A DNA stretch of 43,077 nucleotides, from contig DRKP01000096.1 of assembly GCA_011051715.1 (NCBI GenBank), positions 1 through 43,077 on the forward strand. The letters are read 5' to 3'. Of this stretch, positions 1-43,077 are shown piece by piece. This stretch comes from Sedimenticola thiotaurini (GTDB lineage: Bacteria > Pseudomonadota > Gammaproteobacteria > Chromatiales > Chromatiaceae). Numbering within the stretch: position 1 is the stretch's first letter; the number at the start of each line of letters is the position of its first letter. A program made the translations under genes and the position numbers. The notes below the pieces were generated by a model that did not search any database, had not been told where the DNA came from, and saw only the letters and a list, made by a program, of their open reading frames with translations.

Positions 1-1458
1 GCCACCGCTGTCAACGGCAACCCGGACGCGCGCTCCCTCCACGTGGTCGATCACACCCTCACCCGCATGGCCCTGGGCGGCATCAATGATCAGCTCGGCG
101 GCGGCTTCTGCCGCTACTCGGTGGACGAACAGTGGATGATCCCCCACTTCGAGAAGATGCTGTACGACAACGGCCCCCTGCTCGGGCTCTACGCCGACCT
201 GTGGCAGATCACCCGCAAGCCCCTGTTCCGCGACACCGCCCTGCAGACCGCCGGCTGGGTGATGCGCGAGATGCAGTCGCCGGAGGGTGGTTACTATTCC
301 AGCCTGGACGCCGACAGCGAGGGTGAGGAGGGACGCTTCTACGTCTGGACCCGGGAGCAGGTACGGGCCCTGCTGGACGACGACCAGTACCGCCATCTGG
401 CCCGCTACTACGGTCTCGACGGCCCGGCCAATTTCGAGGGACGCTGGCACCTGCACACCCGGGTCTCCGTGGCCGAGCTGAACCAGGCCTTCGGCAGCAG
501 CGGGGAACAGGCACGGACCCTGTTGCGATCGGCCCGGGACACCCTGTTCAGGGCGCGCGAACAACGACCGCGGCCGGGCCGGGACGAGAAGATCCTGACC
601 TCATGGAACGCATTGATGATCAAGGGGATGGCCCGGGCCGGCCGGGTACTGGAACAATCCGCGCCGATCGAATCGGCGGAGCGGGCACTGGACTTCATCC
701 GTCGTGAGCTGTGGTGCGACGGCCGCCTGCTGGCCACCCACAAGGACGGGGTCTCCGCCCTGCCTGCCTACCTGGACGACTATGCCTTCCTGCTGGACGC
801 CCTGCTGGAACTGCTGCAGGTGCGCTGGCGCCGTGCCGACCTGGCCTTCGCCACCGCCCTGGCGGACGGCCTGCTGGCCCGTTTCCGGGACCGGGAGGCC
901 GGCGGCTTCTTCTTTACCGCCGACGACCACGAGCAGTTGATCCACCGGCCCAAGGGCTATGGCGACGACTCCATGCCGTCGGGCAACGGCGTGGCCGCGC
1001 TGGCCCTGGCCCGCCTCGGCCACCTGCTGGGCGAGAGCGCCTACCTGGACGCCGCGGCGGATACCCTGGGCAACGCCTGGGAGCATCTGCGCCAGCTTCC
1101 CCATGCCCACTGCACCCTGCTGGCCGCTCTGGAGGAGCAGCTCCACCCCACCGAGACCATCGTCATCCGCGGGCCGGAAGCGGAGATCGGCCGCTGGCTG
1201 CAGAGGGCCGGCCAGGCCTTCGCCCCGCGCCGCTTCAGCGTGGCGATCCCGGATTCGGAGCAGGGGCTGCCGGGCCTGCTGGGGCAGCGGGTGGCCACCG
1301 GCCGCACCTGCGCCTATCTCTGCGCCGGCACCCGCTGCGAGGCGCCACTGGAGAGTTTCGAGGCCTTCGACCGCCGCCTCGCCGCCGGCGAGGCCCGGCT
1401 GGAACGCCCCGCCACCTTCGAGGGCGGGAGTGGCTCCTTCCAACGCCCCCGGGAGTAG
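1..1458 (+). CDS. DUF255 / YyaL-type thioredoxin-domain protein, 3' part
   Basis: The reading frame is open from base 1, so the gene begins upstream of the window and only its C-terminal 485 codons are present. The GGGFCRYSVDEQWMIPHFEKM region near the start and the later GYGDDSMPSGNGVAA segment are typical of the DUF255/YyaL (SSP411, spermatogenesis-associated protein 20-like) family. Full-length members have an N-terminal thioredoxin-like domain followed by an alpha/alpha barrel like N-acylglucosamine 2-epimerases. The thioredoxin part is outside the window, so its CXXC motif cannot be checked. The biochemical role of the family is poorly defined. The 258 bp between its stop and the next gene are GC-rich and show no convincing feature. 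Confidence 0.85.
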   Translation, partial: ATAVNGNPDARSLHVVDHTLTRMALGGINDQLGGGFCRYSVDEQWMIPHFEKMLYDNGPLLGLYADLWQITRKPLFRDTALQTAGWVMREMQSPEGGYYSSLDADSEGEEGRFYVWTREQVRALLDDDQYRHLARYYGLDGPANFEGRWHLHTRVSVAELNQAFGSSGEQARTLLRSARDTLFRAREQRPRPGRDEKILTSWNALMIKGMARAGRVLEQSAPIESAERALDFIRRELWCDGRLLATHKDGVSALPAYLDDYAFLLDALLELLQVRWRRADLAFATALADGLLARFRDREAGGFFFTADDHEQLIHRPKGYGDDSMPSGNGVAALALARLGHLLGESAYLDAAADTLGNAWEHLRQLPHAHCTLLAALEEQLHPTETIVIRGPEAEIGRWLQRAGQAFAPRRFSVAIPDSEQGLPGLLGQRVATGRTCAYLCAGTRCEAPLESFEAFDRRLAAGEARLERPATFEGGSGSFQRPRE

Positions 1459-1716
1459 CCCCCCAGCCACGGAACACCCCCACCAACGGCCGTCCCCGCC
1501 CACAGGAGCGGCGCACCCGCCGCAAAGGTGCCCATCCAGCCATGGCGCGGCCGCCACGGCGTTCCGGGCCTTCGGTGTCGGCCCTGGCCGATGTGGAGCT
1601 CCGAACGTCCGCCGGCGGAGGGCCTCCACAGGCGGCCCGGAACGCCCCGGCGGCCGCGGAATCCCCCACCAAAAAGAAGAGCCGGTAGCAGCGCCCCCGC
1701 CGCGAACAGGCTCCGC

Positions 1717-2685
1717 TCAGCGCACGGAGAACTCCGCCCACAACGGATAGTGGTCCGACACCCGGTAGGAGACGGCCTGGCGGCTCAGCCCGCGATCCCG
1801 GTAGACATAGGGCAGGAAATCCACGTACCCCGCCCCCAGGTACTCCATGTTCAGCTTGTTCACCCCGCTGCCGGTACGGAACCAGGCGATCTGATCGTAG
1901 AACTGCTCTGTGCCGGAGTCGCCGAAGATGGTCCGCGGCACCTCGTTGAGCGCCTCCGGTGCGCTCAGTCCGGTGGAAGTGAAGGCCTGCCACAGGGCAT
2001 CGCCGTGGCGGTCGATGTTGAAGTCGCCGAGGGCGATCAGGTTGTGGGAGTAGGCGGTGGACTGATTCGCCCAGCGCCGCATCCAGCGGGCGACCCCGCG
2101 CAGCTCCGGGATCCGCCCGGCCGGATCCTGGCCGTAGTTGATGTGGACCGTGACCAGGATGAAGGTGGTCCGCAGCGTCAGGAAGCTGATGGCGTAGGGG
2201 GTACGTGCAAACTGCCGGCTCAGCTCCTGCAGCGACGCCCCCTGCAGCCACTCCGGCGGCACCACCAGCTCGCAGGCCAGGCCGGACGGCTTCACCCGGC
2301 GCCGGTCGAACAGGTAGGCCATGCGCTCGCCATTGCCGGCTTCACCGGCGGTGACATCGGTCATCAGGAAGCCCCAGTCGTCGCCCAGGGCCTTCATGGT
2401 GTCGCGCAGGGCACGCAGATTGCCGCGCACCTCCTGGATCGCGATCACGTCGAAGCGGCGGATGATCTCGATGATCGCCAGGAGGCCACGCAGGTCCCGC
2501 TTCGGTGAATCGCCTGGACCGGCCGTCCACTTGCGGGTCAGGGAGCTGAAGGAGCGGATGTTCCAGGTGGCGATCAGCAGGTTGCGGTCCAGCATCTTCG
2601 GCGGGATCCGCCGGTCCAGGTAGCCGCGCAGCGCCTGCAGATCCGCCCGCACGGCGGGGGGCGGGGTATCGTGAATGGTGGGCAT
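1717..2685 (-). CDS. Endonuclease/exonuclease/phosphatase (EEP) family protein
   Basis: A 322-residue protein with the ordered motifs of the EEP (DNase I-like) fold. ATWNIRSF near residue 41 supplies the first Asn, IQEVRGNLRAL the metal-binding Glu, GDFNIDRHGDA the Asp-x-Asn pair, and VSDHYPLWAEF at the C terminus the Asp-His pair. These metal-dependent hydrolases cleave phosphodiester or phosphomonoester bonds; the substrate cannot be deduced. I see no signal peptide. A GGAG sequence lies 6-7 bases before the ATG. It lies downstream of moaE on the same strand with a gap of about 90 bp and could be cotranscribed, but nothing links it to molybdopterin synthesis. Confidence 0.85.
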   Translation of the reverse strand: MPTIHDTPPPAVRADLQALRGYLDRRIPPKMLDRNLLIATWNIRSFSSLTRKWTAGPGDSPKRDLRGLLAIIEIIRRFDVIAIQEVRGNLRALRDTMKALGDDWGFLMTDVTAGEAGNGERMAYLFDRRRVKPSGLACELVVPPEWLQGASLQELSRQFARTPYAISFLTLRTTFILVTVHINYGQDPAGRIPELRGVARWMRRWANQSTAYSHNLIALGDFNIDRHGDALWQAFTSTGLSAPEALNEVPRTIFGDSGTEQFYDQIAWFRTGSGVNKLNMEYLGAGYVDFLPYVYRDRGLSRQAVSYRVSDHYPLWAEFSVR

Positions 2686-2775
2686 GGCGTTCTCCGGGTC
2701 CCTCCTTTCCGGGCCCCAGGACCCGTCGGCACGAGCCCGACAGGCCCTGCCCGGGAACCCGGGAGCGACGGGCGG

Positions 2776-3234
2776 TTACGAATCGCGCCAGCGCGCCTCC
2801 GCCTCGTCGTCGCTGACCCGGGCGTCGACCCAGCGCTCCCCGTCCGGGGTCCGCTCCTTCTTCCAGAACGGGGCACGGGTCTTCAGGTAGTCGATGACGA
2901 ACTCACAGGCGCGGAACGCCTCGCCGCGGTGGGCACTGGCCACCGCCACCAGGACGATGGGATCGAGCGGTTTCAACTCTCCCACCCGGTGCACCACCCG
3001 GATCCCGAGCAGCTCCCAGCGCCGGTTGGCCTGGTCCAGGATCTTCTGCAGCGCCTTCTCGGTCATCCCCGGGTAGTGCTCCAGGGTCATGGCGCTGACC
3101 GGGTCACCGTCGTTGAAGTCGCGCATCTGGCCGACGAAGGTGACCAGGGCACCGATGGCGGGATCGCCCGCCCGCATCTCCTCCTGGATGGCGGCGATGT
3201 CGAAGGGGGTGGTCTGGATGGTGATTTGATCCAT
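2776..3234 (-). CDS. moaE: Molybdopterin synthase catalytic subunit MoaE
   Basis: This 152-residue protein matches MoaE in length and motifs. MoaE is the large subunit of molybdopterin synthase and transfers two sulfurs from the MoaD C-terminal thiocarboxylate to cyclic pyranopterin monophosphate. The HRVGELKPLD and YLKTRAPFWKKE segments carry the conserved His/Arg and active-site lysines of the family. Its partner moaD lies 292 bp upstream on the same strand. The gap is almost filled by two inverted heptad-repeat arrays, one starting 9 bp before the ATG. The start has no good Shine-Dalgarno sequence; the leader is repeat sequence followed by TGGATTAGA. Confidence 0.95.
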   Translation of the reverse strand: MDQITIQTTPFDIAAIQEEMRAGDPAIGALVTFVGQMRDFNDGDPVSAMTLEHYPGMTEKALQKILDQANRRWELLGIRVVHRVGELKPLDPIVLVAVASAHRGEAFRACEFVIDYLKTRAPFWKKERTPDGERWVDARVSDDEAEARWRDS

Positions 3235-3243
3235 TCTAATCCA

Positions 3244-3334
3244 GGTTCTAGGTTCTAGGTTCTAGGTTCTAGGTTCTAGGTTCTAGGGCCGAGGGCCGAG
3301 GGCCGAGGGCCGAGGGCCGAGGGCCGAGGGCCGA
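3244..3334 (+). repeat. Heptad array: 6x GGTTCTA then 7x GGGCCGA
   Basis: Six perfect GGTTCTA units (3244-3285) pass without a phase break into seven perfect GGGCCGA units (3286-3334). The switch between two different heptamers in the same 7-bp register shows that they belong to one family of the form GGNNCNA. The array begins 9 bp upstream of the moaE start codon. It faces an inverted array at 3419-3512 across about 84 bp of non-repeat DNA. Confidence 0.95.
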
Positions 3335-3418
3335 GAAAAGCATGGCCGCGGACGCCTCTTTTGGGCAAGCGCTGGTTCGCGGCGGGGACGGCGCTCCTGC
3401 AGCCATTCTCCACTCCTG

Positions 3419-3512
3419 TCTTTCCTCGGCCCCGTCTTTCCTCGGCCCCGTCTTTCCTCGGCCCTGTTGTTCCTCGGCCCTGTTGTTCCTCGGCCCTGTC
3501 TTTCCTCGGCCC
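3419..3512 (-). repeat. Heptad array, 16-bp composite units, minus orientation
   Basis: Read on the minus strand, this array is six GGGCCGA units, each followed by GGAAAGA or GGAACAA and then CA or CG, with a strict 16-bp period (7+7+2). The middle heptad varies between units while GGGCCGA is invariant. It is inverted relative to the array at 3244-3334, so the two could pair as a long stem. It ends 14 bp before the moaD stop codon. Confidence 0.95.
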
Positions 3513-3526
3513 TCCTGTCCCAACCC

Positions 3527-3781
3527 CTAACCACCGGTCACCGGCGGAAAGAAGGCCACCTCGTCGCCATCGGTCACCGGGGTGTCCAGGTCGGCCACCT
3601 CCTGGTTGACCGACATCAGCACCGGCTGGTCACCGGCGAAGACCTCGGCCCAGGGGCCGCCGCGCTGTTTCAGCTGCCCGATGATGGCGCCCGGGGTGGC
3701 GCTCTCCGGGCTGGCGGGCAGCTCCTCGGCGCCGGTTCCCAGCTGTTCGCGCAGACGGGCGAAATAGAGAATGCGGATCAT
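3527..3781 (-). CDS. moaD: Molybdopterin synthase sulfur carrier subunit MoaD
   Basis: An 84-residue ubiquitin-like protein that starts MIRILYFARLRE and ends in the diagnostic Gly-Gly, the site adenylated by MoeB-type enzymes and converted to a thiocarboxylate. It delivers sulfur to MoaE in molybdopterin synthase. The ATG overlaps the moeA stop (ATGA, 4 bp), so the pair is probably translationally coupled. A longer in-frame reading upstream lies inside moeA and is a shadow. The heptad array starts just beyond its stop codon and separates it from moaE. Confidence 0.95.
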   Translation of the reverse strand: MIRILYFARLREQLGTGAEELPASPESATPGAIIGQLKQRGGPWAEVFAGDQPVLMSVNQEVADLDTPVTDGDEVAFFPPVTGG

Positions 3782-5028
3782 GACAGCAGCTCGCTGAAGG
3801 GCAGGAAGCGAACCCGGTCGCCCCGCTTCAGGGGGGTCGATTCGGGCAGGATGGCCAGGCCGTTGGCCCAGGCCAGGGAGCTGAGCACACCGGAGGAGCG
3901 GCTGCGGTAGACCGAGATCACCGGCTCGCCCGAGGCGTCCCGCTGCAGCCGTGCGCGGGCGAACTCGCGGCGCTTGTCCGGCCGCGGCCAGTCGAAGTCG
4001 ATTGGTGCCTCCAGCGCCACCGGCGCCAGGTCGCCGGTGATGCCCTGCTGCTTCATGATGAAGGGCCGGGCAAACAGGCAGTAGGTTACGAACAGGGAGA
4101 CCGGGTTGCCCGGGGTGCCGATGTAGGGCACCCCGTCGATGTGACCGAAGGCGAGTGGCTTGCCGGGGCGGATGGCGATCTTCCACAGGTCGAGGCTGCC
4201 CAGCTTCTCCACCGCCGGCTTCAGGTGATCCTCCTCGCCCACGGAGACACCGCCCGAGGTCATCACCAGATCGGCCTGGGCCGCGGCGCGGGAGAGGGCG
4301 TCGCAGGTGGCGTCGAAGGTGTCCTCCACGATCCCCAGCTTGACCACCTCGCAGCCGATGTTGCGCAGCAGTCCCTCCAGGGTGAACTCGTTGGAGTTGT
4401 AGATCTGGCCCGGCCCCAGCGGCTCGCCCGGCATCACCAGCTCGTCGCCGGAGGAGAACAGGGCCACCCGCACGCGGCGATGGACCGGCACCTCGGCCAG
4501 GCCCACCGAGGCCAGCAGCCCCATGTGCTGGGGACCGATACGGGTCCCGGCGGCCAGCACCTCGTCACCGCTGCGGATGTCCTCGCCGGCGCGGCGGATG
4601 TTGGCGCCCGGCTCCGGCACTTGCTCGATCACCACGCCATCGCCGTCGGCCCGGCACACCTCCTGGATCACCACCGCGTCGGCGTTCTCCGGCACCGGCG
4701 CGCCGGTGAAGATGCGGGCCGCGGTCCCCGGCTGCAGCGGCTCACCGGCCACCCCGGCGGGGATGCGCTGGGACACCGGCAGGCGCACCCCCGGCTGTCC
4801 CAGGTCGGCGGTGTTGACCGCATACCCGTCCATGGCGCTGTTGTCCCACGGCGGCATGGTGATGCGGCTGACCACCGGCTCGGACAGGACCCGGCCGAGG
4901 GCTGCGGAGACCGCCACCCGCTCCGTTCCGGCCACCGGCCGGGCGTGACCCAGCAGCAGTTCCAGGGCCTCCTCCAGGGGTTTCAGCGGCACCGGGCCAC
5001 TGTGGGTCGAACAACCGCATTCGCTCAT
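3778..5028 (-). CDS. moeA: Molybdopterin molybdenumtransferase MoeA
   Basis: A 416-residue MoeA, normal for the family. It inserts molybdate into adenylylated molybdopterin to give Mo-molybdopterin. The N-terminal part shows MPPWDNSAMDGYAV, the central MoCF-binding domain shows MTSGGVSVGEEDHLK, and PGNPVSLFVTY is followed by the C-terminal beta-barrel domain. It overlaps moaD by 4 bp. The gap of about 280 bp to moaB upstream holds a 21-bp degenerate array ending in a palindrome. Neither moaA nor moaC is in the window, so the pathway's first step must be encoded elsewhere. Confidence 0.95.
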   Translation of the reverse strand: MSECGCSTHSGPVPLKPLEEALELLLGHARPVAGTERVAVSAALGRVLSEPVVSRITMPPWDNSAMDGYAVNTADLGQPGVRLPVSQRIPAGVAGEPLQPGTAARIFTGAPVPENADAVVIQEVCRADGDGVVIEQVPEPGANIRRAGEDIRSGDEVLAAGTRIGPQHMGLLASVGLAEVPVHRRVRVALFSSGDELVMPGEPLGPGQIYNSNEFTLEGLLRNIGCEVVKLGIVEDTFDATCDALSRAAAQADLVMTSGGVSVGEEDHLKPAVEKLGSLDLWKIAIRPGKPLAFGHIDGVPYIGTPGNPVSLFVTYCLFARPFIMKQQGITGDLAPVALEAPIDFDWPRPDKRREFARARLQRDASGEPVISVYRSRSSGVLSSLAWANGLAILPESTPLKRGDRVRFLPFSELLS

Positions 5029-5105
5029 TTCGTGCTTCTCTGCATTGGGGATCGGGGTCTATGGCAATGGCCGCAAATACCCGCCCGGGAATTTCTGTCT
5101 GTGTA

Positions 5106-5174
5106 ACCCGTTATTCCGGTACAAATCCGTCTTTCCGGTAGAAAAATACGTCATTCCGGCGAAGGCCGGAACGA
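5106..5174. repeat. 21-bp periodic degenerate array ending in an ATTCCGG palindrome
   Basis: Three consecutive 21-bp units start at 5106, 5127 and 5148 and share the core TTCCGG at the same offset. The last unit contains the palindrome ATTCCGGCGAAGGCCGGAA. The same arrangement, with eight units, occurs at 29195-29362. Both copies are followed shortly by an AGAGACCTGT sequence, so this looks like a shorter member of the same element. It lies in the 282-bp moaB-moeA gap, which otherwise shows nothing I can name. Confidence 0.75.
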
Positions 5175-5310
5175 CCAAAAGAGACCTGTCCAACCATTTC
5201 CGGACAGTCCCTGAATGACGGGTGGGCCCGGCCCATCCTGTTGCAGAAACACCGGTCACTTGCGTCCATCGGCGTGCATTCGCGGCTTTTCACCACCCTG
5301 TGCAGCCGCC

Positions 5311-5829
5311 TCAGGCCCGGAACATCTGGGCGAAGTTGCAGGGCCGGGTGCGGTGGTCGAGCTGGGCCTTCAGGATCTTCTCCCAGCCGGTGCGGCAGGC
5401 TCCGGAGGAACCGGGCAGGCAGAAGATCAGGGTCTGGTTGGTCAGTCCGGCGATAGCGCGGGACTGGATCGCCGAGGCGCCGATCTCCTCCATCGAGATC
5501 GACCGGAACAGCTCGCCGAAGCCCTCGATGGGCTTGTCCAGCAGCGGCTGCACCGCCTCCGGCGTACTGTCGCGGCCGGCGATGCCGGTGCCACCGGTGG
5601 AGAGGATCACGTGTACCTCCGGATCGGCGATCCAGCGCGAGAACAGCGCCCGCATCTGGTAGACGTCGTCCTTCACGATCGCCTTCTCCACCACCCGGTG
5701 GCCGGCCGCCTCTGCCCCCTCCTTGAGGATCCTGCCGGATTTGTCGGTCTCCTCGGTGCGGGTGTCCGAAACGGTCAGCACCGCGATGTTCAACGGCACG
5801 AAGCCGGAGTCGTCATAGTGTCCTGTCAT
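5311..5829 (-). CDS. moaB: Molybdenum cofactor biosynthesis protein MoaB
   Basis: A 172-residue protein of the MoaB/MogA family, which adenylylates molybdopterin or otherwise assists molybdenum insertion. Motifs are VLTVSDTR near the start, VILSTGGTGIAGRD in the middle and IFCLPGSSGACRTGWEKI near the end. I chose the ATG giving MTGHYDDS because AGAGG lies just upstream; an in-frame extension of 13 residues is less likely. It is the first of four Moco genes on the minus strand. The E. coli distinction between MoaB and MogA is not resolved with certainty, but length and the C-terminal DHRTRPCNF favour MoaB. Confidence 0.92.
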   Translation of the reverse strand: MTGHYDDSGFVPLNIAVLTVSDTRTEETDKSGRILKEGAEAAGHRVVEKAIVKDDVYQMRALFSRWIADPEVHVILSTGGTGIAGRDSTPEAVQPLLDKPIEGFGELFRSISMEEIGASAIQSRAIAGLTNQTLIFCLPGSSGACRTGWEKILKAQLDHRTRPCNFAQMFRA

Positions 5830-5921
5830 TGCAGCCTCTCGCCAGGCGGTCGTCGGTGGCACCATCAACGCACTTCACCGCCCCGAATTCAATCCCATTT
5901 TCTGTCGGTCTTTTCCACCCC

Positions 5922-6857
5922 TCACGCCATATCGTAGCCGAATGCCTCGCGGAAGCGGGCACGGAACTCGTCCATGGTGAAGCGGTGGTTCTGGGTGCCG
6001 GCGTGCTCGATCTTGATCGCCCCCGTCAGGGCGGCGACGCGGCCGGTGGTCTCCCAGTCCAGGTCGTTCATCAGGCCGTAGAGCAGGCCGGCGCGATAGG
6101 CGTCGCCACAACCGGTGGGGTCCTCCAGCCGCCGTGCCGGGGCGGCCGGGATGTCGTGGACCCGGTCACGGGTATAGATCAGGGAACCCTCGCCGCCGCG
6201 GGTGACGATCACCGCCCGCACCTGCTGCGCCAGCTGTTCCGGGGTGCGGCCGGTGCGCTCCTGCATCAGCTTGGCCTCGTAGTCGTTGAAGGCAAGCCAG
6301 TCGGCCTGGTCGGCGAAACGCAGCAGCTCGTCGCCGTCGAACATGGGCATGCCCTGGCCCGGGTCGAAGATGAAGGGGATCCCCGCCTCTGCGAACTGGG
6401 CGGCGTGTTCGATCATTCCCTGACGGCCGTCGGGGGAGACCAGGCCCAGGGTGCAGCCATCCACCTGTTCCACCCGGTTCAGATGGGAGTGGTTCATGGC
6501 CCCGGGGTGGAAGGCGGTGATCTGGTTGTCGTCCTGATCGGTGGTGATGTACGCCTGGGCGGTGTACTCGGTCTCGATCACGCGGATGTGGTCGCGGCTC
6601 ACCCCGCAGCGGTCCATCCAGTCGGCATAGGGTGCGAAATCGTTGCCGACGGTGCCCATGGGGCGACCGTCACCTCCGAGCAGCTGCAGATTGTAGGCGA
6701 TGTTGCCGGCGCAGCCACCGAACTCGCGGCGCAGTTCCGGCACCAGGAATGCGACGTTGAGGATGTGCACCTGCTCCGGCAGGATGTGATTCTTGAAGCG
6801 GTCGTGGAACACCATGATGGTGTCGTAGGCCAGGGAGCCGCAGATCAGCGCCGACAT
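5922..6857 (-). CDS. PfkB-family carbohydrate kinase (adenosine kinase-like)
   Basis: A 311-residue ribokinase/PfkB fold kinase. The N-terminal signature GGCAGNIAYNLQLLGG (about residues 47-62) and the C-terminal signature DPTGCGDAYRAGLLYGL with the catalytic Asp of GCGD are intact. Such kinases phosphorylate sugars or nucleosides with ATP. The substrate is not determined; the overall pattern resembles bacterial sequences annotated as adenosine kinase. It sits 92 bp upstream of moaB on the same strand. Cotranscription is possible but a functional link is not evident. Confidence 0.88.
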   Translation of the reverse strand: MSALICGSLAYDTIMVFHDRFKNHILPEQVHILNVAFLVPELRREFGGCAGNIAYNLQLLGGDGRPMGTVGNDFAPYADWMDRCGVSRDHIRVIETEYTAQAYITTDQDDNQITAFHPGAMNHSHLNRVEQVDGCTLGLVSPDGRQGMIEHAAQFAEAGIPFIFDPGQGMPMFDGDELLRFADQADWLAFNDYEAKLMQERTGRTPEQLAQQVRAVIVTRGGEGSLIYTRDRVHDIPAAPARRLEDPTGCGDAYRAGLLYGLMNDLDWETTGRVAALTGAIKIEHAGTQNHRFTMDEFRARFREAFGYDMA

Positions 6858-6971
6858 AGGGACCTCGTTACGGACGGGTGGCGATCGCCGCCGGTTGCAA
6901 AGGTGCAGATTCTACCCCAAACCGGGCGACGTCGGTCACCCCCGGCGGCACGCCACCCATGCGGCGGGACT

Positions 6972-9179
6972 TCAGTGCAGACCGCGGCGCAGGATCTCCC
7001 GGGCCTGCTCCGCCTGCATCGGCCGGCCGAGCAGAAAGCCCTGGGCCTTGGGACAGCGCAGTCTCTTCAGGTAGTCCACCTGTCCCTGGCTCTCCACCCC
7101 CTCGGCCACCACCTCCAGCTCCAGCTCCCGGGCCATGGCGAAGATGGCGGTGACGATGCTGTTCTTGTCGCTGCGGGAACGGATGTCGCTGATGAACGAA
7201 CGGTCCACCTTGAGGGTGTTGAGGGGCAGCGACTTGAGGTAGCTGAGGGAGGAGTAGCCGATACCGAAATCGTCCACCGCCACCCGCACCCCGTGGGAGG
7301 CCAGGTTACGGAACTTGGTTACCGCCTGGTCCATGTCCTGCATCAGCACGTTCTCGGTGATCTCCAGTTCCAGTTGCCCGCGGCCGACGCCGTGGTGCTT
7401 CATCGCCTCCACCACCCGCTGTTCGAAGTCCGGCTCCTCCAGCTGGGCGGCGGAGATGTTGACCGCCAGCACCCGGTCGCCCAGTCCCTCCCGGTTCCAG
7501 GCGCCCAGCTCCCGGCAGGCCTGTTCCAGCACCCAGCTGCCGATGTTGATGATCAGGCCGGTCTCCTCGGCCAGCGGAATGAAATCACCGGGCAGCACCA
7601 GCCCCCGCTCCGGGTGGTTCCAGCGGAGCAGGGCCTCCATGCCGCACACCCGCTGGTCGCAGACATCCACCTGGGGCTGGTAGAAGAGCTCGAACTGGCG
7701 CTCATCCAGGGCCCGCCGAATACCGTTCTCCAGCGACAGCTGGCGATGGTAATGGGCCTTCATGTGGTCGGAGAAGAACTCGTAGCCGTTCTTGCCCCGC
7801 CCCTTGATGTGGTACATGGCCATGTCGGCGTGCTTCACCAGGGTATCCATGCTCTGGCCGTCCTCCGGGAACAGGGCGATGCCGATGCTGAAGCTGACGA
7901 ACACCTCGTAGCCCTCCAGCACCACCGGCTCCTTCAGCCGGTCCATGATCTTGCGCGCCACCCGGGCCACGTCCTCCGGGCCGTCGATGTCCGGCACCAG
8001 CAGGTTGAACTCGTCGCCGCCGACCCGCGCCAGGGTATCGCTCTCGCGCAGACAGGCATCGAGCCGCGCGGCCACTGTCTGCAGCAGCTGGTCACCGGCC
8101 AGATGACCGAGGGAGTCGTTGACCACCTTGAACCGGTCCATGTCCAGGAACAGCACCGCCAGCCGGCTGCCGCTGCGCCGCGCCCGGGAGATGGCCAGGC
8201 TGAGCCGGTCCCGGAACAGGGCCCGGTTGGGCAGCTTGGTGAGCAGGTCGTGGTAGAGCTGGTAGTTGATGATCTCCTCGGCACGCTTGCGTTCGCTGAT
8301 GTCGCGGGCGACGCCGTAGGTGCCGACGAACCCCTGCTCCAGCCGCTCCGCGCGGTCGCGGTACATGCCCATGGCGCTGAGTTCGATGGTGATGGAGCGG
8401 GACTCGAAATAGCGGTAGGACTGGGGACCGCTCTTGCACACCAGGCGGAACTCCACGTTCTGGCTGGCGCGGCTGCCGGTGCGCCGCTCGTCGAAGGCGA
8501 AGCGCGCCTTCTCCAGGTCATCCTCGTGCACCAGGTCGCTGTAGTGCATGCCCACCACCTCGTCGGGGGTGTAGCCGAGCAGGGCGGTGACACGCTCGTT
8601 GATGAAGCTGAAGCGGCCCCGGTCGTCCAGCATGTAGATGATGTCGGGTGAGTTGTTGACGATGAAGCGGTAGCGTTGCTCCGATGCCTCCAGCCGCCGG
8701 TGCACCTCGTGGATGTTGCGTTCCAGCCGCCGCTTGTGAACCACACTGCCGATCACCCGGGACAGCTCGTCCGGTGCGTAGGGTTTGCGCAGGAAGTCCT
8801 GGGCCCCCTGGCGCAGCGCCTCGGTGGCGCTCTCGAAGGTGGTCTCGCCGCTGACCACCACGACATCGGTGTCCGGATGCCGTTTCCGCACCTGCTGCAT
8901 CACCTGAAAACCGTCCATCTCCGGCATGTTCAGATCCAGCAGCATCAGGTCCACCGGCCGTTCATCCAGCCGCCGCAGCGCCTCGCGGCCGCTTCCGGCC
9001 AGTAGGCAGGTGTAACCGTAGGCATCCAGCAGATCCCGCACGCTCTCGCGCATGCGGGGTTCGTCGTCCACAACCAAAACCGTTGTCTCTTTGTTCTCCG
9101 CGGTTTCTGGCACCTCTCCCTGGCGTTGGTCATCGAGAGGGCCGTAGCTGGCCCCCAACCATGACACAGAGGTTTTCAT
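6972..9179 (-). CDS. Response regulator-PAS-GGDEF-EAL protein
   Basis: A 735-residue cytoplasmic signalling protein. A receiver domain (about 33-150) has the acidic pair Asp38-Asp39 and phosphoacceptor Asp82 in LMLLDLNMPEMDG. A PAS domain follows (about 165-300), then GGDEF (about 305-475) and EAL (about 485-735). GGDEF is intact at 387-391 and preceded by an RxxD inhibitory site (R379-D382). The EAL domain keeps EALLRW at 515-520. Both cyclic-di-GMP synthesis and hydrolysis are therefore possible. It follows the HDOD-GAF-kinase gene by 59 bp on the same strand, so that kinase is the obvious candidate partner. GGGGA lies 6 bases before the ATG. Confidence 0.93.
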   Translation of the reverse strand: MKTSVSWLGASYGPLDDQRQGEVPETAENKETTVLVVDDEPRMRESVRDLLDAYGYTCLLAGSGREALRRLDERPVDLMLLDLNMPEMDGFQVMQQVRKRHPDTDVVVVSGETTFESATEALRQGAQDFLRKPYAPDELSRVIGSVVHKRRLERNIHEVHRRLEASEQRYRFIVNNSPDIIYMLDDRGRFSFINERVTALLGYTPDEVVGMHYSDLVHEDDLEKARFAFDERRTGSRASQNVEFRLVCKSGPQSYRYFESRSITIELSAMGMYRDRAERLEQGFVGTYGVARDISERKRAEEIINYQLYHDLLTKLPNRALFRDRLSLAISRARRSGSRLAVLFLDMDRFKVVNDSLGHLAGDQLLQTVAARLDACLRESDTLARVGGDEFNLLVPDIDGPEDVARVARKIMDRLKEPVVLEGYEVFVSFSIGIALFPEDGQSMDTLVKHADMAMYHIKGRGKNGYEFFSDHMKAHYHRQLSLENGIRRALDERQFELFYQPQVDVCDQRVCGMEALLRWNHPERGLVLPGDFIPLAEETGLIINIGSWVLEQACRELGAWNREGLGDRVLAVNISAAQLEEPDFEQRVVEAMKHHGVGRGQLELEITENVLMQDMDQAVTKFRNLASHGVRVAVDDFGIGYSSLSYLKSLPLNTLKVDRSFISDIRSRSDKNSIVTAIFAMARELELEVVAEGVESQGQVDYLKRLRCPKAQGFLLGRPMQAEQAREILRRGLH

Positions 9180-9238
9180 CTAGATCCCCATTCGGTTCTC
9201 GTTCTATCGTCGATCCCGTCCCCGCCTTCGGTGGCCGG

Positions 9239-11359
9239 TCAGGAGTGTGCCGTCTTCCTGGGCAGCAGGATGACGAACTCGACGCCACCCCGCCTGCGGT
9301 TCCTGCATCCGATCGATCCCCCCAGCTCGGAGACCAGATTGCGCACGATGGTCAGTCCCAGACCGGCATGCCCCTTGCCCTTGCTGCTGGTCACCGGCTG
9401 AAACAGGTTGGCCAGCACCTCGGCCGGCAGGCCGGGGCCGTCGTCCTCGATCCGGATCTCCACGTACTGCCGCCCGTCCCGGTTCACCTGGTCCCGGGTG
9501 GCGATGCCGATGGTTCCCCCTTCCGGCAACGCCTCGACGGCGTTTCTGATCAGGTTGGTCAGAATCTGTTTCAGGCTGTTGCGGTTGCTGTGGATGACCG
9601 GGATGCCATCGTCCAGGCTCAGGTCGAGCCGGATCCCGCGGGGCTCGAAGTGGGACAGCCGGAACACCTCCAGCAGGTCCCCGATCACCCGGTTCACGTC
9701 CACTTCGTCCCGCGGGAGTTCCTCCGCGCCGGGCACGTCGCGCAGGCGCAGGATGATGTTGCCGACCCGCTCCACCTCTTCCTGCAGGGTGGACAGCTGC
9801 TTCTGCAGCGCCGGATCCTGCTTCAGCCGCAGTGCCAGCACCTGCAGGTAGTTGGTGACGATGGCGAGCGGGTTGTTGGCCTCGTGGATCAGCTCGCGGA
9901 TGCGCCGCTGCTGCCGCTCGCGCTCCTGCCCGACCGCCTCGTCGCGGGCACGATCCGCCTGCAAACGCTGCTGGATCAGGTCGGCGGCCGCCTCGGCGAA
10001 GCCGTCCAGCAGGGGCTTCTGCTCCCTCAGGCGGCGCCAGCGGTGGCTGTCCACGGCGGCGACCAGTATGCCCACCCTGCCCCGGTTCCCGATCAGCGGT
10101 ATGCAGATCAGCCCGTCTCCCTCCAGCAATCGCACCAGCTGACTGTCCACCACCGCCTGGGGTGCATCGCCCCCGCTGTCGAAGGAGCTGCAGGTGTGTC
10201 CCTCCAGCAGCGCATCGGCGACCAGGCTGCGCCCGCTCTTCATGGCGATCCTCAGTTCGCCCACCGATTCCCGGGGCTGGCGGCTGGCGACCGCCGCCCG
10301 CAGCGTCGTCTGGTCGTCGTCGAGAAGAAAGAAGATGCTGTTGGAGAGGCCGAACAGCAGCTCGGCATCCTGCAGCGTGGCGCCGAGCATGCGGACCAGG
10401 TCGTCGCCACCGGCGATGTTCTGGCGCACACCGTCGAGCAGGGCGAATTCGCGCACCCGTCGCGCCAGCTCCAGCCGCACCTCCTCGCTGTCGGCATAGA
10501 AGGCGTCGTCCCCCTGCTCCAGATCGATACCCAGGCCCTCGGCGGCCCGCGCCACCTCTTCCCGTACCTCGGTCAGGAGATCGTCGATCACCGAGCCGGA
10601 GAGACCGAACAGCAGATCGGCCTCCTGCTGCAGGGATTCGGTCGGCGCGCCCTGCAGGCCCAGCTTGTGGCAGAAGTTGATCAACCGCACCAGGCGTGGG
10701 GTGTCCAGGATCGCCTCCGCCGGCTCCCCCTGGTACCGGATGGCATCGGCGAGAAAGGGCCCCAGACCCCAGGCGCCGGCCAGTTCTGCACCCAGCTCCG
10801 CCGCACTGCCACCATACATCTCCCGCTCCCGCCGACTGAGCTGGGCCTCGTCACCGCCGGCGCTTTCGTACAGCCGCAGATAACCCTCCGGCTCCTGCTT
10901 CAGGAACACCAGCTGCCCCACCTGGTGCAGCAGGCCGATCAGATAGGCCTCCTCCGCCGGCTCATAGCTGGTCAGCCGCGCCAGCACCCGTGCACTGCAG
11001 GCACAGAACAGGGAACGGCGCCAGAAGGCGCCCATCCAGCGGCCGCCCTCCTGGCTGAACTGGGAGAAGAACTGGTGTACCGCGGTGGTGATGGCGATGG
11101 TCTTGATGGTGTCCAGTCCCAGCACCACCAGCAGGCGGTTGAAATCACGCACACCGTTCCACTGGGCATAGGCCGGCGAATTGGCGATGGCGATGATCCT
11201 GGCGCTCAGGCCCACATCCTGTTGTATGATCTCCGACAGCTCCTCGAAACTTACGTCCGCGCGGTGACAGGCCTCGATCAGCCTGAGCAGGACCCGGGGT
11301 ATGGAGGGCAGCTGTCCAATGTCGAATCGGACGGCACTATTGAGTGAGATACCAGCCAT
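9239..11359 (-). CDS. HDOD-GAF-histidine kinase hybrid
   Basis: A 706-residue soluble sensor kinase with an unusual input. Residues 1 to about 215 form an HDOD domain (LPSIPRVLLRLIE, VLGLDTIKTIAI). Residues about 320-465 look like a GAF domain. A kinase core follows, with phosphoacceptor His492 in LIHEANNPLAI, an N-box LTNLIRNAVEALP, and G boxes IEDDGPGLP and GHAGLGLTIV. All catalytic motifs are intact and no membrane segment is visible. It precedes the response-regulator c-di-GMP gene and is divergent from the MinD-like gene across a short AT-rich gap of about 80 bp that probably holds both promoters. The ligand is unknown. Confidence 0.92.
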   Translation of the reverse strand: MAGISLNSAVRFDIGQLPSIPRVLLRLIEACHRADVSFEELSEIIQQDVGLSARIIAIANSPAYAQWNGVRDFNRLLVVLGLDTIKTIAITTAVHQFFSQFSQEGGRWMGAFWRRSLFCACSARVLARLTSYEPAEEAYLIGLLHQVGQLVFLKQEPEGYLRLYESAGGDEAQLSRREREMYGGSAAELGAELAGAWGLGPFLADAIRYQGEPAEAILDTPRLVRLINFCHKLGLQGAPTESLQQEADLLFGLSGSVIDDLLTEVREEVARAAEGLGIDLEQGDDAFYADSEEVRLELARRVREFALLDGVRQNIAGGDDLVRMLGATLQDAELLFGLSNSIFFLLDDDQTTLRAAVASRQPRESVGELRIAMKSGRSLVADALLEGHTCSSFDSGGDAPQAVVDSQLVRLLEGDGLICIPLIGNRGRVGILVAAVDSHRWRRLREQKPLLDGFAEAAADLIQQRLQADRARDEAVGQERERQQRRIRELIHEANNPLAIVTNYLQVLALRLKQDPALQKQLSTLQEEVERVGNIILRLRDVPGAEELPRDEVDVNRVIGDLLEVFRLSHFEPRGIRLDLSLDDGIPVIHSNRNSLKQILTNLIRNAVEALPEGGTIGIATRDQVNRDGRQYVEIRIEDDGPGLPAEVLANLFQPVTSSKGKGHAGLGLTIVRNLVSELGGSIGCRNRRRGGVEFVILLPRKTAHS

Positions 11360-11442
11360 ATTTCAACAACTCTAACAGAACAGACAACTAAATCAATGAT
11401 ATTTGGTTGTATTTTTACATGGCGATTTGGAGCGGCGGAGAA

Positions 11443-12501
11443 ATGGGCGAACTGGCGCAGCTGAACCACCCCGGCCGCAGGGGCTCGTCCCGCGCCCGTG
11501 TCCTGGCCATCGCCAGCGGCAAGGGGGGGGTAGGCAAGAGCAGCATCGCGCTCAACCTGGCACTGCACCTCAGCCGGCGCGGCCATCGCGTCTGCCTGTT
11601 CGATGCCGACACCAACCTGGCCAACCTCAACATCCTGCTGGGTCTGGCACCGGAATACACACTGCAGGCACTGCTGCAGGGGGAGAAGGGACTCGACGAG
11701 ATCCTGCTGGAGGCACCGGAGGGGCTGCGGATCGTACCGGCGGCGAGTGGCATCGAGGAGTTCATCGAGCTGGATCCGGAACAGCAGCGCCGCCTGCTCG
11801 CCGCGCTGCAGGCACTGGAGCGGCAGTTCGACTACCTGCTCGTCGATACGGCCGCCGGCATCCAGGAATCGACGCTCCAGCTGCTGCTCGCCGCCGGCGG
11901 ACTGCTGCTGCTGATCACTCCCGAACCCACCTCCCTGACCGACGCCTTCTCCCTGCTCAAGGTGCTGCGGCGTTACGGACTCGACCACCCGGTCCAGGTG
12001 GTGGTCAACATGGCCGACAACCGGGCGGCGGCCCACGACAGCTTCAAGAGGTTCCAGACCAGCGCGGCCCGCTTTCTGCAGCTGGACGTGGGCTACCTCG
12101 GCTATGTCCTGCGGGACGAGCAGATGGCGGCCGCGGTGATGCAGCAGAACCCGATCCTGCTCAGCCGGCCGGAGGCGGTCGCCAGCCTCTGCCTGCAGTC
12201 CATCGGCAACCGGCTGGAACAGCGGCTGGAGAAGTCGGTGCAGGGCGGTCTCAGCGATTTCTTCGGCAGGCTGCAGCTGACCGACGCCGAACTGGACCGG
12301 TTGCATCCATTCGTCTCCGGCAGAGAGGCGGCCGTGCCCGGGCCGGAGGAGGAGACGGAGGAACCAACGCCCCCGGAACAACCGGAGCCCCCTCCCGAAC
12401 CCACCGCGGAGGAGGATGAGGAGAGAGAGCGGCGGGACCTGATGAGCGCCACCTACTACGCCGGCCTGCTGGGGGCGCTGGAGCGGAACAGGGGAAGATG
12501 A
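11443..12501 (+). CDS. MinD/ParA-family ATPase, FlhG-like
   Basis: A 352-residue P-loop ATPase with the deviant Walker A motif SGKGGVGKSS (26-34), switch I DADTNLANLNILLG and Walker B YLLVDTAAGI. The tail after about residue 285 is acidic and proline-rich, ending in RRDLMSATYYAGLLGALERN. The pattern is closest to FlhG/FleN, which controls flagellar number and placement, but no flagellar gene is in the window. I chose ATG 11443; in-frame starts at 11419 (ATG) and 11407 (TTG) are possible and none has an ideal Shine-Dalgarno. A run of eight G falls inside the Walker A codons. The divergent HDOD-kinase gene suggests a signalling role, which is inference. Confidence 0.85.
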   Translation: MGELAQLNHPGRRGSSRARVLAIASGKGGVGKSSIALNLALHLSRRGHRVCLFDADTNLANLNILLGLAPEYTLQALLQGEKGLDEILLEAPEGLRIVPAASGIEEFIELDPEQQRRLLAALQALERQFDYLLVDTAAGIQESTLQLLLAAGGLLLLITPEPTSLTDAFSLLKVLRRYGLDHPVQVVVNMADNRAAAHDSFKRFQTSAARFLQLDVGYLGYVLRDEQMAAAVMQQNPILLSRPEAVASLCLQSIGNRLEQRLEKSVQGGLSDFFGRLQLTDAELDRLHPFVSGREAAVPGPEEETEEPTPPEQPEPPPEPTAEEDEERERRDLMSATYYAGLLGALERNRGR

Positions 12502-12594
12502 GGCCGGCTGCAATCCATGACGTTCCACCGCCTGGACCCCGTTCTTCACCGGGGTGACGGGTTGCGCCGGGGTGACGCGTAGCCCGGAGGTTCC

Positions 12595-12957
12595 CTACGA
12601 CAGCAGCACCAGCCCCCACACCACCGCCGCCAGCAGGATGCTGAGCAGCACCGCCGCCGAACCGATGTCCTTGGCCCGGCCGGAGAGGGGATGGATCTCG
12701 TCGCCGAAGCGGTCCACCACCGCCTCGATGGCGGAATTGAGCAGTTCCACCAGGGGAACCAGCAGCAGACTGCCCAGCAGCAGCGCCCGCTCGACGCCAT
12801 TCTCTCCCAGCCACAGCCCGGCCGGAATCAGCAGCACCAGCGCCAGCAACTCCTGGCGGAAGGCCTCTTCGTGGACGAAGCAGGCGCGAAACCCCGCCAT
12901 CGAGTAGCGGAAGGCGTTGACCAGACGCCGTACTCCGCGGGCCTGCTGTCCCGCCAC
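12595..12957 (-). CDS. dgkA: Diacylglycerol kinase DgkA
   Basis: A 120-residue integral membrane kinase of the prokaryotic DgkA family with three hydrophobic segments. The signature ELLNSAIEAVVDR (about residues 70-82) carries the catalytic Glu and Asn. It phosphorylates diacylglycerol to phosphatidate at the inner membrane. It starts about 10 bp downstream of gcvPB on the same strand, so it is probably the last gene of the glycine-riboswitch operon. That pairing has no obvious metabolic logic. It converges on the MinD-like gene. Confidence 0.93.
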   Translation of the reverse strand: MAGQQARGVRRLVNAFRYSMAGFRACFVHEEAFRQELLALVLLIPAGLWLGENGVERALLLGSLLLVPLVELLNSAIEAVVDRFGDEIHPLSGRAKDIGSAAVLLSILLAAVVWGLVLLS

Positions 12958-12967
12958 GCCGCGCCCC

Positions 12968-14425
12968 TCAGGAAGAGTGGGGCCGCCAGGCCAGATCCAG
13001 CTCGCGGGCGGCGCGGACGTCGTCCAGGCGCCGTACCGGCAGGCTCCATGGGGCCCCCTTCACCTTGTCCGGTTCCCGCTCCGCCTCCTCCTGGATCCGC
13101 GCCATCGCCGCGACGAAGGCGTCCAGGGTGGCCTTGTCCTCGGTCTCGGTCGGCTCGATCAGCAGGCACTCGGGGACCAGCAGGGGAAAGTAGGTGGTGG
13201 GGGCGTGGAAACCGAAGTCCAGCAGCCGCTTGGCGAAGTCCATGGTGTTCACCCCCAGCTCCCTGGCCTGGCGACGCAGGGTGACGATGAATTCATGGGT
13301 GGCGCGGCGGTCGGGGTAGGCCGGATCGAAGCCCGCCTCCTGCAGCCGCTTCAACATGTAGTTGGCATTCAGGGTGGAGTAGTCGGCCACCCGGGACATG
13401 CCCTCACGCCCGAGCATGCGGGCATAGACGTAGGCCCGCAGCAGCACCCCGGCGTTGCCGGCGAAGGCCGACAGCCGGCCGATGCTGTGGGGCCGGTCCT
13501 CCTCGGTGAGCCAGCGGTACTCCTCCCCCTCCCGGACCACCAGGGGAAGCGGCAGGAACGGTTCCAGCCGCTCGCTCACCCCAACCGGCCCGGCGCCGGG
13601 ACCACCGCCGCCGTGAGGGGTGGAGAAGGTCTTGTGCAGGTTCATGTGGATCACGTCGAACCCCATGTCGCCGGGCCGCACCTTGCCGAGGATGGCGTTG
13701 AGGTTGGCGCCATCGTAATAGAGCAGGCCGCCGGCGTCGTGGACCATGCCGGCGATATCGCCGATGTGGCGCTCGAACACCCCGAGGGTGGAGGGGTTGG
13801 TGAGCATGATGCCCGCGGTGTGGGGCCCCAGCACTGCCTGCAGCGCCTCCAGGTCGATGTCGCCGTCGTCGCCGGTGGGTATCTCCCGCACCCGGTAGCC
13901 ACACATCACCGCCGAGGCCGGGTTGGTGCCGTGGGCCGCGTCCGGGACCAGGATCTCCTGGCGTGCGTCGTCGCCGCGGGAGCGGTGGTAGGCGCGGATC
14001 ATCGCCACCCCGGCGAACTCCCCCTGGGCGCCGGCCATGGGACTGAGGCTGACCGCGCACATGCCGGTCACCTCGCGCAGGATCTCCTGCAGGTCGTGCA
14101 TGCAGGCGAGGAAGCCCTGGCTGTGGCCGTCGGGGGCCTCCGGATGGCGACCGAGAAAGCCCGGCAGCATGGCCAGCTCGTTGGCCCCGCGCGGGTTGTA
14201 CTTCATGGTGCAGGAGCCGAGCGGATAGAACTGGGTGTCGATGGAGAAGTTCTTCTGCGACAGCCGGGTGTAGTGACGCACCACCTGCATCTCCGACACC
14301 TCTGGCAGGGCCGGCGGCGCCTGGCGCCGCATCGCGGCGGGGATGCCCTCCAGCCGGACCGGCCCGGCGGGGGCCTGGGCCACGGCCCGACGGCCGGGGC
14401 GGGACTGTTCCTGGATCAATGCCAT
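12968..14425 (-). CDS. gcvPB: Glycine dehydrogenase (decarboxylating) subunit 2, GcvPB
   Basis: A 485-residue beta-type half of the P-protein of the glycine cleavage system. It carries the PLP lysine (Lys265) in [15 protein letters not shown]. With GcvPA it decarboxylates glycine and passes the aminomethyl group to lipoyl-GcvH. I chose the ATG giving [13 protein letters not shown], matching family N termini; a GTG 12 bp upstream would overlap the gcvPA stop. E. coli has a single fused GcvP, so the split form differs within otherwise conserved synteny. Confidence 0.95.
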
Positions 14426-14430
14426 GTCGA

Positions 14431-15831
14431 TCACCACTCTTTCGGTTGCAGCTGGCAGGGGGCTCCCCCCTGCAGGCCGATCACCCGTTCCAGTTTCTCT
14501 GCGAAGGCCGTCATCTCCTCGTCGGTGCGCTTCTCGGTGGCGCAGACCAGGATGGCGTCACCCAGCTCCGGGTAGTCACGCGACAGGTCCAGCCCGCCGA
14601 GCAGGTTGTGGGCCGCCAGCGACCGCAGCACGCCCTTCACCGGCACCGGCAGGCGCAACGCCCGCTCGTGGAACACCGGGCGGTCGAACAGGGGCTCGAC
14701 GCCGGGGATGGCGCACAGGCGCCGCACCAGTCCGGCGGTGTTCTCATGACAGGCGCCGGCGACCCGGGCCAGGCCCTCGCCGCCGAGCAGGGCCATGTGG
14801 ATGGTGGCGGCAGTCACCATCAGCCCCTGGTTGGTGCAGATGTTGGAGGTGGCCTTGGAGCGGCGGATGTGCTGCTCGCGGGCCTGCAGGGTCAGGCTGT
14901 AGCCGGTGTTGCCGTCCAGATCCAGGGTGCGGCCGATGATGCGGCCCGGCATCTGCCGCACGTGGGACTGGCGGCAGCAGAGAAAACCGAAGTAGGGGCC
15001 GCCGGAGGAGAGCGGTGCCCCCAGCGGCTGGCCGTCGCCACAGCAGATGTCCACCCCCGCCCGGCCCCACTCCCCCGGCGGCTTCAGCACCGCCAGGGCC
15101 ACCGGGTTGACCACGGCGATGGCCAGGGCGCCGTTGGCGTGGGCCCAGTCGGTGAGCGCATCCACCTCCTCGAGCACGCCGAAGAAGTTGGGCTGGGGGA
15201 TCACCAGGGCGGCAAAGTCCTGGCCCGCATAGGATGCCAGCAGCGCCGGATCGGTGTGCCCGCCGCTGCTGTCGAACGGTAGCTCCACCAGCTCGATGTC
15301 CTGGTTGTGGACGATGGTGTGCACCACCCGCCGGTAGGCCGGATGCAGGCTGCGCGGCAACAGCACCCGCCTCGACTTCGACTTCCTGTTCGCCCGCACC
15401 GCCATCAGTACCGCCTCTGCCAGCGCCGAGGCGCCGTCGTAGAGAGAGGCGTTGGAGACGTCCATGGCGGTGAGCGCGGTCATCATGGACTGGTATTCGT
15501 AGAGCAGCTGCAGGGTGCCCTGACTGGCCTCCGCCTGGTAGGGGGTGTAGGCGGTGTAGAACTCACCGCGGGTGGCCAGCTGCCATACCGCCGCCGGTAC
15601 GTGATGGTCGTAGGCGCCGGCGCCGATGAAGCAGGCGGCGTGACCGTCCTGGCGGGCACGGCGATGCATCAGCTGCCCCACCTCCATCTCGCTCATGCCG
15701 GTGGGAACTGCCTCCAGCCCGCCGCAGCGCAGCTCTTCCGGGATCTCGTCGAACAGGTCGTCGATGGCCTGGACGCCGATGGCCTCCAGCATCTCCCGGA
15801 CCTCTTCCTCTGTGTGGGGTATGAACGGCAT
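14431..15831 (-). CDS. gcvPA: Glycine dehydrogenase (decarboxylating) subunit 1, GcvPA
   Basis: A 466-residue alpha-type subunit of the two-subunit P-protein. Recognisable segments are [15 protein letters not shown] at the start, [13 protein letters not shown] and the [18 protein letters not shown] motif. The subunit lacks the PLP lysine, which is in GcvPB. The chosen ATG has GGAGACC immediately upstream; a longer in-frame start 17 codons earlier lacks family similarity. The 131-bp gap to gcvH is GC-rich and may hold a hairpin, but I see no clear regulatory element. Confidence 0.95.
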
Positions 15832-15962
15832 GGTCTCCTCGGTGCATCGATTGGGGGTGTGGAAGTGGCGTTCCCAGGGCAAACGAAGCCGCTGTCTCGT
15901 TGCCGGCGGGACGCCGCTGACGCGGAGAGGTGCCGGCGCAGCTGCCGCCGGCGCGGCGGATC

Positions 15963-16358
15963 TCAGTGCTCGTCCGCCTCCATCACCGCCTGGTAGGCCC
16001 CGGCGTCGAGCAGACCGTCGAGCTGGGCCGGATCCGCCAGCTTCACCCGGAACAGCCAGCCCTCGCCGAAGGCGTCCTCGTTCACCTTCTCCGGCGCATC
16101 GGCCAGGGCCTCGTTGACCGCCACCACCTCACCGGTGACCGGGCTGTAGACGTCCGATGCGGCCTTCACCGACTCCACCACCGCACACTCACTGCCCGCG
16201 GCCACCTCGCTGCCCGTCTCCGGCAGTTCCACGAACACCAGATCGCCCAGCAGTTCCTGGGCGTGCTCGGTGATGCCGACGGTTACCGTCCCGTCGCCTT
16301 CGTCGCGGACCCATTCGTGGCTGTTGGTGTATTTCAGTTCACTCGGTACGTTGCTCAT
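15963..16358 (-). CDS. gcvH: Glycine cleavage system H protein
   Basis: A 131-residue lipoyl carrier. Lys65 in [14 protein letters not shown] is the lipoylation site, and [18 protein letters not shown] near the start and GWLFRVKL near the end are typical. It shuttles the aminomethyl group from the P-protein to GcvT and is re-oxidised by lipoamide dehydrogenase, whose gene is not in the window. AAAGG lies about 9 bases before the ATG. A GGTACTA heptad array starts 22 bp upstream in the gcvT-gcvH gap, so the array is transcribed as part of the operon. Confidence 0.97.
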
Positions 16359-16380
16359 GTCGTGTCAACCTTTTCTGTTA

Positions 16381-16436
16381 GGTACTAGGTACTAGGTACT
16401 AGGTACTAGGTACTAGGTACTAGGTACTAGGTACTG
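16381..16436 (+). repeat. Heptad array: 7x GGTACTA plus GGTACTG
   Basis: Seven perfect GGTACTA units followed by one GGTACTG fill 56 bp between gcvH and gcvT, inside the glycine-cleavage operon. GGTACTA also appears as the last unit of the mixed array at 39569-39605, tying this array to the GGGCCGA family. I see no convincing inverted partner; a CCCCAACCCCT sequence at the gcvT end of the gap resembles the tail of the array next to moaD. Confidence 0.95.
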
Positions 16437-16555
16437 CAGATCGGACCCGGGATCCGACCATGGAACAATATTGTGATTCCCGTTTTTCCGGTCCAGTCCG
16501 GCTGGCTTGATCTCTCCCGGGGCGGTAGCCGCTACCCGGTGACTTTCGAAACAGC

Positions 16556-16583
16556 CGTCATTCCGGCGCAGGCCGGAATCCAT
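16556..16583. repeat. dRS3-like palindrome CGTCATTCCGG...CCGGAATCCA
   Basis: A single palindrome with arms ATTCCGGC and GCCGGAAT around a short centre, preceded by CGTC and followed by CCAT. It matches copies at 5149, 25478-25544, 29343 and 32632-32699. The core resembles Neisseria dRS3 (ATTCCC-N8-GGGAAT). It lies 43 bp from the gcvT stop codon. Confidence 0.8.
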
Positions 16584-16626
16584 GCCATTCGAACAAACCC
16601 CGGGTCACGGTCACCAGCCCCAACCC

Positions 16627-17718
16627 CTAGAGATTGATCAACGCCTTGCCGTGGCGCACGAACGGTGGCTTCACCACCTTCGCAGGCACCCGTTTGCCGC
16701 GGATCTCCACCTCGCACTCGGCACCGATACCGGGGTCGACCCGGGCCAGGGCGATGGAGCGCTCCAGGGTGGGCGAGAAGCCGCCGGAGGTGATCTCACC
16801 CAGTTCCTGCTCGCCCTGGTACAGCTTCTGGTGGTCACGCAGCACGCCGCGGCCGGTCAGTACCAGTCCCACCAGGCGCCGGTTGGCGGGGTCGCCGCGA
16901 TGGGGCTCGATGGCGCTGCGGCCGATGAAGTCGCGCTCCGCCGGCTCCCAGGCGATGGTCCAGCCCAGACCCGACTCCAGTGGCGAGGTGGACTCGTCCA
17001 TGTCGGAACCGTACAGGTTCATGCCGGCCTCCAGCCGCAGGGTGTCGCGGGCACCCAGGCCACAGGGGGCAACACCCGCCTCCGCCAGGGCCTTCCAGAA
17101 TCCCTCCGCCTGGTCCAGCGGCAGCATGATCTCGAAGCCATCCTCACCAGTGTAACCGGTGCGGGCGATGAACCAGCGCTGCCCGGGAGCAGCGGTAAAG
17201 GGCTTCAGCGCCGCCGCCGACTCGCGCAGGGAGTCGGGCACCAGGGGCAGCGTCTTGTCCCGCGCGTTCGGGCCCTGCACTGCGATCATGGCCAGGTCAC
17301 GGCGTGGCGTCACCTTCACCCCGCGTCCCTCGGCCAGGCCGCCGATCCAGGCCAGATCTTTCTCCGTGGTGGCAGCGTTGACCACCATCCGGTACCAATC
17401 GTCGGTGAGAAAATAGACGATCAGGTCGTCCACCACCCCACCCTCGGGGTTGAGCATGCAGCTGTAGAGGGCCTTGCCCGGCTGCTGCAGCCGGGCCACG
17501 TCGTTGGCCAGCAGGTGACGCAGGAAGGGCCCCGCTTCCGGCCCCTCCAGATCCACCACCGTCATGTGAGAGACATCGAACATGCCGGCGTCACGCCGCA
17601 CGGCGTGATGCTCCTCCAGCTGGGAGCCATAGTGCAGGGGCATGTCCCAGCCACTGAAGGGGACGATGCGCGCGCCCATCTCCTGGTGTACGGGGTAGAG
17701 TACGGTACGGTTTCCCAT
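16627..17718 (-). CDS. gcvT: Glycine cleavage system aminomethyltransferase GcvT
   Basis: A 363-residue T-protein that transfers the methylene group from aminomethyl-GcvH to tetrahydrofolate and releases ammonia. [12 protein letters not shown] holds the conserved catalytic Asp, and [15 protein letters not shown] and [12 protein letters not shown] are typical. I chose the ATG giving [11 protein letters not shown] because GGAGGAGAGGAG directly precedes it; the longer frame upstream runs through the riboswitch and is not coding. First gene of the operon, controlled by the glycine riboswitch. Confidence 0.97.
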
Positions 17719-17754
17719 CTCCTCTCCTCCTCGGTGATCCGGTGGCCGGTTGCA

Positions 17755-17795
17755 AATAAAAAGGGCGGCGCAGGAGATCCCGTCCCGCGCCGCCC
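17755..17795 (-). terminator. Intrinsic terminator of the glycine riboswitch expression platform
   Basis: On the minus strand a perfect 9-bp GC stem (GGGCGGCGC / GCGCCGCCC, arms 17787-17795 and 17763-17771) with a 15-nt loop is followed by a T-rich run (TTTTTATTT). It lies directly after the second aptamer and about 40 bp before the gcvT start, where a switchable terminator is expected. Glycine binding would be expected to favour read-through, as in known gcvT switches; this direction is inferred from the family. Confidence 0.9.
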
Positions 17796-18000
17796 CTCTG
17801 TCCAAGACCTGAGAGTTTGAGGTCCGGCCTGCGGCCGGAGTCCCCTGCCCCGTCGGTGGATCGCTGTTCGATCGCTCTCCAGAGTCAACCCGGGCCCGGC
17901 GCTGCACCGGCCCCGATCCCCATGGTCCTTTTGCCTGAGCGATTCCGGGCGGTTTGCGCCTTCGGCGCCGGCGCGGGGCCGGCCTCTCCCATGGGGTGGA
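17796..18000 (-). promoter_or_regulatory. Tandem glycine riboswitch
   Basis: Two glycine aptamers lie in tandem upstream of gcvT. Aptamer 1 (about 17918-17996) has a P1 stem CCATGGGG / CCCCATGG, then GGAGAGGCC, GGCGCCGAAGGCGCAAACC and the signature CTCAGGCAAAAGGACC. Aptamer 2 (about 17796-17886) has CTCTGGAGAG, CACCGACGGGGCAGG and ends CTCTCAGGTCTTGGACAGAGG. These match the conserved cores of the glycine riboswitch family. An intrinsic terminator follows directly and a strong promoter precedes it, so the complete control unit is visible. Confidence 0.96.
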
Positions 18001-18015
18001 GGGTTGATTCCGGGG

Positions 18016-18045
18016 ATCATATCAGGCGTGGACGGAGGGTGGCAA
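18016..18045 (-). promoter_or_regulatory. Sigma-70-type promoter for the riboswitch-gcv operon
   Basis: On the minus strand a -35 box TTGCCA (18040-18045) and a -10 box TATGAT (18016-18021) are separated by 18 bp. Transcription would start near 18008, just before the first aptamer. Both boxes match five and four or more consensus positions, respectively, and the placement fits. Confidence 0.75.
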
Positions 18046-18048
18046 TTT

Positions 18049-18090
18049 GGTGAGGGGTGAGGAGTGAGGTGTGAGGAGGTGGGGAGTGGA
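18049..18090 (+). repeat. Degenerate heptad run, GGTGAGG type
   Basis: Six 7-bp units in a row: GGTGAGG twice, then AGTGAGG, TGTGAGG, AGGTGGG and GAGTGGA. The purine-rich composition and 7-bp period resemble the GGNNNNA arrays, but the units end in G rather than A and I treat membership as uncertain. It lies between the divergent gcv promoter and the RND adaptor gene. Confidence 0.55.
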
Positions 18091-18203
18091 GTACAGGTGA
18101 TGGAGGCGGGTGGAACCCGGTCGCACCCGGTAAGAAAACGGGTATCATTGCCCTCCTGAACGACACTCTGCCCAAAACAACGAAAACGGAAAGGGACCCT
18201 CTC

Positions 18204-19454
18204 GTGATCGGACGCTGCACAAGACTCCTGCTCTCCCTGTTTCTGGCCAGCCTGATGCTGGCAGCCTGCGATTCGGACCAGGCGGCCAAGGATGCCGCCG
18301 GCAAGGCCCCACCCCCGGGCGTGCTGGTGGCCAAGGTGGGGCGGCGCTCCATCACCGACACCTTCGAGTACCTGGGCCGGACGGTGGCTGTGAAGGACGT
18401 CTCCCTGCGGGCCCAGGTGAGCGGCTACCTGCTGGAGCGCTATTTCGAGGAGGGCAGCCAGATCGAGATCGGGCAGCCACTGTTCAAGATCGACCCGTCG
18501 ATCTACGAGGCCCAGGTGGCGGCCGCCAGGGGTGAAGTGGCCAAGGCCGAGGCCGCCCTGACCCGGACCATGAAGGACCTGAAGCGCTACCGGGAGCTGC
18601 TGAAGAAGCAGTCGGTCAGCCAGCAGAAGGTGGACCAGGCCGAAAGCGACAAGCTGCAGGCGGAGGCGGAGCTGGTTGCCGCCAGGGCGACCCTGAAGAA
18701 GGCGGAGACCGATCTCTCCTTCACCCTCGTCAAGGCTCCGATCGGGGGACGCATCGGCCGGGCACTGGTCAGCATCGGCAACCTGGTGGGTCCCCAGAGC
18801 GGCGAGCTGGCCCGGCTGGTGGAGATGGATCCCATATATGTCAACTTCAACGTCAGTGAAAGGGATCTCCTGGACGTGCGCCAGCGGCTGCTGAAGGAGG
18901 GAAAGAAGCTGGGGGACAATACCATCGAGGTGAAGCTGCGCCTGGCAAACAAGACCATCTACCCCCAGACCGGCTACCTGGACTTCATCGACAACGTGGT
19001 CGACCCGAAGACCGGCACCATTACCGTGCGCGCCCGCTTCGACAATCCGGATCGCCTGCTGGTGCCCGGCCTCTATGTCTCCGCCATCCTGGGCAGCAAC
19101 CAGCGCAAGACCGAGCTGCTGGTGCCGGAACCGGCGGTCCAGGAGGACCAGGCCGGGCGCTTCGTGATGGTGGTGGATCCGGAGAACCGGATCGAGCGCC
19201 GGCGTATCACCACCGGCCGCCACGTGGAGGGGGAACTGGTGGTGAAGAGTGGCCTGGAACCGGGCGAGCGGGTGGTGGTGGAAGGGATCCAGAAGGTGCG
19301 CCCGGGCATGCTGGTGGCACCGAAGGAGACGCTCCTTCCGGGCGCCGGAGCCACCCCGGAAGCGAATGCTGAGGCGAGCCGGAAGCAGGCGTTGCAGGCC
19401 GGCGGGGAGACGGCGGATCCAGCCACCACGACCGAACCGAAGCAGGGGAACTGA
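18204..19454 (+). CDS. RND efflux periplasmic adaptor (AcrA/MexA type)
   Basis: A 416-residue membrane-fusion protein. The N terminus has a hydrophobic segment and a lipobox LMLAAC (Cys at about residue 22), so it is predicted to be an inner-membrane-anchored periplasmic lipoprotein. A lipoyl/biotinyl-like half-motif, a coiled-coil hairpin (about residues 100-175, rich in Ala/Lys/Glu) and the FTLVKAPIGGRIGRALV segment follow in the usual order. The GTG start is preceded by AAAGGGA. It is followed after 3 bp by the transporter gene. Substrates are unknown, and no TetR-type regulator is adjacent. Confidence 0.93.
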   Translation: MIGRCTRLLLSLFLASLMLAACDSDQAAKDAAGKAPPPGVLVAKVGRRSITDTFEYLGRTVAVKDVSLRAQVSGYLLERYFEEGSQIEIGQPLFKIDPSIYEAQVAAARGEVAKAEAALTRTMKDLKRYRELLKKQSVSQQKVDQAESDKLQAEAELVAARATLKKAETDLSFTLVKAPIGGRIGRALVSIGNLVGPQSGELARLVEMDPIYVNFNVSERDLLDVRQRLLKEGKKLGDNTIEVKLRLANKTIYPQTGYLDFIDNVVDPKTGTITVRARFDNPDRLLVPGLYVSAILGSNQRKTELLVPEPAVQEDQAGRFVMVVDPENRIERRRITTGRHVEGELVVKSGLEPGERVVVEGIQKVRPGMLVAPKETLLPGAGATPEANAEASRKQALQAGGETADPATTTEPKQGN

Positions 19455-19457
19455 GCC

Positions 19458-22400
19458 ATGTTCAGTGCCTTCTTCATCGAGCGGCCCAAGTTCGCCTTCG
19501 TCATCTCCATCATCATCACCATCGCCGGCCTGATCTCGATGGTGGTGCTGCCGGTGGCCCAGTACCCCGAGCTGACCCCACCCCAGGTGCAGGTCACCGC
19601 CAGTTACCCCGGTGCCGATGCCGAGACCATCGCCGATACCGTGGCCGGCCCCATCGAGTCCAAGGTGAACGGGGTGGAGGACATGATCTACATGTCCTCC
19701 AACAGCGCCAACGACGGCAGCTACACCCTCACCGTCAGCTTCGCCGTCGGCAGCGACCCAGACATCAACACGGTCAACGTGCAGAACCGGGTGGCCCAGG
19801 CCACCGCCATGCTGCCGGAGGAGGTGCGCCGCCAGGGTGTGACCACCACCAAGCAGTCCACCAACATGCTGCTGGTGGTCAACCTGTTCTCCCCCAACGG
19901 TACCTACGACACCCTGTTCCTGAACAACTACGCCAACATCAACGTCACCGACTCCCTGGCGCGCATCGATGGTGTCGGCAAGGCCACCATCCTGGGAGTG
20001 CAGGACTACAGCATGCGGATCTGGCTGCAACCGGACCGGCTGGCGAGCCTGGGACTGACCACCGACGACGTCACCAACGCGATCCGCGAGCAGAACGTGC
20101 AGGTGGCCGCGGGCCAGCTGGGCCAGGAGCCGTCCACCCACAAGTCCCAGTTCCAGTACACCCTGCGCACCCAGGGACGGCTGAGCGACCCGGAGCAGTT
20201 CGGCAACATCATCGTGCGGGTGGGGGAGAACGCCTCCACCGTACGCTTGCGCGACGTGGCCCGGATCGAGATGGGCTCCAAGTCCTACGACGCCTTCGGC
20301 CTGTTCAACGGCAAGCCGGCGGTGGTGCTGGCCATCTACCAGCTGCCCGGGGCCAACGCCATGGAGGTGGCGGCGGCGGTGAAGGAGGAGATGGAACAGC
20401 TCTCCAGGCGCTTCCCCGACGACCTGGAATACGCCGTCGCCTACGACACCACCCGCTTCATCCAGGCCTCCATCGACGAGGTCAAGGAGACCCTGCTGAT
20501 CGCCATCGCGCTGGTGGTGCTGGTGGTGTTCATCTTCATCCAGGACTGGCGCTCCACCCTGATCCCCAGCATCGCCATTCCGGTCTCCCTGGTGGGCACC
20601 TTCGCCGGCATGCTGGCGCTGGGCTATTCCATCAACATGATCACCCTGTTCGGGCTGATCCTGGCCATCGGCATCGTGGTGGACGACGCCATCATCGTGG
20701 TGGAGAACACCCAGCGCCACATGGCCGAGGGGCTGTCGCCGAAAGCGGCGGCACGCAAGGCGATGGGTGAGATCTCCGGCGCAGTGATCGCCACCACCCT
20801 GGTGCTGCTGGCGGTATTCGTCCCCATGGCCTTCATCCCCGGACTCACCGGCGAGCTCTACCGCCAGTTCGCGGTGACCATCTCCATCGCCGTCGCCATC
20901 TCCTCGATCAACGCCCTCACCCTGAGCCCGGCCCTGTGCGCCACCCTGCTCAAGCCGGGCAGCGGTGAATTGAGCCAGAAGGGGTTCTTCGGCCTGTTCA
21001 ACCGGGTGTTCGACCGCGCCACCCGGGGCTATGTCAAATGGGTGACCGCCCTGCTCGGCCGTCGCACCCTGGTCATGCTGATGTTCGCCGGCTTCGTCGG
21101 CCTCACCCTGGTGCTGTTCCAGCGTCTGCCGGGCGGATTCGTTCCCTCCGAGGACCAGGCCGCCTTCATGATCGATATCCAGCTGCCGGACGGGGCGGCC
21201 CTGCAGCGCACCACCGCGGTGGTGAAAGAGGTGGAGAAGATCGTGGGGGAACAGGAGGGCGTGCAGGACGTGATCTCGGTGGTGGGCTACAGCATCCTCA
21301 AACACGGCATCGCCTCCAATGGCGCCCTTACCATCGTGGTGCTGAAGGACTGGTCCGAGCGCACTGGCCCGGAGCTTCAGGAGGCGGTGATCGTCGAGGC
21401 CCTGAGAGGCAGATTGAACGCCATCGCCTCCGCCACCGCCTTCCCCTTCCAGCTGGCACCCATCCCCGGCCTGGGCAACACCGGCGGTTTCGAGTTCGTG
21501 CTCCAGTCCACCGCCGGTGACACCCCGGCCAACATGGCGTCGGTGCTCGGTGGCCTGGCCATCGCCGCCAACCAGGCGCCGGAACTGAATTCGGTGTTCA
21601 GCACCTTCAAGGCCTCGGTACCCCAGATCTACCTGGACATCGACCGGGAACGGGCGAAGATCATGGGCATCCCCCTGAGCTCGATCTTCAACACCCTCGC
21701 CAGCGAGACCGGCAAGAACTACATCAACGACTTCAACAAGTTCGGCAAGACCTACCAGGTACTGGCCCAGGCCGATGCGGAGTTCCGCGAGAACAAGGAG
21801 GACATCTACAACCTCTTCGTCCGCAACGACGAGGGCGACATGGTGCCCCTGCGCACCCTGATGCAGACCCGCTCGCTGCTCGGTCCCGACATGATCACCC
21901 GCTACAACATCTACCGCGCCATCATCGTCAACGGCTCGCCGGCCGCCGGCTACAGCTCCGGTCAGGCCATCGCCGCCATGGAGCGGGTGGCCGACGCATC
22001 GCTGCCCCCCGGCTATATCTATGAATGGACCGGCCAGGCCTACCAGGAGATCCTGGCCGGCAACAAGGCGCCCATCGTCTTCGGCATGGCACTGGTGTTC
22101 GTGTTCCTGTTCCTGGTGGCCCAGTACGAGAGCTGGTCGATCCCGATCTCGGTCCTGCTCTCGGTTCCCTTCGCCATCTTTGGTGCCGCCGCAGCCCAGA
22201 GCCTGGCAGGACTGCAGAACGACGTCTACATGCAGGTGGGTATCGTGTTGCTGATGGGACTGGCGACCAAGAACGCCATCCTGATCGTGGAATTCGCCAA
22301 GGAGCGGCGGGAGGAGGGGATGGACATCCTGGAGGCGGCGATCACCGCCGCCCGGTTGCGCTTCCGGGCGGTACTGATGACCGCCTTCTCCTTCATCCTC

Positions 22401-22592
22401 GGCGTCATCCCGCTGGTGGTCGCCATGGGTGCCGGCGCCGCCAGCCGCCGCTCCCTCGGTACCGCCGTGTTCGGCGGCATGGTCGCCGCCACCCTGATGG
22501 TGCCACTGCTGGTGCCGCTGTTCTTCGCCGTGATCCAGTCGATCCGCGAACGGGTCAAGGGGACGCCGGAGGGGCAGACACAAGCCAAGTAA
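19458..22592 (+). CDS. RND multidrug efflux transporter (AcrB/MexB type, HAE1)
   Basis: A 1044-residue inner-membrane proton-driven exporter of normal length, with two sets of transmembrane helices and two large periplasmic loops. The proton-relay aspartates are in GLILAIGIVVDDAIIVVENT and the relay lysine in GLATKNAILIVEFAKE. It would work with the adaptor encoded just upstream and a TolC-like outer-membrane channel, which is not encoded in the window. The pair is inserted between gcvT and the ubi genes, adjacent in E. coli. It converges on the ubiI-like gene, 66 bp away. Confidence 0.96.
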   Translation: MFSAFFIERPKFAFVISIIITIAGLISMVVLPVAQYPELTPPQVQVTASYPGADAETIADTVAGPIESKVNGVEDMIYMSSNSANDGSYTLTVSFAVGSDPDINTVNVQNRVAQATAMLPEEVRRQGVTTTKQSTNMLLVVNLFSPNGTYDTLFLNNYANINVTDSLARIDGVGKATILGVQDYSMRIWLQPDRLASLGLTTDDVTNAIREQNVQVAAGQLGQEPSTHKSQFQYTLRTQGRLSDPEQFGNIIVRVGENASTVRLRDVARIEMGSKSYDAFGLFNGKPAVVLAIYQLPGANAMEVAAAVKEEMEQLSRRFPDDLEYAVAYDTTRFIQASIDEVKETLLIAIALVVLVVFIFIQDWRSTLIPSIAIPVSLVGTFAGMLALGYSINMITLFGLILAIGIVVDDAIIVVENTQRHMAEGLSPKAAARKAMGEISGAVIATTLVLLAVFVPMAFIPGLTGELYRQFAVTISIAVAISSINALTLSPALCATLLKPGSGELSQKGFFGLFNRVFDRATRGYVKWVTALLGRRTLVMLMFAGFVGLTLVLFQRLPGGFVPSEDQAAFMIDIQLPDGAALQRTTAVVKEVEKIVGEQEGVQDVISVVGYSILKHGIASNGALTIVVLKDWSERTGPELQEAVIVEALRGRLNAIASATAFPFQLAPIPGLGNTGGFEFVLQSTAGDTPANMASVLGGLAIAANQAPELNSVFSTFKASVPQIYLDIDRERAKIMGIPLSSIFNTLASETGKNYINDFNKFGKTYQVLAQADAEFRENKEDIYNLFVRNDEGDMVPLRTLMQTRSLLGPDMITRYNIYRAIIVNGSPAAGYSSGQAIAAMERVADASLPPGYIYEWTGQAYQEILAGNKAPIVFGMALVFVFLFLVAQYESWSIPISVLLSVPFAIFGAAAAQSLAGLQNDVYMQVGIVLLMGLATKNAILIVEFAKERREEGMDILEAAITAARLRFRAVLMTAFSFILGVIPLVVAMGAGAASRRSLGTAVFGGMVAATLMVPLLVPLFFAVIQSIRERVKGTPEGQTQAK

Positions 22593-22658
22593 GGCCATCT
22601 CCCGCCGGGGAGGGCGCACCCGCGTGGCGCATCGTTCCCCGCTGCCCGGCGCGTTGCC

Positions 22659-23894
22659 TCAGCGGGCGGGACGGTAGCGCACCAGCGACGGCAGCTCCCC
22701 GGTCAGCCCCATGGCACGGCGTACCAGCAGCCCCTTGAACGGGCCGGAGGCATCGGCCAGGCGCAGGCCCAGGTTGCGCAGCAGGCGCAGGGGCGGCAGC
22801 TCGTTGCTGAACAGGCGCTTGAACAGGTCCATCAGGGCCAGCATCTCCATGTCGGCGCTGCGCCGGGCCCGTTCGTAGCGGCGCAGGGTGTTCAGGCTGC
22901 CCAGGGGGCGGCCGGCCTGCCGTGCCGCGGTCAGCACGTCGATCAGTTCGGCGGCATCGAGGAAGCCCAGGTTGACCCCCTGCCCCGCCAGCGGATGGAT
23001 GCCGTGGGCGGCATCCCCGACCAGCGCCAGCCCCGGCTTCACGTAGCGGTCGGCATTGCGCAGGCGCAGCGGAAACACAGCCCGGGGGCCGACCCTGCGG
23101 ATCCGGCCCAGCACCCGCTCGCTGGCCCCGGTCAGGGCAGCGCAGAAGCCATCGTCGTCCAGTGCCATCAGCCGCTCCGCCTGCTCCGGCGAGGTGGACC
23201 AGACGATGGAGCAGCGGCCGTCGTCGATGGGCAGCAGGGCCAGGGGACCGGTCGGCATGAAACGCTGCCGGGCCGTCTCGCCGTGATGCCGCTCCGGCCA
23301 GATGGTGGCGACGATGGCGTGCTGATCGTAGGCCCAGCCGCTGGACTCGATTCCGGCCATCCGGCGCAGGGGCGAGTCGGCCCCCTCGGCGCCCACCACC
23401 AGCTCCGCGTCGACACGGGCGCCACTCTCCAGCTCCAGCACCGGATGGGCATCCCCGGGCCGCAGGGCGCTGACTGCATCCGGGCAGAGGAACTCCACCT
23501 CGCCATCGGCCTCGATCTGCTCCCACAGGGCGAGACGGGTGACCCGGTTCTCGACGATATGCCCCAGGTCCGGCTCGCCGATGTCGGCGGCATCGAAACG
23601 GATACGGCCGCTGCCAGTGGCATCCCACACCTCCATCGCCCGGTAGGGGCTGACGCGGCGGGCGACCATGCGCGGCCAGGCATCCAGGTTCTGCAGCAGC
23701 CGCTGGGAGGCGCGGGTCAGGGCGGAGACCCGCAGGTCCACCTCGTCCGCCGGCCATTCCCGCTGCGGTGCCCGGCGCTCCACCAGCGCCACCCGGAAGC
23801 CACGCCGGGCCAGGCCGGCCGCCAGCGCGGCGCCGACCATGCCGCCGCCGACGACGGCCACCTGGCAAGTGATGGATGGGTTCGGTTCAGTCAT
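22659..23894 (-). CDS. UbiH/UbiF/VisC-family FAD hydroxylase, probably UbiI
   Basis: A 411-residue flavin monooxygenase of the aromatic-ring hydroxylases of ubiquinone synthesis. The N-terminal FAD motif is VAVVGGGMVGAALA, and VGDAAHGIHPLAGQGVNLG near residue 290 is the second FAD-binding signature. By position after ubiH, as in E. coli ubiH-ubiI, it is probably the C5 hydroxylase UbiI, but motif reading cannot exclude UbiF-type C6 activity. It overlaps the end of ubiH by 8 bp, which suggests translational coupling. Confidence 0.85.
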   Translation of the reverse strand: MTEPNPSITCQVAVVGGGMVGAALAAGLARRGFRVALVERRAPQREWPADEVDLRVSALTRASQRLLQNLDAWPRMVARRVSPYRAMEVWDATGSGRIRFDAADIGEPDLGHIVENRVTRLALWEQIEADGEVEFLCPDAVSALRPGDAHPVLELESGARVDAELVVGAEGADSPLRRMAGIESSGWAYDQHAIVATIWPERHHGETARQRFMPTGPLALLPIDDGRCSIVWSTSPEQAERLMALDDDGFCAALTGASERVLGRIRRVGPRAVFPLRLRNADRYVKPGLALVGDAAHGIHPLAGQGVNLGFLDAAELIDVLTAARQAGRPLGSLNTLRRYERARRSADMEMLALMDLFKRLFSNELPPLRLLRNLGLRLADASGPFKGLLVRRAMGLTGELPSLVRYRPAR

Positions 23895-25113
23895 GCAGGG
23901 GCAGTCCCCGGGACAGGCGCGGCAGCCGGCCGTTGACGCCCATGAACTGGCGCGTCAGCAGCTCCTTGGCCGGCGGCAGCAGGTCCAGGGCCACCAGCCC
24001 CAGGTTGCGCGCCAGCCGCACCGGCAGCAGCGGATTGGTGAACAGGCGTACCAGGCCGTCGGTCATCAGAGCCACCGCCTGCTGGTCGCGGCGGCGCCAG
24101 CGGGCATAGCGTTCCAGCACCTGGGGAGAGCCGATGTCGGCGCCGGCGTGGAAGGCGTCGCTGACCACCTCCGCCAGCACCGCCACATCGCGGATCCCCA
24201 GGTTGAAGCCCTGGCCGGTGATGGGATGGACGGCATGGGCGGCGTTGCCGATCAGGGCCACCCGCGGGCGCACGTGCTCCTTCGCCTGCAGCAGCTTGAG
24301 CGGATAGCTGGAGCGCTTCCCCGCCCGGCGGAAGCGGCCGAGGCGGTTGCCGAAACGCTCCTGCACCCGCGCCAGGAAGGCGTCGTCGTCCAGCTCCAGC
24401 ACCTGCTCCACCGCGCCATCGTCCAGGGTCCAGACCAACCCGTAACGGCCACCGGTCAGCGGCAGCATCGCCATCGGCCCCTGGTCGGTGAAGCGCTCGT
24501 AGGCGGTGCCATTGGGCTCGACGCCGGGCGTCAGGTTGCTGATCACCGCCGTCTGGCCGTAGCCCCACTCCCGCACCCGGATGCCCAGCCCCTCGCGGAT
24601 CGCGGAACGGCCACCGTCCGCCGCCACCAGCAGGGGGGCGGTCAGCTGCAGTGACCCATCGTCCCGCCCGATCCAGACCCGGGCGCCGGCGTCGTCGATC
24701 CGGAAACGCTCCAGGGTGGCGGGGCAGAACAGGTCGACCCCGTCGACCTGCTCCAGACCCTGCAGCAGGCAACGGCCCATGTCGTGAGCGGTGGCGACAT
24801 AGCCCAGTGCCTCGACCTGGAGCTCGTCGGCGTGCAGCCGGGTGCACCCGAAGTGCCCCCGGTCGGAGACGTGGATGTGACGGATCGGCTCGGCGTGGCC
24901 GGCCAGCACAGGCCAGACGCCGATGGCGTCGAGGATCAGGCGGGTGCCCCAGGCCAGGGCGATGGCCCGATCGTCGTAACTGGGCTGGCGACCCGACTCC
25001 AGCGACCACGCCTCCACCACCGCCACACGCAACCCGCTGCCGGCCAGGGCCCGCGCCAGGCTGGCGCCGACCATGCCGCCGCCGGCGACGATGATGTCAT
25101 AGGGGGTGCTCAT
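23887..25113 (-). CDS. ubiH: 2-octaprenyl-6-methoxyphenol hydroxylase UbiH
   Basis: A 408-residue FAD monooxygenase. The GGGMVGASLA motif (11-20), ADGGRSAI (165-172) and IGNAAHAVHPITGQGFN (288-304) are in the expected order; GNAA instead of GDAA is common in UbiH. It hydroxylates the C1 position of the ubiquinone ring precursor. I chose the ATG giving MSTPYDIIV; a GTG 15 bp upstream is also open. Neither has a good Shine-Dalgarno. A short GGGCCGG/GGGCCGA heptad array lies 28 bp upstream. A gap of more than 650 bp filled with repeats separates it from pepP, which in E. coli is the adjacent operon member. Confidence 0.9.
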   Translation of the reverse strand: MSTPYDIIVAGGGMVGASLARALAGSGLRVAVVEAWSLESGRQPSYDDRAIALAWGTRLILDAIGVWPVLAGHAEPIRHIHVSDRGHFGCTRLHADELQVEALGYVATAHDMGRCLLQGLEQVDGVDLFCPATLERFRIDDAGARVWIGRDDGSLQLTAPLLVAADGGRSAIREGLGIRVREWGYGQTAVISNLTPGVEPNGTAYERFTDQGPMAMLPLTGGRYGLVWTLDDGAVEQVLELDDDAFLARVQERFGNRLGRFRRAGKRSSYPLKLLQAKEHVRPRVALIGNAAHAVHPITGQGFNLGIRDVAVLAEVVSDAFHAGADIGSPQVLERYARWRRRDQQAVALMTDGLVRLFTNPLLPVRLARNLGLVALDLLPPAKELLTRQFMGVNGRLPRLSRGLPLHD

Positions 25114-25141
25114 TTCGGGATTCGACACCTTTGTTTCGAAA

Positions 25142-25169
25142 GGGCCGGGGGCCGGGGGCCGAGGGCCGG
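25142..25169 (+). repeat. Heptad array: GGGCCGG x2, GGGCCGA, GGGCCGG
   Basis: Four heptads in phase, all close variants of GGGCCGA, 28 bp upstream of the ubiH start. The array is the left, G-rich member of an inverted pair whose right member is at 25680-25756. Confidence 0.85.
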
Positions 25170-25302
25170 ATCACTGTTCTATTCTACACCCAGGGAGCCG
25201 GTGGATAACCAATCGTCGTGGCGTATACCCGAAACCAGTCGATCCGGCATCCTGGATTCCGGCCGGCGCCGGAAGTGACAATAGTGACGGAGAAGCAATT
25301 TC

Positions 25303-25462
25303 CCTCTCGCAAAGGCGCAGAGGACGCGAAGATCACAAAGGATCTCGATGCGCAATGGCCAATGCGATCGATGGGTGAACAAACCGCTCGGCGTTCTTTG
25401 CGGCCTTGGCGCCTTGGCGAGAGAGACAATCCCCCCGCGCAAAGGCGCAGAGGAGATGAAGC
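25303..25462. repeat. CGCAAAGGCGCAGAGG-type dispersed repeat, two copies plus inverted half
   Basis: CTCGCAAAGGCGCAGAGG near 25307 and GCGCAAAGGCGCAGAGG near 25438 are direct copies. Between them, CTTTGCGGCCTTGGCGCCTTGGCGAGAG (about 25396-25423) is an imperfect inverted counterpart. Repeats of this wording are common in intergenic DNA of environmental bacteria; I recognise the type but no formal name. With the arrays and palindromes on either side it accounts for most of the 664-bp ubiH-pepP gap, which has no credible gene. Confidence 0.6.
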
Positions 25463-25477
25463 GCCAGTGAACATCCC

Positions 25478-25544
25478 GTCATCCCGGCGGAGGCCGGGAT
25501 CCATTTGGTGATGGGCCTGGATTCCGGCCTCCGCCGGAATGACG
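25478..25544. repeat. Inverted pair of dRS3-like palindromes
   Basis: The 27-bp element at 25478-25504 (CGTCATCCCGG...GGGATCCA) and its inverted copy at 25518-25544 (TGGATTCCGG...GGAATGACG) differ at two positions and are separated by 13 bp. Each half is itself a palindrome, so the unit can form one long hairpin or two small ones. The same arrangement occurs at 32632-32699. Confidence 0.85.
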
Positions 25545-25679
25545 AAGGAAGGCCTGGCCGGGAATGACGAAGGGAGGCCTGGCCGGGTGCCTTCGATGGC
25601 CCCACACGACACGGCCGCCCTCCACCCCCCGACCCGATGAAGCAACGGAGCAGCGGACATCGGGCAACACCCGCCCTCC

Positions 25680-25756
25680 TCTGCCCTCGGTCCTAGGTCC
25701 TAGGTCCTAGGTCCTAGGTCCTAGGTCCTAGGTCCTAGAGCCTAGAGCCTAGGTTA
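25680..25756 (-). repeat. Heptad array rich in GGACCTA, minus orientation
   Basis: Read on the minus strand and in one phase: two GGCTCTA, a run of GGACCTA, then GGACCGA and GGGCAGA. Read on the plus strand the middle appears as seven GGTCCTA. The in-phase GGACCGA and GGGCAGA units at the end identify it as a member of the GGGCCGA family in minus orientation. It pairs with the plus array at 25142-25169 across about 510 bp and ends 21 bp before the pepP stop. Confidence 0.85.
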
Positions 25757-25777
25757 TCCACCCCCTTCCCTGACTCA

Positions 25778-27091
25778 TCACTTCCCCCGCTCCATCAGCG
25801 CCTCGATCTCCGCCACCGTCTTCGGCGCATCCTTGCTGAGGATGTCATGGCCATCCCTGGTCACCACCACGTCGTCCTCGATGCGGATACCGATGTTCCA
25901 CCACTTCTTCGCCACCCCCTTGCTGCCGGCGGGAATGTACAGACCAGGCTCCACGGTGAGCACCATGCCCGGCTCCAGCAGGCGCCAGGCGCCGTCGATC
26001 TTGTAGTCGCCGACGTCGTGCACGTCCATGCCGAGCCAGTGGCCGGTGCGGTGCATGTAGAAGCGCTTGTAGGCCTCGCGCCGGATCAGCGACGACACCT
26101 GTCCCCTGAGGATCCCCAGCTCCACCAGCCCCCTGGTGATCACCCGCACCGCCGCCTTGTGCGGGTCGTCCCAGTGGTTGCCCGGCTGCACCTTGGCGAT
26201 GGCCGCGAGCTGGGCCTTCAGCACCAGCTCGTAGAGGGCCCGCTGGGATGGCGAGAAGCGGCCGTTGACCGGATAGGTGCGGGTGATGTCGGAGGCGTAC
26301 CACTCCAGCTCGCAGCCGGCATCCACCAGCACCAGGTCGCCGTCGCGCAGCTCGTCGCCATTGTCCACGTAGTGCAGGACACAGCCATTGGCGCCGCCAC
26401 CCACGATCGGCCGGTAGGCCTGGTAGCGGGCGCCGGCGCTGACGCAGGCATAGACGAACTCCGCCTCCAGCCGCCACTCCGCCAGGCCGGGCCGGCACAG
26501 CTGCATCAGGCGACGGTGGGCACGGGCGGAGATGCGTGCGGCCTGGCGCATGGTCTTGATCTCGGAGCGGCTCTTGTACAACCGCATGTCGTGCAGATAG
26601 TGGTCCAGGGCGACGAACTCCAGCGGCCCCTGCACCCCGGCGCGGGCGCGGGTGCGCACCTGACCGATCCATTCCGACATGCGCCGGTCCAGGTCCGGGT
26701 TGCAGCCCATGGCATAGAACACCCGTTCGCACTGCTCCAGCATGCGCGGCAGGATGTCGTCGAGATCGCCGATGGGGAAGGAGTCGTCGGCACCGTACTC
26801 CTCCTTCGCCCCCTCCTGGCCGGCACGCGCGCCCTCCCACATCTCCTTCTCCGGGTCCCGCTCGCGGCAGAACAGGACGTACTCGGCGTGGCGCCGGCCC
26901 GGGATCAACACCGCCACCGCCTCGGGTTCGGGGAAGCCGGTGAGATAGAAGAAGTCGCTGTCCGGACGGTAGGGATACTCGGCGTCACGGTTGCGGTGGG
27001 CCACCGGCGCGGAAGGGAGGATGGCGATACTTCCCGGCCCCATCATCCGGGCCAGCTGGCGGCGCCGGCGCGCGAACTCGGCCCGGGTCAT
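25778..27091 (-). CDS. pepP: Xaa-Pro aminopeptidase PepP
   Basis: A 437-residue M24B metallopeptidase that removes N-terminal residues preceding proline. The five metal ligands of the pita-bread fold are visible: two Asp in VLVDAGCELEWYASDITRTYP, His in HRTGHWLGMDVHDVG, Glu in LTVEPGLYIP and Glu in GIRIEDDVVV. Length is normal. The ATG overlaps the stop of the UPF0149 gene by 4 bp (ATGA). Gene order ygfB-pepP-ubiH-ubiI matches E. coli. Confidence 0.96.
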   Translation of the reverse strand: MTRAEFARRRRQLARMMGPGSIAILPSAPVAHRNRDAEYPYRPDSDFFYLTGFPEPEAVAVLIPGRRHAEYVLFCRERDPEKEMWEGARAGQEGAKEEYGADDSFPIGDLDDILPRMLEQCERVFYAMGCNPDLDRRMSEWIGQVRTRARAGVQGPLEFVALDHYLHDMRLYKSRSEIKTMRQAARISARAHRRLMQLCRPGLAEWRLEAEFVYACVSAGARYQAYRPIVGGGANGCVLHYVDNGDELRDGDLVLVDAGCELEWYASDITRTYPVNGRFSPSQRALYELVLKAQLAAIAKVQPGNHWDDPHKAAVRVITRGLVELGILRGQVSSLIRREAYKRFYMHRTGHWLGMDVHDVGDYKIDGAWRLLEPGMVLTVEPGLYIPAGSKGVAKKWWNIGIRIEDDVVVTRDGHDILSKDAPKTVAEIEALMERGK

Positions 27092-27645
27092 GAGCGGGCG
27101 GTCTCGTCGTGGACCAGGTCATCGTAGACCATCATCGCGGCGACCCAGAGGAACTCGGTCACCTGCATCAGGTCGTCCTCGTCCTCCTCGTCGCCATCGC
27201 TCAGGCCCTCGGTCTCCATGCGGGTGATGTCGCTGAAGTCCTGCAGCGCCTCACGGGTGTGCTCCGACAACTCGCGCTCGGGCGATATCCCGGCCAGGCC
27301 GATGCCGTAGAGAAAACCCTGGCTCCAGTCACGTACCGCCTCTGCCCGTTCCCGGATCGGCCGTTCGTCGTCCGGCAGCAGGGGCTGGAAGCCAAGCCCA
27401 GGCCCCTCGATCGCCTCCCGCGTCTCGCCATGCAGCAGGCTCAGCAGCCGGCGGCACTCCGTCACCAGCTCGTCGTCTTCGTCGCTGCCCTCGAACAGTT
27501 CGGCGAACCACAGCTCCAGGGCATCCTGCCGGCCGGCACACAACAGGCCGCAGAGGACACCATGGACCTCGGACGCGCTTGGCTCCAGATCGGCGGAGGC
27601 AAGTTGCCGCGCCACCCGTTCGTGCTCTATCTCCCCATACAGCAT
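27088..27645 (-). CDS. UPF0149 (YgfB/YecA-like) family protein
   Basis: A 185-residue acidic protein of the UPF0149 family. SASEVHGVLCGLLCAG near residue 23 and WSQGFLYGIGLAG in the middle are the family hallmarks. The function is not well defined. I chose the ATG giving MLYGEIEHERV because GGAGGG lies 5 bases upstream; a start 34 codons earlier is unlikely. Overlaps pepP by 4 bp and is divergent from the TIGR02449-zapA operon, as ygfB is in E. coli. Confidence 0.9.
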   Translation of the reverse strand: MLYGEIEHERVARQLASADLEPSASEVHGVLCGLLCAGRQDALELWFAELFEGSDEDDELVTECRRLLSLLHGETREAIEGPGLGFQPLLPDDERPIRERAEAVRDWSQGFLYGIGLAGISPERELSEHTREALQDFSDITRMETEGLSDGDEEDEDDLMQVTEFLWVAAMMVYDDLVHDETARS

Positions 27646-27809
27646 TTCGCCCTCCGTCACGACGGGGTCTCGATCAGGCCGCCGGGAACCCGCTTCCTCC
27701 CTGTAGGGGTCCCGGCATGGCGGTTCGACCCAACGCCCAAAGGGCATGCATCATAGCATGGGGGCGGCGACCGTTGACCCTGTCCATGGCTCACTCTATA
27801 TTGGCCGGC

Positions 27810-28043
27810 ATGAGCAGTGAAGACAGGAACAGACGGACGGAACAGGACCTGGAGCAGCTGGAGGGCCGGCTCGACGAGCTGATCGGCGCCTTGCAGCAGC
27901 TCCGGGAGGAGAACCGGCTGCTGCGTTCCCGCGAAGAGGAGCTGGTCGCCGAACGCGCCGGCCTGATCGAGAAGACGGAGCTGGCCAGAAACCGCGTCGA
28001 ATCCATGATCATGCGCCTGAAGTCCATGGAAACCAATCTGTGA
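27810..28043 (+). CDS. Small coiled-coil protein, TIGR02449-like
   Basis: A 77-residue, charged, almost entirely helical protein (QLEGRLDELIGALQQLREE and following heptads), consistent with the TIGR02449 family that sits before zapA in many gammaproteobacteria and recalls the cell-division protein ZapB. It overlaps zapA by 4 bp, suggesting coupling. The start is uncertain: an in-frame ATG 24 bp upstream is open, and neither has a strong Shine-Dalgarno. Confidence 0.8.
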   Translation: MSSEDRNRRTEQDLEQLEGRLDELIGALQQLREENRLLRSREEELVAERAGLIEKTELARNRVESMIMRLKSMETNL

Positions 28044-28357
28044 GCGACAGCAGAAGCATACCGGTGCAGGTCAGGATCCTGGATCGGGAGTACCGCGTCG
28101 CCTGCCAGCCCGGGGAAGAGGAGGCGCTGCTCGCATCCGCCCGCTTCCTGGACCAGAAGATGCGGGAGATCAAGTCCAGCGGCAAGGTGATCGGCAACGA
28201 CCGCATCGCGGTGATGGTGGCGCTCAATCTGGCCCACGAACTGCTGGAACAGCGGTCGAAGCACGACGACGGGGAGGAGCGGGTCGGACGGCGCATCCAG
28301 GCACTGCGGGAAAAGGTCGAGGTTGCTCTGCATCAAACGAATCAACTGGAACTTTGA
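28040..28357 (+). CDS. zapA: Cell division protein ZapA
   Basis: A 105-residue ZapA, which cross-links FtsZ filaments at the division ring. PVQVRILDREYRVACQPGEEEAL at the N terminus and the long C-terminal coiled coil with NDRIAVMVALNLAHELLE are typical. It starts with GTG in a GTGA overlap with the preceding gene. The 6S RNA gene begins about 26 bp after its stop, as in E. coli. Confidence 0.95.
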   Translation: MSDSRSIPVQVRILDREYRVACQPGEEEALLASARFLDQKMREIKSSGKVIGNDRIAVMVALNLAHELLEQRSKHDDGEERVGRRIQALREKVEVALHQTNQLEL

Positions 28358-28383
28358 GGCGTTTGGCGTTAGCCTAGTTTCAA

Positions 28384-28574
28384 AGGCGTCCCCTGCGGTG
28401 CTCGTCAGCAGGTCGGGTATTTTCTTGAGCCTAATTCATACCCTGGGGGTATAAAGCCGGTGCCGGTGTGCATGTCCGCCTTCGAGCGGAAAGCCTGAAG
28501 GCACCCCTGTTATCCCCACTTGAACCTGCCGGTTCAAGAACGATGACCAGCGACGGCACAGGCGGAGGACGCCT
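28384..28574 (+). ncRNA. ssrS: 6S RNA
   Basis: The zapA to cyclo-ligase gap holds a 6S RNA by position and sequence. CTTGAGCCTAATTCATACC matches the E. coli CCTGAGCC...TTCATACC segment, and CACTTGAACCTGCCGGTTCAAG matches the conserved TTGAACC...GGTTCAA hairpin. Terminal sequences GGCGTCC (28385) and GGACGCC (28573) pair to close the long stem. 6S RNA binds sigma-70 RNA polymerase and mimics an open promoter. Ends are inferred from the stem; a weak promoter may overlap the end of zapA. Confidence 0.92.
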
Positions 28575-28586
28575 CCTTTCATTCCC

Positions 28587-29189
28587 ATGTCCGACTCCGT
28601 CCCCGAGCTCCGACGTTCCCTGCGCCGGCGCCGGCGTGCCATCCCGGAGCCGGTACGACGCGACCACGCCCTTCAGGCGGCCGCCAACTTCCGCTGCTCT
28701 CCGCTGTTCCTGCGCTATCGGCGGATCGGCCTGTACCTCGCCAACGACGGGGAACTGGACCCCGGGCCGCTCGCGGACGCCGCATTCGACAGCGGCAAGC
28801 GGCTCTATCTGCCGGTCCTGCGCCCCCTGGCGCGGCCTTCCCTCTGGTTCAGCGAATACCTGCCCGACGGCAGACTGCTGCGCAACCGCTACGGCATCCC
28901 GGAGCCGGACATCCGCGCCCATCCACCGCTGCCTCCCTGGGGACTCGACCTGCTGCTGTTGCCGCTGGTCGGATTCGACGATGCCGGGCGGCGGCTGGGC
29001 ATGGGCGGCGGCTTCTATGACCGTACCCTCGCCTACCTGCGCCATCGCCGTCACTGGCGCCGGCCATTGCTGATCGGCCTGGCCCACGAATGCCAGCGCG
29101 TCGACCGTCTCCCCGACCGGCCCTGGGACGTCCCGTTGAACGGCATCCTCACGGAATCCCGGCTGCAGATGTTCCGGGCCTCCGGCTGA
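28587..29189 (+). CDS. 5-formyltetrahydrofolate cyclo-ligase
   Basis: A 200-residue protein of the YgfA/FthC family, which converts 5-formyl-THF to 5,10-methenyl-THF using ATP. LRRSLRRRRRAIPEP at the start, DLLLLPLVGFDDAGRRLGMGGGFYDRTL near residue 130 and LIGLAHECQRVDRLP near the end are the family motifs. The start lies 12 bp after the predicted 6S RNA end and the two are likely cotranscribed, as in E. coli. A folate link to the upstream glycine-cleavage genes is plausible. Followed by a 333-bp gap containing the 21-bp array. Confidence 0.93.
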   Translation: MSDSVPELRRSLRRRRRAIPEPVRRDHALQAAANFRCSPLFLRYRRIGLYLANDGELDPGPLADAAFDSGKRLYLPVLRPLARPSLWFSEYLPDGRLLRNRYGIPEPDIRAHPPLPPWGLDLLLLPLVGFDDAGRRLGMGGGFYDRTLAYLRHRRHWRRPLLIGLAHECQRVDRLPDRPWDVPLNGILTESRLQMFRASG

Positions 29190-29194
29190 TCCGC

Positions 29195-29362
29195 CATCAT
29201 TCCTGCAAACCAACTCAGTCATTCCGGTGAACCAACCGCCCCTTCCGGAATAGCAGCCGGCCACTCGGGTAAACCGGTTCTTCATACTGGTGAACCATCA
29301 CGCCATACCGGTGAACCACCCCCACCATTCCTATGAATCACACCGTCATTCCGGCGCAGGCC
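29195..29362. repeat. Degenerate tandem array, eight units with exact 21-bp period
   Basis: Eight consecutive 21-bp units start at 29195, 29216, 29237, 29258, 29279, 29300, 29321 and 29342. Units diverge strongly but keep a core near TCATTCCGGTGAACCA in constant register. The final unit is a dRS3-like palindrome half (CCGTCATTCCGGCGCAGGCC), and an AGAGACCTGTTCC sequence follows near 29410. The locus at 5106-5174 has the same order in shorter form. No open reading frame of note accompanies it. Confidence 0.75.
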
Positions 29363-29455
29363 GTAATCCAGAGGACTCCCCACCTGAATCCCAACCTTCA
29401 CCGGGATGACGAAGAGAGACCTGTTCCGGCAATTCCACTCACCTTTGCCGGCGAC

Positions 29456-29483
29456 TGGTTTTTTCAAGCACCTTTATTATACT
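29456..29483 (+). promoter_or_regulatory. Possible promoter of the lysine-rich protein gene
   Basis: A -10-like TATACT (29478-29483) with a weak -35-like TGGTTT (29456-29461) 16 bp upstream lies in a local AT-rich patch 40 bp before the ATG of the H1-like gene. The -10 is good, the -35 is not. Confidence 0.35.
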
Positions 29484-29522
29484 CGTAACAGGGTTATTCG
29501 ATCGGGGATGGAGGGCGTCTGG

Positions 29523-30011
29523 ATGGCTGTCAAGAGAGCGAAGAAGAGCATCAGCAAGAAAGGGGTTGCAGGTCGCGGGAAGGTTGCCGCGAAGAAAAAG
29601 GCCACATCGAAGAAGAAGGTGGCGAAGAAGACCGTAAAGAAGAAGGCTGCTCCGAAGAAGAAGGTGGTAAAGAAGACCGTAAAGAAAAAGGCCGCACCAA
29701 AGAAGAAGGTGGCAAAGAAGACCGTAAAGAAAAAGGCCGCACCAAAGAAGAAGGTGGTAAAGAAGACCGTAAAGAAAAAGGCCGCACCAAAGAAGAAGGT
29801 GGTAAAGAAGACCGTAAAGAAAAAGGCCGCACCGAAGAAGAAGGCGGCGAAGAAGAGCGTGAAGAAAAAGGCCGCGCCGAAAAAGAAGGCGGCGAAGAAG
29901 AGCGTGAAGAAAAAGGCCGCGCCGAAAAAGAAGGCGGCGAAGAAGAGCGTAAAGAAAAAGGCCGCGCCGGGAAGGAAGGTGACACCACGCAAGAAACGGT
30001 CACTGAAGTAG
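29523..30011 (+). CDS. Lysine-rich histone H1-like repeat protein
   Basis: A 162-residue, extremely basic protein made almost only of Lys, Ala, Val, Pro, Thr and Ser. After an N-terminal segment (MAVKRAKKSISKKG...), residues 35-154 are eight tandem 15-residue units of the form KKTVKKKAAPKKKVV; the last three have KKSV and end in AA. Such tails occur in bacterial H1-like and AlgP-like DNA-binding proteins and suggest binding to nucleic acid; this is inference. I chose ATG 29523 because GAGGG lies 7 bases upstream; ATG 29508 is an alternative. Repeat copies are nearly identical at DNA level and are less GC-rich than neighbouring genes. Confidence 0.8.
   Translation: MAVKRAKKSISKKGVAGRGKVAAKKKATSKKKVAKKTVKKKAAPKKKVVKKTVKKKAAPKKKVAKKTVKKKAAPKKKVVKKTVKKKAAPKKKVVKKTVKKKAAPKKKAAKKSVKKKAAPKKKAAKKSVKKKAAPKKKAAKKSVKKKAAPGRKVTPRKKRSLK
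29625..29984 (+). repeat. 45-bp tandem coding repeats, eight copies
   Basis: The lysine-rich gene contains eight 45-bp direct repeats, each encoding one 15-residue unit. Central copies are near-identical, differing mostly in the last two codons (GTGGTA versus GTGGCA) and later GTA/GTG and T/S changes. This indicates recent expansion or homogenisation, so copy number is likely to vary between strains. Confidence 0.9.
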
Positions 30012-30022
30012 CCGGTCCAGCC

Positions 30023-30051
30023 GGCCACCGGGCGTTTTCGATCCGGTGGCC
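30023..30051 (+). terminator. Possible terminator hairpin between H1-like gene and ilvA
   Basis: A perfect 9-bp stem (GGCCACCGG / CCGGTGGCC) with an 11-nt loop lies between two convergent genes. A T-run is missing on the plus strand, so its activity as an intrinsic terminator is doubtful. Confidence 0.35.
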
Positions 30052-30089
30052 GTTCTGCCAATATCCTCCCTGGGAACGACCGGTTCCTG

Positions 30090-31634
30090 TCACCCGTTCT
30101 CTTTCAACTCGCATTCACCACCGCAGGCGAACATCCGGTAGGCCGGATTCTCCGTCTCCTCTTCCCAGGGATAACCCAGTTCCTTGAGGAAACGCCTGAA
30201 CTCGGATTTCTCCCTGGGGTCGATCTGGATCCCCATCAGTACCCGACCGTAGGCCGCTCCATGGTTGCGGTAATGAAACAGGCTGATGTTCCAGCGCTTG
30301 CCCATCGCCGACAGGAAGGCCACCAGAGCCCCCGGTCGTTCCGGAAACTGGAAGCGGATCAGGTTCTCGTTCTCCACCCCCGGCGCATGGCCACCGACCA
30401 TGTAGCGGATGTGCAGCTTGGCGATCTCGTTGTCGGTGAGATCCACCACCGGATAGCCCTTCTCCTCCAGCGCCCGGATCAGCATCTCCCGTTCGCTGTC
30501 CCCCTCGTTGAGCTCGACACCGGCAAACACGTGGGCCTTGCGACTGTCGGCGTAGCGGTAGTTGAACTCGGTGATACTGCGCCGCCCCAGTACGCGGCAG
30601 AAACGCAGGAAACTGCCGGGCTCCTCTGGAATCTGCACCGCCAGCAGGGCCTCCCGGCGTTCCCCGAGCTCCGCCCGTTCGGCGACGTGGCGCAGACGAT
30701 CGAAGTTGATGTTGGCGCCACTCTCGATGGCGACCAGGCTCTGACCGGCAACGCCTTCCCGGGATACATATTTCTTCATCCCCGCCACCGACAGGGCCCC
30801 CGCCGGTTCCGCGGTGGTGCGGGTGTCATCGAAGATGTCCTTGATGGCGGCGCAGATCTCGTCGGTGCTGACCAGGATCACCTCGTCCACCACCTGCTTG
30901 GCGACCCGGAAGGTCTCCCTGCCGATCTGACGCACGGCGACGCCATCGGCGAAGATGCCCACCTGTTTCAGGGTCACCCGGCGATCCGCCTCCAGCGCGC
31001 GGTACAGTGTGGGTGCGTCCTCGGGCTCGACGCCGATCATCCGCACCTGGGGAAATACGTACTTTACGTAGGCGGCAATGCCGGCAATCAGGCCGCCGCC
31101 ACCGACCGGCACGAAGATGGCATCCGGCGGCCCCGGATGCTGCCGCAGGATCTCCATGCCGATGGTCCCCTGGCCGGCGATCACCTCCGGGTCGTCGAAC
31201 GGGTGAATGAAGGTGAGTCCCTTCTCCTCCGCCAGCTCGCGCGAATGGGCATAGGCCTCGTCGTAGGAGTCGCCGAACAGGACCGCCCGGGCGCCGAGGC
31301 TGCGCACCGCCTCCACCTTGATCAGCGGGGTGGTCTTCGGCATCACGATCAGCGCCTTGATACCGAGGCGATGGGCGGAGAGGGCCACGCCCTGGGCATG
31401 GTTGCCGGCAGAGGCCGCGATCACACCGCGCTCACGCTCCTGGTCGGAGAGGCTGCGGATCCGGTTGTAGGCGCCGCGCAGTTTGAACGAGAACACCGGC
31501 TGCAGGTCCTCCCGTTTCAGCCAGACCCGGTTGTCGAGCCGGCGCGACAGACGGGACGCCTCGACCAATGGCGTCTCCCGCGCCACGTCGTAGACCTGGG
31601 CACGGAGAATTCTCTCGATATAGGAGTGGGGCAT
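30090..31634 (-). CDS. ilvA: Threonine ammonia-lyase, biosynthetic (IlvA)
   Basis: A 514-residue PLP enzyme that converts threonine to 2-oxobutanoate, the first step of isoleucine synthesis. Lys51 in VFSFKLRGAYN binds PLP, and VGGGGLIAGIA is the phosphate-binding loop. The C-terminal third (from about residue 330) has two ACT-like regulatory domains, typical of the allosteric biosynthetic form and not of the short catabolic TdcB. AGGA lies 6 bases upstream of the chosen ATG. Convergent with the H1-like gene and divergent from rpiA. Confidence 0.96.
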   Translation of the reverse strand: MPHSYIERILRAQVYDVARETPLVEASRLSRRLDNRVWLKREDLQPVFSFKLRGAYNRIRSLSDQERERGVIAASAGNHAQGVALSAHRLGIKALIVMPKTTPLIKVEAVRSLGARAVLFGDSYDEAYAHSRELAEEKGLTFIHPFDDPEVIAGQGTIGMEILRQHPGPPDAIFVPVGGGGLIAGIAAYVKYVFPQVRMIGVEPEDAPTLYRALEADRRVTLKQVGIFADGVAVRQIGRETFRVAKQVVDEVILVSTDEICAAIKDIFDDTRTTAEPAGALSVAGMKKYVSREGVAGQSLVAIESGANINFDRLRHVAERAELGERREALLAVQIPEEPGSFLRFCRVLGRRSITEFNYRYADSRKAHVFAGVELNEGDSEREMLIRALEEKGYPVVDLTDNEIAKLHIRYMVGGHAPGVENENLIRFQFPERPGALVAFLSAMGKRWNISLFHYRNHGAAYGRVLMGIQIDPREKSEFRRFLKELGYPWEEETENPAYRMFACGGECELKENG

Positions 31635-31708
31635 GATGATCCTGCGATTGTATCCCGAATGACATCTCAACCCTGCAACGTTATCATAATTTGCCTATTT
31701 CCATTCGG

Positions 31709-31738
31709 TTCACCGCAGAGCCACAGAGAGCACAGAGG
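31709..31738. repeat. CACCGCAGAGCCACAGAGAG-type dispersed repeat
   Basis: A purine-rich sequence of repeated CAGAG words in the ilvA-rpiA gap. The wording (ACCGCAGAG...CACAGAGAGCACAGAGG) is a dispersed repeat found in many environmental bacterial genomes; a weaker relative (AACCGCAGAGCATAGAG) occurs near 37978. The rest of this 272-bp gap shows only the rpiA ribosome-binding site. Confidence 0.55.
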
Positions 31739-31906
31739 TACCAACACGGCCACTGGAGTATCTGCCGGGCGCTCACCAACCTGGATGAACCCTCCCGTAT
31801 CCCGTCGGCCCCAGCTCCAATCGTCGCCGGCGATGGAAACGCCGTGTTCGCCGGGGCCCCGTGGTGATCCATCCAATTTCAGCCAAGGCAACAGCAGGAG
31901 ACGAGC

Positions 31907-32560
31907 ATGAATCAGGACGACCTGAAGCGGATGGCGGCGGAAGCGGCCATGGAGTACATCGACGGCGGCATCATCGGGGTTGGCACCGGTTCCACGGTCA
32001 ACCACTTCATCGATCTGCTGGCCGATGTGAAGGGACGCATCGACGGCACCGTCTCCAGCTCCGAGGCCTCCAGCGAGCGTCTCAAGGCCCACGGCATCCC
32101 GGTGCTCGACCTCAACGCCACCGGTGAACTCGAGGTCTATGTGGACGGTGCCGACGAGTCCAACCGCCACCTGCACCTGATCAAGGGCGGCGGCGGCGCA
32201 CTGACGCGGGAGAAGATCGTCGCCGGGGCCAGCCGCAAGTTCGTCTGCATCGCCGACGAGAGCAAGCTGGTGGACGTGCTCGGCACCTTTCCCCTGCCGA
32301 TCGAGGTGATTCCCATGGCCCGCAGCCACGTGGCCCGGCAACTGGTGAAGCTGGGCGGCACGCCGGTCTGGCGCGAGGGCTTCGTCACCGACAACGGCAA
32401 CATCATCCTGGACGTGCACAACCTGCGGATCATGGAGCCGACGGAACTGGAGCAGCAGATCAACAACATCGCCGGCGTGGTCACCACCGGCATCTTCGCC
32501 CTCAGGCCGGCGGACGTGCTGATCCTTGGCAGCGAGGATGGGGTCAAGACGATCAAGTGA
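31907..32560 (+). CDS. rpiA: Ribose-5-phosphate isomerase A
   Basis: A 217-residue RpiA that interconverts ribose 5-phosphate and ribulose 5-phosphate. [38 protein letters not shown] (catalytic Asp, Lys and Glu) and the C-terminal [12 protein letters not shown] are conserved. AGGAG lies 6 bases before the ATG. It converges on livF; the whole gap between the two is bounded by inverted heptad arrays, the first starting 6 bp after the rpiA stop. Confidence 0.97.
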
Positions 32561-32565
32561 GGACA

Positions 32566-32618
32566 GGGCCGAGGAACTACAGGGCCGAGGGCAGAGGGAC
32601 TACGGGGTAGAGGGCCGA
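32566..32618 (+). repeat. Mixed heptad array after rpiA
   Basis: In order: GGGCCGA, GGAACTA, CA, GGGCCGA, GGGCAGA, GGGACTA, CG, GGGTAGA, GGGCCGA. Every unit is a GGNNNNA heptad and the only interruptions are CA or CG dinucleotides. The variety of units rules out simple slippage of one word. Confidence 0.93.
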
Positions 32619-32631
32619 CACCGTCCCCTTC

Positions 32632-32699
32632 CGTCATTCCGGCGCAGGCCGGAATCCGGCGAACGTTCCCTTTGGATCCCGGCCTGCGCCGGGATGACG
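32632..32699. repeat. Inverted pair of dRS3-like palindromes
   Basis: CGTCATTCCGGCGCAGG...GGAATCC (32632-32657) and the inverted copy TGGATCCCGGCCTGCGCCGGGATGACG (arms 32673-32699) flank 15 bp. The pair sits in the middle of the rpiA-livF gap, inside the inverted heptad arrays. It may act as a bidirectional terminator for the convergent genes, though no T-run is present. Confidence 0.85.
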
Positions 32700-32750
32700 T
32701 GGTGTTCGGATGTCTCTAGAAAAAGCCTTTCAGCTACGGAATATGGCCCC

Positions 32751-32796
32751 TCGGCCCTGTAGTTCCTCTGCTCTGTAGTTCCTCTGCCCTCGGCCC
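32751..32796 (-). repeat. Mixed heptad array before the livF stop
   Basis: Read on the minus strand: GGGCCGA, GGGCAGA, GGAACTA, CA, GAGCAGA, GGAACTA, CA, GGGCCGA, then a degenerate GGGGCCA. It mirrors the array at 32566-32618 and ends 9 bp before the livF stop codon. Confidence 0.93.
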
Positions 32797-32804
32797 TAAC
32801 AACC

Positions 32805-33512
32805 TCACATCCCCAAATACGCCTTCTGTACCTCCGGATTGCTCAGCAGCCTGTCGGCGGTGTCGGTGAGGGTGATACGGCCGTTTTCGATCACATAGCC
32901 GCGGTGGGCGATGCGCAGGGCCTGGTTGGCGTTCTGCTCCACCAGGAAGATGGTGGTGTCCTGTTCCTGGTTGATCTTCCGGATGATCTCGAAGATCTGG
33001 CGGATGATCAGCGGCGCCAGTCCCATGGAGGGCTCGTCCAGCAGCAGCAGCTGGGGCCGTGCCATCAGCGCCCGCGACATCGCCAGCATCTGCTGCTCGC
33101 CACCACTGAGGGTGCCGCCCGGCTGGTGGCGCCGCTCCTCCAGGATCGGGAACAGGGAGAAGACGTAGTCCAGGTCGCGCCTGATCTCCGCCTTGTCGGT
33201 GCGCAGGAAGGCGCCCAGGTCCAGGTTCTCCTGCACCGTCAGTTGGGGGAAGATGTGCCGCCCTTCGGGCACCTGGCAGATGCCCAGCGAGACGATCCGG
33301 TTGGGGATCAGGCCATGGATCGGCTCCCCGCGAAAGCGGATCTCCCCCGCCTGGGGTGGAACGACGCCGCAGATCGACATCAGGGTGGTGCTCTTGCCGG
33401 CACCGTTGGCGCCGATCAGGGTGATGATCTCGCCGCTGCGGATCTCCAGACTGATCCCCTTCAGGGCCTGGATGTTTCCGTAATAGGTATGGACCCCGTT
33501 CAGCTCAAGCAT
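32805..33512 (-). CDS. livF: Branched-chain amino acid ABC transporter ATP-binding protein LivF
   Basis: A 235-residue ABC ATPase. Walker A is GANGAGKSTTL, the signature is LSGGEQQML and Walker B is LLLLDEPSMGLAP. MLELNGVHTYYGNIQALKG at the N terminus is typical of LivF. It drives uptake of leucine/isoleucine/valine-type substrates with LivG and the LivHM permease. It overlaps livG by 8 bp and is the last gene of the operon. Confidence 0.96.
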   Translation of the reverse strand: MLELNGVHTYYGNIQALKGISLEIRSGEIITLIGANGAGKSTTLMSICGVVPPQAGEIRFRGEPIHGLIPNRIVSLGICQVPEGRHIFPQLTVQENLDLGAFLRTDKAEIRRDLDYVFSLFPILEERRHQPGGTLSGGEQQMLAMSRALMARPQLLLLDEPSMGLAPLIIRQIFEIIRKINQEQDTTIFLVEQNANQALRIAHRGYVIENGRITLTDTADRLLSNPEVQKAYLGM

Positions 33513-34296
33513 CGATATCCTCGCCCAGGTAGGCCTTGATCACCGCCGGGTTGGCACTGATCTCCTGCGGGGTTCCCTGGGCGATCCTGCGCCCGTAGTC
33601 CATCACGAAGATACGGTCGGAGAGGCTCATCACCAGCTTCATGTCGTGCTCAATCAGCAGGATCGAATGACCCTCGTCGCGGATGCGCTTGATCAGCTCG
33701 TCCAGCTCCCGGGTCTCCTGGGGGTTCATGCCGGCGGCGGGCTCGTCCAGCAGCAGCAGGATCGGCTCGGTGGCCAGGGCGCGGGCGATCTCCAGCCGGC
33801 GCTGGGCGCCGTAGGGGAGGTTCTTGGCGAACTCGTTGACCGCGTCGGCCAGCCCCACCTTCTCCAGGATGGCGTAGCTCTTCTCCACCGTCTCCCGCTC
33901 CTCCAGCCGGGTGGCGCGGGTGCGGAAGATGGCGCCGGCGATATAGGAGCGGGTGCGACAGTGGCGGCCGATCATCACGTTCTCCAGCACCGTCATGTTG
34001 GAGAACAGGCGGATGTTCTGGAAGGTGCGGGCCATCCCCTTCTCCGCCACCTTGTTCGGCTTCATGCCGTTGAGACGGATCGGACTCCGGCCTGGCGGAT
34101 TGAGGAAGACGTCGCCACCGGTGGGGTTGTAGATGCCGGTGACGCAGTTGAAGAAGGTGGTCTTGCCGGCCCCGTTGGGGCCGATCAGGGCGACGATCTC
34201 ACCCTGGTTCACCTCCAGGTCGAGCTGGTCCATGGCGCGGATGCCGCCGAAGTCCATGGACAGGTTGTCGACCTGCAGGATCGGCCGCTCACTCAT
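33505..34296 (-). CDS. livG: Branched-chain amino acid ABC transporter ATP-binding protein LivG
   Basis: A 263-residue ABC ATPase. Walker A is GPNGAGKTTFF, Walker B is LLLLDEPAAGMNP, and the LivG-specific signature PYGAQRRLEIARAL replaces LSGGQ. It overlaps livM by 8 bp and livF by 8 bp, so the three genes are likely translationally coupled. Confidence 0.96.
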   Translation of the reverse strand: MSERPILQVDNLSMDFGGIRAMDQLDLEVNQGEIVALIGPNGAGKTTFFNCVTGIYNPTGGDVFLNPPGRSPIRLNGMKPNKVAEKGMARTFQNIRLFSNMTVLENVMIGRHCRTRSYIAGAIFRTRATRLEERETVEKSYAILEKVGLADAVNEFAKNLPYGAQRRLEIARALATEPILLLLDEPAAGMNPQETRELDELIKRIRDEGHSILLIEHDMKLVMSLSDRIFVMDYGRRIAQGTPQEISANPAVIKAYLGEDIDA

Positions 34297-35518
34297 GGTC
34301 CGCCTCCGCCGGCTTCTTCTCGAAGCGGTAGGTGCGCCGCACGTTGGCGATCAATCCCTGGGGGCGGAAGATCATCATGGTCACCAGCACGGCGCCGAAG
34401 GCGAGCATGCGGTAGTCGGAGAGGGCGCGCAGGTACTCCGGCAGCAGGATCAGCACCATGGCGGCGATGATGACGCCGACGATGGAGCCCATCCCTCCCA
34501 GCACCACGATGCAGAGGATGATCGCCGACTCCAGGAAGGTGAAGCTGGCGGGGTTGATGAAGGTGGTCTTGGCGGCGAATATGACACCCACCAGCCCGGC
34601 CCAGGTGGCACCCAGGGCAAAGGCGGTCAACTTGGTCTTGGTCTTGTCGATGCCCATCGCCTGGCACGCGATCTCGTCCTCGCGCAGGGCGATCCAGGCT
34701 CGGCCGATGCGCGAGTCCTGCAACCGGTTGACCACGAAGATGGTGATGATCACCATCGCGATCATCAGGTAGTAGAGATAGAGAATGGCGTTGTCCAGCG
34801 ACAGCTCGATGCCGAAGAAGCCGGGCCGCGGGATGTTGGCAATGCCGCTGGGCCCGCGGGAGAACTCGTTCCAGTTCTCCAGGATCAGGCGGATGATCTC
34901 GCCGAAACCGAGGGTGACGATGGCCAGGTAGTCACCACGCAGGCGCAGCACCGGGAATCCCAGGGCCACGCCAAAGGCCGCCGCCAGCAGGGCACCGATG
35001 GGCAGCACGGTCCAGAAACCAAGCCCGAAGTGCAGATTGAGCAGGGCATAGGTGTAGGCCCCGACGGCATAGAAGGCAACGTATCCCAGGTCCAGCAGGC
35101 CGGCCAGTCCAACCACAATGTTCAGGCCCAGACCCAGCATCACGTACATCAGGGCGGTGATCATGATGTTGGTCTGGTAGGTGGAAAAGATGAATGGGAA
35201 GGCGGTGGCGAACAGCAGCGCCGCCCCGGCCAGGGGATAGAGATAACGCGGTTCGTGCAGCACCAGCTGCAGCAGCGGTTGCCGCGCCGGCTGGCAGTTG
35301 GCCGACTGGCGCTCCCGCCGCCGGTCGCGCTGGGCGTACCAGGCCCGCACCAGCAGGGAGATCACGAAGCTGCCGATGGCGACGAACACCAGGTTGTCCC
35401 AGCGCCACACCACGGTGCGCTCGATCGGGTCTGCCCTGATCACCATGATGGGAAAGGTGAGGAAGGCGAACCAGAGCGAGACGCCGAGGGATCTCTTCAG
35501 TTCCTGGAACGAGAACAT
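34289..35518 (-). CDS. livM: Branched-chain amino acid ABC transporter permease LivM
   Basis: A 409-residue inner-membrane permease with about ten hydrophobic segments. NIVVGLAGLLDLGYVAFYAVGAY in the middle and the coupling-helix region RIGRAWIALREDEIACQAMGI are characteristic. The N-terminal extension with a charged stretch (RAWYAQRDRRRERQ) is in the usual DUF3382-like position. The start is 131 bp from the livH stop, a wide gap for this operon, and a small open frame lies there. Confidence 0.95.
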   Translation of the reverse strand: MFSFQELKRSLGVSLWFAFLTFPIMVIRADPIERTVVWRWDNLVFVAIGSFVISLLVRAWYAQRDRRRERQSANCQPARQPLLQLVLHEPRYLYPLAGAALLFATAFPFIFSTYQTNIMITALMYVMLGLGLNIVVGLAGLLDLGYVAFYAVGAYTYALLNLHFGLGFWTVLPIGALLAAAFGVALGFPVLRLRGDYLAIVTLGFGEIIRLILENWNEFSRGPSGIANIPRPGFFGIELSLDNAILYLYYLMIAMVIITIFVVNRLQDSRIGRAWIALREDEIACQAMGIDKTKTKLTAFALGATWAGLVGVIFAAKTTFINPASFTFLESAIILCIVVLGGMGSIVGVIIAAMVLILLPEYLRALSDYRMLAFGAVLVTMMIFRPQGLIANVRRTYRFEKKPAEADHE

Positions 35519-35646
35519 GGTCTGTCAGCTTCCCCCTCTGGTGCCGGTGCCCCCGGCAGCGACACCGGTCGGGCGGGAATTGCGGGTGTTTCCGGGATGC
35601 TCGCCGGCTCGAAGGCCAATCCGGCGAAATTGCAGATACCCACCAT
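35497..35646 (-). CDS. Possible small ORF between livH and livM
   Basis: An ATG two bases after the livH stop, preceded by AAGGTG, opens a 49-codon frame (MVGICNFAGLAFEPAS...) rich in Pro and Ala, ending 22 bp inside livM. It could couple livH to livM translation. No family is recognised and the composition is not distinctive, so it may be chance in GC-rich DNA. Confidence 0.25.
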   Translation of the reverse strand: MVGICNFAGLAFEPASIPETPAIPARPVSLPGAPAPEGEADRPCSRSRN

Positions 35647-35648
35647 GA

Positions 35649-36551
35649 TCACACCTTCTGGATCTCGGCCTTGCCGAGCAGCCCCGAGGGCTTGAAGATC
35701 AGGATCAGCACCAGCAGCGAGAAGGCGAACACATCCTCGTAATCACTGGAGACGTATCCCGTGGCGAAGCTCTCGGTCAACCCCAGCACGAAACCGCCGA
35801 GCACGGCCCCGGGGATGGAGCCGATGCCGCCGAGCACGGCGGCGGTGAACGCCTTGATACCGGCGATGAAACCAATATAGAAGTTGATCTGGCCGATGTG
35901 GGAGGCGATCAGCATGCCGCCGATGGCGGCCAGGGCGGAGCCAATGACGAATGTCGTGGAGATGACCCGGTTGACGTCGATCCCCACCAGCATCGCCATG
36001 GTGCGGTCCTGGGAGGTGGCCCGCATCGCCTTGCCAATGCGGGTGTACTTGATCAGCAGGGTGAGGCCGATCATCACCACGGCGGTGGTGACCAGGATCA
36101 CCATGTCGGAGGAGCCGATGAAGGAGGCGTAGGGCTCCATGAAATCGAACTCCGGGATCAGCTCGGGAAACGGCTGGAAGTCGGAGGTCTGGGCCAGCAG
36201 CACGTAGTTCTGCAGGAAGATGGACATGCCGATGGCGCTGATCAGCGGCGACAGCCGCGGCGCGTGGCGCAGCGGCCGGTAGGCGATCTTCTCGATGGTA
36301 TAGCCGTAGGAGGCCGACCAGACCGCCGCCGCCAGCCCGGCCAGTACCACGATGGCGAGCAGCGGAAAGCCGTAGATCGAGAGAACGGTGGCGACGATGA
36401 AGGCGGTGAACGCCCCGATCATGTAGATCTCGCCGTGGGCGAAGTTGATCAGGCCGATGATGCCGTACACCATGGTGTAACCGAGCGCGATCAGGGCGTA
36501 GATCGAGCCGCGGGTGAGGCCGCCGAAGAACAGTTCGATGAAGTAGTCCAT
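35649..36551 (-). CDS. livH: Branched-chain amino acid ABC transporter permease LivH
   Basis: A 300-residue inner-membrane permease, normal length. LTRGSIYALIALGYTMVYGIIGLINFAHGE (read at residues 13-42) and the coupling region RIGKAMRATSQDRTMAMLVGID are family hallmarks, and the N terminus fixes the start at this ATG. The leader is unusual: the 5' side on the minus strand is the pyrimidine-rich complement of a heptad array that begins 8 bp upstream, and no Shine-Dalgarno sequence is visible. Confidence 0.96.
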   Translation of the reverse strand: MDYFIELFFGGLTRGSIYALIALGYTMVYGIIGLINFAHGEIYMIGAFTAFIVATVLSIYGFPLLAIVVLAGLAAAVWSASYGYTIEKIAYRPLRHAPRLSPLISAIGMSIFLQNYVLLAQTSDFQPFPELIPEFDFMEPYASFIGSSDMVILVTTAVVMIGLTLLIKYTRIGKAMRATSQDRTMAMLVGIDVNRVISTTFVIGSALAAIGGMLIASHIGQINFYIGFIAGIKAFTAAVLGGIGSIPGAVLGGFVLGLTESFATGYVSSDYEDVFAFSLLVLILIFKPSGLLGKAEIQKV

Positions 36552-36558
36552 GAGATCA

Positions 36559-36588
36559 GGGCCGAGGAACTACAGGACCGAGGGCCAA
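36559..36588 (+). repeat. Mixed heptad array upstream of livH
   Basis: GGGCCGA, GGAACTA, CA, GGACCGA, GGGCCAA. It begins 8 bp before the livH start codon (livH is on the minus strand) and is the left member of an inverted pair with 36754-36783. Confidence 0.88.
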
Positions 36589-36753
36589 GGAGCGGTATTT
36601 CATGGGAGGGAAGGCTGTCTTAAGGCCATCGGCACAACCCATCCTGTAGAACAGGAATCCTTTTGTCATGCTCGCATCACCTGGAATACCCAAACGCAAG
36701 AAAGCCCAGGCTGGAGGTCGAGGGGTGAAACCCTCCCCCCGATCCCGGCCCAG

Positions 36754-36783
36754 TAGTTCCTCGGCCCCCGGCCCTGTTGTTAC
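36754..36783 (-). repeat. Heptad array overlapping the livK stop
   Basis: Read on the minus strand: GTAACAA (variant of GGAACAA), CA, GGGCCGG, GGGCCGA, GGAACTA. The first, degenerate heptad contains the TAA stop of livK, so the array abuts the coding end. The about 165 bp between this and the plus array hold a small hairpin (GAGGG/CCCTC near 36719-36734) and nothing else I can name. Confidence 0.8.
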
Positions 36784-37901
36784 TTGACTTCGACGTACTT
36801 GCCGTCCTTCACCTGGTACATGGCAAAGCCGACGCCGACGGCGTCACCCTTGTCGTCGAAGTGGATCTTGCCCACTGGGGTGTCCACGTCGTTGGTCTGC
36901 AGCGCCTTCTTGACCGCCGCCATGTCGGTGGAGTTGGCCTTGTCGATGGCGTTCAGCAGGGCCAGGGCCGCGGCATAGGCGTTCTCGTAGAAGGCGCCCG
37001 GATCGGTGCCGTACACCTTCTTGTGCTGGGCCACCGCCGCCTTCGACAGCGGATTCTGGGAAGTGTCCTTGGGGCCGGTGGCGTAGACACCCTCGGCATA
37101 CTTGCCGGCCACCTTGATGAAGGTATCGTCCTTCACGCCGTCGTCGGAGATGAAATAGGTCTTCATCCGCTTCTTGCGCATCTGGGTGACGATCTTGGAG
37201 GCCTCGGGATGGTAGCCACCGAAGATGACGGCATCGGCGCCGGAGCGCTTGATCTTCTGCACGATGGCGGAGTAGTCCACCGCACCCGGGGTGATCCCCT
37301 CGAACAGGACCACCTCTGCCTTGCCGCCGGACTGATCGATGAACTTCTTGGCGAACTCGGCCAGGCCCTTGCCGTAGTCACCCTTGTCATGGATCACGGC
37401 GATCTTCTTCACCCCCAGCCGGTTGATGGCGAAATCCACCTCGGTACGGGCCTGGGCGTCGTCGGAGGCGATGGTGCGGAAGAAATTGGGGTAGTCACCA
37501 CTCTGGGTCAGCGCCGGATTGGTGGCCGAGGGGGACATCACCACCACCCCGGCATTCTTGTAGATGGGCAGGGCCGCCTTGGTGGCACCGGAGCAGATGT
37601 GGCCCAGTACCACGTCGACCCCCTCGGAGACCAGCTTGGTGGCGGTATTGGTGGCCACCTCAGGCTTGCAGACGTCGTCCTCCACCAGCAGCTCCACCTT
37701 CTTGCCGTCGATGCCGCCCCGGGCGTTGATGTCCTGCACCACCAGCTTGGCGGCGTTGACGCTCGGCAGTCCGTAGGAGGCCAGGTCGCCACTGTGGGCC
37801 CCGGCCACACCCAGTTTGATGGTCTCGGCCGCCATGACAGGCGCTGCCAGCACCGCGCTGATGGCGGCGATCAGTACTGTACGACCCAGTTTCGATTTCA
37901 T
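36780..37901 (-). CDS. livK: Branched-chain amino acid ABC transporter substrate-binding protein
   Basis: A 373-residue periplasmic binding protein. I chose the ATG giving MKSKLGRTVLIAAIS, which yields a normal signal peptide cleaved near APVMAAE; the longer frame upstream is not coding. The mature part starts TIKLGVAGAHSGDLASYG and has the disulfide pair of LivJ/LivK proteins (Cys in DDVCKPE and GHICSGAT). First gene of the liv operon, with a good promoter 44 bp upstream. The ligand within the branched-chain family is not fixed. Confidence 0.93.
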   Translation of the reverse strand: MKSKLGRTVLIAAISAVLAAPVMAAETIKLGVAGAHSGDLASYGLPSVNAAKLVVQDINARGGIDGKKVELLVEDDVCKPEVATNTATKLVSEGVDVVLGHICSGATKAALPIYKNAGVVVMSPSATNPALTQSGDYPNFFRTIASDDAQARTEVDFAINRLGVKKIAVIHDKGDYGKGLAEFAKKFIDQSGGKAEVVLFEGITPGAVDYSAIVQKIKRSGADAVIFGGYHPEASKIVTQMRKKRMKTYFISDDGVKDDTFIKVAGKYAEGVYATGPKDTSQNPLSKAAVAQHKKVYGTDPGAFYENAYAAALALLNAIDKANSTDMAAVKKALQTNDVDTPVGKIHFDDKGDAVGVGFAMYQVKDGKYVEVK

Positions 37902-37944
37902 TCTTCTCATCCTCATCCGTTGCAGACAATTGGCCCGGCTTGCG

Positions 37945-37972
37945 ATTATATCCATGTTACCGGACGATCCAA
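37945..37972 (-). promoter_or_regulatory. Sigma-70-type promoter for livK
   Basis: On the minus strand a perfect -10 TATAAT (37945-37950) follows TTGGAT (37967-37972) at 16 bp. The start would fall about 36 nt before the livK ATG. The wider 292-bp gap also holds a CAGAG-type repeat remnant, one heptad array and the porin terminator. Confidence 0.65.
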
Positions 37973-38095
37973 CAGCAACCGCAGAGCATAGAGAATACAG
38001 TGCCATAATGCCAGATATGGAAACCGTTTTTTCAGCAAAGGGGAAGAAGCCCCCCGGTTTCCCGAAGATCATGACCGGCGAGTGAATACCAGTCC

Positions 38096-38127
38096 TCGGC
38101 CCTGTAGCCCCCTGGCCCTTTCTTTCC
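38096..38127 (-). repeat. Degenerate heptad array, minus orientation, unpaired
   Basis: On the minus strand: GGAAAGA, AA, GGGCCAG, GGGGCTA, CA, GGGCCGA. It lies between the livK promoter region and the porin terminator. No plus-oriented partner is seen on its left, unlike other minus arrays in the window. Confidence 0.8.
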
Positions 38128-38135
38128 CCGTTCCC

Positions 38136-38166
38136 AAATAGAAAACGGGGCCCGAAGGCCCCGTTT
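38136..38166 (-). terminator. Intrinsic terminator of the porin gene
   Basis: On the minus strand a perfect 10-bp stem (AAACGGGGCC / GGCCCCGTTT) with a TTCG tetraloop is followed by TTCTATTT. It lies 28 bp after the porin stop. Confidence 0.9.
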
Positions 38167-38193
38167 CTTCAACTTCGGATCTCCTGGGGGAGA

Positions 38194-39240
38194 TTAGAAG
38201 TCGTGACGCAGACCAATGTTCCAGATCTTGCCGTCCTGCAGAGAGGCGATCTGGTTGGCGTTGGTGTTGTCCTGCTGCACACCGGTGGGCTCGCCATACT
38301 CGGTGTAGACCCGGGTACGCTTGCTCAGGCTGTACTGGTAGCCGATGGCCCAGTTGTCATCGTCATCGGCACCGTAGTCCAGGTTGCCCCACATGGCCTT
38401 GAAGGTGTGCTTGCCCATGTACATCTCACCGGCGAGGGTGTACTCCGACCAGCCGTCGGTGTTCTTGACGCCGGTCAGGTCCAGCCGATCCCAGTCTTCG
38501 TACTGGGCGATGACCTTGAACATGCCGAAGTTGTAGCTGCCGCCGATACCCCAGCCCTTCACGTCGCTGTAGGTGACGCCGCCATCATTGGTGGCACCGT
38601 CCACGGTGTTGTGGTAACCGATACCAACGCTGATCGGGCCATTGTCGTACTGCGCCGACAGGTTGTAGGCATCGACATTGTTGTTGTTCGGATCACCGGC
38701 GTCCATGACCAGAGCAGCCTTGCCGACGAAGCCACCGAAGTTGGGGGTGACATAGGCAACGGCGTTGCCGGTACGGAAGGTACCGACATACTGGTTGTTG
38801 AAGGAGCCACCGTTGAAGATGTCAGCCTTGTCGACCGCACCGTAGTAGGGGGTCCACTGACGACCGATGGCCGCGGTACCCCAGCCGCCGGTCAGGCCGG
38901 CATAGGCAAGACGGTTGGCCAGGCCACCGGCGGTGGAACCGCCCTCGGCGCTGTTGAAGGCCCACTCGGCCTGGAAGATGGCCTTCAGGCCGTTGCCCAG
39001 GTCCTCGGAACCCTTGACACCGATACGGGTGGTCTCGTTGCGCACATCCCAGGTGGAGTCGGCGTTGACGCTCTGGGTGGTGATGGCACCGGTGATCGGA
39101 TCCCGGAAGACGTTGAGGACATCACCGTCCACATACTGCAGGCTGGTGTGGATGCGGCCGTACAGGGTGGTGTCGGCCGCGGCGGCCAGGGGGGCCACCA
39201 TGGCGCCGGCGACGGCCAGGGTAATCAGCTTTTTGTTCAT
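38194..39240 (-). CDS. Gram-negative general porin
   Basis: A 348-residue outer-membrane beta-barrel porin. MNKKLITLAVAGAMVAPLAAAA is a clear signal peptide, followed by DTTLYGRIHTSLQYV, and ITRIG-type strand sequence continues as TTRIGVKGSEDLGNGLKAIFQ. The protein ends in the terminal Phe (LRHDF) needed for outer-membrane insertion. GGGAG lies 8 bases before the ATG; the longer frame is rejected. The gene has its own promoter and terminator and is monocistronic. About 245 bp upstream of the promoter (39324-39568) are locally AT-rich with no gene and probably hold regulatory sites. Confidence 0.93.
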   Translation of the reverse strand: MNKKLITLAVAGAMVAPLAAAADTTLYGRIHTSLQYVDGDVLNVFRDPITGAITTQSVNADSTWDVRNETTRIGVKGSEDLGNGLKAIFQAEWAFNSAEGGSTAGGLANRLAYAGLTGGWGTAAIGRQWTPYYGAVDKADIFNGGSFNNQYVGTFRTGNAVAYVTPNFGGFVGKAALVMDAGDPNNNNVDAYNLSAQYDNGPISVGIGYHNTVDGATNDGGVTYSDVKGWGIGGSYNFGMFKVIAQYEDWDRLDLTGVKNTDGWSEYTLAGEMYMGKHTFKAMWGNLDYGADDDDNWAIGYQYSLSKRTRVYTEYGEPTGVQQDNTNANQIASLQDGKIWNIGLRHDF

Positions 39241-39294
39241 TGATGAACTCCCGCTTCTTGAAGTTGATGGAAAAAACAGCGTTGTGCAGGCTGG

Positions 39295-39323
39295 ATAATA
39301 GACCTGGAAAAACCTTTTTGCAA
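39295..39323 (-). promoter_or_regulatory. Strong sigma-70-type promoter for the porin gene
   Basis: On the minus strand TTGCAA (39318-39323) and TATTAT (39295-39300) are separated by 17 bp, with an AT-rich upstream stretch including a run of nine A/T. The transcript would have a leader of about 50 nt. Confidence 0.8.
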
Positions 39324-39568
39324 CAGTTTTGTTAAAAAAAAACCACAGGAATCGATCTTGTTGCCAAAATGATACACTTCTCCCCCCTTTCGGCGGCCAA
39401 TCGCCACTATTTGTCCTGTTTTCAGCCAATTGCCGGCCCTTTGAAGAAGCCACGGGCGCTTCTCACAGGGGATTTTTTACGAACCGAAGGTGGCCTGCCC
39501 GGAACGGAAATCTGAAAGTTGGGGAAAACCCGGGGCGGGAGTGTTGCGGAATAGGTACTTGTTGGGGA

Positions 39569-39605
39569 GGGCCGAGGAACAACAGGGCCGAGGGCCGAGG
39601 TACTA
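39569..39605 (+). repeat. Mixed heptad array: GGGCCGA, GGAACAA, CA, GGGCCGA x2, GGTACTA
   Basis: Five in-phase heptads plus one CA. The array ends in GGTACTA, the same heptad that fills the array at 16381-16436, showing that the two belong to one family. It is inverted relative to 39769-39887; the 163 bp between them show no gene. Confidence 0.92.
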
Positions 39606-39768
39606 TACGATCAGGGAATCAACGTCACAGGTGATTGGCTCGGTGCCTCACCTGGGATATCGCCATGGTTGTCTATCACAATCTCACATGGCCTAGGATG
39701 TCGAATCATCCAACCGCTGGTCGACTCGAACCTCTCCACCGTCTCTTTCCACCCGCCACTCCCAGCCC

Positions 39769-39887
39769 TCGGCCCTGTAGTTCCTCGGCCCTGTAGTTCC
39801 TCGGCCCTGTAGTTCCTCGGCCCTGTAGTTCCTCGGCCCTGTAGTTCCTCGGCCCTGTAGTTCCTCGGCCCTGTAGTTCCTCGGCCC
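39769..39887 (-). repeat. 16-bp composite heptad array, 7.5 copies
   Basis: Plus strand: TCGGCCCTGTAGTTCC repeated seven times with a perfect 16-bp period, plus a final TCGGCCCTG. On the minus strand each unit is GGGCCGA GGAACTA CA. Copies are identical, which indicates recent expansion. The array ends 4 bp before the tRNA terminator. Confidence 0.97.
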
Positions 39888-39890
39888 TGC

Positions 39891-39925
39891 AAAGAAAAAG
39901 GCCCGCATTGCGGGCCTTTTTCTTT
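39891..39925 (-). terminator. Intrinsic terminator of tRNA-Gln (bidirectional)
   Basis: A long perfect inverted repeat: GGCCCGC / GCGGGCC with a 3-nt loop, extended on each side by AAAGAAAAA / TTTTTCTTT. The T-run follows the stem on both strands. It lies 5 bp from the tRNA 3' end. Confidence 0.9.
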
Positions 39926-39929
39926 GCAT

Positions 39930-40005
39930 TGGCTGGGATGGTAGGGATCGAACCTACAACCTACGGAGTCAGAGTCCGTCGCTCTGCCAGTTGAGCTACA
40001 TCCCA
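39930..40005 (-). tRNA. tRNA-Gln (anticodon CTG)
   Basis: A 76-nt tRNA on the minus strand. Acceptor TGGGATG/CATCCCA with the U1-A72 pair typical of glutamine tRNAs, D-arm GCTC...GAGC, anticodon stem ACGGA/TCCGT with loop CTCTGAC (anticodon CTG, reads CAG), T-arm GTAGG-TTCGATC-CCTAC, and an encoded CCA end. An open frame crossing it on the same strand (39611-40006) is a known type of false gene. Confidence 0.95.
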
Positions 40006-40011
40006 ATGTCA

Positions 40012-40041
40012 GGGCCGAGGGCCGAGGAAAAACAGGGCCGA
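40012..40041 (+). repeat. Heptad array: GGGCCGA x2, GGAAAAA, CA, GGGCCGA
   Basis: The left member of the inverted pair that encloses the four-helix-bundle gene. It begins 6 bp upstream of the tRNA 5' end. Confidence 0.9.
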
Positions 40042-40097
40042 TGCTAACTATATGTTAACACCTCCTTTTCCTGTCCCGGTTTCCGGCTTTGTAATTT

Positions 40098-40448
40098 CTA
40101 GGTCCTGTCCTGAATGCTGTTTATCAGGGCAAACAGCATTTTCGAAATCTGCCTTACCTCGTTCGCTTTTTCAAGTGCATCCGCTCTGTCGATGAAGCCG
40201 GCTTCGCTGCCAATCAACAACTGGGTCCATGCCTCGGCCGCCGAACCTCTTGCTATCTGGAGGAATCGTACTCGCTCCCTGCTTCCAACCCGCTGATATC
40301 CCTCGGCGATGTTCGAGGCAATGGAGAGCGCCGAGCGCCCAAGTTGGTCCTTGAATCCGTGATTGCGGCAGTCGGCCAACAATCCGTAAACATCTACTGA
40401 AAGCCGACAGGCACGCCTCCATACCTGCAGGTTCTCCAGAGCATCCAT
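40098..40448 (-). CDS. Four-helix-bundle protein (S23 / 23S rRNA intervening-sequence family)
   Basis: A 116-residue helical protein. LQVWRRACRLSVDVYGLLAD near the start, the LGRSALSIASNIAEGYQR motif (about residues 38-55) and FLQIARGSAAEAWTQLLIG are diagnostic of the S23 family, first found in 23S rRNA intervening sequences and related to Avd of diversity-generating retroelements. No reverse transcriptase is in the window. The cellular role is unknown. GGAG lies 4 bases before the ATG. The gene has its own inverted heptad arrays on both sides (40012-40041 and 40478-40507), separating it from the tRNA and from rpsI. Confidence 0.9.
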   Translation of the reverse strand: MDALENLQVWRRACRLSVDVYGLLADCRNHGFKDQLGRSALSIASNIAEGYQRVGSRERVRFLQIARGSAAEAWTQLLIGSEAGFIDRADALEKANEVRQISKMLFALINSIQDRT

Positions 40449-40477
40449 GCTCTCCGCTCCCTGATAAAGGCCAGTCC

Positions 40478-40507
40478 TCGGCCCTCGGCCCTGTTTTTCC
40501 TGGGCCC
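40478..40507 (-). repeat. Heptad array, minus orientation, beyond the four-helix-bundle gene
   Basis: On the minus strand: GGGCCCA, GGAAAAA, CA, GGGCCGA, GGGCCGA. It mirrors the left array at 40012-40041, even sharing the rare GGAAAAA unit in the same neighbourhood, so the two look like copies of one array in inverted orientation. Confidence 0.9.
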
Positions 40508-40508
40508 T

Positions 40509-40539
40509 GAAACGATAAGCGCAAAGCGCTTATCGTTTC
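40509..40539. repeat. Perfect 14-bp inverted repeat overlapping the rpsI stop
   Basis: GAAACGATAAGCGC / GCGCTTATCGTTTC with a 3-nt AAA loop. It overlaps the last codons and the stop of rpsI. As RNA from the minus strand it would form a strong hairpin, but no T-run follows (the next bases are AGGGCCC). It may end rpsI transcription or protect the 3' end. Confidence 0.75.
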
Positions 40540-40922
40540 GAGTACTGCGGACGCTTGCGTGCCTTGTGCAGGCCCACCTTCTTACGCTCCACCGCGCGGG
40601 CGTCGCGGGTCAGGAAGCCGGCCTTGCGCATGGTGCCGTGCAGGCTCTCGTCATAGCTGGCGAGGGCGCGGGCGATGCCGTGGCGGATGGCGCCGGCCTG
40701 GCCGGTGGTACCACCACCCCTGACGGTGACACGGATGTCGACGCTGTCCTTCATCTCGGCGACCTCGGTGGGCTGACGCACCACCATGCGGGCGGTCTCA
40801 CGGCCGAAATACTCGTCCAGGGGACGGCCGTTGACGATGATGTTGCCGCTGCCGGCGCTGAGGAAGACGCGCGCGCAGGAACTCTTGCGGCGTCCGGTTG
40901 CGTAGGTATGAGTCTGTGCCAT
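40530..40922 (-). CDS. rpsI: 30S ribosomal protein S9
   Basis: A 130-residue S9 with the N-terminal [18 protein letters not shown] and the conserved basic C-terminal tail ending KRPQYSKR that reaches the P-site tRNA. Cotranscribed with rplM, 34 bp upstream. Its stop codon lies in a perfect inverted repeat. Confidence 0.98.
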
Positions 40923-40956
40923 GGCTGTTTACGATATCCAGAAAATGGGATTGGGT

Positions 40957-41385
40957 TCAGATGTCCAGAGGCTGCGGCTGCTGGGCGGCGTGCTTGTGCT
41001 CGGGGCCGGCGTAGACCTTCAGCTTCTTGAACATGGCGCGCCCGAGGGGATTCTTCGGCAGCATCCCCTTCACCGCGTGCTCGATCACCCGCTCCGGCGC
41101 CTTGTCCAGCAACTTCTCCAGGCTGATCGACTTGAGGTTGCCGATGTAGCCGGTGTGGTGATGGTACATCTTGTCCTTCATCTTGTTGCCGGTCACCCGG
41201 ATCTTCTCGGCATTGACCACCACGATGTAGTCGCCGGTGTCCACGTGCGGCGTGTATTCGGGCTTATGCTTTCCGCGCAGGCGACGCGCAATCTCGCTGG
41301 ACAGGCGGCCCAGCGTCTTGCCGGTGGCATCGACCAGGTACCAGTCACGGCGGACCTCGGCGGGTTTTGCACTTACAGTAGTCAT
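40957..41385 (-). CDS. rplM: 50S ribosomal protein L13
   Basis: A 142-residue L13, the usual length. [27 protein letters not shown] and [16 protein letters not shown] are typical. I chose the ATG giving [11 protein letters not shown]; the open frame upstream is not coding. GGAG lies about 10 bases upstream. First gene of rplM-rpsI. Its promoter must lie in 41386-41665, but I cannot place it with confidence. Confidence 0.97.
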
Positions 41386-41665
41386 TTGACTCGCTCCAGC
41401 AGCGTCCCGGGAACCGGCCTCGCCCACGGCGATCGGACGCGCCCCGGTCCCCAAATAAAAGCACTCGAAAAAAGAGCGCGAATGTTACCGGATCCGGCAC
41501 CGCTGCACAAGCCCCTGTTGCACTCCCGCACAACAGCGGCCCTCCTGTGGCGGGAGTCGGCGCAGCCGCACCGCCTTCGCCCCGGCGGGACGCGGATCGC
41601 CGTGTTCGGGTCGGTGAATATACCCTATAATTGATCTCCAGCATTCGGGGAGCCCTCCGACGCTC
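41386..41665. other. Divergent intergenic region rplM / glcF-like gene
   Basis: This stretch is GC-rich except for an AT patch near 41615-41635. It contains a perfect plus-strand TATAAT (41626-41631), but the matching -35 (TGTTCG, 17 bp upstream) is poor. TATATT on the opposite strand could serve rplM. No gene or repeat array is seen. Confidence 0.4.
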
Positions 41666-41716
41666 CGTCATCCAGGCACGCCGGTCCCCCGGATTCCGGC
41701 AGGCGTCCTGATGACG
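41666..41716. repeat. Degenerate dRS3-like hairpin
   Basis: CGTCATCCAGGCACGCC at 41666 and GGCAGGCGTCCTGATGACG ending at 41716 form an imperfect inverted repeat resembling the paired elements at 25478-25544 and 32632-32699, but shorter and diverged. Confidence 0.5.
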
Positions 41717-41834
41717 AAGGGGATGTGCTCGGGCACTCCTTCAGGTACTATCGTGCGCCCCATGGCGCCCAGCGACCACAGGCCCAGCCACCGCCCCGCC
41801 CCACCAACCCGCCCGACACCGACGACCACCCACC
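41717..41834 (+). other. C-rich, G-poor leader before the glcF-like gene
   Basis: The last about 65 bp before the start (from about 41768) are strongly C-rich and almost G-free on the coding strand (AGCCACCGCCCCGCCCC and following), a composition typical of Rho-binding (rut) segments. There is no Shine-Dalgarno before the GTG. Confidence 0.35.
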
Positions 41835-43076
41835 GTGACCCCTGAAGAGCTCAGCAAAGAGGCGGACCGGTGCGTCAAGTGTGGCCTCTGCCTGCCCCAT
41901 TGCCCCACCTATATCCTGACCCGGGACGAAGGGGATGCGCCGCGGGGCCGGATCGCCCTGATCCAGGGCTTCGTCGACGGCTCCCTCGACTCACCGCGCC
42001 TGATCCGGCACCTGGAGCGCTGCCTCGGCTGCCGCCGCTGTGAGACGGCCTGCCCCTCGGGGGTGCGCTATGGCCGCATCATCGATGCCGCCCGTGCCCT
42101 GGGCGCCAGGCCCGGCGGCAGCGGACGCCGGCGGCTGCTGCGGCTGCTGACCCGGCTCCCCTACCACAGGTCGATGCCGCGGCTGTTGCGCTGGTACCGA
42201 ACGGGGATGGTCCGGGGGCTGATGCGCGGGCTGGTCGGGCAGCGGTTGCGCCGGCTGGACGACATGCTGCCACCGGAGCCACCCGCTCCGGCCCCGAGCG
42301 GGGAGACCGGGGCGACGGGCCAGGTCGCCAGGGTCGCCCTGTTCACCGGTTGCGTCGGCCGCATCGCCGACCGGGGCGCCCTGGAGGCGGCAGAGCGGGT
42401 CCTCGCCAGCCTCGGCATCACCACCCTGGTCCCCGAGGGCCAGGGGTGCTGCGGCGCCATGCACCAGCACAACGGCTTCCCCGACGACGCCCTGGCGCTG
42501 GCCCGTGCCAATGGCCGGGCCTTTGCCGCCCTGGATGTGGACGCGGTGCTCTACCTGGCCAGCGGCTGCGGCACCCAGCTGCAGGCCTATGGATCGATGG
42601 CGGTGGAACTGGGCGCACCGCCGCTGGAGATCAGCCGGTATCTGGAGCAGTCCGGCCTGGCCGGCTCCCTGCGCCTGGCCGCCCTGGACGGTACCGTGGC
42701 GGTCCACACCCCCTGCACCCTGCGTTACCCGCTCGGCGGGTCCCAATGGCCGCTCCGTCTGTTGCAGCGGATCCCGGGAATCACGCTGAAACCGCTGCCC
42801 GACCTGGGGTGCTGCGGCGCGGCGGGCACCCAGGTGCTCACCCAGCCCGGACTGGCGGACCGGCTGCGGGAGACGATCCTGACAAGGATCCTGGAACTCC
42901 GCCCCCGCCTGCTGGTCACCAGCAACACCGGCTGTGCCATGCACCTGCGCGCGGGACTGAAGCAGAAGGGCAGCGCCATCGAGGTACTGCATCCGATCGA
43001 GGTGATTGAGCGGCAGTTGAAAGGGCCTAGGGGCGAGGGCCGAGGGCCGAGGAAAGACAGGGCCGAGTCGGGGTAG
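41835..43076 (+). CDS. GlcF-like glycolate oxidase iron-sulfur subunit
   Basis: A 413-codon Fe-S protein. Two 4Fe-4S motifs are near the N terminus (CVKCGLCLPHCP at 13-24 and CLGCRRCETACP at about 63-74). Two CCG domains follow, with GCCGAMHQHNG and GCCGAAGTQVL. This is the layout of GlcF, which passes electrons from GlcDE; glcD and glcE are not in the window. The natural end is probably near residue 396 (HPIEVIERQLK). The last about 17 codons are translated heptad repeat, and the stop TAG lies in a GGGTAGA heptad at the window edge. The GTG start lacks a Shine-Dalgarno. Confidence 0.85.
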   Translation: MTPEELSKEADRCVKCGLCLPHCPTYILTRDEGDAPRGRIALIQGFVDGSLDSPRLIRHLERCLGCRRCETACPSGVRYGRIIDAARALGARPGGSGRRRLLRLLTRLPYHRSMPRLLRWYRTGMVRGLMRGLVGQRLRRLDDMLPPEPPAPAPSGETGATGQVARVALFTGCVGRIADRGALEAAERVLASLGITTLVPEGQGCCGAMHQHNGFPDDALALARANGRAFAALDVDAVLYLASGCGTQLQAYGSMAVELGAPPLEISRYLEQSGLAGSLRLAALDGTVAVHTPCTLRYPLGGSQWPLRLLQRIPGITLKPLPDLGCCGAAGTQVLTQPGLADRLRETILTRILELRPRLLVTSNTGCAMHLRAGLKQKGSAIEVLHPIEVIERQLKGPRGEGRGPRKDRAESG

Positions 43077-43077
43077 A
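43030..43077 (+). repeat. Heptad array running out of the glcF-like gene
   Basis: GGGGCGA, GGGCCGA x2, GGAAAGA, CA, GGGCCGA, GTCG, GGGTAGA. It lies in frame at the 3' end of the glcF-like gene and provides its stop. The window ends here, so any minus partner is out of view. Confidence 0.9.

What the first reader, a model, noticed from the sequence alone, without database searches (positions are those of the whole stretch)
32566..32796. Arrays occur as inverted pairs with constant polarity, G-rich strand always pointing inward
Six gaps hold two arrays: 3244/3419, 25142/25680, 32566/32751, 36559/36754, 39569/39769 and 40012/40478. In all six the left array is G-rich on the plus strand and the right array C-rich. 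The direction of flanking genes differs (convergent here, codirectional in the liv and moa cases), so transcription does not explain it. Each pair bounds 75-510 bp of unrelated sequence, sometimes right up to the stop codons. This resembles terminal inverted repeats of a small element, or a barrier structure, more than independent microsatellites.
Basis: partly seen in the sequence, partly recalled or inferred. Interest (0 to 1): 0.72.

Follow-up and report, generated by a model that had tools for sequence, protein, structure and literature searches.

The report
Inward-facing heptamer arrays bounding IVP cassettes
Pairs of short tandem repeats that always face each other in the gaps between genes turn out to be the ends of a small element, found across many groups of bacteria, that often carries a gene for a four-helix-bundle ("23S rRNA intervening sequence") protein, which may explain why seven-base repeats are so common between bacterial genes.

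Summary
All six gaps carry the pairs, and in 1.39 Mb of this genome neighbouring arrays face inward 16 times and outward once (the one outward pair brackets a tRNA gene lying between two pairs). One pair in the window (40011-40508) encloses an IVP gene (PF05635/TIGR02436), and the only other IVP gene in the genome sits in such a pair too. IVP genes from many phyla show the same build: inverted arrays with a period of exactly 7, the C-poor, G-richer strand pointing inward (44 against 3), 73 of 78 named loci with significantly inverted flanks. The seven-base word is private to each locus or genome but matches between the two arms: period, complementarity and polarity are kept, sequence is free. 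GxxExxY nuclease genes sit in similar brackets of period 8-10. The title gap is a cargo-less pair with a REP palindrome inside; a related genus has a pair there with another word. In another genus the nuoC-nuoD gap is filled in 6 of 29 genomes and empty in 21. Inverted pairs were published for Xanthomonas (2015); I found no report of the cargo link. How it moves is unknown.

The parts
32563..32615 (+). left array of the title pair, AGGGCCG / AGGAACTAC units, starts a few bp after the rpiA stop
32632..32699 (.). REP-like palindrome (GTCATTCCGGCGCAGGCCGGAATCC...) enclosed by the title pair; core found 15 times in the sampled genome
32749..32798 (-). right array of the title pair, reverse complement of the same units, ends a few bp before the 3' end of livF
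3243..3335 (+). left array: AGGTTCT x6 (outer) then AGGGCCG x7 (inner)
3415..3513 (-). right array, 16-mer CCTGTCTTTCCTCGGC x6
25142..25169 (+). left array GGGCCGG x4
25678..25754 (-). right array: inner CTCTGCCCTCGG relic, outer CCTAGGT x10
36558..36590 (+). left array, degenerate AGGGCCG/AGGAACTAC
36750..36782 (-). right array, degenerate
39568..39602 (+). left array AGGGCCGAGGAACAACAGGGCCGAGGGCCGAGG
39767..39889 (-). right array CCTCGGCCCTGTAGTT x7.7, ends 43 bp before the tRNA gene (39933-40005, -)
40011..40043 (+). left array of the IVP cassette
40098..40448 (-). IVP (four-helix-bundle) gene, 116 aa; PF05635 E 6.8e-27, TIGR02436 E 8.3e-28
40476..40508 (-). right array of the IVP cassette, followed by the rpsI 3' end
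43022..43068 (+). array at the window edge, AGGGCCG type; related genus has a CAAGTTA array after the same gene
16379..16435 (+). unpaired array TAGGTAC x8
18049..18088 (+). unpaired array GTGAGGA x5, degenerate

Best explanation
The pairs are the ends of one class of small intergenic element, here called an IVP cassette. Its ends are two inverted tandem arrays of a seven-base word; the full form carries an IVP gene about 30 bp inside each array, and most copies in this genome, the title gap included, are cargo-less. SHOWN: period 7, arm complementarity and strand polarity are kept while the word is free; copies sit tight against gene ends; filled and clean empty sites coexist among close relatives; the same gap in related genera can hold a pair with a different word. 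INFERRED: (1) the element enters at gene ends, with the IVP protein, a homologue of the DGR accessory protein Avd, acting on the hairpin the arms can form; (2) the free word drifts by point mutation and slippage, and copying between the arms of the hairpin (or between loci) keeps the arms matched, so a genome's word is replaced over time; (3) cargo is readily lost, leaving paired or single arrays. How it moves is not known; no reverse transcriptase of the RVT_1 family is found in the genome.
For: Both IVP genes of the genome lie in inward array pairs. First IVP set: 53 loci, mean period-7 score 15 in each flank against about 4 for other periods from 4 to 13, and inverted flanks above the 95% null in 42/53. 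Second set: 80 named loci from Bacteroidota, Clostridia, Omnitrophota, Treponema, CPR, Verrucomicrobiales, Elusimicrobia and others, inverted flanks above the 95% null in 73/78. Pooled: 57 loci with arrays on both sides, G..C 44, C..G 3 (p=2.5e-10); arms share 5.8 of 7 word positions within a locus v 3.7 between loci; 99 different words of 114. Inner array edge to the IVP domain: median 34 bp. Genome-wide word: AGGGCCG type here, CAAGTTA in G245, backward-pattern control 0 in both. Same gaps, different words: rpiA-livF (title gap), IVP-rpsI, porin-upstream, after gene 41835-43076, and L358/L344. The rpsI-slot IVPs of three genera are one clade (support 99). A relic of the AGGAAC-ACAGG-CCGAGGGCA word lies inside CAAGTTA arrays in G245. 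nuoC-nuoD gap: 6 filled, 21 empty of 29 congeners, arrays starting on the nuoC stop codon, filled genomes having empty near relatives. Arms fold: title gap -153.6 kcal/mol, z -9.9 (the enclosed palindrome adds to this).
Against: Most arrays in this genome have no cargo (2 IVP genes in the whole genome v 78 arrays in 41% of it), and some related genomes without a detected IVP gene have arrays (G224, G210, G246). Cargo-less pairs could therefore be older than, or independent of, IVP, which would then be a passenger. No target duplication and no mobilising enzyme were found. Several mates in this genome have different words. About 10 of 57 IVP pairs have mixed polarity.
Confidence: 0.6

Rival explanations
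1. Ordinary MITE: arms are terminal inverted repeats recognised by a transposase acting in trans; IVP is cargo.
For: Inverted ends, small size, filled and empty sites, copies with and without a gene.
Against: End sequences are not conserved within or between genomes, mates differ in word in several pairs, no target duplication, one Y1 transposase with an internal stop is the only RAYT-like gene found.
Confidence: 0.12
2. Slippage microsatellites seeded independently at gene ends; polarity comes from selection on transcripts (G-rich RNA or C-poor strand after stop codons), and IVP cassettes simply land in them.
For: Arrays abut stop codons; Rehm et al. 2015 (PMC4692102) report the same position rule for GGGAATC in Xanthomonas; outer and inner copies are equally degenerate; several words in this genome differ by single substitutions.
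Against: Arms match in word within a locus; the same build surrounds IVP genes across phyla with a spacing of about 34 bp; empty sites lack both arrays and cargo together; polarity is kept next to gene starts as well as gene ends.
Confidence: 0.17
3. Telomere-like 3' end addition: a templated polymerase adds the word to both ends of a break, so the G-rich 3' strand always points inward.
For: Polarity is exactly that geometry; the word is genome-wide and changes between genera; the period is constant.
Against: No gradient of degeneracy from outer to inner copies (42 v 45 of 104 arrays); no RVT_1 gene in a 99.99% complete genome; the relic word in G245 lies inside, not outside, the newer arrays.
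Confidence: 0.05
4. Chromosome barrier or terminator structure maintained by a host protein that binds heptamer arrays; IVP unrelated.
For: Strong hairpins at gene ends; slots shared between genera in about 5 of 10 testable cases.
Against: Most orthologous gaps in related genera are empty, and 21 of 29 congeners lack the nuo pair, so no single site is needed.
Confidence: 0.06

Closest known systems
GGGAATC heptamer arrays of Xanthomonas and GGGGA(C/T)T arrays of Nostoc (Rehm et al. 2015, PMC4692102)
   Same: Period 7, intergenic, within 50 bp of or overlapping stop codons; 70-75 convergent pairs in Xanthomonas, always one on each strand; conserved slots with variable length.
   Different: Treated as G-quadruplex repeats of one word; in the passages read, cargo, other words and the wider build were not described. 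Many words here have no G-run.
Intervening sequences (IVS) in 23S rRNA genes that encode IVP (PF05635)
   Same: Same protein family; inserted segments occur with and without an ORF (PMC11270868 for CPR rRNA genes); inverted ends forming a stem (from general knowledge).
   Different: Here between protein genes, with tandem heptamer ends; whether rRNA IVS ends are heptamer arrays was not tested.
Cyanobacterial STRR heptanucleotides (from memory) and the TAACTGA repeats of Beggiatoaceae (PMC4679880)
   Same: Intergenic heptamer arrays, many per genome.
   Different: TAACTGA is reported as direct repeats, mainly before start codons; only one inverted case.
MITEs, REP/BIME elements
   Same: Small, intergenic, inverted ends.
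   Different: Those have a conserved end sequence; here period and polarity are conserved and the sequence is free.
Foldback elements of Drosophila (from memory)
   Same: Inverted ends made of tandem repeats.
   Different: Longer repeat units, eukaryotic, conserved repeat sequence.

Membership tests
IVP / four-helix-bundle protein family | match to PF05635 and TIGR02436 above curated cut-offs | tested here: met
   94.2 bits v 33.8 and 96.8 v 24; solved relatives 2gsc and 2rld
23S rRNA IVS | insertion inside an rRNA gene | tested here: not met
   window cassette lies between rpsI and a tRNA gene
23S rRNA IVS | inverted ends that pair into a stem | tested here: met
   (z -9.9 and -3.8)
MITE / IS | conserved terminal inverted repeat sequence | tested here: not met
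   108 distinct words in 152 arrays
MITE / IS | target-site duplication | tested here: inconclusive
   none seen in six filled/empty comparisons at nuoC-nuoD, but no pair is recent enough to be sure
MITE / IS | presence/absence polymorphism with clean empty sites | tested here: met
Xanthomonas-type inverted heptamer repeats | period 7, convergent pairs, close to gene ends | tested here: met
   word differs
REP/BIME | palindromic unit of 20-40 bp | tested here: not met
   the arrays are tandem repeats, not palindromes; a REP lies inside the title pair but is a separate repeat
Telomere-like repeats | directional addition by a reverse transcriptase | tested here: not met

The most novel reading that the evidence does not exclude
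A pan-bacterial class of mobile element whose ends are defined by repeat period, arm complementarity and strand polarity rather than by sequence, with the period going with the cargo protein (7 for IVP, 8-10 for GxxExxY nucleases), and which accounts for much of the long-known excess of heptamer repeats in bacterial intergenic DNA.
Probability: 0.35. Interest if true: 0.88.

Novelty: new variant of a known kind. Interest (0 to 1): 0.72.

Why it matters
Heptamer excess between bacterial genes has been put down to polymerase slippage or G-quadruplexes, and IVP proteins are a large family of unknown function. Tying the two together gives a testable origin for the repeats, a candidate target (the array hairpin) for IVP proteins, and possibly a kind of mobile element that sequence-based searches miss because its ends have no consensus.

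Tried and rejected
Telomere-like growth: no outer-to-inner gradient, no RVT_1. Stop-codon-carrying words as the reason for polarity: 56% of inward words hold a stop v 52% of shuffled words, not significant, although the words at the nuoC slot do start on the stop codon. Purine polarity: weaker than G/C polarity (35 RY v 6 YR). Array density in family genomes with and without IVP at two loci was too sparse to decide dependence on IVP. Literature searches for IVP, PF05635, GxxExxY and heptamer repeats found no report of the link; subscription papers are mostly not covered.

Full report
OBSERVATION. In every one the left array is G-rich on the + strand and the right C-rich. In 1.39 Mb of the genome (41%) 78 arrays of period 7, 16 or 23 were found; neighbours 700 bp or less apart face inward 16 times and outward once. 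The outward case is 39767-39889 against 40011-40027, the two arrays that bracket the tRNA gene between two pairs. Period 7 is far above the control periods 4, 5, 8, 10, 11 and 13 (52 runs v 3-9 in the first 1.095 Mb). Singles exist as well, three of them in the window.

WHAT IS INSIDE. The pair 40011-40508 holds an IVP gene on the minus strand (40098-40448; PF05635, TIGR02436). The genome has one more IVP gene (C82), and it is bounded by GGTGAGG and CCTCACT arrays in the same polarity. Its single GxxExxY (PF13366) gene is bounded by CACAGAG-type 9-mers, again inverted. The title pair holds no gene but a REP-like palindrome.

GENERALITY. IVP loci were gathered from 200 genomes of the phylum and 57 of the family and from named genomes of many phyla. 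In the first set the mean period-7 score is 15 in both flanks against about 4 for every other period from 4 to 13. In the second set 73 of 78 loci have flanks that are inverted repeats above the 95% null. Of 57 loci with clear arrays on both sides, 44 are G..C and 3 are C..G. Words are nearly all different between loci (99 of 114) but agree between the two arms of a locus (5.8 of 7 positions v 3.7 between loci). The inner edge of the array is a median of 34 bp from the IVP domain. There is a weak shared TAGNNAG tendency. For 30 GxxExxY loci, 24 have inverted flanks above the highest same-locus control (the cross-locus null is wide because these words resemble each other), with repeat period 8-10, not 7. 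These sets include related genomes, so the counts are not all independent.

SLOTS AND WORDS. Around rpsI, 30 genera of the family were compared: most have a short empty gap between rpsI and the tRNA gene; G000, G245 and G219 have the cassette. Their IVPs form one clade (support 99), so this insertion is probably shared by descent, yet the words differ: AGGGCCG type in G000 and G219, AAGTTAC in G245. In the title gap (rpiA-livF) G245 has an inverted CAAGTTA pair around a core of about 20 bp, and G210 a degenerate left remnant. CAAGTTA is the word of G245 genome-wide. About five of ten testable slots are shared between G000 and G245, always with different words. In one G245 gap a relic of the G000-type word lies between the newer CAAGTTA arrays. 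The word is thus replaced while the slot, the period and the polarity stay.

PRESENCE AND ABSENCE. In another genus the nuoC-nuoD gap was read in 29 genomes with nuoD about 96-100% identical to the query. Six hold an IVP cassette (words TGAGTAG or TGAATGG, the first unit overlapping the nuoC stop codon), 21 are empty with gaps of a few bases, two hold other small ORFs. Filled genomes have empty near relatives on the nuoD tree, which needs several gains or losses. Recombination of the region among strains could contribute. No target duplication is visible.

HOW IT MAY WORK. The arms can pair into a very stable hairpin. The IVP family is homologous to Avd, the accessory protein of diversity-generating retroelements (PMC10053308). 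I infer that IVP acts on its own array hairpin and that arm matching is kept by copying between arms or loci while slippage and mutation change the word. The genome has no RVT_1 gene and arrays show no growth gradient, which argues against reverse-transcriptase models here. The way the element moves is open.

COMPARISON. The solved IVP structure 2gsc is a Xanthomonas campestris protein (XCC0516), and an IVP locus with the word CGGGAAT was found here (L112). What I did not find in the literature is the link to IVP cargo, the freedom of the word, the tie between cargo and period, and the spread over phyla.

LIMITS. Gene calls in the sampled genome are home-made. Only 41% of the genome was sampled. 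The link between cargo-less pairs and IVP rests on shared words, polarity and period. Array detection thresholds are mine, though controls used the same thresholds.

Noticed in passing
L021 18895-19465: The single GxxExxY (PF13366) gene of this genome is bracketed by CACAGAG 9-mers and their inverse; gene-free copies of this bracket occur several times in L046, L055 and L056.
   Followed up: partly
L046 11110-11530: Three near-identical gene-free CACAGAG..CTCTGTG units of about 180 bp in tandem.
   Followed up: no
32632-32699, 16556-16580, 25477-25544: REP-like palindrome GTCATTCCGGCGCAGGCCGGAATCC and variants; 15 exact copies in 1.39 Mb.
   Followed up: partly
L390 and L396, nuoC-nuoD gap: The same nuoC-nuoD gap holds unrelated small ORFs in two congeners, so it seems a tolerant insertion slot.
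   Followed up: no
17788-18001: Tandem glycine riboswitch aptamers on the minus strand; a GTGAGGA array lies just upstream.
   Followed up: no
29592-29981: 45-bp tandem repeat AAGAAAAAGGCCGCACCGAAGAAG..., probably a lysine/alanine-rich protein tail.
   Followed up: no
contig ends of G000 and G245: Several contigs break inside the arrays (for example C35 and C472 of G245), so short-read assemblies undercount them.
   Followed up: partly
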